DNA from: an uncultured Bryobacterales bacterium
Lineage (GTDB): Bacteria > Acidobacteriota > Terriglobia > Bryobacterales > UBA6623
Assembly: GCA_951813065.1 (NCBI GenBank)
Contig: CATOTH010000002.1
Coordinates: 620,001 to 684,000, forward strand
Length of the DNA stretch: 64,000 bases
Direction of reading: 5' to 3'
The notes under the pieces were generated by a model. The model was not told where the DNA came from, made no database searches, and saw only the letters and a program-made list of their open reading frames with translations. The position numbers and the translations under genes were made by a program. Of the stretch, positions 1 through 64,000 are shown piece by piece. Position 1 is the stretch's first letter, and each line of letters opens with the position of its first letter.

Positions 1-1
1 G

Positions 2-190
2 GACGGGACCAGCCTCGGCGCGCTGAGCCGGGATTTGCTGGCTGACACCCTGGCGCTCGACCGTGTGCTGACCGCCATGTTCTTTGGAACGAGCGAGGCG
101 ATTGACGCGCGGGAAACCAATCTCTCGAGTGCCGACCTGCTGAAGCGGGTCCGTCGGCGCGCCCTGCAGTTGCGCGCTGCCCTCAGGTAG
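2..190 (+). CDS. C-terminal end of an unidentified protein (cut by the window edge)
   Basis: An open frame enters from the left edge and ends at TAG 188-190. The visible 62 residues are helical in character and end in a basic tail (KRVRRRALQLRAALR). Codon choice is GC-rich at third positions like the neighbours, so it looks like real coding sequence. No motif is recognisable in this short piece and no function is proposed. The next gene starts 20 bases later on the same strand. Confidence 0.5.
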   Translation, partial: DGTSLGALSRDLLADTLALDRVLTAMFFGTSEAIDARETNLSSADLLKRVRRRALQLRAALR

Positions 191-209
191 CCGCTAGACT
201 GAATCTACA

Positions 210-3200
210 GTGTGCCACGCCTGCAAGTGTGGCTTCGCGGCCCTGGCGTTGCTACTCGCCTTCCTGGATGGCGCATCCGGTCAGAGCGGAGTGGTTTCCG
301 GCCACGTCTTGGGGGAAGGTCAAGCGCCGCTGGCTGGCGTCGAGGTCCAGCTGATCAATCTCGGCAGTGCCCAGGTGCTGCGTGACGGCACGGGCTCGGA
401 CGGCGCGTTCCATTTCACGGGCGTCACCGCTGGCAGGTATTCGCTGTCAGCGATTCGCGATCGCTACACGGCGTGGCGCAGCGATCCCTTCGACGTGCTC
501 CCGGGCATCCCCGTGGAGGTCCCGCCGATCCTGATGCGGCGTCTGCAACCGGCCTTGACCAACCCGCGATCGGGTCTGGAGGAGATGGCGCTGGAGTACG
601 GCCTCGTGCGGGAGCAGATCGAGGCGCTGCCGGTCGTGGTTGGCTCCGACGGCCGCACGACCGTGGACAAGTTGCTCCATCTGGTGCCCGGAATGAATCC
701 GGCGCGGGCGCTGGATATCGATCCGTTCACGGGCCGGGCGGCCGGGGTCTCGGCCAACGGATCACGACGCTCGTTCATCAACTACAAGCTTGACGGTGCC
801 TTGAACAACGCGCAGAACCGCATCACTGGAGCCCAGGCCGCGAATCTGGGGCCGGTCCCGGAAGCGATGGAATCCCTGCGGGTCATCACTCACACCTACT
901 CGGCCAGCGAAGGTCGCAACGCAGGCGCCGTGGTAGCTGCGAGATTCCGTTCCGGGGATGATTTCTGGCACGGCCAACTCCGCGGCTACGTCCGGCCGCC
1001 TTGGAACGAGGCCTTCGGTGCGTTCGACGGGTCCCGGGACCGGGTTGGCGGCTGGGTCGGCGGCGGCCAGATCGGCGGGCCCCTGAATCCCCGTCACAAG
1101 CTCTTCGGTTTCATCGACGGCGAGGGATGGCTGACCAATCGCAACCACCGTTCGTTGCGGCGGGTGCTGAGCGACAACGAGCGGGTCGGCAACTTCTTCG
1201 GTTTCGAGCGCGTGCCGATGGACCCCCTGAGCGGACACGAATTCCCGAACGGAAAGATCCCAGGCTATCGCCTCGACCTGCTGATGCAGCGGTACCTTGA
1301 CACGTTCGTGCCTCGCGCCAACCTGGAAGGCGGCTGGCTTCAATCGGACGAATCGCTCCGCAGTCACGGCCAGGTCGCGCTGGTTCGCATCGACAGCCAG
1401 GGCAAGCGCTTCGCGCACTACCTGAGCCACTATGTCTACGCCAATCGCGTAGTCGAGCCGACGGCAGAGGCTTTCACGGTCTCGCCCGGCACAACGGAGA
1501 ACCGCCGCCAGGTCTCGAACCATGCGCAGTACGCCCTGACCCACACGGTTTCGCCGGATTTCTGGCACAGGCTGAGACTGGCCATGCAGCGCCTGAACAG
1601 CAGGCAGGAGCGGGGCCACCAATCGTTCAGGAGCGTCACGGCCGAGGATTTCGGATTCGACTACTCGGGACGCGACCCCACGACGATTCCAAACGTGCGC
1701 CTTTGGCACGACACGGGACAGCTGCAGTTGCATGTCGCGCCCTTCGTCGACTCCGAGCACTCCGCGCAAACCACGCTGCAACTCGGCTATGACCTGGAAC
1801 TCCGGCATCGCGGGCAGACGGTACGGGCGGGCCTTCTCGCGCAGCAAGGGTCCTGGCCATTCAGCCACACGGAAAACCACGCGGGGAGCTTCAGCTTCCC
1901 GTCGCCGCCCGAGCCCCCTTCGCGTTTCCGCGGCCAGGGACTACGGGACCTGCTTCTTGGCTTGCCCGGCGAGTACCGGTTGCAAACCCCTCGCAGTCTC
2001 GATCTTGGCTGGCAGGAGTTCGCCGCGTACGCGGAAGCGGACATCCGGCCGTGGCGCGATCTGAAGGTCACCCTCGGCGTCCGCTTGGAGGACCAGCCCC
2101 CCGCGACCGACGCCTTGGATCGCCTGATGACGTTCCGCGAAGGCACGCAGAGCCTCCGTTTCCCGGATTCGCTGCCGAATCTCCTGTTTCCCGGTGACGC
2201 CGATCCCAACGGAGGGATTGTGCCCCGCTCGACAATCGTGAGCCGTGGCCGCAACTTCTCGCCCCGAATCGGCATCGCGTTCTCGCCATCGTGGGACGGT
2301 CGGATGTCACGCTGGTTGCTCGGCGAGTCCGGACGCTCCGTGTTCCGGGCCGCGTATGGCGTGTTCTACGACCACGGCACGTTTGCCGGATCCAGCGCCG
2401 CCGCGCTCTTCCAGGCAACGTACCCGCCCTTCAGCAACGACAACCGGTTCGCCCTGCGCAACCCCGAAGGGGCCTTTCAAGCTCCCTTGAAGGCGCTGCC
2501 CAGCCTTGAACCCTCGACCTTCCGGCCGGTGGTCGTCCGGTATCCGATCCTGGTGTTTGACTCCCACTTCGTAAACGCACTCGCCCAGCACTGGAATCTC
2601 AGTTGGCAGCGGCTCCTGCCGGGGCGCGTGTTCGTCACCGGCAGCTACCTCGGAACCCGCTCCCGGAATCTGCAGCAGCAGCGGGAGCTGAACGACTTCG
2701 TGCGGAACCCGTTGCGCAGCTTCGGGTCCGTCCGCTACATGCGACGGTTTTCGCGGTTCGCGAACATCCGTTCCATCGAGAGTTCGGGCGGGGCGCGTTA
2801 CGAAGCCGTGCAAGTCAGGGCCAACCGCTATCTTCACCGCGGGCTGGCTCTGGACATCGGCTACAGCTGGAGCCAATCGTTCGACAACGGCAGCAGCGTG
2901 CTTGGCGATGAACTCGTCGGAGAGGAGTGGACCCACTCGAACTTCGACCGCCGGCATTCACTGACCGCGATCTGGCAGTACCGGCTGCGCATTCCGAGGC
3001 GCTTGTCAGACCGGGTGCGCTGGGCGGATCTGTGGACCGTGAGCGGCATATGGCGCTGGCGGTCCGGCCTGCCTCTCGACATCCGCCAGACCGAGGATCC
3101 CACGTACACGTTCGAGCAGGTCGGGCGCCCGGACCGGACCGGATCCTACAGCCTGCTGAATCCGAGCACGGTCCGTTCCTTCCAGCGAGAGGACGGCCGG

Positions 3201-3518
3201 GTGGCCATCGGCCGGTTCGCGTTCAACCCGACGGCATTCCAAGCCGTTCGCCCGACTAGCTTCCTGGAAACCCGGCAGGGCACATCGCGCCGCAACGAGT
3301 ATCGCCAGGCGGGCTTCCAGCAGTGGGACCTGCGCATCGCAAGAGACTTCCGGGCGGGCGAAACCTTCACGACGGAAATCGGTTTCGACCTGCTCAACGC
3401 ATTCGGCAACCGCAACTGGGCCGCGCCGTTCGCCAACGTCGATCACGTGTATTTCGGGATCGCGAGGATGGCCGGCCTGGGCCGTACTCTCCAGACGGTC
3501 GTCCGGCTCCGGTTCTAG
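210..3518 (+). CDS. TonB-dependent receptor with carboxypeptidase-regulatory-like N-terminal domain
   Basis: Outer-membrane receptor of 1102 residues. A signal peptide (about residues 1-24, ending GASGQ) is followed by a carboxypeptidase-regulatory/CNA-B-like beta-sandwich (about 25-110), then a plug region (about 140-250, with the NGSRRSFINYKLDG stretch), then a long beta-barrel ending in Phe (VVRLRF), as outer-membrane proteins do. This large Oar-like architecture is typical of Acidobacteriota and takes up large substrates, often glycans or peptides; the substrate here is unknown. The start is GTG, because an in-frame TAG lies at 195-197 and no other start codon lies between. No clear Shine-Dalgarno is seen. 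Its TAG overlaps the stop of the convergent dapA, the two sharing the palindrome CTAG. Confidence 0.9.
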   Translation: MCHACKCGFAALALLLAFLDGASGQSGVVSGHVLGEGQAPLAGVEVQLINLGSAQVLRDGTGSDGAFHFTGVTAGRYSLSAIRDRYTAWRSDPFDVLPGIPVEVPPILMRRLQPALTNPRSGLEEMALEYGLVREQIEALPVVVGSDGRTTVDKLLHLVPGMNPARALDIDPFTGRAAGVSANGSRRSFINYKLDGALNNAQNRITGAQAANLGPVPEAMESLRVITHTYSASEGRNAGAVVAARFRSGDDFWHGQLRGYVRPPWNEAFGAFDGSRDRVGGWVGGGQIGGPLNPRHKLFGFIDGEGWLTNRNHRSLRRVLSDNERVGNFFGFERVPMDPLSGHEFPNGKIPGYRLDLLMQRYLDTFVPRANLEGGWLQSDESLRSHGQVALVRIDSQGKRFAHYLSHYVYANRVVEPTAEAFTVSPGTTENRRQVSNHAQYALTHTVSPDFWHRLRLAMQRLNSRQERGHQSFRSVTAEDFGFDYSGRDPTTIPNVRLWHDTGQLQLHVAPFVDSEHSAQTTLQLGYDLELRHRGQTVRAGLLAQQGSWPFSHTENHAGSFSFPSPPEPPSRFRGQGLRDLLLGLPGEYRLQTPRSLDLGWQEFAAYAEADIRPWRDLKVTLGVRLEDQPPATDALDRLMTFREGTQSLRFPDSLPNLLFPGDADPNGGIVPRSTIVSRGRNFSPRIGIAFSPSWDGRMSRWLLGESGRSVFRAAYGVFYDHGTFAGSSAAALFQATYPPFSNDNRFALRNPEGAFQAPLKALPSLEPSTFRPVVVRYPILVFDSHFVNALAQHWNLSWQRLLPGRVFVTGSYLGTRSRNLQQQRELNDFVRNPLRSFGSVRYMRRFSRFANIRSIESSGGARYEAVQVRANRYLHRGLALDIGYSWSQSFDNGSSVLGDELVGEEWTHSNFDRRHSLTAIWQYRLRIPRRLSDRVRWADLWTVSGIWRWRSGLPLDIRQTEDPTYTFEQVGRPDRTGSYSLLNPSTVRSFQREDGRVAIGRFAFNPTAFQAVRPTSFLETRQGTSRRNEYRQAGFQQWDLRIARDFRAGETFTTEIGFDLLNAFGNRNWAAPFANVDHVYFGIARMAGLGRTLQTVVRLRF

Positions 3519-4414
3519 GCCAGGACGACGTGCGATTTGAACAGGCCGACGCTTTCGAGCGCGGATCGGACGATCGCGCTGCTGGTGGCGGAAGGGCGCG
3601 TCAACGGCAGCCTGAAGCGGGCCTCGTCCAGCAAGCCCATCATCTCCATGGCGACCTTCACCGGTCCCGGGCTGGTCTCGCAGAAATTGGCGTTCATCAG
3701 CGGCAGATAGCGCCGGTGCAACGTCCGCGCCTGAGCGAAGTCTCCCGCGAGGGCGTAGTCGCATAGCGTCGCCATCGGCCCCGGGATCTCGTTCGAGGCG
3801 ACCGAGATCACGCCCACGCCTCCGAGAGCCATAAGGGGCAGCGTGACGGCATCGTCCCCGGACAGGACCGCGAAGCCGCTGGGCACGATCTGGCACACGT
3901 CGGCCATTTGCCCGATGCTGCCCGATGCCTCCTTGACGCCGACAATGCCGGGAATTCCGGCCAGGCGGCCCAGTACATCGGGCGTGATGTTGCAGCACGT
4001 GCGTCCGGGCACGTTGTAGACCACGATCGGCAGATCGGTCGCCCCGGCCAGTTCCGCATAGTGCCGGTACAGGCCCTCCGCCGTGGGCTTGTTGTAGTAA
4101 GGCGTAACCGAGAGTAGTCCCTGTGGCCCCAAGGCTTGCAGGTCGGCGGCCAGGCTCACGATTTCCGCTGTGTTGTAGCCTCCGCAACCGGCCACCACGG
4201 GTACACGCCCGCCGGATTCCTCGATTGTCACCGCGACAAGACGGAGATGTTCGTCGCGCGTTAGCGTCGGACTCTCACCGGTGGTGCCGCCCGGAACCAG
4301 GAAATGGATGCCATCGTCGACCTGCCGCCGAACGAGCCGGCGCAGCGCGGGCTCGTCCAGGGATCCGTCAGCCGCGAACGGAGTGATGAGAGCGGTTCCA
4401 CAGCCTTTGAACAT
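3515..4414 (-). CDS. dapA: 4-hydroxy-tetrahydrodipicolinate synthase
   Basis: Condenses pyruvate with aspartate semialdehyde in the first committed step of lysine and meso-diaminopimelate synthesis; cytoplasmic. The length (299 aa) is normal. Visible active-site elements are the GGTTGES loop with Thr44/Thr45, YYNKPT near 106-111, the catalytic Tyr133 in VVYNVPGR, Arg138, and the Schiff-base Lys161 in GVKEASG. ATG at 4414 follows a GGAG-type ribosome site. It is convergent with the receptor gene and overlaps it by four bases. No other lysine genes lie nearby. The call is firm, though the DapA family also contains other pyruvate aldolases. Confidence 0.93.
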   Translation of the reverse strand: MFKGCGTALITPFAADGSLDEPALRRLVRRQVDDGIHFLVPGGTTGESPTLTRDEHLRLVAVTIEESGGRVPVVAGCGGYNTAEIVSLAADLQALGPQGLLSVTPYYNKPTAEGLYRHYAELAGATDLPIVVYNVPGRTCCNITPDVLGRLAGIPGIVGVKEASGSIGQMADVCQIVPSGFAVLSGDDAVTLPLMALGGVGVISVASNEIPGPMATLCDYALAGDFAQARTLHRRYLPLMNANFCETSPGPVKVAMEMMGLLDEARFRLPLTRPSATSSAIVRSALESVGLFKSHVVLA

Positions 4415-4537
4415 AGGAGTCTCCGGGGGCGCGTGCCCATTCTCTCACGTCGGCGGGGCTGGTAGGATGCAGGCATGTGGTCTGGTCCCGCTCGCGTCCC
4501 GACCGGATGAAGCGGCCGACTACCAGCCGAGCGCTCG

Positions 4538-4777
4538 ATGTTTCACTATTGCTGTCAAGCGTGCGGGGCCGCCCTGATTGTCAGGGTGCCCTTCAAGGGG
4601 CGGCTGGTGTGGACCATCGACGAGCAAGACCCAGATTTCAGCGACACGTTCCCCGAGCCCCGGGGCGAGTTCGGGAATGCCAAGCTGGTGTGTTCGTCCG
4701 ACGTGCTGCACGACACTGGATTCCATCTCATCGACGGAGCCATCGAGAAGAACCTGGCGTCCAAGGCCTGGGGTTGA
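4538..4777 (+). CDS. Small cysteine-containing hypothetical protein
   Basis: A 79-residue open frame in the gap between the divergent dapA and the convergent cstA. It starts MFHYCCQACGAA, with cysteines at 5, 6 and 9 and a further Cys around 52 (KLVCSSD), which resembles half of a zinc ribbon. The rest is acidic and mixed, with DPDFSDTFPEPRGE in the middle. It ends 16 bases before the end of cstA. I do not recognise the family. No strong ribosome site precedes the ATG, so the start and the gene itself are only moderately supported. Confidence 0.45.
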   Translation: MFHYCCQACGAALIVRVPFKGRLVWTIDEQDPDFSDTFPEPRGEFGNAKLVCSSDVLHDTGFHLIDGAIEKNLASKAWG

Positions 4778-4793
4778 CGCGGAGCGCGACGAG

Positions 4794-6461
4794 TCAGTCG
4801 CCTGCCGTAATCGCCGCGACCGTGTCCTTGCGGAAGCGAATCACCGCTTCGATCACAAGCCAGATGCTCAAGACAAAGATCGAAGCGGCGACGCCGAGGA
4901 GCAGGAACTGCCCGCCGGTCGAGTACCGCTGGATGTCGATGACCATTGCCACGATCGTTACCGTCAGCATGAAGGCCATGGGCACGAGGGTGTACCAGTA
5001 GTTGCGTCCCTTTTGCCGCAAATAGATCGTTACCGCCAGGAGCGTAAGCGCCCCCAGCACTTGGTTCGTGCTGCCGAACAGGCTCCAAAGGGCCAGGCCC
5101 ACCGGCTGGCCCTCGATCTCGTAGAACGCGAAGAAACCGATCAGGATCACCGCCAGCGTGGAGGCGACGTACCGCTGGCCAATGGCGGGCATGTTGATTG
5201 AGTGGGAGATTTCCTCAATGTTGTAGCGCAGGAGCCGCGTGCCCGAATCCAACGACGTGAGCGCGAAGGACACTGCGACGAGCGCGATGAACGCCTGCGC
5301 GAGTTCCATGGGGATCCCCAGCGAACTGAGGAACACGGCCGTGCCATCGATGAAGGCCTTCATCTTCTCGGCCAATCCGCTTGCCGACCCCCAGCTTGCA
5401 TAGTGCTCTGACCAACTCTCAGCTGACCGGAAGCCGGCGGTGCAAGCGAGCACAGCGAGCAGGCCCAGCAGCGACTCGCCCACCATCCCTCCGTATCCGA
5501 TCGCCACGGCGTCGGTTTCCTTATCGATCTGCTTGGAAGTCGTTCCGGAGGAGACCAGGCCGTGGAAGCCGGAGATGGCGCCGCAAGCGATCACGATAAA
5601 CACGAAGGGAAAGATCGGAGGCGCTCCCGCCGGACTGGCGTCGAGCACCGGCGCGGCGAATTCGGGACGCATCACGAACAGGCCGATATACGCCGTGCCC
5701 AGCCCCAGGTAGAGCAGCCAGGAATTCAGGTAGTCGCGTGGCTGAAGAAGTGCCCAGACCGGCAATGTCGAAGCCGCGAAAGCGTACACGAGCAGGATCA
5801 CGATCCAGGTGTCGCCGCCGAGATCCGGCCTGCCGATCCCGAGACCGACTCCGACCGAGGCCAGCATCAGGACGAATCCGATCACCGTCAGCCGGACGAC
5901 CGAGACGCCACGCTTGTAGACGAGCCAGCCGATAACGATTGCGATTCCGATGAGGGAGAACGTCGGGAAGACGGACTCGGGATAAAAGTCAACCGTGAAG
6001 AGACCGGAAACCGTGCGAACGAACACGCCCATGACGAGGCAGATCAGGAAGAGGATGATGAGCAGGAAGATACCCTTCGCCCTCCGGCCGATCAAGTCCT
6101 CCGCCACTTTGCCGATGCTCATGCCGCGATGGCGCATCGATACCACCAGGGCACCGAAATCGTGCACCGCGCCGATGAACAGGGTTCCAAAGACCACCCA
6201 GAGCATGCCCGGCAGCCAGCCCCAAATCACGGCGATCGCGGGCCCGAGCATGGGCGCCAGGCCTGCGATCGAGGCGTAGTGATGACCGAACAGGACGACG
6301 CGCCGGCAAGGGACGTAGTCGACACCGTCTTGCATGGCGTGTGCGGGAGTGGTCGCCATCGGGTCCAGTTGGAAGATCCGCGATCCCAGGTGCCGGGCGT
6401 AGAAGCGATAGACCACCACGTACACGATCAGGCAGCAGACGGCGGCTAAGGCGGGTTGCAT
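4794..6461 (-). CDS. cstA: CstA-family peptide/pyruvate transporter (carbon starvation protein)
   Basis: Polytopic inner-membrane protein of 555 residues with many hydrophobic segments. It shows CstA signatures: a CRRVVLFGHHYASIAGLAPMLGPAIA-type stretch near the N-terminus (His pair in GHHYAS) and FHGLVSSGTTSKQ. CstA-family proteins import peptides or pyruvate during carbon starvation; the substrate here is not determinable. The open frame runs upstream to 7241, but that extension is antisense to the pilin gene. ATG at 6461 is chosen because GAGGAGG lies about 12 bases upstream on the minus strand. It is shorter than the roughly 700-aa E. coli CstA. Confidence 0.88.
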   Translation of the reverse strand: MQPALAAVCCLIVYVVVYRFYARHLGSRIFQLDPMATTPAHAMQDGVDYVPCRRVVLFGHHYASIAGLAPMLGPAIAVIWGWLPGMLWVVFGTLFIGAVHDFGALVVSMRHRGMSIGKVAEDLIGRRAKGIFLLIILFLICLVMGVFVRTVSGLFTVDFYPESVFPTFSLIGIAIVIGWLVYKRGVSVVRLTVIGFVLMLASVGVGLGIGRPDLGGDTWIVILLVYAFAASTLPVWALLQPRDYLNSWLLYLGLGTAYIGLFVMRPEFAAPVLDASPAGAPPIFPFVFIVIACGAISGFHGLVSSGTTSKQIDKETDAVAIGYGGMVGESLLGLLAVLACTAGFRSAESWSEHYASWGSASGLAEKMKAFIDGTAVFLSSLGIPMELAQAFIALVAVSFALTSLDSGTRLLRYNIEEISHSINMPAIGQRYVASTLAVILIGFFAFYEIEGQPVGLALWSLFGSTNQVLGALTLLAVTIYLRQKGRNYWYTLVPMAFMLTVTIVAMVIDIQRYSTGGQFLLLGVAASIFVLSIWLVIEAVIRFRKDTVAAITAGD

Positions 6462-6650
6462 ATGAGTCAGGGCCTCCTCGAATTGGCTTTCGGTATGATA
6501 GCCTTTCCTCGGTGGTCGAACGCTGGCGCTCCTGAACTGATCGAAGCCGATTTCCGTTCCCCGTGCGGCGCAGCCGGTTCGGTTGCACGATCTGCCGCAG
6601 TCGGGCGTCTTGCAGACAGAGTTCCGGACGCTCCTTAGAATAGGAAGAGC

Positions 6651-7121
6651 ATGAGTAGTCGAGAACGGCGTCGTAATCGAGGTTTCTCGTTGATCGAGCT
6701 CCTGATCGTGATCGCAATCATTCTGATCATCAGCGCGGTTGCGATCCCACGCATTACCAGCACCAAGCGGATGGCCAACGAGGTTGCCGCGATCAAGTCT
6801 TGCCAGACGATCAACACCGCCCAGATCCAGTATTTTGCGCAGTTCGGCCGGTACGCCGCGACGCTGGCCGAACTCGGCCCCCCGCCTGGGGATGCCGGCC
6901 CGTCGCCGGCCTCCGCGAATCTCGTGGACGAGAATCTGGTCGACGGCATCCACCTCGGCTACGCTTTCTCGATGATCGGCACGCCCGCCGGGTACTCGGT
7001 AAATGCCGATCCGCAGTCCCCGGACTCGGGTAGCCGAACCTTCTACACCGACCACAGCGCAACAGTCCGTTTCCGCTACGGAACGGAACCGGCGTCGGAT
7101 ACGGACCCGCCTATCCAATAG
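6651..7121 (+). CDS. Type IV pilin / type II pseudopilin-like protein
   Basis: A 156-aa prepilin. A short basic leader (MSSRERRRNRG) is followed by the prepilin-peptidase site G/FSLIE and a 20-residue hydrophobic helix (LLIVIAIILIISAVAI), with Glu at mature position +5. The globular part ends with a small beta-rich region (FYTDHSATVRFRYG). Such proteins polymerise into type IV pili or type II secretion pseudopili after cleavage by PilD. ATG 6651 is preceded by AGGAAGAG. No other pilus genes are near, so it may be an orphan minor pilin. It lies divergent from cstA. Confidence 0.85.
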   Translation: MSSRERRRNRGFSLIELLIVIAIILIISAVAIPRITSTKRMANEVAAIKSCQTINTAQIQYFAQFGRYAATLAELGPPPGDAGPSPASANLVDENLVDGIHLGYAFSMIGTPAGYSVNADPQSPDSGSRTFYTDHSATVRFRYGTEPASDTDPPIQ

Positions 7122-7241
7122 CTGTCGGAGACTTTCTGCTACTGTCCCGGTAGCGGCGCGCTGGAACGACAAGCGGTCGTGTGAAACGGCCGAGACACGT
7201 CGAGATCCCCGCCCCGGACGTCGCGCTTTCAAGAGTGCCAA

Positions 7242-8546
7242 ATGTCGAACGTCCCCGAACTCGAGGCCCGGCTCGAATCGCGAAGCGCGCGTGCAGGGGT
7301 GGTGGGTCTCGGCTACGCTGGCCTACCGCTGGCTGTCGAGGTGGCTCGCGCAGGATTCGAGGTCATCGGAATCGACATCGACCCGGACCGGGCCGGCCAG
7401 ATCAATCGTGGCCGCTCGTACATGCCGGATGTCGACCCTGGCCTGCTGTTGGAAGCCGTCTCGTCGGGACGGCTGCGGGCCACAGCCGACTACGAGTCGA
7501 TCGGGGCGTGCGATGCGGTGTCGATTTGCGTTCCGACTCCGCTGAGGAAGACGCGCGACCCCGACCTCACCCATGTCCTGGAGGCAGTCCGCTCGCTCCA
7601 GACGCATCTGCGGCCAGGGATGCTCGTCGTTCTCGAGTCCACCACCTATCCCGGCACGACCGACGAGGTTGTGTTGCCGATCCTTGAAGAGAGCGGCTTG
7701 CGGGCCGGCGAGGATTTCTTCCTCTGCTATTCGCCGGAACGCGTCGATCCGGGCAATTCCCGCTACGGTACAAGGAACATCCCCAAGGTGATCGGGGGCG
7801 TCACGAGCAACTGCCTGAGGATGGGGAAGCTCTACTACGGGCAGGTGATGGACACCGTCGTGCCCGTGTCGTCGACGCTGGCGGCCGAGGCAGCCAAGCT
7901 GCTGGAGAACACCTTTCGCATGGTGAACGTCGGCCTCGCGAACGAAACGGCCGTGCTGTGCGACCGGTTGGGAATCGATGTCTGGGAAGTCATCGAAGCC
8001 GCCGGTACGAAGCCATTCGGGTTCATGCCGTTCTATCCGGGGCCTGGACTCGGCGGACACTGCATTCCCGTGGACCCTCATTTCCTTGCTTGGAAATCCA
8101 AGCAGGCGGGATTCGAGCCGCGTCTGATCCAGTTGGCTTCCGAGATCAATGGCGGCATGCCACGCTACATCGTCGGCCGCATCCAGTCCGCCCTGAACGA
8201 CCGGGGCAAGCCCGTCCGCGGCAGCCGGATCCATCTGGTCGGAGTCGCGTACAAGCGGAATGTCGCAGACACCAGGGAGTCTCCCGCGCTTGACATTGCC
8301 GCATTGCTGGCGAGGATGGGCGCCGAAGTTGCCTACAGCGATCCGTTCGTCTCCCGTCTGAAGGCAGGATCGCTGGAACTGGACCGTAGCGGGCTTTTCG
8401 AGACCGTCGGCGAGTCCGATATCGCGGTGATCCTGACTGATCACGACGGAGTGGATTACGCGAGACTGCTGGGAGCGGCTTCGCTCGTTCTCGACACCCG
8501 CAACGCGACGCGTGGCGTTGCCGCGCCCAACCTGCTTCGGCTCTGA
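7242..8546 (+). CDS. Nucleotide-sugar (UDP-HexNAc type) 6-dehydrogenase
   Basis: NAD-dependent four-electron oxidation of a UDP-sugar C6 alcohol to the uronic acid, for surface polysaccharide. The N-terminal Rossmann motif GLGYAGLPLA is at 22-31. Next come ESTTYPGTTDE (132-142), SPERVDPGN (164-172) and AKLLENTFRMVNVGLANE (219-236), and the catalytic Cys274 in GPGLGGHCIPVDP. SPERVDPGN and the extended GGHCIPVDP context resemble the UDP-N-acetylglucosamine/galactosamine dehydrogenases WbpA/WbpO more than glucose-specific Ugd; this is inference. The epimerase follows 17 bases downstream, so the two form an operon. The ribosome site is weak. Confidence 0.88.
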   Translation: MSNVPELEARLESRSARAGVVGLGYAGLPLAVEVARAGFEVIGIDIDPDRAGQINRGRSYMPDVDPGLLLEAVSSGRLRATADYESIGACDAVSICVPTPLRKTRDPDLTHVLEAVRSLQTHLRPGMLVVLESTTYPGTTDEVVLPILEESGLRAGEDFFLCYSPERVDPGNSRYGTRNIPKVIGGVTSNCLRMGKLYYGQVMDTVVPVSSTLAAEAAKLLENTFRMVNVGLANETAVLCDRLGIDVWEVIEAAGTKPFGFMPFYPGPGLGGHCIPVDPHFLAWKSKQAGFEPRLIQLASEINGGMPRYIVGRIQSALNDRGKPVRGSRIHLVGVAYKRNVADTRESPALDIAALLARMGAEVAYSDPFVSRLKAGSLELDRSGLFETVGESDIAVILTDHDGVDYARLLGAASLVLDTRNATRGVAAPNLLRL

Positions 8547-8563
8547 AACCTGGACGGCGACAC

Positions 8564-9538
8564 ATGGCGATGTATCTGGTGACGGGCGCGGCTGGCTTTA
8601 TCGGGCACTGGGTGGCCCGGCAACTGCTGGAGGACGGGTCCGAGGTCGACGGTGTCGACAACCTGAACGATGCCTACGATCCCCGCATCAAGCGCTGGCG
8701 GCTGGCCCAGATTGAAGGGCACCCGCGCTTTCGATTCATGCGGAAGGATATTACAGAGCAGGAATCGCTGTCGTCGGCCTGTGCGGGGCGGCGATACGAC
8801 GCCGTGTTTCACTTGGCGGCCCGGGCCGGCGCGCCCCAGAGCGTCGCGCGGCCTCGCGAGTACATCGAAGCGAACGCGATCGGCACGCAGAACGTCCTCG
8901 AGTTGTGCAGCCGCCTGGACGTGGGCAAGCTGGTCCTGGCCTCGACCTCTAGCCTGTACGGCGCAGGCAATCCATTGCCTCTGCGAGAGACTGCCGACAC
9001 CGGCCGGCCACGCTCGCCTTACGCCGCGTCGAAGAAGGCGGCGGAGGCGCTGGCCTACGCGCACCATCACGTCCATGGCCTGGATGTGACCGTGTTGCGG
9101 TACTTCACGGTCTACGGGCCGGCTGGCCGGCCCGACATGAGCCTGTTCCGCTTCGTGCGCTGGATCCGGGAGGGCGAGCCGATCGTGCTGCATGGAGACG
9201 GTTCCCAAACCCGCGATTTCACCTACGTGGAGGATGTTGCACGGGGAACGACGGCGGCGGCGGCTCCATTGGGGTTCGAGGTGATCAACCTGGGCTCCGA
9301 TGCGCCGGTTCGGCTCGGGGAGGCGTTGCGGATGGTTGAGGAATCGCTGGGGCTCAAGGCCAGGATTCGTCACGAGCCGGTCCACCGGGTCGACGTGCCC
9401 GCCACATGGGCGGAGATCGGAAAGGCGCGCCGTCTGCTTGGCTGGGAACCCCGGACGGGATTGCGCGAGGGGATCGACCGGATGGTTCGCTGGTACCTTG
9501 ACAATCGGGATTGGGCCAGGAACCTGGTGCTCCCCTGA
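8564..9538 (+). CDS. NAD-dependent UDP-sugar 4-epimerase (uronate epimerase-like)
   Basis: Extended short-chain dehydrogenase of 324 aa. The NAD-binding GAAGFIG motif sits at about 8-14 and acidic residues follow in VDNLND. The catalytic Ser/Thr lies in ASTSSLYG, and the YAASK motif supplies Tyr and Lys. The VYGPAGRPDMSLFRFVRWI stretch resembles UDP-glucuronate 4-epimerases. Together with the upstream dehydrogenase it would turn UDP-GlcNAc or UDP-Glc into the matching 4-epimeric uronic acid for capsule or LPS. The substrate is inferred only from context. Confidence 0.85.
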   Translation: MAMYLVTGAAGFIGHWVARQLLEDGSEVDGVDNLNDAYDPRIKRWRLAQIEGHPRFRFMRKDITEQESLSSACAGRRYDAVFHLAARAGAPQSVARPREYIEANAIGTQNVLELCSRLDVGKLVLASTSSLYGAGNPLPLRETADTGRPRSPYAASKKAAEALAYAHHHVHGLDVTVLRYFTVYGPAGRPDMSLFRFVRWIREGEPIVLHGDGSQTRDFTYVEDVARGTTAAAAPLGFEVINLGSDAPVRLGEALRMVEESLGLKARIRHEPVHRVDVPATWAEIGKARRLLGWEPRTGLREGIDRMVRWYLDNRDWARNLVLP

Positions 9539-9744
9539 CCCGTCCAGGCACGTTCGCCGCCAACACGGACGCTCGCTGGCAGGGTTGGTGCTGCTGCGTC
9601 CGCGTCCGACGTCGGCGGAACGCCCGGGATGTGTGCGGTGCTGCCTGTATTCCGCTGAAGAGTCCGATATGGCCTGTTAGACTGGAGGTTCAGGGTGTCG
9701 CACGGGGGGCCGACGCGGCAGGAATTCTCGATACTTGACCACCA

Positions 9745-10746
9745 ATGGGACGCAAACGATTGACCGCGTTGCTTGCGGCCGTGTTGGCGTTCTTTGCCGA
9801 TTCGGGACGGGCGCAGGACAGGGCTTGGGACGAGTCGATTGATTCGGCTCGTCGGGCGATCGCCTCAAGGCAATTCGATCAGGCCGAGCGCATTCTGCGG
9901 CAAGCGCGGATTCGATCGAGGGAATTCGCGAGTGACGACCCTCGGCGCGTGGTTCCGTTGATGGAACTGGCCAGGCTCCATCTGGGACGGGGCGACTACG
10001 CGGTGCCGGAACAGCTCTATCAGGAGGCCGATCCGATCGCGCGGCAGGCATGGGGTGCGGAGAGCCCGGAATACGCGGGCCTGCTCAACGATGTCGGGCG
10101 CTACTATCACCTGCGCGTCAAGAACGACGAGGCCGAGCGGTTCTACAAGCTGGCGTTCGGGATCCGCGTCCGGCTGCTTGGCCGCGAGCATCCGGATGTC
10201 GCGTCCTCCTTGAACAATCTTGCGATCCTGTACGAGAACCAAGTCCTGTATGCGAAGGCCGAGTCATACTACCGCGCCGCACTGGAGATCCGCGAGAAGA
10301 GCCTAGGGCCGGAGCACCGCGAAACGATTCTCACCCTCGAACACATGGTGAGGCTGCTGCACAAGCTGTCACGGGGGGACGAGGCTTTGGTCTTCGAGGA
10401 ACGGACCCGCGCCTACAGGCAAGCGGAAATGGAAGTGGAGGGGCCGGTTGACCTCGGTACGGTGGCCTTGGGCGGCACCTCGCAGCCAGCCGTGTTGCTG
10501 GAACGGACCGAACCCGTGTACACGGACGAAGCGCGGATCGCGAACCACGAAGGCAGCGTGCTCCTGCGGGCGGATATCGACACCGACGGCTACGCCAGGA
10601 ACATCGAAGTGCTCCGGCATTTGGGGCTGGGGCTGGACAGGAACGCGGTCGACGCGGTCCGGCAGTGGCGATTTCGCCCAGCCCGACAGCAGGGGCGCAG
10701 GGTCGCTTCCCGCGTACGGCTCGAGATTGCCTTCCGGTTGATGTAA
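9745..10746 (+). CDS. Exported TPR protein with TonB-like C-terminal domain
   Basis: A 333-aa protein. A signal peptide (MGRKRLTALLAAVLAFFADSGRAQ) leads to several tetratricopeptide repeats (about 40-210, with ALEIREKSLGPEHRETI typical of the Kinesin-light-chain TPR type). A TonB C-terminal-like domain follows (about 250-333, with PVYTDEARIANHEGSVLLRA and AVDAVRQWRFRPA). TPRs bind partner proteins and the TonB-like part normally contacts outer-membrane receptors. There is no N-terminal anchor of the usual TonB kind, so it is probably periplasmic or a modular scaffold rather than an energiser. No exbB/exbD lies nearby. The gene stands alone, with 206 bases of non-coding sequence upstream. Confidence 0.8.
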   Translation: MGRKRLTALLAAVLAFFADSGRAQDRAWDESIDSARRAIASRQFDQAERILRQARIRSREFASDDPRRVVPLMELARLHLGRGDYAVPEQLYQEADPIARQAWGAESPEYAGLLNDVGRYYHLRVKNDEAERFYKLAFGIRVRLLGREHPDVASSLNNLAILYENQVLYAKAESYYRAALEIREKSLGPEHRETILTLEHMVRLLHKLSRGDEALVFEERTRAYRQAEMEVEGPVDLGTVALGGTSQPAVLLERTEPVYTDEARIANHEGSVLLRADIDTDGYARNIEVLRHLGLGLDRNAVDAVRQWRFRPARQQGRRVASRVRLEIAFRLM

Positions 10747-11052
10747 TCCCCTTGCCGGGTCACCTCGCTGTCGGAGCGTCGCGCACTTGCGCCTGCAGGT
10801 CCGCTGATCCGCTCGCCGTCGGTTTCCGCGCCCTGAAGAGCGGTTGGTCCGAATCGGCAGCCCTGCGTCGGTGGGGGTTGAGTCCAGGCGGAATCGCTTG
10901 ACCCGACCTTGCCACTGGGTGGTCGGCACGGCCTTCAGCTACCGAGGACCGTTCCGGTGGAAGGAGACTGTTCCCACAAACACAGAGCACGGCAACTGCG
11001 GGCCGGCCCATGCGACTGCGTTCTTGACCCGCGCGCGGGCGCTTCTCGAACA
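10747..11052. other. Intergenic stretch between the TPR-TonB gene and the intron 3' end
   Basis: 306 bases with no credible reading frame. It contains a GC palindrome CCCGCGCGCGGG at 11028-11039 close to the intron's 3' exon junction. Nothing else is recognised. Confidence 0.5.
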
Positions 11053-11053
11053 A

Positions 11054-11126
11054 TCGGGATAGGGGGAAGCCTCACGGCTCCACCCCTCCCACACCACCGT
11101 ACATACGGGTCCGTATACGGCGGTTC
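11054..11126 (-). ncRNA. Group II intron domains V and VI
   Basis: On the minus strand, domain V (about 11126-11092) folds as a nine-pair lower stem (ACCGCCGTA with TACGGTGGT), a two-base bulge (TG), a four-pair upper stem and a short GACC loop. The catalytic-triad position reads CGC, as in IIC introns, instead of AGC. It is followed by a domain VI-like hairpin (about 11090-11057) capped by a GUGA tetraloop, with an A-containing CUAUCCC strand. This supports an active or recently active ribozyme. Confidence 0.8.
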
Positions 11127-11137
11127 GACCGGTTAAG

Positions 11138-12517
11138 CTATGTCCGAACATGGAGGCTCGGCAGTCCCAGCGCAGTAAAATAGGCGTTCGGTAGGGCCAG
11201 AGCGAGTGCAGGACTGTTCGCCAAGCGCCAAGGTCCGTGCGCGCTGCCAGCCGCTTTGGCGGCCAGTTGCACGTTCACGCCCCGTCGGCGTAGCTCAGCA
11301 TACCTCCGTCTCCCTCGTTTCCATTGCTTCCAAATCGCCGACCGTAGCCGCCTCCGGGTCCATTTTTCCAAGCTTGCCAGCACTGAAGGCGTCTCACACT
11401 TCCCGAAATAGCCGAGCCATCCCCGCCAATAGCGGGCTACGTCCTCGACCATCCGTTCGTGGCTCACGCCCCGAGTCCGTCGCGTCAGCTCGCGCACCCG
11501 CCGCCGAAACCGCTGCACCGCTTGCGGTGCAATCCGCCGCTTCGGCTTGCGGTGTGCCGTGAGGCTGAAGCCTAGGAACTTCCGTTCCCACGGCCGCGCA
11601 ACCGCGCTCTTGTTCTGGTTCACCCGCAGGCGGAGCGTCCCGGTGATGAATCGCGTCACGCTTTCCATCACTCGTTCCCCGGCGCGGCGACTGCTGACAT
11701 AGATATTGCAGTCATCCGCATACCGTGCGAACCGCAGCCCGCGGCGCTCCAGCTCCCGGTCCAGCTCGTCGAGCACGATGTTCGACAACAAGGGTGAGAG
11801 CGGGCCCCCTTGCGGGGTCCCCTCGTCCACCGGGCTCACCAGCCCGTCCTCCATCACACCGGCCGTCAGGAATGCCCGGACCAGCTTCAGCATCCGCTTG
11901 TCACTGATCCGTCGGGCCATCCGGGCCACCAAACGGTCGTGGTTCACTCGATCGAAGAATTTCTCCAAATCAAGATCTATCACCCATCGCCGGCCCGCAG
12001 CCATCTGCTGCTGCGCCGCCTCGACCGCCTGATGCGCCGAACGCCCCGGGCGAAACCCGTAGCTGTGTTCGGAGAACGTCCGGTCCCAGTGCTCCTGCAG
12101 GACCTGGGCCACCAACTGCTGGACGAATCGATCCAGCACCGTCGGTATGCCCAGCTTGCGCCTGCCCCCGCCCGGCTTCGGGATGTACACCCGTCTCACC
12201 GGCTGCGGTCGGTAGGTCCCGCTCAGCAGCTGTTCCCGGATGGCTGGCCAGTGTTCCCGCAGGTGCCCGGGTAGCTCGTCGACGGTCATCCCGTCCACCC
12301 CCGGACTCCCCCGGTTCCCCCGGACTCGTGCCAGCGCCCGCTTGCAGTTGCTCCGCTCGCAGGCTCGCTCCATCCACTGTTCGTCTGTAGCCGGGCTTTC
12401 GTCTCGTCGTCCCGCCGTGTGCGGTTCGGTCCCTTCCCCTGCCACTTCCGGGGCTTCACCCCTTCCATCGACTGGGAAGGCCAGCACTAGCTGGATGTTC
12501 TGCCGCTTTCCGCTCAC
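11138..12517 (-). CDS. ltrA: Group II intron reverse transcriptase/maturase
   Basis: Intron-encoded protein of 459 aa, acting in intron splicing and retrohoming. The RT palm carries Asp181/Asp183 in DLDLEKFFDR, then GTPQGGPLSPLLSN (233-246) and the catalytic YADD at 266-269. The thumb/maturase X domain follows (about 320-400), with the group II maturase-specific WLGYFGK region. No C-terminal HNH endonuclease is visible, which fits endonuclease-less IIC introns that use single-stranded or hairpin targets. The frame is intact. The start is GTG at 12517, with no clear ribosome site. Confidence 0.92.
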   Translation of the reverse strand: MSGKRQNIQLVLAFPVDGRGEAPEVAGEGTEPHTAGRRDESPATDEQWMERACERSNCKRALARVRGNRGSPGVDGMTVDELPGHLREHWPAIREQLLSGTYRPQPVRRVYIPKPGGGRRKLGIPTVLDRFVQQLVAQVLQEHWDRTFSEHSYGFRPGRSAHQAVEAAQQQMAAGRRWVIDLDLEKFFDRVNHDRLVARMARRISDKRMLKLVRAFLTAGVMEDGLVSPVDEGTPQGGPLSPLLSNIVLDELDRELERRGLRFARYADDCNIYVSSRRAGERVMESVTRFITGTLRLRVNQNKSAVARPWERKFLGFSLTAHRKPKRRIAPQAVQRFRRRVRELTRRTRGVSHERMVEDVARYWRGWLGYFGKCETPSVLASLEKWTRRRLRSAIWKQWKRGRRRYAELRRRGVNVQLAAKAAGSAHGPWRLANSPALALALPNAYFTALGLPSLHVRT

Positions 12518-12929
12518 GAGAAACGCCGTCCTACTTGCCTCTCCGTTCGTTCCGGCCTTCGGCCCTTGCGGGCCTACTATGCCGTCTGCTGACTTCTGCC
12601 GTCCGGTCAGGTCGGATTACTCCTCCCTCAGTCCGGAATCCCGGACGGACGGCAGACCTCCCGAGGTAAGTTCGACAGCCTTCAGCGCACAACCGCCGGA
12701 TTTACAACCAGCGCCCTTGATGGATCTGGACTTCGTCGTCAATGGCCGACTCGTCCGACGCCGTATGCCTCGTATCCGGTTCTTGTTCATCGGCTCGCGC
12801 CTTTGCTCTACGCTTCCTTCAGACCCCGCCTCGCGACGACGCCCTTGCGCTTTGCTAGGACTTCACCTCCATCAGGTTGTCCAAGGGACTTTCACCCTCA
12901 AGCTGTCGAACATGCTCGGCACACCAAGA

Positions 12930-12959
12930 ATGGCCCCTCCCCGGCCGGGGAGGGGCCAT
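12930..12959 (-). terminator. Terminator palindrome of the beta-helix gene and intron target
   Basis: A nearly perfect 30-base inverted repeat (TGGCCCCTCCCC arm at 12931-12942, matching arm to 12958) sits 36 bases after the stop of the minus-strand gene that ends at 12995. It is followed in transcription direction by TTCTTG. The intron begins at the next base after TTCTTG. Confidence 0.75.
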
Positions 12960-12994
12960 GGACGGACCCGTGAGGGGCCTGCCCACTGGTTCGG

Positions 12995-14761
12995 CTATTG
13001 CCCGGTCGTGGTTGTGGTCGTAGTCGTTGTTTCGATTTCGTAGTCCGCTTCGTCGCCGAAGAACGTCCACTCTTCCAGCCAGTTGACAGTCCCGAAAGCC
13101 CCCACGAAATCAGCGCTTGTGTCCAGGGCGCCGTCGGAAGGAGGACTGCTGCCAGCACCGGCTTCCAGTGCCGGGGATCCTAGCATCGGCCGCGGATCGG
13201 GATTGCCCTCGTACCGCACGTTGGTCAGCATCGGGGCGACATCCTCGTAACCGACGTGTGTCGCGATGCCTTCGGAGAACTGGGAGTCACCCGTCTCGCC
13301 GGCGTTGTTGGTGATGATGGCGTTCTTGATGCTGCTGTCTCCCGTCATGAAGAAGCCGGGCGAGTTGTCGCGGACATCGAGGGCTTCGCCCCCGAATCCG
13401 CTCATGACGAGGTTGCGAACCGTGACCTGCGTGCCGCGGCGTAGGCGCATTCCGTCGCCCCCGTGTGCGGAGAACTCGTCGGCCTCGAGCCCGCCGATCA
13501 TCGTCATGTTGTAGATTTTCGGGCTCGACCGCGGGGTTCGGTCGAATCCTGAACTGTCGTTGTCCGCCTCGATGCCGTTGTCACCGTCGGGATCCTGGTG
13601 AATGTAGACGTACTGCGCCGTGCCGTTCCAACCGAACGCCCAATCGAGGGAGTCGTCCTTCGCCCCGCTGGAAACGCAGTAGGTGCAGTTGGCCGAGCCG
13701 CCGAAGAATTCGATTCCATCGTCTTCGCCCTCGTGGGCCTGGATGTGATCGATGATCGTTCCGGACCCGACCCCGTGGAAACCGAAGGCGTTGGGTTGCG
13801 TCTCGGGATTGAAGTTCACCCCGGCGAACTCGACACGAACGTACCGCAACACGCCGCTCGAATCTTCGGAGTTGCTGCCCCCATAGACCGGCCGGGTCTC
13901 CGGGATTACTCCTTCCGCATGGCCCGTGCCACGCGTCATGGGAGCGTCGCCGAGGAGGATCAGCCCGCCCCAGCAGCTGGAGTAGCGCTCTCCGATATCC
14001 GCGTCGCATGTCATGACGATCGGGGCTTCCCGACGGCCGTCCGCGATGATCTTGCCGCCCTTCTCGACGACGATGACGGCGTTCTGGCCCTGGGCCAGGA
14101 TGTGGGTTCCGGGTTCGATCGTCAGTGTTGCGCCGCTGTTGACGAAGACCTGATAGCGGATCCGGTAGAGCGTGTCGTTGGTCCAGGTGGTGTCTGTGGT
14201 GATCTCCGTGTCCGTCCCGTCCGTTCCGTATTCGATGGCAGGCAGTGCCGAGACGACATACTTCGCATACGCTCTCTTGACGACCTGCGTCGTGTCGGCG
14301 CTACGCATCTCCACGACGAACTGCCACAATCCCGGGCTGGTTTGGGAACCGGCCCAGAGTTGGCTCTGGTCCAAGGCGGTCAGCGCGCCGACCTGATACG
14401 ATCCGGCGGCGTTCCCCCAGTAGTCCACGACACCATCCTGCAGACCGCTGCTGGTGGTGCTGCCGGGAGAGAGGTACTGGCGATCGCCAGTCTCGATGTT
14501 CTGCCTGTACACGAAGAGCGTGTACTCGGCTGTATCGTCCATCGGATCCAGCGTTACGTAGGCGGTGACCCGGTCAGTCGTCAGAAAGCCGAGCTTGGTC
14601 GTCCAGGCGTAGAGCCTTGCCGAGCTGTAGGGCAGGACAGAGGCAGTTGTGTCCTCCATGGTGGTTGTGGTGTCCGTCGTGGTGGTGTCCTGTGCGGGCG
14701 CTACAACCGATCCGGTGCAGAGCATGGCAAGGACTAGCAATGGAATTAGCGAACGTCTCAT
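12995..14761 (-). CDS. Secreted Thr-rich, right-handed beta-helix surface protein
   Basis: A 588-aa exported protein. The signal peptide MRRSLIPLLVLAMLCTGSVVAPAQ is followed by TTTTDTTTTMEDTTA. A beta-sandwich-like region spans about 40-190. A parallel beta-helix-type region runs from about 220 to 500 (LTIEPGTHILAQGQNAVIVV, then GFHGVGSGTIIDHIQAHEGEDDG-type turns). The protein ends in an uninterrupted run of nine threonines plus GQ. ATG 14761 was chosen for its signal peptide and a GGAGG some 14 bases upstream; the longer frame to 14827 lacks one. Proteins of this fold are often found with TonB systems or as surface adhesins, but the specific role is unknown. It is divergent from glyA. Confidence 0.75.
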   Translation of the reverse strand: MRRSLIPLLVLAMLCTGSVVAPAQDTTTTDTTTTMEDTTASVLPYSSARLYAWTTKLGFLTTDRVTAYVTLDPMDDTAEYTLFVYRQNIETGDRQYLSPGSTTSSGLQDGVVDYWGNAAGSYQVGALTALDQSQLWAGSQTSPGLWQFVVEMRSADTTQVVKRAYAKYVVSALPAIEYGTDGTDTEITTDTTWTNDTLYRIRYQVFVNSGATLTIEPGTHILAQGQNAVIVVEKGGKIIADGRREAPIVMTCDADIGERYSSCWGGLILLGDAPMTRGTGHAEGVIPETRPVYGGSNSEDSSGVLRYVRVEFAGVNFNPETQPNAFGFHGVGSGTIIDHIQAHEGEDDGIEFFGGSANCTYCVSSGAKDDSLDWAFGWNGTAQYVYIHQDPDGDNGIEADNDSSGFDRTPRSSPKIYNMTMIGGLEADEFSAHGGDGMRLRRGTQVTVRNLVMSGFGGEALDVRDNSPGFFMTGDSSIKNAIITNNAGETGDSQFSEGIATHVGYEDVAPMLTNVRYEGNPDPRPMLGSPALEAGAGSSPPSDGALDTSADFVGAFGTVNWLEEWTFFGDEADYEIETTTTTTTTTGQ

Positions 14762-14971
14762 GGTTGTTGATTGAATCCTCCAAGAAAAAAGCGGCCCGAT
14801 CATGGGTTCCGCAAATCGGGCTGGCACGTCAAATCGGCTTGCGCACTTCCCAAGATCCCGAGAGTACGCGGGGATTGTTACCCGTGGACAACAGGCAGAT
14901 TAAGGCTTCGTGAAAATCCCCGAGGTCGGCCGTGGTCTCCGCGCCAGGGACAGGCCATCTCGTACGAGACA

Positions 14972-16258
14972 ATGGAAAACAGGCTTGCAGGCATGCTGTC
15001 ACCCCGTGAACTGCTCGAAGCGAACGATCCGGAGGTCTCGGCGGCGCTCGTTTCCGAAGAGCGCCGGCAAGCTGCGGGCATCGAGCTGATTCCGTCCGAA
15101 AACTACACCTACCCGGAAGTTCTCGCCGCGCTGGGGTCGGTCTTCACCAACAAGTACGCGGAGGGGTATCCTGGCCGGCGCTACTACGGCGGCCAGGACT
15201 TCACCGACGCGATCGAGCGGCTCGCAATTTCGAGGGCGAAGCAGCTGTTCGGTTGCGAGCACGCCAACGTCCAGCCCCTTTCCGGCGCGCCGATGAACGC
15301 CGCCGTGTACCTCGCGCTGCTGGAGCCAGGCGACACGGTGATGGGAATGGACCTATCTCACGGCGGGCATCTGACCCATGGCGCACCCGTGTCGCATATG
15401 GGGCGCCTGTACAACTGGGTTCGTTACAAGACCGATCCAAGCGACCAGGGCAGAATCGATTTCGAGGCGCTCCGCAGGAGCGCCCTCGAGCATCGCCCCA
15501 GGATGATCGTGTGCGGCTACTCATCGTATCCCCGGGACTACGACTATGCGCCATTCCAGAGCATCGCCGACGAAATCGGAGCGATGACCATGGCTGATGT
15601 CTCGCACATCGGCGGACTCATCGCCGGCGGGGTGCTGGCCAATCCGATCGAGGCCGGATTCGACTTCGTCACGACCACGACTCACAAGTCCCTTCGCGGG
15701 CCGCGGGGCGGCATGATCATGTGCCGGAAGGAGTATCGCAAGACGATCGACCAGTCCGTCTTCCCCGGCCTACAGGGCGGTCCCCACATGAACCAGGTTG
15801 CTGCCACCGCGATCGCGCTCGGCAAAGCCCTTGAACCCGAATTCCGGGACTACTGCCGGAGCGTGCTGGCTAATGCTCGGTGCTTGGCGGATGCCCTTCT
15901 GGCGGGTGGCGCGGACCTCGTCACCGGGGGGACGGCGAACCACATGATGGTGGTCGACTGTATCCGCAGCTTCGGGATCAACGGCCGCGAGGCGGAAGAG
16001 ACGCTGGACGAGATCGCGATTACGTGCAACAAGCAAGTGGTGCCGGACGATCCAAATCCGCCGCTCCGTCCCAGCGGCATCCGCCTCGGCACGCCGGCGG
16101 CGACGTCCAGGGGCATGGGTGCTGCGGAGATGTCGCGGCTGGGCGAGTGCATTGTCAGCGCCCTGCGGAGCCCAGGCGAGAGTGCCGGGCTCGCCAGGCT
16201 CAAGGCGGAAGTCCAGGCGCTCTGCGCGGCGTTTCCCGCACCGGGAGTTTCGCTCTGA
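14972..16258 (+). CDS. glyA: Serine hydroxymethyltransferase
   Basis: PLP enzyme that converts serine and tetrahydrofolate to glycine and methylene-THF. At 428 aa it has the usual length. Family marks are SENYTYPEVLAALGS (42-56), KYAEGYPGRRYYGG (61-74), DVSHIGGLIAGGV (209-221), and the PLP lysine Lys239 in TTTTHKSLRGPRGG. The frame is open back to 14771, but the homologous region begins at the ATG at 14972, preceded only by a weak GAGAC. The 210 bases upstream are shared with the divergent beta-helix gene and probably hold both promoters. Confidence 0.92.
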   Translation: MENRLAGMLSPRELLEANDPEVSAALVSEERRQAAGIELIPSENYTYPEVLAALGSVFTNKYAEGYPGRRYYGGQDFTDAIERLAISRAKQLFGCEHANVQPLSGAPMNAAVYLALLEPGDTVMGMDLSHGGHLTHGAPVSHMGRLYNWVRYKTDPSDQGRIDFEALRRSALEHRPRMIVCGYSSYPRDYDYAPFQSIADEIGAMTMADVSHIGGLIAGGVLANPIEAGFDFVTTTTHKSLRGPRGGMIMCRKEYRKTIDQSVFPGLQGGPHMNQVAATAIALGKALEPEFRDYCRSVLANARCLADALLAGGADLVTGGTANHMMVVDCIRSFGINGREAEETLDEIAITCNKQVVPDDPNPPLRPSGIRLGTPAATSRGMGAAEMSRLGECIVSALRSPGESAGLARLKAEVQALCAAFPAPGVSL

Positions 16259-16507
16259 TCCGGGTCGGTCCGTAGATCGGCATCGGACCGGACCGCTTCG
16301 GTCGTGGACGTGCGCCTGTTGGCGCCGTTTCTGGTGGCGCGCTCCCGCGACCTCGGCGTCAGGCCGGTTGGCCGCTGACTGTTTCGGCGACCGCGGGGAA
16401 AGTAGCCTGCTCTTGATCGTTCCTCCAATGCCGCGCATTGCAATAGGCTAGGCTTGAAGCCTGTTCGCCCCGATTCCGATGCCCTGGGGTCCAGCTAAAC
16501 GTTCCTG

Positions 16508-18121
16508 ATGGATGCCTTTCCCCCAGCCCGTGAATCGCCGAGCCGGTTCGCTTGGATCGTCCCGATTGCGACAGTGTTCCTCGCCAGCGCCTGCATCATG
16601 GTGATCGAGTTGGTTGCCGGGAGGTTGATTGCGCGCCATGTTGGCAGCTCCCTGTACACCTGGACCTCCGTGATTGGCATCGTCTTGTCCGGGATCGCCG
16701 CGGGCAACTACGTCGGCGGGCGGCTCGCCGACCGCTTCCCGCCGAAAGAGACGCTTGCCGCCATCTTCCTCGTCGCGTCGGCTAACTGCTTGGTCATCCC
16801 GTTGCTGAACGATCGCGTAGGCGGACTTGACACGCTGCGGGACATGGATTGGCCGCTGCGCATCGCGGCGCATGTCTTCCTGGTGTTCTTCTTGCCATCC
16901 TCCCTGCTTGGCATGATCAGCCCGGTCGCGGCAAAGATGGCCATCGTGCTCGGAAAGGAACTCGGCCGGACGGTTGGCAGCGTGTACTCGTGGGGTGCGA
17001 TCGGCAGCATCCTCGGCACCTTCCTGACGGGCTATTTGCTCATCGCCCAAATGGGCACGACCTCGGTGCTTCTCGCGGTGGCCGGTGTCTTGCTCCTCAT
17101 GGCCCTCGCCTATGGCGGCTCGAGCCTGCTGCCGTATCTCTGGACTGGCGTGCTGCTGGCAGTGTTCACAGCTGCGTGGGCACCCTTTCCGTGGGCTCGG
17201 ACGGTTGGCGAGCGAATCGGGTTTCGGGAGCCGAGCCGAGCCTCGACGTTCTTCCTCGAGGAGTCGCAGTATTCGTTCATTCGGGTCGATGACGTGACCG
17301 AGACCCCGGGCTTGCGTTCGATGACGTTGGATTACCTCGTCCATGCCTACGTCGACATGGAAGATCCCGACCGATTGCACTATGACTACGAGCGCATCTA
17401 CGCGGGCGTGACCGTCGAGGCCGTTCGGGAGTACCACCCGGACGCCCCGGTCCGCGCGCTGTTCCTGGGTGGCGGCGGGTATGTGTTTCCACGTTGGTTC
17501 CTGCGCCGCTACCCGCACGGTTTCGGTGAAGTGGTGGAAATCGATCCTCAGGTCACCCGCGCCGCCTTCGACGCCTTTGGGTTGGAAGCCGACACCCCGC
17601 TTCGGATCATCCACCTTGACGCCCGGAACCGCGTCGAGGAGCTGTACGCGCGGGCAGTCAGCGGCGTAGAGGTAGAGAAATTCGACCTGGTTTACAACGA
17701 CGCCTTCAACCACTATTCCCCTCCATTCCACCTCACTACAGTGGAATACGTCCAGAAACTCCGCGCGCTGATGAGCGACGAGTCGGTGCTCCTCGCCAAC
17801 ACCATCGACATCTTTCGCTCGGGAAGATTCCTCGGGGCCGTGATCAACACGGTGGAACAGGTGTTTCCGTACGTCTACACGTTCTGCACGTCGCCCGGTG
17901 GCCCCAGCGATGACGACGAACGCGACACCTTCGTCGTCGCGGGTTCGACGCGCAAGCTTCCAGTCCAGGACCTCGACTATGTCGAGTACAGCGCCGCCCT
18001 GTTGTCCGCCAGGGATCTGGCAGCGCTCCGTCGTCGGTCGGTGGGCCTGGTGCTGACCGACGACTTCGCCCCCGTCGACAACCTGCTCGCTCCGGTGATC
18101 CGGTTGGTCGAGAAGCGGTGA
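16508..18121 (+). CDS. Membrane-anchored spermidine synthase-like protein
   Basis: A fused protein of 537 aa. The N-terminal half (about 1-225) has some seven hydrophobic segments with SGIAAGNYVGGRLADRF, like the MFS-like half of fused spermidine synthases. The C-terminal half (about 300-520) is a Rossmann aminopropyltransferase fold with LFLGGGGYVFPRWFLRRYP and an acidic EVVEIDP loop, then DLVYNDAFNHYSPPFHL. Family members transfer aminopropyl groups or act on unknown amines at the membrane; the substrate is not clear. There are two possible start codons (16508, 16512). The 249 bases upstream hold no gene, only a weak inverted repeat at 16266-16290. Confidence 0.8.
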   Translation: MDAFPPARESPSRFAWIVPIATVFLASACIMVIELVAGRLIARHVGSSLYTWTSVIGIVLSGIAAGNYVGGRLADRFPPKETLAAIFLVASANCLVIPLLNDRVGGLDTLRDMDWPLRIAAHVFLVFFLPSSLLGMISPVAAKMAIVLGKELGRTVGSVYSWGAIGSILGTFLTGYLLIAQMGTTSVLLAVAGVLLLMALAYGGSSLLPYLWTGVLLAVFTAAWAPFPWARTVGERIGFREPSRASTFFLEESQYSFIRVDDVTETPGLRSMTLDYLVHAYVDMEDPDRLHYDYERIYAGVTVEAVREYHPDAPVRALFLGGGGYVFPRWFLRRYPHGFGEVVEIDPQVTRAAFDAFGLEADTPLRIIHLDARNRVEELYARAVSGVEVEKFDLVYNDAFNHYSPPFHLTTVEYVQKLRALMSDESVLLANTIDIFRSGRFLGAVINTVEQVFPYVYTFCTSPGGPSDDDERDTFVVAGSTRKLPVQDLDYVEYSAALLSARDLAALRRRSVGLVLTDDFAPVDNLLAPVIRLVEKR

Positions 18122-18145
18122 GCGCTGCTTGGGATCAGTGGCCCG

Positions 18146-19345
18146 CTAAGTCCTCCCGACCTCGCGAACCTCGCGTTCGCTGCGCAATTCATAGGTCCGC
18201 CCACGCCAGGAGATCCGCCTTGTCATCCCCGAGCGGAGAAACGCGTAAAGCCAGATCCAGGTTGCCAGCGGCGTCATCCAGAAATAGGCCCAGCCGTACC
18301 GCTCCAGCCATGCTTCCCGGTCCGGGAACACCAAGGCGCACGCGTAGGCCCGCATGCCGCCAATCGCCATGCCCGGCACAACGATCGCGAGCAGCGCCCC
18401 CAGTCCGATCCAGTTGCCGTTCAGCAACTGCAGCACGCACAGCAGTTGCGCCGTGCAGTAGAGGATGTGGGTGACGCAACCGCCGATCCACATTCGGAAT
18501 CGATAGACGCGGGTGATCGTGAGTTGCCGCACAGTCCAGTGCAGGAACTCTGGCCTGGTGCACTGTCCGATTGTTGGCACCATGGCCTCCGGAACGAAAC
18601 GGATTCCGAGGTTCGCCGATTGCATTGCGTCGCTCAGGCGGTAGTCGTCGCTGACCGCCCCTCGCCAGTGGTTCGGGACTTGCGCCGCGTCAAAGGACTC
18701 GCGCCTTACTGCCGTTCCGCCACCCCAGGCGAAGCTGCGGTCCTGAGTGTCCAGGATCGTTGCGATTGCCGAGTCCCACACACTCCGCATCAGGGGCCAG
18801 AAGCCGCCCTCCACTGGAAAATGCCAGCGGAACGCGGTCGTCGCTCCCAGCGTGAGGTCTTCGAGGGGGGCGACAAGCTTTCGCAACCAGTCCGGAGGGA
18901 CCTGACCATCGGAATCCGCGAACACGAAGACCTCCGCCCCGTCGCCCGCCGCTGCGACCGCAGCGGTCAAGTTGTGAATCTTCTCTCCGATTTCCGAGGA
19001 GGGCTCGCCCGCGATGACGAGACTGCATGACTGACCCAGTGTGGCGCGGACAACCTCCAGCGCCGGGTCGTACGGGTCGCTGCAACAGACGATGAGCTCG
19101 AAAGACGGGTAGTCTTGGCTCGCGAGCGATCCCAGGTTCGAGGCCAGCCCGGTCTCGACACCCTTGACGGGGACGATCAGAGCCACCGACGGCCATCTTG
19201 AAGGCGGCTCTTGCGGCGGTTCTCGGGTGCGATCCTCGACGTACTCCAGGAACCGGCGGCCCCGCTTCACTGACATCAGCGCGACCACGACGGCTACCAG
19301 GCTCACCGCCCAAAAAAGCGTGTCAAGCAAGTGGGAGCATAGCAT
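18146..19345 (-). CDS. Glycosyltransferase family 2, ceramide glucosyltransferase/HpnI-like
   Basis: A 399-aa membrane GT-A glycosyltransferase. It has an N-terminal anchor (about 8-25), the nucleotide-sugar region from VALIVPVKG (about 53), the FADSDG (D-x-D) metal site around 143-148, GGGTAVRRESF, and the late DDYRLSDAMQ and Q/RxxRW-like segment. Three or four C-terminal transmembrane helices follow. The arrangement resembles hopanoid HpnI and ceramide glucosyltransferases. The open frame extends to 20536, but that part is antisense to the carboxyltransferase gene, so ATG 19345 is used. It is divergent from that gene with 51 bases between. No other hopanoid genes are present. Confidence 0.8.
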   Translation of the reverse strand: MLCSHLLDTLFWAVSLVAVVVALMSVKRGRRFLEYVEDRTREPPQEPPSRWPSVALIVPVKGVETGLASNLGSLASQDYPSFELIVCCSDPYDPALEVVRATLGQSCSLVIAGEPSSEIGEKIHNLTAAVAAAGDGAEVFVFADSDGQVPPDWLRKLVAPLEDLTLGATTAFRWHFPVEGGFWPLMRSVWDSAIATILDTQDRSFAWGGGTAVRRESFDAAQVPNHWRGAVSDDYRLSDAMQSANLGIRFVPEAMVPTIGQCTRPEFLHWTVRQLTITRVYRFRMWIGGCVTHILYCTAQLLCVLQLLNGNWIGLGALLAIVVPGMAIGGMRAYACALVFPDREAWLERYGWAYFWMTPLATWIWLYAFLRSGMTRRISWRGRTYELRSEREVREVGRT

Positions 19346-19396
19346 GCTGCCCGGCGGTACGGACCGGCCTGGCACCGTGATAGGGTGTTGATGCCG

Positions 19397-20947
<1,551 letters not shown>

Positions 20948-20970
20948 GGCAGCATTGCCGTGCCGCGAGA

Positions 20971-21390
20971 CTAGTTGCCTTCGAGTCGGCTGAAGAAAAA
21001 GGCCCGCTCGGCGGCAGCAGTCTCAGGAGCGTCCGAGCCGTGGATGGCGTTCTTCTCGATATCGGTGCCGTAGAGGTTTCGCAACGTACCGCGGGCTGCC
21101 TCGCATGAGTTCGTGGCGCCCATGACATCGCGTAGCGCCGCGATCGCGCCCTCACGCTCGAGCACCATCGGCACGATCGGTCCGGAGGTCATGAACTGGA
21201 CGAGGCTCTCGTAAAACGGCCGGGCGCGGTGCACGGCGTAGAACGCGCGGGCTTGCGAATCGCTGAGCGAGAGTTTTTTCATCACCACGATCGTGAAGCC
21301 TTCCTTTTCCAAACGGGCGATGATGTGTCCCGTGTCGCCCGCGGCGACTGCGTCCGGTTTGATGACGGCGAGGGTACGCTCGGTCGGCAT
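20971..21390 (-). CDS. ndk: Nucleoside diphosphate kinase
   Basis: Balances NTP pools by phosphate transfer through a phosphohistidine. 139 aa, standard length. KPDAV (11-15), the Kpn-loop region, and the phosphorylated His117 in NAIHGSD are intact. It is third in a minus-strand run sucC-sucD-ndk, 54 bases after sucD. Succinyl-CoA synthetase makes ATP or GTP, so the pairing is metabolically sensible. Confidence 0.95.
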   Translation of the reverse strand: MPTERTLAVIKPDAVAAGDTGHIIARLEKEGFTIVVMKKLSLSDSQARAFYAVHRARPFYESLVQFMTSGPIVPMVLEREGAIAALRDVMGATNSCEAARGTLRNLYGTDIEKNAIHGSDAPETAAAERAFFFSRLEGN

Positions 21391-21444
21391 AGTTTCGGTG
21401 TTCCACTCCTTGCGGTTAGCTTCGTGCGGTGTCGTTCCGCCCGG

Positions 21445-22308
21445 TCATAGCGCCGCGGCCAGTGTCGAGCCCAGATCGGCAGGTGTCGGAGCCACTTCGA
21501 TGCCCGCGGCTTCCAGGGCGGCTTGCTTGGCCCGGGCTGTGCCCTTGCCGCCTGAAATGATTGCCCCGGCATGGCCCATGCGACGGCCTGGGGGCGCTGT
21601 CGCTCCCGCGACGAATCCAACCACGGGCTTGGTCACATGGCCCTTGACGTATTCGGCCGCTTCTTCCTCGGCTGTGCCGCCGATTTCTCCAATCATGATG
21701 ATCCCGGTCGTCTCGGGGTCGCTGTTGAACAATTCCAGGACATCGATGAAATTCGTGCCGATCACCGGGTCTCCCCCGATCCCCACGCACGTGGACTGTC
21801 CGATGCCGAGGCCTGACAGTTGGCCGACGGCCTCGTAGGTCAAGGTCCCTGAGCGGGAGACGACGCCCACCGACCCCGGCTTGTGAACTTGGCCGGGCAT
21901 GATGCCCAGCTTGCATTTTCCCGGGGAGATGACGCCGGGGCAGTTCGGCCCGATCAGCCGTGTCCGGCTGCCCCGCAATGCATCGGCTACCGCGACCATG
22001 TCCCGCACCGGGATGCCCTCCGTGATGCAGGCGACCAATTCGATCTCCGACTCGATCGCCTCCAGAATCGCATCCGCCGCTCCACTCGCCGGAACGAAGA
22101 TCAAGGAAGCATTGGGGTCGGTCCGAGAGACTGCATCGCGCATCGAGTTAAACATGGGAAAGCCGAGGGCCTCCCCTCCGCCGCGACCCGGATGGACTCC
22201 GGCGACGATCTTGGCGCCGAATCGCTGGCACTGCTCTGCATGGAACAGGCCTGCGCGGCCGAGGCCCTGCACTACAACCCGGGTGTCGTCGGTTACCAGA
22301 ATGCTCAT
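21445..22308 (-). CDS. sucD: Succinyl-CoA synthetase, alpha subunit
   Basis: TCA-cycle enzyme; the alpha subunit binds CoA and carries the phosphohistidine. 287 aa. The Rossmann CoA-binding domain is at 1-125 ([10 protein letters not shown]), followed by [19 protein letters not shown] (about 120-138). The active-site His lies in [18 protein letters not shown] (about 247-264). It starts four bases inside sucC, so translation is probably coupled. ndk follows. Confidence 0.95.
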
Positions 22309-23474
22309 TGCTCGTTGTGCTGGACGGCGCGTGCCACGGCCTGCTCGGCGGCCGCCTTCATGTCGGCTGCGACCGCGAAATCAAGGCCCGAACTCTCCAG
22401 GATCTCCCGTCCCCGGTCGACGTTTGTACCTTCTAGGCGCAGGACCATCGGGACGTCGATGTCGAGTTCCTGGGCCGCGGCGACAATGCCCTCTGCAAGC
22501 ACGTCTACCTTGAGGATGCCGCCGAAGATGTTGATCAGGATCGCCTTGACGTTGGAATCGGACAGAATGATGCGGAATCCGTGCTTGATTTGGTCCTTGT
22601 TGGCACCGCCACCGACGTCGAGGAAATTCGCGGGCATCCCACCGGCGTACTGGATGATGTCCATCGTGGCCATCGCGAGGCCCGCGCCATTCACCATGCA
22701 GCCAACGTTTCCGTCCAGCTTGATGTAGTTGAGGCCCTGGTTGATTGCCTCGGTCTCGAGCGGCTCCTCCTCGTCCGGATCGCGCAGGGCGGCAAGGTCA
22801 GGGTGGCGGAACAGGGAGTTGTCGTCGATGTCCATCTTTGCGTCGAGTGCGACAGCGCGGCCGTCATCTGTCAGCACGAAGGGGTTGATCTCGATCAGCG
22901 AGGCGTCGGATTCTTCGTAGGTCCGGGATAGGGCCAGCATGGCTTGCACGGATGGGCCGAACGCCTCGCCCGTAATTCCCAGGCCGAATGCCAGGCGGCG
23001 GGCTTGGAAAGCGCGCATGCCGCCGGACCCGATGGTTTCCTTGAGAATGGCTTCGGGATTCTTCTCTGCGATCTCCTCGATGTCCATCCCGCCTTGGGCC
23101 GAGGCCATGAAGACCGGCTTGCCCGCAGCGCGGTCCATCACGATTCCAAGGTAGATCTCGCGGTTGATCGGCAGTTGCTCCTCGATCAACACGCGCTTGA
23201 CCTTGCGGCCTTGGGGGCCGGTTTGGTGGGTCACCAGGTTCATGCCGATGATGGTGGTGGCCTGTCTCTCGGCCTCGTCGGCGTTTCCGGCCAGCTTCAC
23301 TCCGCCACCCTTGCCGCGGCCGCCGGCGTGGATCTGCGCCTTCACGACCACGCTCCCGCCCAGCAATTCGGTGGCTTCCCGCGCCTTGCGGGCAGTGTTT
23401 GAGACAATTCCACGCGGAGTCGGAACACCGTACTTCCGCAACACCTCTTTCGCCTGATACTCGTGGACCTTCAT
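22305..23474 (-). CDS. sucC: Succinyl-CoA synthetase, beta subunit
   Basis: ATP-grasp subunit (389 aa), starting [30 protein letters not shown] binds the nucleotide (about 45-58), and the acidic [10 protein letters not shown]-type metal site lies near 206-216 ([19 protein letters not shown]). The C-terminal CoA-ligase domain has INIFGGI. It is the first gene of the run sucC-sucD-ndk. trpD lies divergently from it, its coding start 95 bases to the right. Confidence 0.95.
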
Positions 23475-23569
23475 GGGAAAGCCGCCCTTGGGGTACGATC
23501 AGATGGTCACCCCAGCCGCCCGAAACACCCACTATATCGACATTCGAAGCGGGGAGCGAACCGAGCGCC

Positions 23570-24607
23570 ATGTCCGCAGTTCAACACGCGCTGCATTGTG
23601 CGGCGGCCCGCCAAGACCTGAGCGAAAGGCAGGCCAATGCGGCGATGCTGGAGATCCTGCGGGGCGAATCCACGTCCGCGCTTACGGCCGCCTTCCTGGT
23701 GGCCCTGCGCATGAAAGGCGAGACGGCTGGCGAGGTGACAGGATTCGCGCGGGCGATGCGGGCGAGCGCCACCCATGTCCGACCGCGGAACACTCCTCCA
23801 GACCGACTGGTCGACACGTGCGGAACCGGTGGTGACGGCGGTGGCACGTTCAATGTCTCGACTGCCGCGGCGTTCGTCGTTGCGGGAGCGGGACTTGCCG
23901 TAGCCAAGCACGGGAACCGCTCGATTTCAAGTCGGTGCGGGTCGGCCGACGTACTGGAGGCGCTCGGAGTCAACGTCAAGCTCGATGCCGGTCAATCCGC
24001 CCGCGCCATCGACGAGACCGGTATCGGATTCCTGTTCGCTCCCAGCATGCATCCGGCGATGCGGCACGCCGGACCGATCCGGCGGGAGTTGGGAATGAGG
24101 ACGGTGTTCAACATGCTGGGGCCGCTCACGAACCCGGCGGCCGCGGCGATCCAGGTGATCGGGGTCTACGAGGACCGCATCGTGCCCTTGGCGGCACAGG
24201 CTCTCGCCCGTCTGGGTTCGAAGTGTGCCTTGGTCGTGCATGGCAGCGACGGCATGGACGAAATCACGCTGACTGGCACGACACGATTCGCTCACGTGCA
24301 TGCGGGCGGACTTCGCCACGGTACTCTCGGACCGGCCGATTTCGACTTGCCGCCCGCCAGCGCCGACGCGCTCGCGGGTGGCGGCCCCGAGAAGAACTCG
24401 GCAATTCTTCGCGCGGTCCTGTCGGGCGAGAAGGGGCCGGCCAGGGACATTGTCATCATCAACGCCGGGGCCGCGCTGCGAGTCGCGGGAACCGCTGGAA
24501 GCTGGGCGGAGGGCGCCGCGCTTGCCGCTAAGTCGATTGATTCCGGTGCGGCAGCCGCGAAACTGGCGTCCCTAGTCGCTTTTTCCCAACGTTTCGACGC
24601 AGCCTGA
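23570..24607 (+). CDS. trpD: Anthranilate phosphoribosyltransferase
   Basis: Second committed step of tryptophan synthesis: joins anthranilate and PRPP. 345 aa, normal. The helical N-domain is followed by the PRPP loop DTCGTGGDGGGTFNVSTAAAFV (about 82-103), KHGNRSISSRCGSADVLE, and NPAAAAIQVIGVY. The frame is open from 23399, but ATG 23570 is preceded by GGGGAG and gives the right N-terminus. No other trp gene is near, so the gene is scattered. It is convergent with the TPR gene 18 bases on. Confidence 0.93.
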   Translation: MSAVQHALHCAAARQDLSERQANAAMLEILRGESTSALTAAFLVALRMKGETAGEVTGFARAMRASATHVRPRNTPPDRLVDTCGTGGDGGGTFNVSTAAAFVVAGAGLAVAKHGNRSISSRCGSADVLEALGVNVKLDAGQSARAIDETGIGFLFAPSMHPAMRHAGPIRRELGMRTVFNMLGPLTNPAAAAIQVIGVYEDRIVPLAAQALARLGSKCALVVHGSDGMDEITLTGTTRFAHVHAGGLRHGTLGPADFDLPPASADALAGGGPEKNSAILRAVLSGEKGPARDIVIINAGAALRVAGTAGSWAEGAALAAKSIDSGAAAAKLASLVAFSQRFDAA

Positions 24608-24625
24608 GACCCGCTTGGGGGCACT

Positions 24626-25642
24626 CTAGGCGGTCTTGGCCTTTATGCGCTGGTCGAGCTTTTGAATTCCTCGCTGCAGCGCCTCCGCCCAGCGCGCGGG
24701 CATCCGATCGAAATGATCCTCGCCCGCCGCGCGCTTTCGATACACTTCACGAAGAATCTCCAGTGCCTTCTCGTGCTCCCCGACGGCCTTGTACATCGCC
24801 GCCGCCTCCAGCGGATATGTGAACGCCCGGGGGAATGCCTGCGCTAACGCATGGAACTCGCGGGCAGCGTCAAGGTAGCGCCGCTCCCTGCGGTAAGCAA
24901 GCGTTAGCAGCACCCGTGCGTCGCTACGGCTCGACTCGCCTTCCCGGGCCACACGCTCGATCATCGCCAGTCCCTTCTTCTTCTTTCCCCGGTAACCGCT
25001 CAAGGCGATCAGGGCCTTGAGCGCCCACGGCAAGCTTCCTAGCATGTACTCGTCCAGGCCCGCGACGAGTGTGCCGTCCACAAACTCGGGATAGAGTTCC
25101 GCGAGGCGGTAACTGAGTGCCTTGGCTCGCCGCCCGTTGGCGAGAGCCCTGAAGTAGTCCTTGCCGATCATGATTTCGAACGCGCCGCGCAAGGCGTGGA
25201 TGCGTGCCAGCGCGTGCAGCGCGCGGCGATCGGTGGTGTCTGCTTGCAGGAGGCGTTCGCAGAGCAGCTTGCCAGTCTGGAGAGTGTCCAGCAACGCCTT
25301 GTTGGCAGCTGGGTCGGGCTTGGGCTTGTCGCCCTCGTAGAATTCCGGGTCGTCGCGAAAAGCGCTGGTGTCGAGCAACCTGAGACGAGCGGTTTCCTTG
25401 TACAGCTGAGCCTTGGCTAGCAGGACGAATCCACCAGGATCTTCGGGCTCAAGTTCGACGAGCCGCCGGAATGAGTCGACCGCTTCCTTGTATTCGTGGT
25501 TGAAGTACTGGTCGTTGCCGACCGCGCGCCAATCGGAATCCGACGCCTGCACGGACCCGCAAACGGACAGCGCCAGAACACCTACCTGCACCCAGCGGAC
25601 GCCGCGGGGAGCGCTACTGCTAGTTGAGGACAAGCACCTCAT
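24626..25642 (-). CDS. TPR-containing protein, probably exported
   Basis: A 338-aa protein with a hydrophobic N-terminal segment (about 12-30, VQVGVLALSVCGSVQAS) that looks like a signal peptide. Helical repeats follow (about 35-75, 120-165, 205-310), with the tetratricopeptide pattern GNDQYFNHEYKEAVDSFRRL. The C-terminal tail is basic. Its start overlaps the end of the upstream methyltransferase by 23 bases, so the two are co-transcribed. The partners it binds are not known. Confidence 0.65.
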   Translation of the reverse strand: MRCLSSTSSSAPRGVRWVQVGVLALSVCGSVQASDSDWRAVGNDQYFNHEYKEAVDSFRRLVELEPEDPGGFVLLAKAQLYKETARLRLLDTSAFRDDPEFYEGDKPKPDPAANKALLDTLQTGKLLCERLLQADTTDRRALHALARIHALRGAFEIMIGKDYFRALANGRRAKALSYRLAELYPEFVDGTLVAGLDEYMLGSLPWALKALIALSGYRGKKKKGLAMIERVAREGESSRSDARVLLTLAYRRERRYLDAAREFHALAQAFPRAFTYPLEAAAMYKAVGEHEKALEILREVYRKRAAGEDHFDRMPARWAEALQRGIQKLDQRIKAKTA

Positions 25643-26315
25643 GCAGCGAATCCTGCATCAAATAAAAGTGTATGCCTTGGAACTGCGGGAACAGTGATTC
25701 CAGTTCTCTGACACTGAACTCCCGACTCGACTCGCGGTGGTCGGTCTCCTTGATCCAGAACGTGGAGGTCGAATCCACGTCGCAATTGACAACTGGAATG
25801 GTTGCCTCGGTGCTCTTTCTGTGGAAGAGGCACAGCATCGTGCCGTCGGGCCGCAAGATTTTCGCAAGGTGGGCGATTGTGGAGAGCATTGCGGCCTTGT
25901 CAAGGTGCTGGAGGACATCCCAGGCAAACACCCCGTGAAACGTATCGGGACGGAAATCCAGGTGGTTCCGCACGAACTCGCTGGCGGCCTGCCGCTCCAT
26001 CCCTGTCTCGTTCGCCGGGTTGGCGGCGCGGGCAGCGTCGAAGCTGTGTAGCAAGCTGGCGTTGTAGATGCTATGGCCCAGACTGCAAACAAGTGCCGGA
26101 GTCCGCTGGGAGAGCATGCCCAGATCGAGGATATTCAGACCTGTCGAATCCGCAAGCCGGTTGAAGAAGCATTGGATGCCGGGGCTTTTTCGGCGGATCC
26201 CCAAGGCGCCGCCCGCTGGCATGTTCGGATCCTGTTGGACTAACCGGCGCGGCTTGTGGTCCAGCTCCGGGTTCGTGACCACGGCCGGTTCAGGTCTCGA
26301 ACGCCACAGTCGCAC
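25620..26315 (-). CDS. Class I SAM-dependent methyltransferase-like protein
   Basis: A 231-aa protein. NILDLGMLSQRTPALV resembles motif I of Rossmann methyltransferases. FHGVFAWDVLQHLDKAAMLSTIAHLAKILRPDG (about 107-138) resembles motifs IV and V. The start is GTG 26315, near a GGGGGA ribosome site; a shorter start near 26222 is possible. The substrate is unknown. It is translationally coupled to the TPR gene below. Confidence 0.7.
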   Translation of the reverse strand: MRLWRSRPEPAVVTNPELDHKPRRLVQQDPNMPAGGALGIRRKSPGIQCFFNRLADSTGLNILDLGMLSQRTPALVCSLGHSIYNASLLHSFDAARAANPANETGMERQAASEFVRNHLDFRPDTFHGVFAWDVLQHLDKAAMLSTIAHLAKILRPDGTMLCLFHRKSTEATIPVVNCDVDSTSTFWIKETDHRESSREFSVRELESLFPQFQGIHFYLMQDSLHEVLVLN

Positions 26316-26488
26316 TGGTCCGGTCCCCCTGCCCTAGTCCACTTCCATTGGCGGCCCGCAAGTCAACTGGCCGCTCGCAACGAACCGCCGTGGGCGCCAG
26401 CCGCCATTCAGTCGATTCCCACTCTCCTTCGATCCTGACTGATTGCCCAAGCTTCAAAGCGTTGCGGCCACGGTCGAGCGGTTCAATC

Positions 26489-27088
26489 TTACGTCACGCC
26501 TCGTTGCGGGGTTGCTGCCGGCCGTTGAGCGGGTGGCTCGTTCGCGCGGATCGTCGGTTTCGCCTGGACGGGCTGCGCCCGAGCGGGGCGCGGTGCCGGC
26601 GTCGGCTGTTCCTGCGCTGGCTGTTGGGTCGACGCGGGCTTGACGGGGCGGACATCACTCGTTCCACAAAACGTTCCGCCGTCCTCGATGACGATTCGGC
26701 CGGTGACCAGGTCCCCGTTCAGACGGCCGGTTGCGGTGATTTGAGTCCGCTCGCTGACCTGTGCCTTGCCGGCGAATTCTCCCTGGATGACGAGCGATCG
26801 CGCCTGGATGTTTGCCTTCACCTTGCTGGTCGTCCCGATCACCAGCATGTTCTTGGGAATGTCGATCCCACCCTCGACCTGGCCGTCGATTACCAGATCC
26901 TCGTCGCTGTGAATGTCGCCCTTGAACTTGGCCGACTTCCCGATTCGGGACGACCCCGAGACCCGGGCATCCCTCGTGGGTCGGTCGACAGGCCGAGGTG
27001 CGGATGCCGGGCCCGCTGGCGGGGCCGACTGCGGTGTCTCCACGGGCACTGCGTCAAGCTGCTGGTCTGGGTCTTTTCGGCCCCACAT
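26489..27088 (-). CDS. Bactofilin
   Basis: Polymer-forming cytoskeletal protein of 199 aa. The core beta-helix domain (about 43-150) has the bactofilin pattern GKSAKFKGDIHSDEDLVIDG, IQARSLVIQGEFAG and ATGRLNGDL. A Pro-rich N-terminal stretch precedes it, and an Ala/Pro-rich disordered tail of about 45 residues follows. Bactofilins localise at the membrane and shape cells or polar structures. A GGAGGA ribosome site precedes the ATG, and a sigma70 promoter lies 79 bases upstream. Confidence 0.88.
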   Translation of the reverse strand: MWGRKDPDQQLDAVPVETPQSAPPAGPASAPRPVDRPTRDARVSGSSRIGKSAKFKGDIHSDEDLVIDGQVEGGIDIPKNMLVIGTTSKVKANIQARSLVIQGEFAGKAQVSERTQITATGRLNGDLVTGRIVIEDGGTFCGTSDVRPVKPASTQQPAQEQPTPAPRPARAQPVQAKPTIRANEPPAQRPAATPQRGVT

Positions 27089-27166
27089 GAATCTTCTTCC
27101 TCCGGCTTTCTCGCTCTGCGACGTCTCGACTCAGCGTGAGCGGCACGTAACCGTTAGCGGTAAATC

Positions 27167-27195
27167 ATTATAGCCGTTATGCCCAATGCGCCCAA
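27167..27195 (-). promoter_or_regulatory. Sigma70 promoter for bactofilin
   Basis: On the minus strand TTGGGC (27195-27190), 17 bases, then a consensus TATAAT (27172-27167), about 79 bases before the bactofilin ATG. Confidence 0.55.
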
Positions 27196-27373
27196 CCCCC
27201 GGCGGATTGCCGAGCCTCGCGAGGCGCACTCTGGCAGATCCAAGCGCACATGACCACGCCGCCCGCGCTGGACTCGTCTTCGGCGTGCGGTTTCCCTCAC
27301 AGCGTCGGCTCGCCCGGCACCAAGGAGCGTCCGCGGACCGCGCCTGCCACGCTGTACCCGAGTCCCGGCGATG

Positions 27374-28747
27374 TCAAACCGCCGTGACGAGCGGGAAATC
27401 ATCATTCGTCCGGGAGGCCCAATCAGAAATGAGTCTCCGGTGCTCGCGGAGTTCCGATTGGTAGGCCGGTTCGGCGACGAGATTGGTCATCTCACCAGGA
27501 TCCTCGTTGAGATCGAAGAACTGCTCGCGCCCGTCGCCGGTGTTGTAGATGACGTACTTGAATCGCTCAGTGCGCAGCATCCGGCCGGATACGCCATCGT
27601 CCCGGGCACCGCGTCCGAACGTTGTCTCCGCGACGACATACCGGCGATCCCAGGCCCGGGAAGAGCCGCGGGCGAGCGGCTCGACCGACTGGCCGTGTCG
27701 AGGGCCCGGCGGACTCTCCACCCCGGCCGCACCCAGGATCGTGGGCATCAGGTCGATACCCGTGGACACCAAGGCGTCCGAGGTCGTTCCGGGCTTGGAC
27801 GCAAGCGGATAAGCGATCACGAGGGGAACGCGCACGGCCTGTTCGTAGAGCACCTGCTTCTGGTTCCAGTGGTGGCTGGCAACGCCTTCTCCGTGATCGC
27901 TGGTGAAGATGACGATCGTGTTGCTCTCGCGGCCCGCATCGCGGAGACCGTCCAGCACTGTGCCGATTTCCCGATCAACCTTCTCGACCAGACGGTAGTA
28001 GCCCCAGATGTACTGTCTCCAGTCCAAGTCGCTCCATTCGGCCGTCGGGTAGTGGAAGTCTCGGTTTTTCGCTTGAATTGTTCGGATCGCGGCTGGCTCA
28101 CTTTCTGGAATCTCGAAGTTCTCAGGAACCGGCGGCAGTTCGGACGGATCGTCGGGCGGCTGTGGGATCGGGCCTTGGGGAAGATCCTGCTGCCGCGCAA
28201 GCTGGCAAACGTCGTGCGGATTCAAGAACGAAGCAGTGGCGAAGAAGGGTTTCTCGTGCTGGGTCCTCAGGAATTCGACGGTGCTTTTCGCCGTTTCGGT
28301 ATCGCTGCGCGCACTGCTGGTAACGGCGTAGCCCGCCTCTTCCAGAGATGTCCCGACATGCCACTTGCCGAAGTAGGCTGTGTCATACCCGGCGGCTTGC
28401 ACCAGCTTGCCGAGCATCGGATACCCGCGGTTCAGCTTCGTGCCATTCGTAGGAGTCCCGATCTCGTGCGGATAGCGGCCAGTCTGAATGCTCGAACGGC
28501 ATGGCAGGCAGAGCGGCTGGGTGACGTAACTGCGTGTGAATCGGACGCCGCGTGCCGCAATCCGGTCCATTGCAGGTGTCTCCAAGTGCGGGTTGCCAGT
28601 ACAGCTCATGGCTTCGTCGGTGTGCTGGTCCGTCATGATGAGCAGCACGTTCGGCCGATCGGAGGAGGCACGCCGAGAGCATCCGAGAAAGGTCACGCCG
28701 ACCAGTCCGGCCCCCCGCACGAACATGCGTCGGTTCAATGTGCTCAC
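27374..28747 (-). CDS. Tat-exported sulfatase
   Basis: A type I sulfatase family protein of 457 aa. A twin-arginine leader (LNRRMFVRGAG) comes first. NVLLIMTDQHTD (about 33-44) is the metal-binding start. The formylglycine motif Cys80-Leu-Pro-Cys-Arg84 is the CxPxR signature, with Cys80 modified. SSIQTGRYPHE follows, and DHGEG is present later. It would hydrolyse sulfate esters, perhaps of polysaccharides, in the periplasm. The start is GTG with GGAGGT about 12 bases before it. The acceptor substrate cannot be told from sequence. Confidence 0.85.
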   Translation of the reverse strand: MSTLNRRMFVRGAGLVGVTFLGCSRRASSDRPNVLLIMTDQHTDEAMSCTGNPHLETPAMDRIAARGVRFTRSYVTQPLCLPCRSSIQTGRYPHEIGTPTNGTKLNRGYPMLGKLVQAAGYDTAYFGKWHVGTSLEEAGYAVTSSARSDTETAKSTVEFLRTQHEKPFFATASFLNPHDVCQLARQQDLPQGPIPQPPDDPSELPPVPENFEIPESEPAAIRTIQAKNRDFHYPTAEWSDLDWRQYIWGYYRLVEKVDREIGTVLDGLRDAGRESNTIVIFTSDHGEGVASHHWNQKQVLYEQAVRVPLVIAYPLASKPGTTSDALVSTGIDLMPTILGAAGVESPPGPRHGQSVEPLARGSSRAWDRRYVVAETTFGRGARDDGVSGRMLRTERFKYVIYNTGDGREQFFDLNEDPGEMTNLVAEPAYQSELREHRRLISDWASRTNDDFPLVTAV

Positions 28748-28963
28748 GATCGTTCGGACCTCCAGTCCAGCTGTCTGGTTTGCACCATTCTCGCAAAGCC
28801 ACCTCAGTGAACCGCGCCCGTGAGACGGATGCGGGCCAGTTGAAGTGCCCCCCAGCAGGTACCAACTCCAGCCTCCCTTTGCCCAGGCCGGTTGGCGTCG
28901 ACAAGACCGATGGTGACGGCTGTTCGTTGACGCCCGGATCGATCCGACGGTACACTCGGCGAC

Positions 28964-29875
28964 TTGTACGGAACAGTTCGGCTCGTCGGACGCGCGGTCG
29001 CCTTGATCGGAGCATCACTGCTGCTGGCGGCCGCACCCGGCGTTGCGCAAGATCCGCCCGCCGCAGACAGCCCCCGGGTCGGGCCCGCGCGTGGATCCCT
29101 CGTGATCATCGGCGGCGCGATGCGGGACGCGGCAATCGTCGATCGAATAATCGATCTCGCCGGTGGCCCCAATGCCCCACTGGTGGTCATCCCGACCGCC
29201 GGGGGAGCGCCCCAGTACGATCAGTACTGGAAGGGCCAGCGCCCTTTCAAGGATGCTGGCGCATCTGACATCACCGTCCTGCACACCTACGACCCTCAGG
29301 TGGCTGACACCGACGAATTCGTTGCTCCGTTGCGGCGCGCCCGCGGCGTGTTCTTCGGGGGAGGCCGGCAGTGGCGCTTGGCCGACGCGTACTTGAACAC
29401 ACGGACTCACCGGGAGCTGTTCGCGTTGCTGGAGCGGGGCGGTGTCATTAGCGGGACTTCTGCCGGGGCGTCGATCATGGGTTCGTTCCTGGTCCGGGGC
29501 GACACCCACACCAACACCGTGATGATGGGCGATCACCTCGAAGGGTTCGCGCTGTTGAAGAACGTCGGAATCGACCAGCACCTGCTGCGGAGAAACCGCC
29601 AGTTCGACCTTCTCGAAGTGATCGAGGCCCACCCTGAACTGCTGGGAATCGGAATCGATGAAGACACGGCGATCGTCGTCGAGGGGGACCGATTCGAGGT
29701 CATCGGGCAGAGCTACGCCGTCATCTACGATAACCAGCGAAAGATTCCCCCCGACGGCCGGTTCTTTTTTCTGGCGCCTGGCGACCGCTACCACATGGGG
29801 TCCCGCGAAGCTTGGCGCCCCACTGTGACAGACAGGCCGCTTGAACGAGTCGTGCAGGCTCCGTGGGAGCGATGA
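28964..29875 (+). CDS. Cyanophycinase-like peptidase S51, exported
   Basis: A 303-aa protein with a signal peptide (about 1-28, LIGASLLLAAAPGVAQ), unlike cytoplasmic cyanophycinases. The nucleophile serine is in ISGTSAGASIMGS (about 164-176). GSLVIIGGAMRD, LVVIPTAGG and VFFGGGRQWRL are the family blocks. The family hydrolyses beta-aspartyl-arginine in cyanophycin or related peptides. No cyanophycin synthetase is nearby, so it may attack external polymers or other Asp-linked peptides. A TTG start at 28964 is the best available. Confidence 0.75.
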   Translation: MYGTVRLVGRAVALIGASLLLAAAPGVAQDPPAADSPRVGPARGSLVIIGGAMRDAAIVDRIIDLAGGPNAPLVVIPTAGGAPQYDQYWKGQRPFKDAGASDITVLHTYDPQVADTDEFVAPLRRARGVFFGGGRQWRLADAYLNTRTHRELFALLERGGVISGTSAGASIMGSFLVRGDTHTNTVMMGDHLEGFALLKNVGIDQHLLRRNRQFDLLEVIEAHPELLGIGIDEDTAIVVEGDRFEVIGQSYAVIYDNQRKIPPDGRFFFLAPGDRYHMGSREAWRPTVTDRPLERVVQAPWER

Positions 29876-30145
29876 GAGATCGCGCTGCAGCCGGAAGCGG
29901 AGGTGTGTCTTGCCTCTTGCGAACTTGACGGCACGCTTGATCGACCTCGTGAAGGACACGGGCACCGGCTCGTAGCGGCGGTGTCGGACCGTTCCACCTC
30001 GCGGGCCCGGGTTTGATCAGTTCCCGAACGGGCTCGCCGCCGGCTTTCCCGATGCTCGTGACGGGCTGCCCCGGGCGGGGCGGCCCGCGTTTGACGAGGG
30101 CTGGCGTATTGGTTACGCTCGGAATTCGCGGTTGGCACCGCTTCC

Positions 30146-31162
30146 ATGGACGCTTTTCAGCTAACGCGATCTCTGATCGACATCGATTCGGTCACCCCCA
30201 ACGAAGGGGAGATTGGCCAGTTCCTCTTCGAGTACTTGCGACCGCTCGCGGACCGTTTTGGCGGCCGGATCGAGAAGCAGGAAGTCGAACCTGGACGCAA
30301 CAACATATGGGCGCATTGGGGCGAGCCGGAAGTGGTCTTTTCCACACACATGGACACCGTGCCCCCGTTCATCGGGTCCCGGGAGGACGAGACCCACATC
30401 TGGGGCCGCGGCGCTTGCGACACGCACGGTATCGCCGCCGCCATGATCAAGGCCTTGGAAGCCTTGCTCCAAGACGGGGTCCGGCGGCTTGGAATCCTGC
30501 TGGTCGTCGGTGAGGAGGTGAACGGAGCTGGCGCGCGCCACGCAAATCGCATTGCGCCGCCGGTGAAGTTTCTCATCAACGGCGAGCCGACGGAAAACCT
30601 ACTGGCACTGGCGTCCAAGGGAACGCTCGGGCTGCGGATCCGAGCCACGGGTCGTGCCTGCCACTCGGCGTATCCGGAACTCGGCGAGTCCGCCACGGAG
30701 ACCCTGCTCGACGCCCTCAGCCGGCTCCGAGCGGTCAAGTGGCCGACGGACCCGCAGCTCGGCGAGACGACGGTCAACATCGGTACCCTGGATGCCGGGC
30801 CAGGCGCGAACATCGTCCCGGACCATGCCTCGGCGGCGGTTGTCATTCGTGTGGTCTCGGACCTCGCCGAGACCAAGGCTCTCGCGATGTCGGCGCTTGA
30901 CGGCGTTGAGGTCGAGGTGTTTGCCGACACTCCCGCCCTGCGGCTGCACGCCATCGATGGGTTCAAGACGTCCATCGTCAAGTACACAACCGACATCCCG
31001 AAGCTCTCCAACTGGGGCCGCGCCCTCTTGATCGGTCCTGGATCGATCCGGCACGCCCATACGACTGACGAGCGAATTCCCAAGCAGGAGATCCTCGAAG
31101 CAATTGGAATCTACGACCGGCTGGCCCGGTCGCTCAAGGGGAATTCCGGACCTGCCCGCTGA
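30146..31162 (+). CDS. M20-family metallopeptidase/deacylase
   Basis: A 338-aa ArgE/DapE/ACY1-type zinc hydrolase. STHMDTVPP (His/Asp zinc site, about 65-73), GRGACDTHGIAAAM (about 90-103) with the catalytic Asp, and GEEVNGAGA (about 120-128) with the acid-base Glu pair are present. The late His lies in IRHAHTTDERI. Likely substrates are N-acyl amino acids or dipeptides. The amidohydrolase follows it. The 270 bases upstream hold no gene. Confidence 0.82.
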   Translation: MDAFQLTRSLIDIDSVTPNEGEIGQFLFEYLRPLADRFGGRIEKQEVEPGRNNIWAHWGEPEVVFSTHMDTVPPFIGSREDETHIWGRGACDTHGIAAAMIKALEALLQDGVRRLGILLVVGEEVNGAGARHANRIAPPVKFLINGEPTENLLALASKGTLGLRIRATGRACHSAYPELGESATETLLDALSRLRAVKWPTDPQLGETTVNIGTLDAGPGANIVPDHASAAVVIRVVSDLAETKALAMSALDGVEVEVFADTPALRLHAIDGFKTSIVKYTTDIPKLSNWGRALLIGPGSIRHAHTTDERIPKQEILEAIGIYDRLARSLKGNSGPAR

Positions 31163-31199
31163 TGGTGCGGCAGCAGCGAATGGAAAGGCGGCCGAATCG

Positions 31200-31946
31200 T
31201 TGCGGAACGGCTTCCGAGTCTTTGATACCCACGCCCATCTCGGGCGCGCCCGCCATTCGGGCCGCGTCGCAACTCTCGAAGGGATGCTCCGGTCAATGGA
31301 TGCGGCGGGGGTTGACCGTACGCTGCTCATTCCGTTTCCTGTCGTCGAGGACTACCGTCGCGAACACGACGAAATTGGAGCTGCGCTGCGATCTCATCCA
31401 GACCGATTTGCCGGGGCGGCCTGCCTGGACCCGTTTGTTCCGGAAAGCATGTTCCGCGAGGAAGTGCGCCGTTGCCGCGAGGCACACGGGTTTCGCGCAC
31501 TGAAATTCCAGCCTCAGTACCAAGGGCTCAATCCCTTGTCGGGGCGGAGCGATTTCCTGTTCGAGACGGCACTCGAAAACGAAATGGTCCTGGTCTGCCA
31601 TACCGGCGCGGGTGTGCCGTTCGCTCTGCCGTCGCTGTTCATCCATCCGGCGCGCCGGTTTCCGGGACTGCGGATCGTTCTCGGACACGCTGGTGGCGGC
31701 TTGTACGTGCTTGAAGCCATCGTGGCCGCCAGCGTGTGCCCGAACATCTACATCGAGTTGTCCACCCTCATGCCGCACGCCATGCTTGAGATCCTCGGTC
31801 ATGTGGGAGCTGACCGGCTGATGGCCGGTTCGGACCTCCCAGAAAGCCTGGAGACCGAGATCGGCAAGATTCTAGGTTTGCCGATTCCGGACCGCTCCAA
31901 GCAGGAGATCCTTTGGGAGACCGCCGCGGCCCTGTTCGGAGAGTAG
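31200..31946 (+). CDS. Amidohydrolase 2-family metal-dependent hydrolase
   Basis: TIM-barrel hydrolase. The FDTHAHLG metal site sits near its N-terminus, with KFQPQYQG, VCHTGAG and LGHAGGGLYVLEAI following and MAGSDLPES near the end. The frame is open upstream to a TTG at 31104 that would overlap the M20 gene by 59 bases. TTG 31200, with a purine-rich AAGGCGG before it, is preferred but uncertain. The substrate is unknown; some family members are decarboxylases. Confidence 0.75.
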   Translation: MRNGFRVFDTHAHLGRARHSGRVATLEGMLRSMDAAGVDRTLLIPFPVVEDYRREHDEIGAALRSHPDRFAGAACLDPFVPESMFREEVRRCREAHGFRALKFQPQYQGLNPLSGRSDFLFETALENEMVLVCHTGAGVPFALPSLFIHPARRFPGLRIVLGHAGGGLYVLEAIVAASVCPNIYIELSTLMPHAMLEILGHVGADRLMAGSDLPESLETEIGKILGLPIPDRSKQEILWETAAALFGE

Positions 31947-32044
31947 GCCCGGCCAGCCGTGCAGCGCGGTCCAGGAAACGACAGATTGCTACGTTGTCGC
32001 GGTCGCGAACCCTGCAGGACCTTCCGTGCCGGCCCGGACGCATT

Positions 32045-32073
32045 TTGCCCGGATTCGCGATGTTTGCAATACT
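32045..32073 (+). promoter_or_regulatory. Sigma70 promoter upstream of infA
   Basis: TTGCCC (32045-32050), 17 bases, AATACT (32068-32073), placing the start of transcription about 30 bases before the infA ATG. Confidence 0.45.
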
Positions 32074-32111
32074 AGGGGCAGTCCCGGACGAGAAAGCTGA
32101 CTGCGAGCTAC

Positions 32112-32333
32112 ATGGCGAAAGAAGAGGGCATCGAGGTCACCGGAACGATCATCGAGCGCCACCCCGGCGGGATCTTCAGTGTCGAGCTTGACGACAAGCA
32201 CAAGGTGCTTGCCCAGATCGCGGGCAAGCTCCGCAAGCACCGGATCCGGATTCTGACGGGCGATCGCGTCAACGTGGAACTGTCGCCGTACGATTTGACG
32301 CGCGGCCGCATCGTCTACCGCTATCGCAGCTAG
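32112..32333 (+). CDS. infA: Translation initiation factor IF-1
   Basis: 73-aa OB-fold protein that binds the ribosomal A site during initiation. [15 protein letters not shown], the [19 protein letters not shown] core, and [18 protein letters not shown] are textbook. It stands outside the usual ribosomal-protein operon; sixA and a methyltransferase follow on the same strand. Confidence 0.96.
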
Positions 32334-32394
32334 CTGCCACGCCTTCCGGCGTTGCGGTCCGGGCGCGGCAGGTGGTTTCATAAGCTGGACAGGG

Positions 32395-32877
32395 ATGACG
32401 CTGTACGTTCTGCGCCACGCCATTGCGGAGGAACCCGGCCCGGGGCAGCCCGATTCCGCCCGCCAGCTTACGCCCTTAGGACGTGAGAAGGCGAGGCGCG
32501 TGCTGTCACATGCGCATCGCGTCGGGACCCGCCCGGAATTGGTCCTCACCAGTCCGTACGCTCGCGCCGCACAAACCGCCGCGATCGCGCAGGAGGAGTT
32601 GCGGATGGCCAAGCCGCTCGTCGAAACCGATGCTTTGGTTCCGTTCGTGGACGTCTTCAGTCTGTGGGACGAGCTTCGTGAACATCTCGACGGTGATTTG
32701 ATGATCGTCGGGCACAATCCGCAGTTGAGTTCGCTTGTGTCGTGGTTGCTTGGAGCACGAGGCGATTCGCTTTGGCTCAAGAAGTCGGGTCTTGTGGCGC
32801 TCGATGTCGGATCAGCGGGTCCGCGGCCACGCGCCATGCTGTCCTGGCTGCTCACGCCGGGGTCCGTAGGTCGTTGA
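32395..32877 (+). CDS. sixA: Phosphohistidine phosphatase SixA-like
   Basis: 160-aa histidine-phosphatase-family protein. The LRHAIAE motif (residues 6-12) carries the nucleophilic His. LTSPYARAAQTAAIAQ is the arginine-bearing second block, and the second His lies in IVGHNPQ. SixA removes phosphate from phosphohistidine in His-Asp phosphorelays and PTS proteins. It follows infA by 61 bases. Confidence 0.85.
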   Translation: MTLYVLRHAIAEEPGPGQPDSARQLTPLGREKARRVLSHAHRVGTRPELVLTSPYARAAQTAAIAQEELRMAKPLVETDALVPFVDVFSLWDELREHLDGDLMIVGHNPQLSSLVSWLLGARGDSLWLKKSGLVALDVGSAGPRPRAMLSWLLTPGSVGR

Positions 32878-32911
32878 CTCGCAGTTTTGGCAGTCGGATG
32901 GGCAGGGCCTG

Positions 32912-33550
32912 ATGACGGACCGGTTCGCTAGTCTGCACCGGCCAATCGGACGCCATTTCCGCAGTCGGCGGTTGCGGCGTTTCGCCCGGGTCTTCAGGTT
33001 GAAGCCGTCGACGACGGTGCTGGATCTGGGCGGCAGCGAGTACTACTGGGCTTGGAGTCCCGTCCTCCCCCGTGTGACCGTGGTAAACCTGCACCGGCGC
33101 GATCTGCGCCCAGAGCGCTTTCCCTGGGTCCAGGCCGACGGTCGCAAGCTGCCATTCCCCGACGGCTCTTTCGACGTCGTGCATTGCAATTCGGTGCTTG
33201 AGCACATCGTCGACGAGCGCGGTCGTCAGCAGTTCGCACGCGAGATCGCGCGGGTTGGGAAGGCCTACTGGGTGCAGACTCCGAACCGGCGGTTCCCCGT
33301 CGAGGCGCATACTCTTACCCCGGGATTCCATTTCCTGCCCAGGAGCCTGCAGGCACGCATGGCACGCAACTTCACCGTCTGGGGCTGGCTGGAACGCCCC
33401 AGTGTGAACGAGGCGCGCGGATTCGTCGAGCACATCCACCTGCTTTCGGCGAGCGACTTGCAGAGCCTCTTCCCGGACGCCTCGCTCGAGCGGGAGCGCT
33501 TTCTGGGCCTGACGAAGTCACTGGCAGCTGTCGGCGAGCAGGGTCGGTAG
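32912..33550 (+). CDS. Class I SAM-dependent methyltransferase
   Basis: A 212-aa methyltransferase. VLDLGGSEYYWAW is motif I (about 33-45), LPFPDGSFDVVHCNSVLEHI is motif IV (about 77-96), and FPVEAHTLTPGFHFLP follows. The pattern suggests a small-molecule or cofactor/lipid methylation, with the substrate undetermined. It overlaps the convergent HAD gene by 33 bases at their 3' ends. Confidence 0.78.
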   Translation: MTDRFASLHRPIGRHFRSRRLRRFARVFRLKPSTTVLDLGGSEYYWAWSPVLPRVTVVNLHRRDLRPERFPWVQADGRKLPFPDGSFDVVHCNSVLEHIVDERGRQQFAREIARVGKAYWVQTPNRRFPVEAHTLTPGFHFLPRSLQARMARNFTVWGWLERPSVNEARGFVEHIHLLSASDLQSLFPDASLERERFLGLTKSLAAVGEQGR

Positions 33551-34306
33551 GTCTTGCACGGAGTCCAGCACCCAATCCGGCTGGATTTCCGCATCCAGGT
33601 CGCTGGGTTGGAATTTTCCCGTCCTGACAAGCGCCGAGCGTAGGCCGGCGCTCTTGGCACCGAGCGCGTCCGCGTGCAAGTCGTCGCCGATCATCAGCAG
33701 TTCGCCCGGAGCCAGTCCCAAGATACCCGAGGCCTGCTGGAAGAACGCGGCCGCCGGCTTGCCCATCACGACAGCCTTCTTGCCAGTGGCGCACTCAAGC
33801 GCCGCGGCGAACGGCGCCACATCGAGGTTCGCGCCATCCGGCGACTGCCAGTAGCGGGTGAGTCCCAGAGCGACGAGGTCGCGATCCGGCCGGCCGTGCA
33901 GCAATCGGAATGCGCGGTTCAGCGTCGCGTAGTCCCACCCCGCCCCAAGATCACCAATGACCACGTATCGCAGCTCTACGGGATCGGTGCCGCTATCCGC
34001 CTCCACGCCGCGGAAGTCCTCCCGAGTCGCTTGCGGTACGAACAGGGCCGCCCGGGCCTGGCCGTGGGAGCGGATCCAGGCCGCGGCGACGACGGCGGGC
34101 GTCAGGAACTCCTCCGGCCGGGCCGGCACACCGAGCCGCGCGAGTTTGCTCGCCAGATCGCTGCGCGGTCGCGAAGTGGTGTTGGTGACGAAAAGCGAGG
34201 GCAAGCCGGCGCGCCGGATCGTCTCCACTGCCGCCGCCGCTCCAGGAATCGGGCGCTCGCCGTCGTAGAGGACTCCGTCCAAATCGAATAGCACGCCCCG
34301 AATCAT
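33518..34306 (-). CDS. HAD-IIA family phosphatase (NagD/LHPP-like)
   Basis: 262-aa HAD hydrolase. Nucleophile Asp in [11 protein letters not shown] (motif I, about 7-17), motif II FVTNTTS (about 39-45), a C2-type cap, motif III Lys around 186 in VVMGKPAAA, motif [15 protein letters not shown] (about 205-217). NagD/HDHD2/LHPP-like proteins dephosphorylate nucleotides, p-nitrophenyl phosphate or phospholysine and phosphohistidine. It is convergent with the methyltransferase gene. Confidence 0.82.
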
Positions 34307-34393
34307 GCGTCCAAGGCTAGCGCAGGCGGCGATTCGGGCCCGCGCGGGGCATTGCTAAACTGGCATTTTCCCCGCTCGGGAGCATCACAGCAA

Positions 34394-36073
34394 ATGTCGA
34401 ATCCACTAAAGCACGCAAGCGCAACGATCACGGACGGACGGGACAGGGCGCCGGCTCGCTCGATGTTCAAGGCGATCGGCTTTACCGACGATGACCTGGC
34501 GAAACCGATCATCGGCATCGCCAATACCTGGATCGAGACCATGCCCTGCAACTACAACCTGCGGGACCTGGCGGTCAAGGTCAAGGAGGGCGTACGGGAG
34601 GCGGGTGGCACGCCAATGGAATTCAATACCATCGCTGTCAGCGACGGCATCACCATGGGCACGGAGGGCATGAAAGGCTCACTTGTCAGCCGCGAGATCG
34701 TGGCCGATTCGATCGAGCTTGTGGCCCGGAGTCATATGTTCGATGGCCTGATCGCGCTGGTAGCCTGCGACAAGACCATCCCCGGGGGCGCGATGGGCTT
34801 GGCTCGGGTCAACGTGCCGTCAGTGCTGTTGTACGGCGGCTCCATACTTCCGGGCCAAGTGAACGGCGTGGACATCACGATTCAGGATGTCTTCGAGGCC
34901 GTCGGCGCTCATGCCGCCGGGAAGATCAGCGACGAGGAGCTTCTCGCGATCGAGGATCACGCCTGCCCGGGCGCAGGCGCTTGCGGTGGCCAGTACACGG
35001 CGAACACCATGGCGACGGCCATGGAGGTGATCGGCATCTCGCCGATGGGCACTGCCAGCATTCCCGCGGTCGACCCCCGCAAGGACGATGCCGGCTACCG
35101 CTCGGGGTTCGTGCTCATGGAGGCGTTGAAGTCCAATCTGCGTCCGAGCGACATCATGACCCGCAGCGCGTTCGAGAACGCCATCGCAAGCGTCGTGGCG
35201 ACCGGCGGGTCGACCAATGCCGTGCTGCACTTGCTCGCGCTCGCACGGGATTGCGGCGTCGATCTGTCAATCGATGACTTCGATGTGATCAGCGAGCGGA
35301 CACCGCTGCTGGTCGACCTCAAGCCCGGCGGCAGGTACGTGGCTGCCGACGTCGACAAGGCTGGCGGGATCCAGCTCATCGCCAAGCGCTTGGTCGAAGG
35401 TGGCTACGCCGACGGCACGCAGATGACGGTGACTGGCGTGTCGCTCGCGGAGGCCAGCGCGATTGCACGGGAGACGCCGGGCCAGGACGTGATTCGAACG
35501 TTGGACGCGCCAATCAAGCAGACCGGAGGCCTCGTGATCTTGAAGGGCAACCTCGCCCCGGAAGGCGGTGTCGTGAAGGTCGCGGGCAGCGGCCACTTGC
35601 AGCACCGCGGCCCTGCCAAGGTGTTCGAGGCTGAAGAGTCGGCCATGCAGGCCGTCACGAGCGGAGAGATCAGGGATGGGGATGTCCTGGTGATCCGCTA
35701 CGAGGGTCCAGCGGGCGGGCCGGGTATGCGTGAGATGCTGGGCGTCACCGCCGCAATCGTGGGAGCCGGACTTGGAGAGACCGTCGCTCTCCTGACCGAC
35801 GGCCGGTTCAGCGGCGCTACGCGAGGTCTCATGGTTGGGCATGTTGCTCCCGAAGCGGCGCGTGGGGGTCCGATTGCGGCCGTGCGTGACGGAGACATGG
35901 TGGTCATCGATTGCGCCGCGCGCCGTCTTGACGTGGAACTTTCCGACGCGGAGATCTCGGCGCGCCTGGCGGCCTGCGTGGAGCGGCCCGCGCGCTACAG
36001 GACGGGCGTGTTCGCCAAGTACGCCAAGCTGGTGGGCTCTTCGTCCGAAGGCGCTGTCACGCACCCGCTCTAG
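34394..36073 (+). CDS. ilvD: Dihydroxy-acid dehydratase
   Basis: Penultimate step of valine, leucine and isoleucine synthesis; cytoplasmic Fe-S enzyme of 559 aa. Cluster cysteines are Cys52 (TMPCNYN), Cys125 (VACDKT) and Cys197 (GACGGQ, with Cys191 just before it), the [2Fe-2S]-type set. [14 protein letters not shown], the [22 protein letters not shown] region and the C-terminal [15 protein letters not shown] all match. The start is ATG 34394 after GGGAG; the frame opens 14 codons earlier. It is convergent with thrC 13 bases on. Confidence 0.95.
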
Positions 36074-36086
36074 TCGCCATGCCGGG

Positions 36087-37409
36087 CTATGGGAACGGCC
36101 CGACCGCGGCGCGGTCGAGTAGCTCGGCGATCCTGGTGCGATCATTCGGTACCGTCACCGGAGGATTGCCGAATTGCGGTTGGACGTGGTAGCCCGATGG
36201 AGTCTCCAGCTGTCCCGAATGGTAGTGGTAGACATAGTCCGGATCCTTGAGCAGGTGTCCGGTCAGGATCCCAGCCACATCAGCCGACTCCCTGATGGTT
36301 CCGGCTCGGACTAGCTTTCGGATGCCTGCAAGCGTTGCGGCGGAGGCGGGTTCGCAGCCGATGCCGCAGCGGCCGATGACCGCCTTGGCGTCCGCGATCT
36401 GTTGCTCGGAGACGGATTCAACGATTCCGTCGGCGCTTCCGACCTCGAAAGCGGCCTTGTGCCATGAGACCGGGTCGCCGATCCGAATCGCGGTTGCCAG
36501 CGTTTCCGGCGCGCTCACCGGGCGCAGGTTCCCGCCTTCGACGAAGTGCCGGAAAAACGGCGCCGAGCCCTCCGCCTGCACCACGGCGACCCGGGGCATG
36601 TCTTCGATCAGTCTCGCTTCGCGAAGCTCTCGCAAGGCCTTTCCGAGGGCACTGATATTGCCCAGGTTGCCGCCGGGCAGCACAATCCAGTCGGGGACAC
36701 TCCATCCGCGTTGTTCCAGCATTTCGATCGCGATCGATTTCTGGCCTTCGATGCGAAAGGGATTCACCGAGTTGAGCAGATAGATGCCGATCTCTGCAGC
36801 GAGTTCCCGGACCAACGCGAGTATCTGGTCGAAGTTTGCCTCCACCTGGATCGTTAGCGCTCCGTATTCGAGGGCCTGCGCAAGCTTTCCGTAGGCGATG
36901 TTTCCGGCGGGCAGGAAAATGACGGCCTGCATGCCGGCGGCCGCGGCGTACGCAGCCATCGAAGCGGACGTGTTGCCGGTTGAGACGCAGGCGACCCTGC
37001 GCATCCCGAGGATCTTGGCCTGGGTGACTCCGGCTGTCATTCCGTTGTCCTTGAAAGAGGCCGTGGGGTTGTAGCCCTGATGCTTGAACTGCAAGGACTC
37101 GAGCCCGGCGTAGGACGCCGCTCCAGGCGCGTCGAAAAGAGGCGTATTGCCCTCTGGGAGCGTCACGATGCAGTCCGGATCGCTCGCGAACGGAAGCATC
37201 TCTCGGTAACGCCACACGCCGCTGACGTCAACCTTCTCCAAGCTTGAGCGGCGCATCCGCCAAGTGGCTCGCAGCGTCTCGGGATCGACGTCGGCGAACG
37301 AGTTGGCGACTTCGAGCAGGCTGCCGCAAGCCCCGCAAGAGTAGACGATCTCGCTCAGCGGGTAGCGCTGTCCGCAACTAGGGTTGAAGCAGGCTAGATG
37401 CGGAGGCAT
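36087..37409 (-). CDS. thrC: Threonine synthase
   Basis: PLP enzyme: O-phosphohomoserine to threonine. 440 aa. An N-terminal zinc-ribbon-like element (Cys7, Cys12, Cys25, Cys28) is followed by FKHQGYNPTASFKDNGMT with the PLP lysine Lys120, CVSTGNTSASMAAYAAAAG, and PGGNLGNISALGK. The zinc-ribbon extension occurs in many bacterial threonine synthases. The frame extends to 37451, but the ATG at 37409 begins the conserved part. Confidence 0.9.
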   Translation of the reverse strand: MPPHLACFNPSCGQRYPLSEIVYSCGACGSLLEVANSFADVDPETLRATWRMRRSSLEKVDVSGVWRYREMLPFASDPDCIVTLPEGNTPLFDAPGAASYAGLESLQFKHQGYNPTASFKDNGMTAGVTQAKILGMRRVACVSTGNTSASMAAYAAAAGMQAVIFLPAGNIAYGKLAQALEYGALTIQVEANFDQILALVRELAAEIGIYLLNSVNPFRIEGQKSIAIEMLEQRGWSVPDWIVLPGGNLGNISALGKALRELREARLIEDMPRVAVVQAEGSAPFFRHFVEGGNLRPVSAPETLATAIRIGDPVSWHKAAFEVGSADGIVESVSEQQIADAKAVIGRCGIGCEPASAATLAGIRKLVRAGTIRESADVAGILTGHLLKDPDYVYHYHSGQLETPSGYHVQPQFGNPPVTVPNDRTRIAELLDRAAVGPFP

Positions 37410-37491
37410 GGCGGCCAGAATCCATCGTATCAGCGCCTCGGCGACCACCATCCAGGCCCATCGCGGGCCGCAGCCGTCTCGTTGGTGGCCG

Positions 37492-38859
37492 TCAGGCCAG
37501 GATTTCGCGGATGACTCGTCCGTGGACGTCCGTCAGTCGGAAGTCGCGGCCCGCGTAGCGGTACGTGAGCCGTTCGTGGTTCAGGCCCAGCCGGTCCAGG
37601 ATAGTGGCTTGGAAATCATGGACGCTGACTACGTCTTCGGCGACGTCGTGGCCCATTTCGTCGCTCGAGCCGTAGACTGTGCCTCCACGTATGCCGCCGC
37701 CCGCCAGCCAGGAACTGTACACCCTCGCATGGTGGCCACGGCCCTCTGCGCCTGGCGACGGACAAGTTGGTGTGCGGCCGAACTCCGTCGTCCAGACCAC
37801 GATTGTGTCATCGAGCATCCCGCGGGACTTGAGGTCCCGGAGAAGCGCCCCGATCGGCTGGTCGACATTGCGAGCCAGCCTGTTGTAGTTCGCCATCTTG
37901 GCGTGCGAATCCCAGTTCTTGTCAACCGCGGTGCCGCCGTCGATCAATTCGACGAACCGAACGCCACGCTCCACGAGCCTACGGGCCACGATGCACTGCC
38001 AGGCGAACCCCTCGTGGCTGCCTCGCTCGAGGCCGTACATCTTCAGCGTCGCATCCGATTCTCGCGACAGATCGAACGCCGCGGGGGCTTCGGCCTGCAT
38101 GCCGAAGGCCGTCTCGAACGACTTGATGCGGGCGGCCAGGCTGCTGTCCCTCTCGCGTCCCAACAGGTGCTGCCGGTTGTAGTATTCGAGCATGTCGAGC
38201 TCGGTTCGCTGCTGTGAGGGGGAGGTGCGGCGGCTCATATGCGCCACGGGCTCGCTGCCGGGGACGATCCGCGTTCCTTGGTGCAGGACGGGCAGGAAGT
38301 CGGAGCCCCAGACCTGGCCGCCGGCGTAAGGGATCTCGGGCGCGATGACCATGAACGACGGAAGGTTTTGATTGAATGTGCCCAAACCGTAGCTGACCCA
38401 CGATCCGATGCTGGGCCGGTTGAACGTTGCGGAACCCGTGTGGATGCCCAGGGTCGCTCCGAAGTGGTCACCGTTGATGTTCTTCATCGAACGGATGACC
38501 GCGATGTCGTCGATGCACTTGCCGATCTCGGGGAACAGGTCGCTGACCTCGATGCCGCTCTGGCCGTACTTCCTGAATTCCCAGTCGCTGCCCTTGTAGA
38601 CCCGGTTCTTGTTGACAGGCTGGTCGTGGTTCTGCCGCAGAAACGGCTTCGGATCGAAGGTGTCCACATGCGAGACACCGCCCGTCATGAACAGGAAGAT
38701 GACGTTCTTCGCCTTGGCCGGGTAGTGGGGCTTGCGGGGCCGGAGCGGGTCCTCCGGTGTGGATGCCATCATCTCCGCCAGCAACCCCGGCAGGAGCAGC
38801 CCGCCTCCGGCGAGGGAGCGGATCGTCTGGCGTCGGTCCAGATTAGGTACTCTCATCAT
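37492..38859 (-). CDS. DUF1501 protein (sulfatase-like, Tat-exported)
   Basis: A 455-aa protein. NLDRRQTIRSLAGGGLLLPG is a twin-arginine signal. KNVIFLFMTGGVSHVDTFDPKP is the hallmark, and ERGVRFVELIDGG, VVWTTEFGRTP and GRGHHARVYSSWLAGGG are further family blocks. DUF1501 proteins resemble alkaline phosphatase/sulfatase folds and are abundant in Planctomycetes and Acidobacteriota; their chemistry is unknown. ATG 38859 follows GGAGG at 15 bases, long but usable. It is divergent from the transporter gene by 33 bases. Confidence 0.85.
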   Translation of the reverse strand: MMRVPNLDRRQTIRSLAGGGLLLPGLLAEMMASTPEDPLRPRKPHYPAKAKNVIFLFMTGGVSHVDTFDPKPFLRQNHDQPVNKNRVYKGSDWEFRKYGQSGIEVSDLFPEIGKCIDDIAVIRSMKNINGDHFGATLGIHTGSATFNRPSIGSWVSYGLGTFNQNLPSFMVIAPEIPYAGGQVWGSDFLPVLHQGTRIVPGSEPVAHMSRRTSPSQQRTELDMLEYYNRQHLLGRERDSSLAARIKSFETAFGMQAEAPAAFDLSRESDATLKMYGLERGSHEGFAWQCIVARRLVERGVRFVELIDGGTAVDKNWDSHAKMANYNRLARNVDQPIGALLRDLKSRGMLDDTIVVWTTEFGRTPTCPSPGAEGRGHHARVYSSWLAGGGIRGGTVYGSSDEMGHDVAEDVVSVHDFQATILDRLGLNHERLTYRYAGRDFRLTDVHGRVIREILA

Positions 38860-38892
38860 GACACTCTAATAATACCTCCGGGAACCTACTGG

Positions 38893-39561
38893 ATGCGACG
38901 CTATGATCTCGTTTTTCTCGTGCTGGCGGGATTTTTCCTCGCCAGTTTGGTGCTGGCAAACGCGATTGTATTCAAGTTTGTCGACATTCCGCTGCCTCTC
39001 GTTGGACTCGTCACGATCAGTGCGGGAGTGCTTCCATATCCGGTCACGTTTCTCTGCACGGACCTCATCAGCGAGATGTACGGCAAGAAGCGCGCTAACG
39101 CGCTGGTGATCACGGGCTTCGTCATCAGCGTGTACATGCTGCTCCTCCTGCTGCTTGGCCGCGCGCTGCCCGTGTCGCACTTGCAGGACGAAGCGATCCA
39201 GGAGCACTACATGGCAGTCTTCGGCCAAAGTGCCCGCGCGATCTTCGGAAGCATGGTCGCGTACCTGCTGGCCCAACTCATCGACGTGCGGCTCTACCAC
39301 TTTTGGCGGAAGCTCACCAACGGCAAGCACCTCTGGCTTCGAAATAACGGCTCGACGTTGCTGAGTCAGCTGATCGACACGACCGCCGTCGTGATGATCC
39401 TGTTCTACGGTGTCTGGCCGCTACCTCAGATCGGGGCCGTCATCCTTGCGAGCTATGCGTACAAGTTGCTTGTCGCGGTTGCCGACACCCCCTTGATGTA
39501 CCTGGGAAAGTGGATGTTTCGGGATATCGAGGAGGAGTCCCGCGGCCAAGGACTGCTCTAA
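38893..39561 (+). CDS. Queuosine precursor transporter (YhhQ/DUF165 family)
   Basis: 222-aa inner-membrane protein with about six hydrophobic segments. FLVLAGFFLASLVLANAIVFKF and the VTFLCTDLISEMYGKKRA signature are typical of COG1738, which imports queuine precursors such as preQ1 or preQ0. The open frame extends upstream to 38239, but that part lies antisense to DUF1501. ATG 38893 is used. No other queuosine genes or preQ1 riboswitch were seen. Confidence 0.85.
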   Translation: MRRYDLVFLVLAGFFLASLVLANAIVFKFVDIPLPLVGLVTISAGVLPYPVTFLCTDLISEMYGKKRANALVITGFVISVYMLLLLLLGRALPVSHLQDEAIQEHYMAVFGQSARAIFGSMVAYLLAQLIDVRLYHFWRKLTNGKHLWLRNNGSTLLSQLIDTTAVVMILFYGVWPLPQIGAVILASYAYKLLVAVADTPLMYLGKWMFRDIEEESRGQGLL

Positions 39562-39587
39562 GGGGCCTCTGGGCTGGCGAAGAAGGC

Positions 39588-39893
39588 CTACGCCGTCTCG
39601 AGAACCCGCAGGGAAACGTCCTCGACCAAATGGCCCGCAATACGGCGGAATTCCGCCATGTGAGGTGCCCTGGAGTGCGCCTGCAGGGCGTCCATGCTGG
39701 CCCATTGCTCGACAATCGTGATCCGCCGGGGATCCTGTTCCTGGGCCTTCCAGCCAGTGTCGGCATCGAGGCAGGGCGTGTATCGCAGGCAGCCGTCTTC
39801 CGCCAGCACGTTGGGGACGTTTGCCTTGAAGAGGGCGGCGTATTCCTCAAGCGAGCCCTTCTTCACCCGGATCGAAGCAATCACGTGGATCAT
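39588..39893 (-). CDS. Antibiotic-biosynthesis monooxygenase-domain (ABM) protein
   Basis: 101-aa dimeric alpha-beta-barrel protein, a putative quinol monooxygenase like YgiN. MIHVIASIRVKKGSLEEYAALF, the GCLRYTPCLDAD segment with two Cys, and ITIVEQWASMDALQAHSRAPHM match the family. It is convergent with the transporter gene. Function is inferred only from the family. Confidence 0.8.
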   Translation of the reverse strand: MIHVIASIRVKKGSLEEYAALFKANVPNVLAEDGCLRYTPCLDADTGWKAQEQDPRRITIVEQWASMDALQAHSRAPHMAEFRRIAGHLVEDVSLRVLETA

Positions 39894-40103
39894 GTTGCCC
39901 TATTCTTGCATCGGGGCATCAGGTGGTCCTTGAGCGCACCGGTTTCTCAGAAATCCGTGAATCGCTTCGAGGCGCGAGGCTTGCCGTGGGTCTGCAGGGA
40001 ACGGTCACCGCTACCCCGTTTCTGGATCGATTTAGGGCTTCGGCCGCGATGGCCCCGGCTCTTGCCACCCGGACAAGCAGGCGCATCGGGTATCCTGACG
40101 GGG

Positions 40104-41408
40104 ATGAAACGGTTGCTGCTTCTGATCGCGATCATTGCCGGAGTTGGGATGGCGGGAGACAACTGGCCCCAATGGCGCGGTCCGAACCTGGACGGCACGA
40201 CCTCCGCGACCGGTCTGCCCGTCACTTGGAGCACGACCGAGAACGTAATCTGGAAGACCAAGCTTCCAAGCTGGGCCGCAGCGACGCCAATCATATGGGG
40301 CGACACCGTTTTCGTGACGTCCGCCGAGGAAGGTTCCAGCCTGAATCGTCCGAACTCCCGCCTGGCTGAAGGCGGAGACAGTGCCCGGGACAAGCTCTAC
40401 CTGATCGCGATCGATCGCGAGACCGGCGGAGTTCGCTGGCAGCGGTCGATAGGAACGGGCAATCGGATCGGCAACAAGCAGAACATGGCTTCGCCGTCGC
40501 CGGTCACCGACGGAGAGCACGTCTGGGTCGTCAACGGGAACGGCGAACTGCGGTGCTTCGATTTTGCTGGCAGCCAGGTCTGGATGCGCGAAATGCAGAA
40601 GGATTACGGCAAGTTCGGAGTCCAGTTCGGATACGCCTCGTCACCGCTGCTGCACCATGGTGTGCTGTACCTGCAGAATCTGCAGGGAATGTACACCGAC
40701 GATCCATCCTACGTTTTGGCGATTGACGCTGCGTCCGGCAAGACGATCTGGAAGGTGGACAGGCCGACTGACGGCCTGCACGAGACACCCGACTCCTACT
40801 CGACGGCGACTCTGGCCAGGGTCGCCGGCGAATTCATCCTGATCGTTTCCGGTGGGGGTTACGTGACCGGACACGATCTCAAGTCCGGGAAAGAGATTTG
40901 GCGGGCCGGTGGGCTGAACCCGGACAACGCGAGAAACTACCGCACGATCGCATCGTCGATTGTGGTTGGCGACATCGTTCTGGTACCTTCCCGCAGGCGA
41001 CCTTTCATCGCTTTCCGGACAGACGGAAAAGGTGATGTAACCGATTCCAAGAGACTCTGGTCGACTGAGTACGGGCCTGACGTACCGACGCCAACGAGCG
41101 ACGGCGAGAGGCTCTACATCATTGGCGACCGCGGCATCGTGCTTAACCTCAATGTGAGCGATGGGAGCACGGTCTGGGATCGCACTCGGATCGAGCCCGG
41201 CACCTACAGTGCCTCCCCATTGCTGGCCGATGGCAAGCTCTATGCCATCAGCGAAGACGGAACGACGACAGTGATGAAGGCCGGAGACGAGTTCGAAATC
41301 CTAGCCGTGAATCGACTGGGTGAGTACACTCTTGCGTCGCCGGCCGAAGCGGGGAACCGGATCTTCATCCGCACCGCCGAGTATCTGTACTGCATTGGCA
41401 TGCAGTGA
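40104..41408 (+). CDS. PQQ-like beta-propeller, exported
   Basis: A 434-aa protein. A signal peptide (MKRLLLLIAIIAGVGMAGDN) is followed by DNWPQWRGPNLDGTTSATGL, the start of the Acidobacteriota/Planctomycetes PQQ-like propeller family. Repeated WD/PQQ-type blades follow (VYFVTS/VLAIDAASGKTIWKVD style repeats), and no catalytic quinoprotein residues were identified. It is probably periplasmic and may be a BamB-like scaffold. The frame upstream of ATG 40104 runs to 39510 and is spurious. Confidence 0.82.
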   Translation: MKRLLLLIAIIAGVGMAGDNWPQWRGPNLDGTTSATGLPVTWSTTENVIWKTKLPSWAAATPIIWGDTVFVTSAEEGSSLNRPNSRLAEGGDSARDKLYLIAIDRETGGVRWQRSIGTGNRIGNKQNMASPSPVTDGEHVWVVNGNGELRCFDFAGSQVWMREMQKDYGKFGVQFGYASSPLLHHGVLYLQNLQGMYTDDPSYVLAIDAASGKTIWKVDRPTDGLHETPDSYSTATLARVAGEFILIVSGGGYVTGHDLKSGKEIWRAGGLNPDNARNYRTIASSIVVGDIVLVPSRRRPFIAFRTDGKGDVTDSKRLWSTEYGPDVPTPTSDGERLYIIGDRGIVLNLNVSDGSTVWDRTRIEPGTYSASPLLADGKLYAISEDGTTTVMKAGDEFEILAVNRLGEYTLASPAEAGNRIFIRTAEYLYCIGMQ

Positions 41409-41572
41409 CCGGGGCACGAGGAGTGCCTGACGAAGCGACCGGTCCGCCGATCAGCGGGCGGCGGGTCGTGTTGAGCGACGAGGCGGGAATCCCGCACGTC
41501 CGCGCAGTTTTCTGACGATCCTCGATTGACCGGGTGGGTTCAATCGGGACCGGACGTTGCAAGCCGCGGCCG

Positions 41573-42787
41573 TTAAGCCTCCGGGAATCCGTTTGTCGAA
41601 CGGCGGGAGCCCGGCTTGAGCGCCCGGTAAACCTTGGTGACCGCCCTGCCCGCGTCCGCGGCGTCGTCTTCCGATCCCATAAAGACTCTCATCGGGATCC
41701 AGAACGAATCCCGGGTCAATTGCTCGGCGACCGGGCACTGCAACGATCGGTGTGGCCACTCCCGGAACACTGGATTGGCATACAGCGGATGCGGATAGAA
41801 CGGCCTTACGGGCACGCCCTCCGATTGCATCGCTTCTACGAAACGGTCGCGGTCCGCTCCGAAGAGATCCTCGACTATCCGTCCAGGCACGATGTAGCGC
41901 GTCTGGGTCGCCGCTCCGGTCGGCGCTTTCTGCAAGGCGATTCCGTTGACCTCGCTGATCTCCTTTGCGAACCGCTTGAAATTGGTCGCCCGCAACTGGA
42001 TCTCGCGCGGCAGGCGCTCCAGTTGTGCCATCAGCAACGCAGCCTGGGGGGCGGTCATCCGAAGGTTGGTCCCGAGTTCGAAGTGCTCGAACCAGCCACC
42101 CGTCGACCGACGTCCCGCATTCGTGATCGAACGCGCTGATTCGGCCAGGCCCTCGTCGCTCGTGACTACCATTCCGCCCTCTCCGGCCGTCATTGCCTTC
42201 GAGTTCTGAAAGCTGAAGATCCCGGCGCTGCCAAGCCCGCCCGCCCGCGTTCCGTACCACTCGGCACCGTGTGCGTGGGCAGCGTCCTCCAGGAGCCTCA
42301 CGCCTGTCGACGAGGCAATGTCCGTGAGCCGGTCCATCTCCGCCACGACTCCGCCGAAATGCACGGGAATGATCGCCCGGGTCTTTTCGGAAACAGCTTC
42401 TGCCGCCTGGGCGCAGTCAATATTGAAGCTCTCGGCATCGACATCCACAAACACCGGCTCAGCCCCCACCCGGCTCACGGCGGTGGCAGTGGCGATGAAG
42501 CTGTGGGCGGGTACGATCACTTCGTCCCCTTTGCCAATGCCGGCTGCATGCAACGCCAGTTCGAGCGCCATCGATCCGCTGGAGACCGCGATACCGAACC
42601 GCGCATCGTGGAACTGGGCGAAGATTTCCGCGAAGGACCGAACGGTCGGATTCTCGCCGCCCCAGGAACCGCTCTCGAGCACCTCGCGCATCCGGTCGAG
42701 GTCGCCCGGGCCGAGACGGGGCCAATCCGGATAGCCGTTTCGACGAATCGGCGGGCCGCCGAACAGGGCCAACTTCTGCGAGGCCAT
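41573..42787 (-). CDS. DegT/DnrJ/EryC1/StrS-family PLP aminotransferase
   Basis: 404-aa PLP enzyme. VSSGSMALELAL binds the phosphate (about 68-79), EDAAHAHGA carries Asp168, and the PLP lysine Lys197 is in FSFQNSKAMTAGEGG. A late RYIVPGR region and HRSLQCPVAEQL follow. Members convert keto-sugar nucleotides to amino sugars for O-antigen or antibiotics, or act in 3-amino-5-hydroxybenzoate synthesis. Sugar-pathway context is weak here. Confidence 0.85.
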   Translation of the reverse strand: MASQKLALFGGPPIRRNGYPDWPRLGPGDLDRMREVLESGSWGGENPTVRSFAEIFAQFHDARFGIAVSSGSMALELALHAAGIGKGDEVIVPAHSFIATATAVSRVGAEPVFVDVDAESFNIDCAQAAEAVSEKTRAIIPVHFGGVVAEMDRLTDIASSTGVRLLEDAAHAHGAEWYGTRAGGLGSAGIFSFQNSKAMTAGEGGMVVTSDEGLAESARSITNAGRRSTGGWFEHFELGTNLRMTAPQAALLMAQLERLPREIQLRATNFKRFAKEISEVNGIALQKAPTGAATQTRYIVPGRIVEDLFGADRDRFVEAMQSEGVPVRPFYPHPLYANPVFREWPHRSLQCPVAEQLTRDSFWIPMRVFMGSEDDAADAGRAVTKVYRALKPGSRRSTNGFPEA

Positions 42788-43030
42788 GCCCCAGTTTAGC
42801 GGGGCGCGACGAGGGCTCCAGACACTCTGAGGGCACGGCTTGCACTCGGGACCGTCCGCCAGTCTTCAGCCCGAAGTCACCCTGCCAGCTGGCCGCAGGG
42901 AGCAATCCGTCGGGCTCTTGGAGATACCCGACCGGGCCTCGCCGGCCGCGCGGATTCTTGCCGCCGCTACCGGCCGAAGCCGCGCCGGCCTGCCGCTCTG
43001 TTACTGTATCGGCTGAGGTTCTCGCGAGCG

Positions 43031-43681
43031 ATGGCCAAGCAAGACGTCTTGAATACCATCCTGAATTCGGGCATCATTCCGATCGTCCGCACCGACACTG
43101 CGGAACACGCACTGGACGCGATCAAGGTGATCCATGGTGCGGGTATCCCAGTGCTGGAGGTCACCATGACTGTACCGGGAGCGCTCAAGATCCTTGAGAA
43201 AGCTTGCGACGAGTTCGGCGACAGCCTAATTCTGGGTGCGGGAACGGTGCTGGATGCCACGACTGCACGACACTGCATGCTGGCCGGTGCCGAGTTCTGC
43301 GTAACGCCTTCCCTAGACGTCGAAACCATCGAAATCTGCAATCGCTACTCGAAGTGCGTGGTTCCGGGCGCTCTGACTCCGACCGAGATCATGACGGCCT
43401 GGAACGCCGGGGCGACACTAGTCAAGGTCTTTCCGGTCGGTGCGCTGGGAGGACCGAGATACATCAAGGCGTTGAAGGCGCCCCTGCCGCAAGTGCCGCT
43501 GGTCCCCACGGGCGGTGTGAATCTGAGGAACGCTTCCGCTTTCTTCGAGGCCGGAGCCAGCGCGGTCGCGGTTGGCTCCGAGCTTGTGAACAAGCACTGG
43601 CTGGTCGACTGCCAGTTCGAGCGTATCGAGACGGCGGCACGGGGCTTTCTCGATATCGTGGCCGAGTCGCGCGCGGCCTAG
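43031..43681 (+). CDS. eda: KDPG/KHG aldolase
   Basis: 216-aa class I aldolase of the Entner-Doudoroff route: 2-keto-3-deoxy-6-phosphogluconate to pyruvate and glyceraldehyde 3-phosphate. Schiff-base Lys132 in ATLVKVFPVG, Glu43 in LEVTMT, IIPIVR (15-20), and PTGGVNL are intact. The partner edd is not in the window (the nearby ilvD is the branched-chain enzyme by its motifs). The heptosyltransferase ATG begins right after its stop codon. Confidence 0.9.
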   Translation: MAKQDVLNTILNSGIIPIVRTDTAEHALDAIKVIHGAGIPVLEVTMTVPGALKILEKACDEFGDSLILGAGTVLDATTARHCMLAGAEFCVTPSLDVETIEICNRYSKCVVPGALTPTEIMTAWNAGATLVKVFPVGALGGPRYIKALKAPLPQVPLVPTGGVNLRNASAFFEAGASAVAVGSELVNKHWLVDCQFERIETAARGFLDIVAESRAA

Positions 43682-44713
43682 ATGTCGCCTGCAGGCGAGC
43701 CGGTTCTTGCGCAACTGGGCGCCGCGTCCTCGATTGTCTTGGTGCGCCTGCGATCGCTCGGCGACACCGTGCTGGCAACGCCCGCGTTCACGATGCTCCG
43801 TCGGGCGGTGCCCAATGCGGTCATCCATGTCGTGATGGATCGGAAGTTCGCCGGTGTGCTGGCAGGCAATCCCGACATCGACGGGGTTCTGGAGGCCAGC
43901 GCACCCGCAGGGGCATTGGCCAAGGCCGGCCTGGTGCGCCGGATACGCGCCCTGCGACCCGGGCTCTGCGTTGACATGCATGGCGGATCCACCGCCGCGT
44001 GGCTGACGGCCCTTTCGGGAGCGCGCTGGCGCGCGGGATCGGCTCACTTCCGGCACTCGTGGGCCTATAACGAACGGATTCCGCGAGCCCAGGAAGTGCT
44101 TCGGCGCCCGCCCGCCTCGACAGTGCACACCGCCGAGCACCATGCGGCGATGATGATCCATCTGGGTGTGCCCGATGACGAGATTCCTCCGGCCCGGCTC
44201 GATGCCGAGCCGGCCTCGGACTGGCCTGGCTACGCCGTCCTTCACGTCGGCGCCGCGTACCACACAAAGCGGTGGGCGGTGGAGCATTTTCGAGCCGTCG
44301 CCACGGAAATCAAGCGCGTCCACGGGCTGGAGGCGGTCTTCGTCGCGGGATCTGGCGACACGGTTCCAGAGGACCGGCTTTCGGGTTTCGAAATCCGGGC
44401 TGGGCTCTCCCTCGCCGCCTTGAAATCGCTGCTTGCGGGGGCAGAGCTATTCGTCGGCAACGACTCGGGCCCGGCTCACGTTGCGGCCGCGTTCGGGGTT
44501 CCCTGCGTGGTCATTTTCGGATCGTCCGACTCGGCCGTCTGGCATCCATGGAAGACGGCGCACAGAGTCGTCGAGACCGATTGGGACTGCAAGCCCTGCC
44601 CTGGTGACCGGTGCTACGCTTTCGACGAGCCCCGCTGCATCCTCTCCGTCGAGCCGGGGGCAGTCTTGCTAGCCGTGGCCGACTTGTTGGCGGATTCCAG
44701 GGGCGCTACCTGA
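43682..44713 (+). CDS. Glycosyltransferase family 9 (heptosyltransferase-like)
   Basis: 343-aa GT-B glycosyltransferase of LPS core synthesis. The N domain starts SIVLVRLRSLGDTVLATPAF (about 17-36). The C domain has VLHVGAAYHTKRWAVEHF and the nucleotide-sugar site FVGNDSGPAHVAAAFGVP (about 257-274), then FGSSDSAVWHPW. It is fused to the end of eda without spacing, so co-transcribed. It overlaps the convergent metW by eight bases. Confidence 0.85.
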   Translation: MSPAGEPVLAQLGAASSIVLVRLRSLGDTVLATPAFTMLRRAVPNAVIHVVMDRKFAGVLAGNPDIDGVLEASAPAGALAKAGLVRRIRALRPGLCVDMHGGSTAAWLTALSGARWRAGSAHFRHSWAYNERIPRAQEVLRRPPASTVHTAEHHAAMMIHLGVPDDEIPPARLDAEPASDWPGYAVLHVGAAYHTKRWAVEHFRAVATEIKRVHGLEAVFVAGSGDTVPEDRLSGFEIRAGLSLAALKSLLAGAELFVGNDSGPAHVAAAFGVPCVVIFGSSDSAVWHPWKTAHRVVETDWDCKPCPGDRCYAFDEPRCILSVEPGAVLLAVADLLADSRGAT

Positions 44714-45329
44714 GCAAGTAAACGGCAGAATCTGCGCGCATGTTGGGCCAACCCTGGACCCGCTTGCCTTGCCGCAGGAAGTAGGCGTTCTCGGCCCACA
44801 TGCCCTCTGTTTGCAGCAGGACTTCGAAGTCCAGGATCGTCAGGACCCGAATGTTCGGGGAGTCGTACCAGTCATACGGCAGGTGCGCAGTCGTCGGCGC
44901 TCTCCCCTTGCAGAGCAGGGAAAGCCTCACGGACCAATGGCCGAAGTTGGGGAACGCCACAATGACCCGCCGGCCAACGCGCCGCATCTCTCGCAACAAC
45001 TCGAGCGGTTTCTGCACGACCTGCAGCGTCTGGCTGAGAATCACGTAGTCGAAGCACGAATCCGGGTAGTCGGCCAAGCCCTTGTTGATATCGCCTTGGT
45101 ACACCGAGAGCCCGAGTTCCACGCAGCGCCTGACCTTGTCCGGGGAGATTTCGACACCGCGGCCCTGAACGCCCTTGTGCTGTTCCAGCCATGCGAGCAG
45201 ATCGCCCTCTCCGCAACCCAGATCGAGCACGCGCGAGCGCTCCTCGATCAGGTCCGACATGATCTGGTAGTCCTTTCTGGACAACAGGTTCGGTACTAGC
45301 GGCAGATCTTTGGCCTCAACGACGGGCAT
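44706..45329 (-). CDS. metW: MetW-like methionine biosynthesis methyltransferase
   Basis: 207-aa protein. VLDLGCGEGDLLAWL (motif I, about 34-48), GVEISPDKVRRCVE, LSVYQGDINKGL, and DYVILSQTLQVV are the MetW family signature. It usually partners MetX for homoserine activation, but no metX is next to it here. ATG 45329 follows AGGGGAG, with a TATAAT-like box at 45350-45345. It lies apart from the EEP-family gene upstream. Confidence 0.88.
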   Translation of the reverse strand: MPVVEAKDLPLVPNLLSRKDYQIMSDLIEERSRVLDLGCGEGDLLAWLEQHKGVQGRGVEISPDKVRRCVELGLSVYQGDINKGLADYPDSCFDYVILSQTLQVVQKPLELLREMRRVGRRVIVAFPNFGHWSVRLSLLCKGRAPTTAHLPYDWYDSPNIRVLTILDFEVLLQTEGMWAENAYFLRQGKRVQGWPNMRADSAVYLLR

Positions 45330-45398
45330 CGAATACTCCCCTGCATTATATGTTCGCCCCCGGTCCGGAAGGCTTCGAGCAGTCCGTCGGGCTTTGCC

Positions 45399-46634
45399 TC
45401 AGGACGATCGCGTCCGCGCCTCTGGCACCACGTCGATACCGATCGCATCGTGATCGGATAATGGTGGTTCGCGGCCCTCGCGGAACTCGTGCAGGACCAC
45501 CGGCGCGTCGGTCTGCAAATCGCGCGATGCGAACCAGTCAATCTTCAGGGGGCATTTTCCGTCAAACTCCCGCAAGGCCCAGCGGATGAAGTCGAAACAC
45601 CAAGCGGGCACCCACTCGCGGAGATTCTGATGGGTCTTGGCGTCGTCAACGTCGTACGAGGTGGTTCGTTCGTCGAGCAGGTTCGGTCCGCGCCAATCGA
45701 ATCCGTGCTGGTCGAGCAGTCGGAAGAGCTCCCGCTCGAAGAATGTGTAGGGTCGCAGGAAGTGGTTGCGGATCGTGTTTCGAGCGCCAAGCATGACGCG
45801 CACCCAGTAGCCCACGATGGCGGTAAATGCGCGCGAGGAGTTGAACGTCGTCGTGTTCCAGTCCCCGCCGATCAATGCCGGCCCGGTGGGCGGCAGGCCC
45901 TCGATCACCGCTGCCATCTGGTTCCGACGGTGGCCCTGGCTCGACTGAGCGTCCAAGTGCACGGAGCAGACCGTGACCTTAAGGCCAGCGAGGTCGATCT
46001 CGGCGACAACGGCGGTCTGTTGTCCGAGCCGCTTCTCGCGCCCGCGCATCTTGTCCCTGCCGTTACCGATCGCAATGGACCGGGGGTTGAGAATCGGGTA
46101 GCGGCTGAGGATTGCGTTTCCGTGGAGGCCTAGTTCGTTATCGCCAGCCACTGCGCTCTCGATTCCCGCGCCCTTGGACAGGTTCAGGTAGCACGGCGCG
46201 AAGGCGTAGTCCAGACCGAGTTCGCGGGCGAGTTCGCGGGCGACGTTGCGGTTGTCCGAGCGTGCCATGCCAACGTCGGTTTCCGTGAGCAGAAAGACGT
46301 CTGCCGACGAGAGGTAGGGGTGGCTGCGCAACTCGGCAAGCTGGCCCTCGTACTCGATTCCCCGTTCGAGGTTCCACGCCACGACGCGGTATGCCTGTCT
46401 GGTCGGTCTTGCCGCCATAGCGAACCTGCCTGTTTCAATCGACTCCAGGACCCTGTCGGCGAGGGGCTTGAGCTCTCGGTAGTCCGGGCAGGCGAGTAGC
46501 TCGGCTGTCGACCGGCAACGCGCCAGGGCCTCGAATCTCGGGCGCAGACGATCCTTGACGATCCGCTCAATTTCCGCCCAATCGCGGCATCCGTGTGCCT
46601 CGACCAGGTCTGTCCCGCTCTGCTGGGGTGCCAA
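45399..46634 (-). CDS. Endonuclease/exonuclease/phosphatase (EEP) fold protein
   Basis: 411-aa protein. The N-terminal 90 residues are helical and unassigned. The EEP core runs from about 95: RVVAWNLERG (metal-binding Asn), LTETDVGMARSDNRN, TVCSVHLDAQSSQGH, LIGGDWNTT, and SDHDAIGIDV close the active site. It could cut a nucleic acid or a phosphodiester. TTG is the only reasonable start upstream of the conserved part. No partner is visible. Confidence 0.75.
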   Translation of the reverse strand: MAPQQSGTDLVEAHGCRDWAEIERIVKDRLRPRFEALARCRSTAELLACPDYRELKPLADRVLESIETGRFAMAARPTRQAYRVVAWNLERGIEYEGQLAELRSHPYLSSADVFLLTETDVGMARSDNRNVARELARELGLDYAFAPCYLNLSKGAGIESAVAGDNELGLHGNAILSRYPILNPRSIAIGNGRDKMRGREKRLGQQTAVVAEIDLAGLKVTVCSVHLDAQSSQGHRRNQMAAVIEGLPPTGPALIGGDWNTTTFNSSRAFTAIVGYWVRVMLGARNTIRNHFLRPYTFFERELFRLLDQHGFDWRGPNLLDERTTSYDVDDAKTHQNLREWVPAWCFDFIRWALREFDGKCPLKIDWFASRDLQTDAPVVLHEFREGREPPLSDHDAIGIDVVPEARTRSS

Positions 46635-47025
46635 CTTTCATTATCGATGTGGCTTGATGCGCGAACGCCAGGTCAGGTGTCCAGGGTGGCAGCGCTCCGT
46701 GGCCGGATCCGTACACGAAGACCACGCAAAGCGCGACATCCCTTGTTTGTTCGGATTCATGACAGCACTTGAAACTGGCTCCAGGCGGTCTCCGCATCGT
46801 TTGCTGGAGTCGATGACACCTCCGCGCTCGGCGGTGGGTCCTCAACGCAGCCGCAAGTCGGCTCTCCACAGCCATCGGCTGTGATCCGGCGCGGACGGTG
46901 CAACTGCACTTGCGGATCATCCCGGCTACAGCGCCCCCTGCGGGGGCAGCACCAGCCGATACGTTTCGTTCATTGATTGACAACTGGTTGGACGCAGTCT
47001 GCCTCAATCTTGCCAATGCAGAGTT
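46635..47025. other. Non-coding left part of the accessory island
   Basis: About 390 bases without a credible gene. It contains a GC hairpin GCCCCC-TGC-GGGGGC at 46933-46947. Open frames across it have mixed, unconvincing composition. Nothing else is recognised before the vapBC promoter. Confidence 0.45.
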
Positions 47026-47054
47026 TTGACTATTTGGATTGACCATGATAGATT
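47026..47054 (+). promoter_or_regulatory. Sigma70 promoter of the toxin-antitoxin operon
   Basis: TTGACT (47026-47031), exactly 17 bases, TAGATT (47049-47054). The predicted start of transcription lies about 10 bases before the antitoxin ATG at 47071, which argues against the longer TTG-started frame at 47026. Confidence 0.65.
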
Positions 47055-47070
47055 CGGGTTCGTGGAATCC

Positions 47071-47304
47071 ATGTCCATCTCCAAGTTCAAGGCGACTTGT
47101 CTCGCGGTATTGAAGCAGGTCCGCAATACCGGCCAGCCGGTTCGCGTAACGCGGTTCGGCGTGGCAATCGCGGATGTTGTTCCGCCAAACCCGCCCGAGC
47201 GGCCCGGAGACTGGCTGGGCTCGATGGCCGGCACCGCGCGGATCGTGGGCGACATTACCGTTCCGACCAGCGAGTTGGTCGATTGGGACGCGGAGCGCGA
47301 ATGA
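47071..47304 (+). CDS. Phd/YefM-type antitoxin
   Basis: 77-aa antitoxin. MSISKFKATCLAVLKQV and the TGQPVRVTRFGVAIADVVP core resemble the Phd/YefM DNA-binding fold. The C-terminal toxin-binding tail is acidic (TSELVDWDAERE). It would repress its own promoter and neutralise the PIN toxin; its stop overlaps the toxin start (ATGA), a standard coupling. Confidence 0.85.
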   Translation: MSISKFKATCLAVLKQVRNTGQPVRVTRFGVAIADVVPPNPPERPGDWLGSMAGTARIVGDITVPTSELVDWDAERE

Positions 47305-47696
47305 GGCTGCTGCTCGATACGCATATTTGGCTCTGGAGCGTCTTGGATCCGTCCAAGCTTGGCCGCCTGGTCAGAGAGGCACTCCTGGACGGCAACTCGG
47401 AGCTATGGCTTTCCTCGATCTCGCTGTGGGAGCTTTCAGTCCTGGCCGAGAAGGGGAGATTCGTGGTACGCGGCGGCCTTTGGAACTGGATTGACGCTGC
47501 CCGGCGCTCCGCGCCAATCCGTGAGGCGCCACTTACAGGAGAAATCGTCCGTGCATTGGATCGAGTCGAGGTTTCTCACAGGGATCCTGCCGACCGATTC
47601 CTGGCTGCTACTGCCGCCGTGCTGGATCTGCGCCTCGTGACTTCAGATTCCAAGCTGTTGTCTGGGCATGGCTTCAAGGTACTCGAGAATCACTGA
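47301..47696 (+). CDS. PIN-domain toxin (VapC type)
   Basis: 131-aa ribonuclease toxin. The acidic quartet is visible: Asp6 in LLLDTHIWLW, Glu44 in SLWELSVL, Asp95 (HRDPADRF) with Asp98, and Asp116 in VTSDSKLL. PIN toxins cut tRNA or rRNA. It is paired with the antitoxin immediately upstream and both look intact. Confidence 0.87.
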   Translation: MRLLLDTHIWLWSVLDPSKLGRLVREALLDGNSELWLSSISLWELSVLAEKGRFVVRGGLWNWIDAARRSAPIREAPLTGEIVRALDRVEVSHRDPADRFLAATAAVLDLRLVTSDSKLLSGHGFKVLENH

Positions 47697-47946
47697 CCTG
47701 GAACTGCGGAATGAGATCCTTGCATGGCCTATTCTTGGCATGCCATGCCTGCCATGCGGACTACCGCAGGTCAGGAATGGTGGATACTCGAATCCGGTGA
47801 ATCTCGTCGCGTCCGTCCGGATCACCGCCACACAGCAGTAGTGGCAATAGCGCCCTGACTCCACACAGATACGCGCCGAATCCGACTGCTATATTTCCGA
47901 CTAGTCGATACGCGCGGTGAGTTGGAAAGGTGTGGGGGAGAGAACT

Positions 47947-48331
47947 ATGGTGCAGTTTGGTGAACTGGAGGACGTCAAGTTGCGGGAGGTTTGGGGACAT
48001 GAGGCGCACGACTTCACTCCCTGGCTGGCCTCGAACATAGAACGACTCTCCAGCGCGATCGGCATTCCAATGGATTTGGAGGGCACGGAAGTTGCAGTCG
48101 AGCAATTCTCAGCGGACATTGTCGCCCGCAACCCCGCGGATGGTAGGTGAGTGCTAATCGAAAACCAGTCGGAATGCTCCGACTACGCGCATCTGGGGCA
48201 GATTCTTGCCTATTTCGTCGGCGTTCGGGCACAGACCGTCATTTGGGTCGCGCGGAACTTTGCTGAGGCACACCGGTCGGCGATCCGATGGTTGAATGAC
48301 CACACGGTCGATCCACTTGCATTCTTTGCTG
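47947..48331 (+). pseudogene. DUF4268/PD-(D/E)XK-like protein, 5' fragment (nonsense codon plus IS insertion)
   Basis: ATG 47947, preceded by GGGGGAG, begins a 67-residue frame that stops at TGA 48148-48150. The same frame continues directly after the TGA as VLIENQ and on to DPLAFF at the insertion site. SADIVARNPADGR (about 56-67) and VLIENQ read like the acidic and Glu-x-Gln parts of a PD-(D/E)XK nuclease core. The 3' half lies at 50903-51447, beyond the IS. Without the 2571 inserted bases (IS plus one 8-bp copy of the duplication) the two parts make an exact 930-base frame (309 residues plus stop, counting the TGA as a codon). Confidence 0.9.
48324..48331. repeat. Target-site duplication, left copy
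   Basis: CTTTGCTG immediately left of the IS66 element. An identical copy lies at 50895-50902 on the right. The 8-bp length is characteristic of IS66. Confidence 0.95.
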
Positions 48332-48351
48332 GTAACTGCTCAGGCCCCTTC
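48332..48351. repeat. IS66 left terminal inverted repeat
   Basis: GTAACTGCTCAGGCCCCTTC; its exact reverse complement forms 50875-50894. Confidence 0.95.
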
Positions 48352-48525
48352 GACTACTTATCTTCTCGCCTAGCATCCCGCGGATCAAGGCTTGCGCTGG
48401 TTTCCGGCCAGCTTTCGAATGGTTGTTCGTGTCGGGAACCTGTCGCGGGCCGGAAACGGTCCTGACCGGCAATCGGCTGCCTTGCGGACCCAGCCGGGTG
48501 TCGACTTGCCACTCAGAGCAACTTC

Positions 48526-50007
48526 TCAGGCGTCTTCAGTGGGGGTCGGGCCATAGTGTTGAGTGAGCGTGTCGACAGCGTGCCCGGCGAGCGCGATTTG
48601 AATGGCGACGAGAGGATTGTAGCCGAGCGCGGCCATCGACTGCAGGTAGCTGGAGATGCGGGCATAGGCCTCGCCGTAGGCTTGCGTTCGAAAGCAGCCC
48701 GAGACTTTGATCTTCACCTTAGCCATGCGCAGTCCGCGCTCTCCGGCATTGTTGGTGAAACTCACCTTCGGATCGTGTAGGAAGCGCAGCACGGAGGCCT
48801 CGTGCTTGGCGAGCCGCTCGTGCAGGTTGTGGGCATCGGATTTGGCAAGCCGCCCGCGTTGGCCCTTGGTGCGCGGCGGGATCGCGGGCAATTCCTTGGC
48901 ACCTTGGGTCAGGATGGTGCGGTAGCGCTTGCGCAAGGCCTTGCAGGCGGCTGCGCTCAAGACCTTGGCCTGGCTGCGATTGACTTTGTGGCAGGCCTCT
49001 TGCAGCAGGGCTTTCAGCAGGCGCGCCCAGCGGTACTTGTTGGACTCGACAACGAAGGTCAGTTCGCGGACCAAATGCGCATTGCATAGAGCGTGCGTGC
49101 ATTGCTCGTAGCTGAGGTACGAGGCCCAGCAGTCGTGCACCAAGGTGCCGCGAAAGCGGGGGATCAGGCCGATCGCCTCGATCGCTGCCTTGCCGCGCCG
49201 GCGATGCAGGAACTTGACCGTCAGCGACCCATCGGTGAGGATATGCAGCCAATGGTTCTTGCCGTCCACGCGCAGGCCGGTTTCGTCGGCATGCAAGGCC
49301 GGCGAGGCCAGCAGGTGGGCGCTGGCGGCGGCTTCCCAAGCTTGCAGGGACTCATGTAGGCGGCGGATGTAGCCCAGGCAGGTGGCCTCGGACAAGCGCA
49401 GGCCGGAGACCGCCTTGACCAGCTCGACGGTGCGCCGCAGGGAGAGCATATGGGCCACCAACAGGTTGATGATGAAAGCCTGCAAGCCGCTGCCATACTG
49501 CACCGGCCCGGGCATGTTGGCGGGGAAGGCTGCCTTGCTGCGGGCCTGGCAGTCGGGGCATTGCTTGACCTCGGCCTCGACACGCTGCTCGATGACCTGA
49601 AACACGATGTCGTACAGGATGCGGCGTTCCCGGTGCAGCGCAGCGACAGCCGACAGATCGCCGCCACAGCTGTCGCAGGCCTCGACGGTGAGCGTTTCCT
49701 CAAGGGTGACTTTCTGCAGATTGGGGCTGGTCAGCTCGTTGGGCTTGGCTGGCTTGCGGCCCGGCTTGGCGCGCTGCGCGGTGGCGTCCTCCGCGTCCAT
49801 CTGCGAGGGCGGAAGGCTGGAGTTGCGGCTGGTCTTGCGGGTGGTCTTTTCGAGCAAGACCGCCAGCAGCAGGGTCAGCAAGGGCATCAGGACGCGGAAC
49901 ACGGCGTCGGCTTCGGGCGACACTTTGCCGCTCTTGCGCAGATCCTCGATCTGCTCCTTGGCGGCCTGCAGTTCCTCGCGCAGGTACTGGTCGTTGACGG
50001 TCGGCAT
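48526..50007 (-). CDS. tnpC: IS66-family transposase
   Basis: 493-aa DDE transposase. An N-terminal coiled region with LREELQAAKEQIEDL is followed by the Gly/Pro/Lys-rich linker, zinc-finger-like CDSCGG and CPDCQ, the central YGSGLQAFIINLL block, the LHADETGLRV catalytic segment with Asp, and the late AGERGLRMAKVKIKVSG segment (Glu). A C-terminal IS66_C piece ends the protein. The methyltransferase stop TGA and this ATG overlap as TGATG, giving translational coupling. The frame extends to 50181, but that part belongs to the other gene. Confidence 0.92.
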   Translation of the reverse strand: MPTVNDQYLREELQAAKEQIEDLRKSGKVSPEADAVFRVLMPLLTLLLAVLLEKTTRKTSRNSSLPPSQMDAEDATAQRAKPGRKPAKPNELTSPNLQKVTLEETLTVEACDSCGGDLSAVAALHRERRILYDIVFQVIEQRVEAEVKQCPDCQARSKAAFPANMPGPVQYGSGLQAFIINLLVAHMLSLRRTVELVKAVSGLRLSEATCLGYIRRLHESLQAWEAAASAHLLASPALHADETGLRVDGKNHWLHILTDGSLTVKFLHRRRGKAAIEAIGLIPRFRGTLVHDCWASYLSYEQCTHALCNAHLVRELTFVVESNKYRWARLLKALLQEACHKVNRSQAKVLSAAACKALRKRYRTILTQGAKELPAIPPRTKGQRGRLAKSDAHNLHERLAKHEASVLRFLHDPKVSFTNNAGERGLRMAKVKIKVSGCFRTQAYGEAYARISSYLQSMAALGYNPLVAIQIALAGHAVDTLTQHYGPTPTEDA

Positions 50008-50672
50008 CACTCGGCCTCGACCGCCAGCAGGGCGGCCAGCACCGCCAGCCGCTCGCCCGGCGGCATGGCCGCATAGCGCTTGCCCCAGCTGGCGGCCTTG
50101 CGCTGGATGCACTGGCGCTGCGTGAAGTTCTGGCCGGCATAGCGGTGCCAGTGCACGTGGCGCCCCGGCGCGAAGTTGCACCAGACCTTCTCGGTCACCA
50201 CCCCGGCCTGGTTCATCACCTGCAGCGACAGGCTGTGCCAGTCCGGCAGGGCCCGCTCGTAGAGCTCGCAGGGGTAGCCGGAGAGCATCACCGCGCAGGG
50301 CAGGCTCTTGAGCAACGCCAGCAGTGCTTCGTGATCGGCCTGCGTGTAGTCGTAGCGGTAGCGACGCTGCGACTTGCGCGTGCGCTGCAGATAGGGCGGG
50401 TCGGAGTAGACCAGCTCGTCGCCGGCAAACGGGAACTCGGACAGGAAGCGGTGGCAGCAGCCGTGCACCAGTTCCACCTCGTAGGGGCCGCGAAACGCCC
50501 GGATCGAGCGGGCGTTGCGATCGATGCCAATGTTGCGCAGGGCGGGCGGCTTGCGCTGCATGATCGCGCCGCCGCCGAGATGCGTCTCAATATAGGTGGC
50601 ATGCGGCGGCATGGCCGCGATCAGCGCTTGGCACAGACCCGAGGTCGCCTTCGATCCGTACCATGCACCCAT
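50007..50672 (-). CDS. Dam-like N6-adenine DNA methyltransferase, IS passenger
   Basis: 221-aa D12-class enzyme. WYGSKATSGLCQALIAAMP is motif X-like, THLGGGAI is the SAM-binding GGG loop, and the catalytic DPPY is in VYSDPPYLQ. It sits in the same orientation just upstream of the transposase and inside the terminal repeats. It probably methylates the IS or host DNA and might modulate transposition, as Dam does for other elements; the recognition site is unknown. ATG 50672 is preferred over GTG 50684 by the spacing from a GGAG. Confidence 0.88.
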   Translation of the reverse strand: MGAWYGSKATSGLCQALIAAMPPHATYIETHLGGGAIMQRKPPALRNIGIDRNARSIRAFRGPYEVELVHGCCHRFLSEFPFAGDELVYSDPPYLQRTRKSQRRYRYDYTQADHEALLALLKSLPCAVMLSGYPCELYERALPDWHSLSLQVMNQAGVVTEKVWCNFAPGRHVHWHRYAGQNFTQRQCIQRKAASWGKRYAAMPPGERLAVLAALLAVEAE

Positions 50673-50874
50673 CGCCGCGGCCACTCCAGAAGGAGTCCTT
50701 ACTCAGCAGCATAGGCGCTCCCAGCGCGGTTGTCAAGCGGACCATCCGCTGGGTCTGAAATACCGCTGATCGCCGGTCAGGACGGTTCCCGACACGAACC
50801 ACAGTTCGCAACCTGGCCGGACCCAAGCGCAAGCATTGATCCGCGTGCCGTCAGGCGAAAAGACAAGTAATCAA

Positions 50875-50894
50875 GAAGGGGCCTGAGCAGTTAC
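50875..50894. repeat. IS66 right terminal inverted repeat
   Basis: Perfect reverse complement of the left repeat at 48332-48351 (20 of 20). Confidence 0.95.
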
Positions 50895-50902
50895 CTTTGC
50901 TG
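50895..50902. repeat. Target-site duplication, right copy
   Basis: CTTTGCTG, identical to the copy at 48324-48331. Confidence 0.95.
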
Positions 50903-51447
50903 TACGAGTGCGGGTCGTGAAGATTGGCGACTCGCCGCTGGTGCCGGTGTTTGAGGTGCTGGAGCGTCCCAGTGCGTGGGACCGGAAGCTACGCACGGCC
51001 GTTGACAAGGGTGAGAGCGAGCTGACTAGGTTTCGTCGTGAGTTTTGGAACCACTACGCAAACCAATACCCAAATGATGGTGTGCCGGTTGGATACGGGG
51101 CAAGTTCGTGGTGGCTATGGATCGAATCGGCGGCACTGAACCTGTCGATTTATGTCGCGCAGAATGAGGGAGGCGTGTCGGTGCGAGGTAGGAGTGGCGA
51201 GTTGGCAGAAGAGGTCGGAGAACGGATTCAAGGTTGGCGGCAAGGCCTGCACGATGAACTTGGGATCGACATTGGCGAAGGAACTTCATGGGGCAGCTAC
51301 GCCAATAACCATTATCCCGCCGATACGAGAGATCGAGGCAATTGGCCCGCCATGGCCGACTGGCTCCATAACAAGATCGCGGACTATCGCCGTGTTCTGG
51401 AGAAGCCTCCCACGTCGTCAGCATCGAATGATACGTCAGACGAATAG
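50903..51447 (+). pseudogene. DUF4268-family protein, 3' fragment (continuation of the gene interrupted by IS66)
   Basis: Continues in frame with the 5' fragment: joining at one copy of CTTTGCTG gives AFFAVRVRVVKIGDSP. VVKIGDSPLVPVFEVLERP, FWNHYANQYPNDG and SSWWLWIESAALNLSIYVAQ make up a DUF4268-like C-terminal domain. It ends at TAG 51445-51447. A frame can be read from a GTG at 50908, but no sensible start site supports independent expression. The complete gene would encode about 309 residues apart from the TGA noted upstream. Confidence 0.9.
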
Positions 51448-51671
51448 CGGCGACGGGTGTTGCTAAGTGGGTTACATGTTGGCGTAGCGGGCGATCAACG
51501 GACCCGGCTTGACCAGCCACGCACACCGGTCGGTCGCGTTGAGAGCGACTCCAACCCTCACGTGGCCCCAGCGGCCAGAGCCCCTGGAAGGGGTGCCAAC
51601 AGACAGAGTCAGCCTTGTCGCGATTCTGCAGGTTCGAATGGGCTGGGCGGAACGGTAAGCTGGATAGGCTG

Positions 51672-52385
51672 ATGGCGGTGCGCCGCGTGTTCGTGGATTC
51701 GATCGAGGACGATGCTGCCTTCGTGCGCGGAGACTCCGCTCGCCACCTCGCCAGCGCAGCCCGGTTGCACCGAGGCGAGCGGGTCGAGGTCTCGGACCAG
51801 GTTCGGGCCTACCTGGCGGTGACCGAGTCATGCTCGCCGGACGAGGTCCGGTTTCGAATCGAGCAGCTCCTGCCGGACCCGGAGCCCGTTCCGCGCCTCG
51901 ACGCGGCGCTTGCCATCATCAGGTTCCCCCGCTTCGAGTGGGCGATCGAGAAACTGACGGAACTCGGCGTCCATTCCATCATCCCTGTCATTGCCGCGCG
52001 CAGCGACGTCAAGCTCGTCTCCACCGCGTCCAAGAGAGCCGTTCGCTGGCGGCGAATAGCGTTTGAGGCAGCACAGCAATCGCGGCGCATCGCCGCGCCG
52101 ACCGTCGCGGTGCCGACCAGTTTCGAACAGGCGGTCCGCGACTGCCCAGCCGGAACCGGGCTACTGGTTCATCCGGGTGGGTTGCCTGTCGCGGAGGCGG
52201 GTCGCGGAGCGTCTGTATTCCTGGTGGGCCCCGAAGGAGGCTGGACCGACGAGGAGGCTGGCATGGCCAGCGGGGCCGGACTCAGGTCGGCGGATCTTGG
52301 CGGGACCATCCTCCGCTCCGAAACAGCGGCCGTGGCGACCGCCGCTGTCGTGTCGGCGATTCGTGCCGGGGAGACGGCGGCATGA
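51672..52385 (+). CDS. rsmE: 16S rRNA (uracil1498-N3)-methyltransferase
   Basis: 237-aa SPOUT methyltransferase acting on the 30S subunit. MAVRRVFVDSIED gives the PUA-like N-terminus; the SPOUT knot follows with VFLVGPEGGWTDEE and LGGTILRSETAAVATAAVV. The ATG at 51672 fits the family start; the frame opens 57 bases earlier. It overlaps DUF4202 by four bases (ATGA). Confidence 0.9.
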   Translation: MAVRRVFVDSIEDDAAFVRGDSARHLASAARLHRGERVEVSDQVRAYLAVTESCSPDEVRFRIEQLLPDPEPVPRLDAALAIIRFPRFEWAIEKLTELGVHSIIPVIAARSDVKLVSTASKRAVRWRRIAFEAAQQSRRIAAPTVAVPTSFEQAVRDCPAGTGLLVHPGGLPVAEAGRGASVFLVGPEGGWTDEEAGMASGAGLRSADLGGTILRSETAAVATAAVVSAIRAGETAA

Positions 52386-52996
52386 CCGAGTCCGAATCAG
52401 CTCGCCTGTGCGCCTGCATCGCGCGATTCGACGAGGCGAACGCCGAGGATCCTAATCTTGAGCCAGACGGCTCTCCGAAGGAGCTCGTGTACGCCAGACG
52501 AATGTCCGAATGGTTGGGCCGGCTGGACCCGGAGGCACCTGTCGAGGTGCGTCTGGCGGTTCGTGCCCAGCATATCCGACGCTGGGAAATACCGCGGGCT
52601 TCCTATCCCAAGGGAAGAACCGCCTATCTCGAGTGGCGGCGGGACTTGGGCCGGTTCCATGCCGAGATTGCAGGTACGATCATGCGCGAGTGCGGCTATG
52701 ACGAGCAAACCGTGGCCAGGGTTCAGGCAGTGATCCGCAAGGAGCGCTTCAAGGTGGACCCTTGGGCGCAGCGGCTCGAGGATGTGGCGTGCCTGGTCTT
52801 CCTGGAGCACTATCTTGAAGGGTTTGCCGAGACGCAGGACCGCGGAAGCATGGTCAACATCCTCCGCCGCACTTGGAAGAGAATGTCCAAGGCAGGTCGG
52901 CAGGCGGCGCTCACGATTGACTACTCGCCTCGATGCGCGGCGTTGATCCGATCCGCCCTGGAGCCCTCCGACGAAGCCAGCGTGGCCGGAGCCTAG
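52382..52996 (+). CDS. DUF4202 protein
   Basis: 204-aa protein. ACIARFDEANAEDPNLE (about 12-28), PKELVYARRMSEWL, the QHIRRWEIPRASYPKGRTAY stretch (about 63-82) and RRDLGRFHAEIAGTIM are typical of this uncharacterised family. It follows rsmE by a four-base overlap. Function is unknown; the family is widely linked to DNA or RNA context, but nothing in the sequence shows what it does. Confidence 0.85.
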   Translation: MTESESARLCACIARFDEANAEDPNLEPDGSPKELVYARRMSEWLGRLDPEAPVEVRLAVRAQHIRRWEIPRASYPKGRTAYLEWRRDLGRFHAEIAGTIMRECGYDEQTVARVQAVIRKERFKVDPWAQRLEDVACLVFLEHYLEGFAETQDRGSMVNILRRTWKRMSKAGRQAALTIDYSPRCAALIRSALEPSDEASVAGA

Positions 52997-53082
52997 CGGG
53001 AACTTCGCGGATGACGCCCGACCCGGCCGCCGCAGTGGGGTATCCTAATCGTCTTTCGACGGCCAGCAGCGCTGGCCGGCTC

Positions 53083-53541
53083 ATGCTTCCATCTCTGCTC
53101 ACCCTGTTGGCTGTCGCCGCTGCCGCGCAACAGCCGGTCGGCTTCTCGCACAAGGCGCACATCGAGAAGGCCAGCATGCAGTGCGTCGACTGCCACGAGG
53201 GAGCGGTCTCGCGCGATGCGGCCGTGATCCCGTCGATCCGCAAGTGCATGCTCTGCCATCAGTTCATTGGAAAGGACTTGCCCGAAGTCGTCCGCTTGAC
53301 GGAGTACTGGGAGCGGAAACACGAGGTGCCGTGGGTGCGGGTCTACGGGTTCGAGGAAAAGGCAGCGGTGCAGTTTCGGCACGCGCCGCACGCCCGCGCC
53401 GAAATCGCTTGCTCGCAGTGTCACGGCGACGTGGCCTCCATGACGGTCGCGGTCGAAGCGGTGCGCCACACGATGGGTACCTGCGTGACTTGCCACCGCC
53501 AGAAAGGCGCCACTGATGACTGCCTTGCGTGCCATTTCTGA
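53083..53541 (+). CDS. Pentaheme cytochrome c (ActA-like)
   Basis: 152-aa exported cytochrome. A signal peptide (MLPSLLTLLAVAAAAQ) precedes five CxxCH heme sites at Cys34, Cys55, Cys110, Cys134 and Cys147; candidate distal His ligands are in FSHKAH and RHAPH. It resembles the pentaheme subunit of alternative complex III and other class III cytochromes. It heads a same-strand cluster. ATG 53083 was chosen for its signal peptide. Confidence 0.87.
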   Translation: MLPSLLTLLAVAAAAQQPVGFSHKAHIEKASMQCVDCHEGAVSRDAAVIPSIRKCMLCHQFIGKDLPEVVRLTEYWERKHEVPWVRVYGFEEKAAVQFRHAPHARAEIACSQCHGDVASMTVAVEAVRHTMGTCVTCHRQKGATDDCLACHF

Positions 53542-53624
53542 GGGGTATCTGTAGGTCCCACAGTGAACACTCGAAGCACAGAGCAGGATGCGATTCCAGC
53601 GGTTCGGCCAGAGGTGCCCTGAGC

Positions 53625-55787
53625 ATGGATCGTCGCAATTTCTTCAAGCTCGTGGGCACCGCTTCCGGCGGCGTAGTGTCCGGCGCATGCGGCAAGCAGG
53701 CCGAGGAGATTATCCCGCTGCTGGTTCCGGAAGACGAAATTGTCCCGGGAGTCGAGGAGTGGCACGCGAGCGTCTGCCAGGAGTGCGGAGCCGCGTGCGG
53801 CACGATTGCCAGGGTGATGGCTTCCGAGCGGGAGATTCAGGTTGACGGAGAGCGGTTTCGACAGAGGATTGCGGCGATCAAGAAGATCGAAGGGAATCCG
53901 GAAGATCCGGTTAGCGGCGGGCGGCTGTGCGCCCGCGGGCACTCCGCGCTGCAGTCGTTGTACAACCCAGACCGCTTGACGCAGCCGCTCAAGCGTGCTG
54001 GCGAGCGGGGGTCAGGGAGGTTCGAACCTGTTCCCTGGGAGGCTGCGCTGGAAGAGGCCAGCGATGCGCTTGCCCGCGCTGTTTCCGCCGATCCGGGCAG
54101 GATACTCTTCCTGACACCGCCGCGCGCCGGTTCGAGGGCGGTGAACATCGCGCGCTTTCTGGAGTCCGTCGGCGCCCCGTCGGCCCGGTCCATTGGCTTC
54201 GGTGACTTCGCTGCCGAAATCGAGGGCGCTAGGCGCGCCTTCGGATGGGAGGGCGTTCCCCTCTACGAAATTCAGGATGCCACGATGGTTCTGTCGATCG
54301 GTGCCGATTTCCTTGGGGGATGGGTTTCCCCTGTGATGTACTCGCGTCGCTACGGGCACATGCGGCAGGGCCGGCGTGAACTCCGAGGGCGCCTCGTCCA
54401 CGCGGAATCGCGGTTCTCCCTGACTGCCTGGAACGCCGATCGATGGCTTCCGGTGCTGCCTGGCGGAGAACTGGCTCTCGCGCTCGGCATCGGCCGGGCG
54501 CTGGTGGTCGACGAACTCGTGTCGAATCTGGACGGCGTGTCGCCAACCGTCGTCTCGGCGTTCACCGATGCAGACCCGATTTGGATAGAGGCTGTCTCGG
54601 GAATCCCTGCCGATGCGATGCGCGAAGTGGCGGCTGATCTCGCCGCCGCATCCAGGCCGCTTGTCGTGTCGGGAGCGTCGATCGTGCGACCGAACTCGGC
54701 TGATGCTGTCACAGCCGCCAACGCGTTGAACTTGCTGCTCGGACGAGTCGGCGAGGTCGGCGGGCCAATGCCTGCTTCGGATTCGGCCACGGCTCGCGAG
54801 AGCACGAGGCCCGTGTCTGGAGACTGGGTCCAGCGGCTGGCCGAGGCGCAGTTGGTCTTCCTGGACGGAGTCAATCCGGCCTACGTCGCCCCGCATAGTG
54901 CGTCCGTCTTGGCAGCTGCCGAAACGGTCATCAGTTTTTCGGGCTTCCTGGATGACTCTTCGGTGCTGGCCGACCTGATCCTGCCGGATCACGACGCGTT
55001 AGAACGATCCATCCTGGCCGTCCCTGACGCTTCGCCCCTGCCGTCGGTCGCAGCCGCCGCGGCATTCGTCGCGCCTCTGCACGAGTCCCGCCCGACGGAA
55101 GCCGTGCTGGTCGCCCTGGCCGGAGCTGTCGGCAAGCCCTATGAGGAATTCAGCGTCAAATCGGGTCTGGCGCAACTGCACGCCACGTTGGAGCCGACCG
55201 CGTCCGATACGGATTCGGGGGCCTTTGTCGCCGGGAGCCTCCGTCGAGGCGGGTGGCAAGGGGAACGCTCGGGGCGTGCTCCGGAACCGGTGCCGCGACT
55301 GGACGGGTTTGAGACGGATGCCGGTACGGAAGGTTTGGTGTTCCAGGTCTATCCGTCCTCGCAGTTCGCCGACGGTAGCGGCGCGAACCGCCCTTGGCTG
55401 CAGGAACTGCCGGACCCCACTTCAAGTGCGATGTGGGGAATGCCGGCGGAATTGGACCCGGGAACGGCTCAAGAATTGGGTGTTGGAAACGGAGACATGG
55501 TGCGAGTCGAATCCGTCCACGGTTCGCTCGAGGCTCCCGCGTACGTCAATCCGGCGGCCATCCCGGGTGTTGTCTCGATGGCGCTAGGTCCTGGGCAGAG
55601 GCACTACGGGCGCTACGCGTCGGGCCGTGGTTCGAATCCGATGACCGTCGTCGGCGACCTTCGGGATCGGACGACCGGCGCCGCCGCGCTCGGGCCGGTC
55701 GTCGTACGCATTGAGAAGACAAGCGGAGAGGGACGGCTGATTCAGTTCTCCAGACAGGATCGCGACGTCCCCCCGCACAGGGTGTGA
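53625..55787 (+). CDS. Molybdopterin oxidoreductase-like subunit (ActB1-like)
   Basis: A 720-aa Tat-exported MopB-fold protein. MDRRNFFKLVG is a twin-arginine leader and Cys22 is near a lipobox-like site. A [4Fe-4S] motif Cys51-x2-Cys54-x3-Cys58...Cys102 (LCARGHSALQSLYNPDR) is retained. MopB and dinucleotide-binding domains follow, with NGDMVRVES near the end. It is a separate polypeptide from the ferredoxin subunit, whereas many ACIII have the two fused. The start has a GAGGTG ribosome site. I could not decide from sequence whether a molybdopterin ligand is present. Confidence 0.83.
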   Translation: MDRRNFFKLVGTASGGVVSGACGKQAEEIIPLLVPEDEIVPGVEEWHASVCQECGAACGTIARVMASEREIQVDGERFRQRIAAIKKIEGNPEDPVSGGRLCARGHSALQSLYNPDRLTQPLKRAGERGSGRFEPVPWEAALEEASDALARAVSADPGRILFLTPPRAGSRAVNIARFLESVGAPSARSIGFGDFAAEIEGARRAFGWEGVPLYEIQDATMVLSIGADFLGGWVSPVMYSRRYGHMRQGRRELRGRLVHAESRFSLTAWNADRWLPVLPGGELALALGIGRALVVDELVSNLDGVSPTVVSAFTDADPIWIEAVSGIPADAMREVAADLAAASRPLVVSGASIVRPNSADAVTAANALNLLLGRVGEVGGPMPASDSATARESTRPVSGDWVQRLAEAQLVFLDGVNPAYVAPHSASVLAAAETVISFSGFLDDSSVLADLILPDHDALERSILAVPDASPLPSVAAAAAFVAPLHESRPTEAVLVALAGAVGKPYEEFSVKSGLAQLHATLEPTASDTDSGAFVAGSLRRGGWQGERSGRAPEPVPRLDGFETDAGTEGLVFQVYPSSQFADGSGANRPWLQELPDPTSSAMWGMPAELDPGTAQELGVGNGDMVRVESVHGSLEAPAYVNPAAIPGVVSMALGPGQRHYGRYASGRGSNPMTVVGDLRDRTTGAAALGPVVVRIEKTSGEGRLIQFSRQDRDVPPHRV

Positions 55788-55801
55788 CAGGAGGAGGTCC
55801 A

Positions 55802-56530
55802 ATGGCCGACACTACCGCCAGCCAGGTCGAAGGAGACGCCCAGTCCGTGCCGCAGTGGGCGATGGCGATAGATCTGGATCGCTGCACGGGCTGCGAGGCT
55901 TGCGTGCTGGCCTGCTCGTCCGAGAACAATATCCCGACCGCCGGGCCGGATCAAGCGGCCAAGGGACGGTCCAAGCAGTGGATTCGCATCGACCGCTACT
56001 ACGAAGGGGAATTCCCCGATATCAAGGTCAAGTACCGCCCGGTTCTCTGCCAGCAGTGCGACGAGGCACCTTGCGAGCCCGTTTGCCCGGTGTTCGCGAC
56101 CTACCAGAACGCCGAGGGGCTGAATGTCCAGATATACAACCGCTGTATCGGAACGCGCTATTGCGCCAACAACTGCCCGTACACCGTCCGATTCTTCAAC
56201 TGGTTCACCCCCGAGTGGGATGATCCGCTGGAATTGCAGCTCAACCCGGATGTGTCCATCCGCCCGGCCGGCGTTGTGGAGAAGTGCACTTTCTGCGCCC
56301 ACAGAATCAAACGTGCCAAGCTCGACGCCGAAGCGGAGGACCGGGAGCTGGCTGACGGGGACGTGCAACCGGCTTGCGTTCAATCGTGTCCAGCCGAGGC
56401 AATGGTCTTCGGCGACAAGAGCGACCCGGACAGCCGGGTGTCGAAGATGATTGCGAGCGGCCGTTCGGAACAGCTGCTGTCGGAGCTTGGAACGAAGCCT
56501 CGCGTGTTCTACCTGTCGAAGGCCGACTAG
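55802..56530 (+). CDS. Four-cluster ferredoxin subunit (ActB2-like)
   Basis: 242-aa Fe-S protein with cysteine groups C28/C31/C34/C38, C83/C86/C91/C95, C115/C121/C125 and C162/C165/C192/C196; the third group (CIGTRYCANNCPY) is of the ACIII/NrfC kind. It passes electrons between the MopB-like and the membrane subunit. ATG 55802 is set by GGAGGAGG seven bases upstream; a GTG at 55784 would overlap the previous stop but has no ribosome site. Confidence 0.88.
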   Translation: MADTTASQVEGDAQSVPQWAMAIDLDRCTGCEACVLACSSENNIPTAGPDQAAKGRSKQWIRIDRYYEGEFPDIKVKYRPVLCQQCDEAPCEPVCPVFATYQNAEGLNVQIYNRCIGTRYCANNCPYTVRFFNWFTPEWDDPLELQLNPDVSIRPAGVVEKCTFCAHRIKRAKLDAEAEDRELADGDVQPACVQSCPAEAMVFGDKSDPDSRVSKMIASGRSEQLLSELGTKPRVFYLSKAD

Positions 56531-56634
56531 CCGCTTGCTGTGACCAACGGACGAAAACGGATCGCAGGGGACCGGACGCGAGGCCCGCTCTTCCCGGCCA
56601 GCATCACGGTTCCGCCAGGGCAACCGAGGAATCG

Positions 56635-57954
56635 ATGCCAGCTCTAGCTACAGTTCCGGGAAAGAGCGCCGCTCGCGTACGGGACGACATCCTCGGTCGC
56701 ATGCCCGGCACGAACGCGGCCTATGTCGCGGCGGTCGCTTTCTGCGGGGCCATCGTAGCCTGGGCCCTGTTTGCTTGGGGCTATCAAGTCGTGGGAGGGT
56801 TCGGGCATACGGGGATCCGGCGACCGACCTATTGGGGCTTCTATATCGTCAACTTCGTCTTCTGGATCGGGATCTCTCACGCCGGAACGCTGATCTCGGC
56901 GATTCTGCGGCTGACGGGAGCGAATTGGCGCAAGCCGGTCACCCGCGCCGCTGAAGCGATCACCGTGTTTTGCCTGATGATCGGCGGCATGTTTCCGCTT
57001 ATCCATATCGGCCGGGTGTGGCTCTTCTACTGGATGATCCCGTACCCGAACGAAAGGCTCCTCTGGCCGAACTTCCGCTCCCCGCTGTTCTGGGACTTGA
57101 CGGCGATTCTGACCTATCTCTTCGGCAGCTTGATTTACCTCTACCTTCCGCTGATCCCAGACCTGGCCGAGCTGGCGCGTCGCAGCGCCGGAGCCAAGCG
57201 CAGGCTCTACCTGTTCCTCTCGCTGGGCTGGACCGGTTCTGACCGGCAATGGCAGGCCTTGGAGCGGGCGATGAAACTGATGTCCTTAGTGATCCTGGCG
57301 ATCGCGGTGTCGGTGCATTCGGTCGTGGCCTACGATTTCTCGATGTCGGTTGCGCCCACTTGGCACAACACGATTTTCGCGCCGTATTTCGTTGTCGGAG
57401 CGATCTTCAGCGGAATTGCCGCCCTGGTCCTGGTGATGGCAGTTCTGCGCAAGCTGATGTGCCTGGAGGACTATCTCCGAGAGATTCACTTCGTGAATCT
57501 TGGAAAGCTGCTCGTCCTGATGAGTTTGATCTGGCTCTACTTCACCTTTTCCGAGCACCTCACCACTTGGTACGGGAACCTGCCGGGTGAGATTCGAGTC
57601 TTCAATATACGCGAGCACGGGCTCTACGGCTTTCTTTTCTGGACAATGGTCGCCTGCAATTTCGCGATCCCGTTCGTGCTGCTCGGAATCTCCAGGTTGC
57701 GCAGCATCTTCACAATCGCGCTCAGCAGCGCCGCCGTGCTGCTCGGCATGTGGATAGAGCGGTTCCTGATCGTGGTTCCGTCGCTTTCGACGCCGTATCT
57801 CCCTGCCGCCTGGGGGGACTACGCCCCGAGCTGGGTCGAGCTGTCGATCACGGCCGGGACGTTTGCTGCGATGGCATTGCTCTACCTGCTGTTCGTCAAG
57901 GCTTTTCCAATCATCGCCATCTGGGAGTACGACGATGGAATATCTGCACGCTGA
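56635..57954 (+). CDS. NrfD-family quinol membrane subunit (ActC-like)
   Basis: 439-aa inner-membrane protein with about ten hydrophobic segments. The family features WGFYIVNFVFWIGISHAG, HIGRVWLFYW, the SVHSVVAYDF region and FSEHLTTWYGN near the quinol side are present. It would oxidise or reduce the quinone pool. ATG 56635 has GAGGA just upstream; earlier open frame is antisense to nothing useful and lacks a ribosome site. DUF3341 overlaps its end by 20 bases. Confidence 0.85.
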   Translation: MPALATVPGKSAARVRDDILGRMPGTNAAYVAAVAFCGAIVAWALFAWGYQVVGGFGHTGIRRPTYWGFYIVNFVFWIGISHAGTLISAILRLTGANWRKPVTRAAEAITVFCLMIGGMFPLIHIGRVWLFYWMIPYPNERLLWPNFRSPLFWDLTAILTYLFGSLIYLYLPLIPDLAELARRSAGAKRRLYLFLSLGWTGSDRQWQALERAMKLMSLVILAIAVSVHSVVAYDFSMSVAPTWHNTIFAPYFVVGAIFSGIAALVLVMAVLRKLMCLEDYLREIHFVNLGKLLVLMSLIWLYFTFSEHLTTWYGNLPGEIRVFNIREHGLYGFLFWTMVACNFAIPFVLLGISRLRSIFTIALSSAAVLLGMWIERFLIVVPSLSTPYLPAAWGDYAPSWVELSITAGTFAAMALLYLLFVKAFPIIAIWEYDDGISAR

Positions 57955-58441
57955 GTACCAGCGCACCGAAGACCTGGCGGCTGCGATCCGGCTGTTACAG
58001 GCGGATGGAGTGTCGCGCCGCGCTCTCGAACTGTACTCGCGCCGTCCGGTCGAGGCGGTGACGCAGTTGCTTCCGAGGCGCAGCCGGATGTCCCTGGGCG
58101 CCGTCCTCTCAGCGATTGCTGTCGGTACTGGGGCGACTGTGCTGATGTACTGGATTCAACTGGACTATCCGCTCGTCACCGGTGGCATGCCGATTGTCTC
58201 TGGCTGGGCAACTGCTGTGGTCACATTCGAAGCGACGATGGCCGGAGCGGTGTTCGGGACGCTACTCATGCTGCTAAAGGAATCCGGCCTGGTCCTGTCC
58301 CGTCGTCGGGCGCCTGTACCGGACCTGCCGGACGAGGGCGCGGTCCTGCAAGTCGAGTGCGAAACCGGAGCGCCGTCCATCCGGGCGTTGCTGAAGAACA
58401 CCGGGGCGTCGCGAATCGAAGTGGTCGATTCAGCCGCTTGA
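57935..58441 (+). CDS. DUF3341 membrane subunit (ActD-like)
   Basis: 168-aa protein. A soluble N-terminal alpha/beta part is followed by two transmembrane helices (about 54-80 and 93-112), a basic loop and a soluble end. DUF3341 is the ActD subunit of alternative complex III. It starts inside ActC. The cluster stops here: the ActE/ActF cytochrome and membrane genes and a cytochrome oxidase, often next in other ACIII operons, are not in the window. Confidence 0.83.
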   Translation: MEYLHAEYQRTEDLAAAIRLLQADGVSRRALELYSRRPVEAVTQLLPRRSRMSLGAVLSAIAVGTGATVLMYWIQLDYPLVTGGMPIVSGWATAVVTFEATMAGAVFGTLLMLLKESGLVLSRRRAPVPDLPDEGAVLQVECETGAPSIRALLKNTGASRIEVVDSAA

Positions 58442-58471
58442 ACGATCTTGCGCGGCGACGGCTCCTGCCGG

Positions 58472-59176
58472 TCAGCCGGCCATCAGGCAGTCCGCCAGTT
58501 CCCCGAAGTCGCGTACTTCCAGATCTGGCAGCAGGTGCGATTCCTCGTACGGCAAGCCGTACCGGTTTACGTACGCGCCCCGGTAGCCGCAGGCGCGCGC
58601 GCCGAGAATGTCGAAGGCATGCGCGGCTACCATCAGGATCTCGCCGGGCTCGCATCCGAGTTCGGCGGCGGCCATGCGGTACACCGACGGATGCGGCTTG
58701 AACCGGCCCACCCGATCGACGGAAATGCACCGGTCGAAACGCGCGTCGACGCTCGTGGCCACCAAGTGCTGGACCAGCCCTGTGTCGCCGTTGGAGAGCG
58801 CGACCAGCCGAAATTTCCGTGCTAGGCGCACGAGGCCCTCTTGGGCGTCGTCGAATGCTCTGAGTTGCTCGAAGGTGCGGAGCAATTCCAGTACGGCTGT
58901 GCCTTCGGTCGGCAGTCCTTGACGCCGCAACGTGTGCCGCAACGCCCGCCCGACCGAGTCGAGATATCCACGGTGTCCGAGCATCAGGATCGTGTCCTGG
59001 TGCTGTTCCAGACGCTGTCTCGCGCGCCATTCGGCCCAGAACCTGTCCGGGTCTGCATCCGATCCGGATTTGTCGAAGAATTCGCGGAGTGCGGGAACGA
59101 TGCTGCCTGACAGGTCCAGCACTGTGCCGAACATATCGAAGGTCAGCGTACGAACCTCGGCAAGCGCCTGAACCAT
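58472..59176 (-). CDS. Haloacid dehalogenase-like HAD hydrolase
   Basis: 234-aa protein. Nucleophile Asp in TFDMFGTVLDLSG (about 11-23), a 2-haloacid dehalogenase type II-like cap, motif II LSNGDTG, Lys in GRFKPHPSVY, and MVAAHAFDILGARA close to the end. It is convergent with the DUF3341 gene. Substrate unknown; haloacids or phosphoesters are both possible. Confidence 0.78.
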   Translation of the reverse strand: MVQALAEVRTLTFDMFGTVLDLSGSIVPALREFFDKSGSDADPDRFWAEWRARQRLEQHQDTILMLGHRGYLDSVGRALRHTLRRQGLPTEGTAVLELLRTFEQLRAFDDAQEGLVRLARKFRLVALSNGDTGLVQHLVATSVDARFDRCISVDRVGRFKPHPSVYRMAAAELGCEPGEILMVAAHAFDILGARACGYRGAYVNRYGLPYEESHLLPDLEVRDFGELADCLMAG

Positions 59177-59221
59177 GCTCTTGATGGTATCGGAAGGCCG
59201 GTCTGGACTTTCTGGCTCGAG

Positions 59222-60157
59222 CTAGTCCCGCGCGTCCTTGTAGGGTTTGCGGAGGGACTCCCCACCCGCTGCGTCGCCCCGAGCCGCGGCTCCGAGCAGG
59301 CTCTTCCGCTTCCTTCGTGCGATCTTCGACCAAGGACTCGACGAATCGAGGTTCAGATAGGCCTGCAGGTGCTTGGCGGCGACCAGGAAATGCTTGCGTC
59401 GCTCCTGGACGAGGGCCAGGTTGAAGTGCGCGTCGGCGTAGTCACGCTGGCAGCGCAGGGCCGCTTCGTAGTGTTCCGCAGCCTCGTCGAGCCGGCCGAG
59501 ATCGTCGCACACGTTCCCGAGATTGAAGTGCGCGAGCGCGTATTCCGGATATGCGCGCAACGCCTCGTGATAACTCTGCTCGGCGCGTTCCAGCCAGCCT
59601 TGGCGGTACTGCAAGGTACCGATGTTGATCCATGCCCCAGCAGCCTGCGGGTCCTTGCGCAAGACTTTCTCGTAGGCCTGGATGACTTCTTCGGCCGGCG
59701 TCCCCGAGGATTCGAGTTCCAGCGCGTGCTGGAACCAAGCCTCCCCCGTCTCCGGCTGTTCCGCATCGCTCTCGGGGTCGAGCGTCGATACCGACCGGAG
59801 CTTGTCCGCCTCGAAATCGAACAGCATCTGGCCGGTGATCGCCTCCATCTTTTCTCCGGGCAATTCGACCGAGATATTGCGGCCGTCGGAGACGATCTTG
59901 AGTTCGTGCAGGGGGTGCTTGACATCCGCCAAGCGAAGCCGAAGCTGCTCCAGCGCTTCGCGGATGCGTCTCGGAGGCGTGTTGTTCTCTCTCAGGTTCT
60001 GAAGGGTTCTGAGCGAGATCAGGTCCGAGAAGCTGTAACGGTCCTGGGTTTCGGTTAGCCCGCTACGCTCCCAAGAGCGCAGGCGGTTCTCGTCAATGCC
60101 GAGAATCCGCCGGATTTCGGATCTTGAATAGGTCTCCGAAGCCCCAGCCGACTCCAC
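59222..60157 (-). CDS. MerR-type HTH regulator with TPR domain
   Basis: A 311-aa protein. MerR-like winged helix at about 9-75 (ETYSRSEIRRILGIDENRLRS style, with SERSGL). A small beta unit at about 105-130 follows, then TPRs (about 170-290). There is no obvious metal or effector site. Acidobacteriota often have such MerR-TPR proteins. GTG 60157 is chosen because upstream frame lacks conserved sequence; a TATACT element lies just seven bases before it, so it may be a leaderless start, though no matching -35 is seen. The zinc-ribbon gene is 73 bases upstream. Confidence 0.7.
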   Translation of the reverse strand: MESAGASETYSRSEIRRILGIDENRLRSWERSGLTETQDRYSFSDLISLRTLQNLRENNTPPRRIREALEQLRLRLADVKHPLHELKIVSDGRNISVELPGEKMEAITGQMLFDFEADKLRSVSTLDPESDAEQPETGEAWFQHALELESSGTPAEEVIQAYEKVLRKDPQAAGAWINIGTLQYRQGWLERAEQSYHEALRAYPEYALAHFNLGNVCDDLGRLDEAAEHYEAALRCQRDYADAHFNLALVQERRKHFLVAAKHLQAYLNLDSSSPWSKIARRKRKSLLGAAARGDAAGGESLRKPYKDARD

Positions 60158-60230
60158 GGCGCCAGTATACCCCAACAGGCTGCAGGAGCCGAGGGGGCCG
60201 ACCGGGCCCGACAAGTGCCCTGAAGACCGG

Positions 60231-60848
60231 TTACCGAGGGTGAGCCCGAGCCAGCTTGACAGCGACCGCGCCACCGGCCGCTGCCGAGCCTACGACCAGT
60301 GCGGCGTCAATGAAGAATGCGATCGCCACGGCCGCCACGAAGATCCCGGGATCCTCCAGCGCTTCCGCGACTTGCGGGGCCAGGGAACTCATTTCGGGAT
60401 GGTCTCGCAAGGGGGCCAGGAGGACCTCCTTGCCTTGGGACAGGATCACCATCGAGTTCAGGATCAGGAAAGCCAGCGCGCATTGCATCCCCGTCAGCAG
60501 GCCCAGCGCGCCGCCCAGTGAGATCTTCGGCAAGCTGACATAGCGTTTCTCGAAAATCCGAACCGCCGCGTATCCGGCGCCAGCGGGAATCAAGTAGGAG
60601 AGCAGAATGTACAGGGGACTCGGCGCCACGAGGACAACCCGCAGGAATATCGCGCACAGGGCCGGCAAGACCGAGGCCTTCAGAAAGGCCTCCGAACGGC
60701 GCAGGTTCGTGGCGGGTGGCTCCTCTTTGGCCGGTTCTGGCGGCGGAACAGCTGGCTCGCCAATGCCCGGAACCAAGGGCCGCCCGCAATTCGGGCAGAA
60801 GGACGCGCCCTCCGGCAAAGGGCTTCCGCACGTGCAATAGCTGGCCAT
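60231..60848 (-). CDS. Zinc-ribbon multi-TM protein
   Basis: 205-aa protein. A zinc ribbon made of CTC (Cys5, Cys7) and CPNC (Cys18, Cys21) is followed by a Pro-rich linker, then about four hydrophobic segments (about 57-75, 82-97, 110-135, 169-195). Zinc ribbon plus membrane is a common arrangement in uncharacterised Gram-negative proteins; role unknown. It is read in the same direction as the MerR-TPR gene. Confidence 0.7.
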   Translation of the reverse strand: MASYCTCGSPLPEGASFCPNCGRPLVPGIGEPAVPPPEPAKEEPPATNLRRSEAFLKASVLPALCAIFLRVVLVAPSPLYILLSYLIPAGAGYAAVRIFEKRYVSLPKISLGGALGLLTGMQCALAFLILNSMVILSQGKEVLLAPLRDHPEMSSLAPQVAEALEDPGIFVAAVAIAFFIDAALVVGSAAAGGAVAVKLARAHPR

Positions 60849-60978
60849 CGGAGATTCCTCCCGGTTTGCGCGAACCGTCGCGAGACGTGGAGTCTCTTCG
60901 ACGACGGCGTACCTCGGTTTTCGATCTCAATTGTAGGCCCGACCGGAGGCGAGGTCGGGTGGCGAGGTGCCCGATCGA

Positions 60979-64000
<3,022 letters not shown>

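Follow-up and report, generated by a model that had tools for sequence, protein, structure and literature searches.

The element studied here, on the reverse strand of a 64 kb window (the whole stretch of DNA analysed), is with high confidence a complete and recently mobile group IIC intron, which would move by the hairpin and EBS route set out below. The anatomy of the intron, the location of EBS1 and EBS3 by covariation, the three near-identical copies and the strong gene-terminal hairpin were obtained here, and the steps of mobility were taken from IIC biology as given in the available text of PMC10190682 and PMC4424553. The coordinates of all features are collected in Table 1.

Both ends of the intron, GUGUGCC at 12924 and CCCGAU at 11053, were set independently by three full copies with differing flanks, because the sequence common to the copies begins GTGTGCC and ends CCCGAT. 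The Rfam matches, all three above cut-off, ran in order from domain I to domain VI, and the last of them ended at 11053. The covariance model RF00029 fitted domains V and VI, in agreement with the group II domain V that a sequence-only reading of this DNA had proposed, and CGC was found at the triad position of the alignment, again as had been read. According to the available text of PMC7923331, CGC instead of AGC in domain V is a mark of group IIC. On folding, the last 85 nt of the intron (11053-11137) formed two hairpins (z = -3.55). A consensus terminator scan returned one terminator-like site, which lay within the intron on the opposite strand. A simple consensus scan of 10700-13300 gave no sigma-70-type promoter, and this result counts against the favoured explanation.

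Table 1. Features of the intron and its surroundings, with two further full copies in the genome.
Feature	Position	Strand	Basis or remark
Complete group IIC intron, 1872 nt, GUGUGCC ... CCCGAU	11053..12924	-	Rfam; three copies with differing flanks
Domain I, part	12671..12840	-	RF02001, 135.2 bits
RF01998 group-II-D1D4-1 match	12554..12630	-	54.4 bits; between RF02001 match and ORF
Domains V and VI	11053..11125	-	RF00029, 45.8 bits (cut-off 40)
CGC triad, domain V	11122-11120	-	RF00029 alignment
Putative branch-point A	11060	-	From position
Reverse transcriptase/maturase, 459 aa, GTG start, YADD	11138..12517	-	Pfam, TIGR04416, sequence
EBS1 CAUU, intron 181-184, domain I hairpin loop	12741..12744	-	Covariation, z = 20.1; hairpin in RF02001 alignment
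IBS1 CTTG	12925..12928	-	2 of 4 Watson-Crick pairs with true EBS1
EBS3 A, intron position 223	12702..12702	-	Pairs with IBS3 in 60/65 introns, z = 6.9
IBS3 T, first 3' exon base	11052..11052	-	T in all three full copies
CAAGAA, intron 140-145, proposed EBS1: not EBS1	12780..12785	-	z = 0.0; aligned to RF02001 consensus GAACAggAAcc
Perfect 30-base palindrome 5' of insertion site	12930..12959	-	13 bp + 4-nt loop as ssDNA
Upstream gene, 610 aa, hairpin at its end	12995..14827	-	Homologues across genus
Full copy L012	C1:865874-867745		Identical to window copy
Full copy L013	C1:696076-697947		One base differs in 1872 nt

The intron-encoded protein (IEP) matched RVT_1 and GIIM alone in Pfam, with no endonuclease family found in that search, and scored 413.2 bits against TIGR04416 (cut-off 300). 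Its best match among solved structures was GsI-IIC RT (6ar1, E 2.1e-149), followed by the maturase 7uim (E 5.5e-104), which we take to be a IIC enzyme. The match to 5hhj had an E value of 5.5e-85, and weaker matches were seen to LtrA (4.7e-41) and 6me0 (2.2e-37). Judged by its closest solved structures and by Pfam, the IEP is a class C enzyme without endonuclease. The YADD motif and the lack of an endonuclease, both noted in the sequence-only reading, were thus confirmed, as was the assignment to group IIC, which the Rfam core, the CGC triad and the nearness of the IEP to GsI-IIC RT all support. When 63 related IEPs were placed in a tree, the window IEP fell in a group (support 98/95) with rows from Acidobacteriota (seven) and Nitrospirota (one), so that the host is probably an acidobacterium. 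The window intron is an ordinary, sound member of group IIC.

To locate EBS1 we used covariation between introns and their exons. The locus set (n = 112) comprised the closest 80 among the matches listed in a contig scan, 29 further loci and the three copies of the genome itself. A match to the intron 5' region was present in 91 of the 112; removal of 11 that stopped short of the 5' end and three duplicate contigs left 77 rows, and removal of three with less than 10 nt of flank and of the internally deleted copy L030 left 73 introns. Within the first 400 nt, at every position filled in at least 70% of rows, the next four bases were compared with the last four 5'-exon bases of the same intron, with 300 shuffles of exons among introns as the null. 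Intron 181-184 showed 83% Watson-Crick pairs with IBS1 against 36% expected (z = 20.1), and the next-best position reached z = 4.2. Near-copies among the 73 introns (L117/L127, L124/L126, five rows of one Evansella genome and the three own copies) inflate these z values, but the rows were the same at every other position. IBS3 was scanned in the 65 of 73 introns with a readable 3' end (five were unclear and three had no match), and intron position 223 paired with it in 60 of these 65 (z = 6.9, next best 3.7). Covariation thus places EBS1 at 181-184 and EBS3 at 223.

The pairing between EBS1 and IBS1 was complete (4/4) in 32 of the 73 introns, 3/4 in 33, 2/4 in seven and 1/4 in one. Among the own copies, IBS1 paired with CAUU at 2/4 in the window copy (CTTG), 3/4 in L013 (CATG) and 4/4 in L012 (AATG). 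A pairing of two or fewer, as in the window copy, occurred in 8/73 introns and is counted against the favoured explanation. From the hairpin in RF02001, we infer that intron 181-184 is the D1d loop. In the E.r. group IIC intron, as described in the available text of PMC10190682, EBS1 comprises four bases of the terminal D1d loop, EBS3 is one base contributed by the coordination loop, and the DNA target carries a stem-loop on its 5' side. The available text of PMC7923331 gives 3-4 bp for the EBS1-IBS1 pairing of IIC introns. The short EBS1-IBS1 and EBS3-IBS3 pairings typical of IIC were both found here, with the window copy's own pairing falling below 3-4 bp.

The palindrome before the insertion site is the sole perfect palindrome of at least 18 bases in the window. 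The sequence-only reading had placed the start of the intron exactly one IBS1 length after it; the 30-base palindrome is present and perfect, but the true gap is 5 nt and a 6-nt IBS1 would overlap it by one base. As DNA, the 50-nt 5' flank of the window copy folded at -17.1 kcal/mol, a strength reached by 1 of 3874 random 50-mers from the window. At E 0.001, neither Pfam nor NCBIfam gave a match for the upstream gene, and by sequence its homologues (64-68% identical) were found in 10/10 other genomes of the genus. The 5' end motif of the intron was present in 0/10 of these genomes in the 1087-1506 nt downstream of the homologue. A downstream hairpin within the lowest 5% of 600 window-derived controls was seen at 8/10 of the homologous gene ends (all except L133 and L135), in a comparison that slightly favours the observed ends, as controls were the best of 40 offsets and observed values the best of 80. 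Since hairpins occur at most of the intron-free homologous gene ends, the hairpin is probably native to the end of the upstream gene, with the intron inserted there later.

The claim that this site is a clean case of terminator targeting held in part. In its favour are the strength of the hairpin and its place at the end of a gene, but the hairpin tail, ATTCTTGG, is T-poor, with four T in eight bases, and the consensus scan did not call a terminator at 12930-12959, the T tract being too short for it. In addition, the true EBS1 pairing is weak (2/4), and neither sister copy follows a co-oriented gene end within 1.5 kb upstream. L012 lies ~60 bp upstream of a divergent sulfatase gene (L012:3-1439, minus strand) and L013 ~200 bp upstream of another (L013:2-1300, minus strand). 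These neighbours may be chance, as the genome has 155 sulfatase matches.

The 5' flanks of the sister copies folded less strongly. The value for L013 was middling (-10.1 kcal/mol; 497/3874 controls as strong) and that for L012 unremarkable (-7.0 kcal/mol; 1789/3874) despite a perfect IBS1, so that a hairpin 5' of the insertion site was found in the window copy, was weak in L013 and was not seen in L012. Across 72 introns, the 50-nt 5' flanks had a mean of -12.2 kcal/mol compared with -5.5 kcal/mol for 1400 control segments from the same loci, with 39/72 among the best 5% of controls and 70/72 below the control median. An alternative is that the hairpin is incidental and the site is chosen by sequence alone. 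L012, fully paired at IBS1 beside an unremarkable hairpin, fits this alternative, as does the finding that hairpin energy and IBS1 pairing showed no significant trade-off over 70 introns (rho 0.17, p 0.16). However, the window copy combines a poor IBS1 with an extreme hairpin, and nearly all flanks fold better than the control median, and we consider an incidental hairpin improbable. The favoured explanation, in which the hairpin takes part in targeting, would allow that the hairpin made up for, or outweighed, the poor IBS1 at the window copy; L012 is the opposite case. The three copies alone suggest that hairpin strength and IBS1 match can compensate for one another.

We found three full copies of the intron in the genome (95.6% complete), the window copy included, at unrelated sites among the best 40 of 59 candidates scored. 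The ORF was intact in all three, and the exon junctions were CTTG/T (window), AATG/T (L012) and CATG/T (L013). Three near-identical full copies at unrelated sites therefore indicate recent movement. The sequence-only reading had called the intron likely mobile, and two identical copies and a third that departs from them at one of 1872 nt bear this out. It had also looked to further copies behind terminators; the two that were found are full copies, but neither stands behind a co-oriented gene end in the 1.5 kb upstream. Judged from these sequences, the window intron is probably still mobile.

The same 40 of 59 candidates included a truncated relative on C10 (635 nt, 85% identical), another on C8 (248 nt, 82%) and a 54-nt match on C9 (80%). 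These remnants show older rounds of the intron family. RF00029 gave six matches among the best 150 of 431 candidates, four of them above cut-off (the three full copies and C8); in the same 150, the C10 match was just below cut-off at 39.8 bits and one at C1:533201 was weaker (30.7). The loci L004-L010, L014 and L015 of the same genome (C10, C8, C6 and C2:459-467 kb) comprised, besides the truncated relatives on C10 and C8, reverse transcriptase pieces of more distant kinship, a number of which lay in C2:459-467 kb. It is very unlikely that segmental duplication, not retromobility, produced the copies or that they are dead relics: the truncated relatives at 82% and 85% identity show that the family decays too, but the flanks of the three full copies diverge exactly from the intron ends, and these copies keep an intact ORF with 0-1 differences.

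The sequence-only reading had also pointed to a visible IBS1-EBS1 pair, TTCTTG with CAAGAA, to be taken as chance if other copies differed. Both sister copies carry the same CAAGAA beside different exon ends, CTAATG and TCCATG, and we rejected the pairing as complementary by chance. About 9% of all 6-mers are present in the first 400 nt of the window intron, and so some 6-nt match is expected in about that share of cases for this intron. The complement of the last six exon bases occurred somewhere in the first 400 nt in 17/74 introns; by the numbering of each intron, it lay at 181 or 182 in five of these 17 and at 140 in two, which were the window copy and L076. That CAAGAA (12785-12780) is the real EBS1 with TTCTTG as a 6-nt IBS1 is hardly credible, since its perfect 6-nt complementarity, shared at its own position 140 by L076 as one other of 74 introns, stands against the unchanged CAAGAA in the sisters and a covariation of z = 0.0 over 73 introns compared with 20.1 at 181-184, by which it is refuted. 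A visually perfect 6-nt match can therefore be wrong.

Following IIC biology, the intron RNA would be transcribed, spliced as a lariat and bound with the IEP as an RNP, which would dock on single-stranded DNA folded as a hairpin. The EBS1 loop CAUU and the EBS3 A would pair with IBS1 and IBS3 directly after the hairpin, and the intron would reverse-splice at this site. Because the IEP lacks an endonuclease, reverse transcription would be primed from the replication fork.

We compared the window intron with known IIC systems. It resembles the E.r. and GsI-IIC introns in several respects: the IEP is homologous from residue 49 through its C-terminus and has no endonuclease, the triad is CGC, EBS1 consists of 4 nt within a hairpin loop of domain I, EBS3 is one base, and a DNA hairpin lies 5' of the insertion site. 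It differs in the T-poor tail of its hairpin and from the E.r. intron in particular in IBS1, as the E.r. target CTTT is fully paired (available text of PMC10190682) whereas the window copy pairs at 2/4. With IIC-attC introns it shares the IIC type and the logic of a hairpin plus IBS1 (PMC7923331, available text), but its EBS1 is CAUU and, judged by the junctions, identity with this group was rejected, as none of CTTG/T, AATG/T and CATG/T is the required TTGT/T.

The window copy follows a hairpin at a gene end. In this it resembles class C introns of the B.h.I1 type, which are reported (Robart 2007) to insert at terminators. Judged by eye, the three family fragments of the genus whose 5' end could be read (L148, L156 and L157) likewise follow G+C-rich inverted repeats with pyrimidine-rich tails. 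In contrast to the B.h.I1 type, L012 and L013, as two of three full copies in the genome, do not follow the end of a co-oriented gene in the 1.5 kb upstream.

A further kind of target was seen in relatives and does not concern the window's own intron. We searched the 73 of 77 rows with at least 60 nt of 5' flank, a set different from the 73 introns used for covariation, with a loose hairpin pattern. A short hairpin of the ACCGC-N3-4-GCGGT type followed by TTCGTT or similar was found in 12/73 rows (L072, L074, L075, L077, L079, L082, L085, L088, L091, L098, L101 and L109), and L086 (short flank) and L108 (shifted) were added by eye. An IS91-like integrase/transposase gene reading away from the intron was present on the 5' side in 9/12 motif rows compared with 1/61 others (L108). 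The motif rows lacking this gene were L075 and L077, which have short flanks, and L101, which has a full flank. On the 3' side there was a weak integrase match in one row, L053. In the tree, the 14 motif rows formed a clade of nine and a clade of four, with L108 besides.

All six intron-free IS91-like elements examined, out of 403 matching plasmid records and with two from one strain, carried GCCGC-N4-GCGGC-TTCGTTCAATC at the matching end. Four plasmid loci with an intron were also examined. L166 (Bradyrhizobium barranii) and L167 (Mesorhizobium sp. AR02) had annotated IS91 genes and the hairpin; L169 had the hairpin with a transposase annotated as IS5, and L168 had a different hairpin with a T-rich tail. 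Nothing on IIC introns at IS91-like ends was found in the literature at the level of titles or the opening of abstracts, and the mentions of IS91 in the available text of PMC7923331 concern other questions. The end of an IS91-like element is a possible target kind of some IIC relatives, comparable to that of IIC-attC introns.

The window intron itself adds one member to a well-known class. Its three near-identical copies and 70 other intron rows sufficed to place EBS1 and EBS3 with no experiment. We give an even chance to a broader reading, taken as a whole, in which IIC introns would be general DNA-hairpin parasites that retune one 4-nt EBS1 loop for each kind of hairpin tail, with the hairpin that ends IS91-like elements, a site taken by relatives, as a third target kind beside terminators and attC; the window intron would be of the terminator kind, its copies suggesting that either a strong hairpin or a good IBS1 can serve in place of the other. 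If it holds, the placement of IIC introns at the ends of IS91-like elements would add to the known IIC targets.
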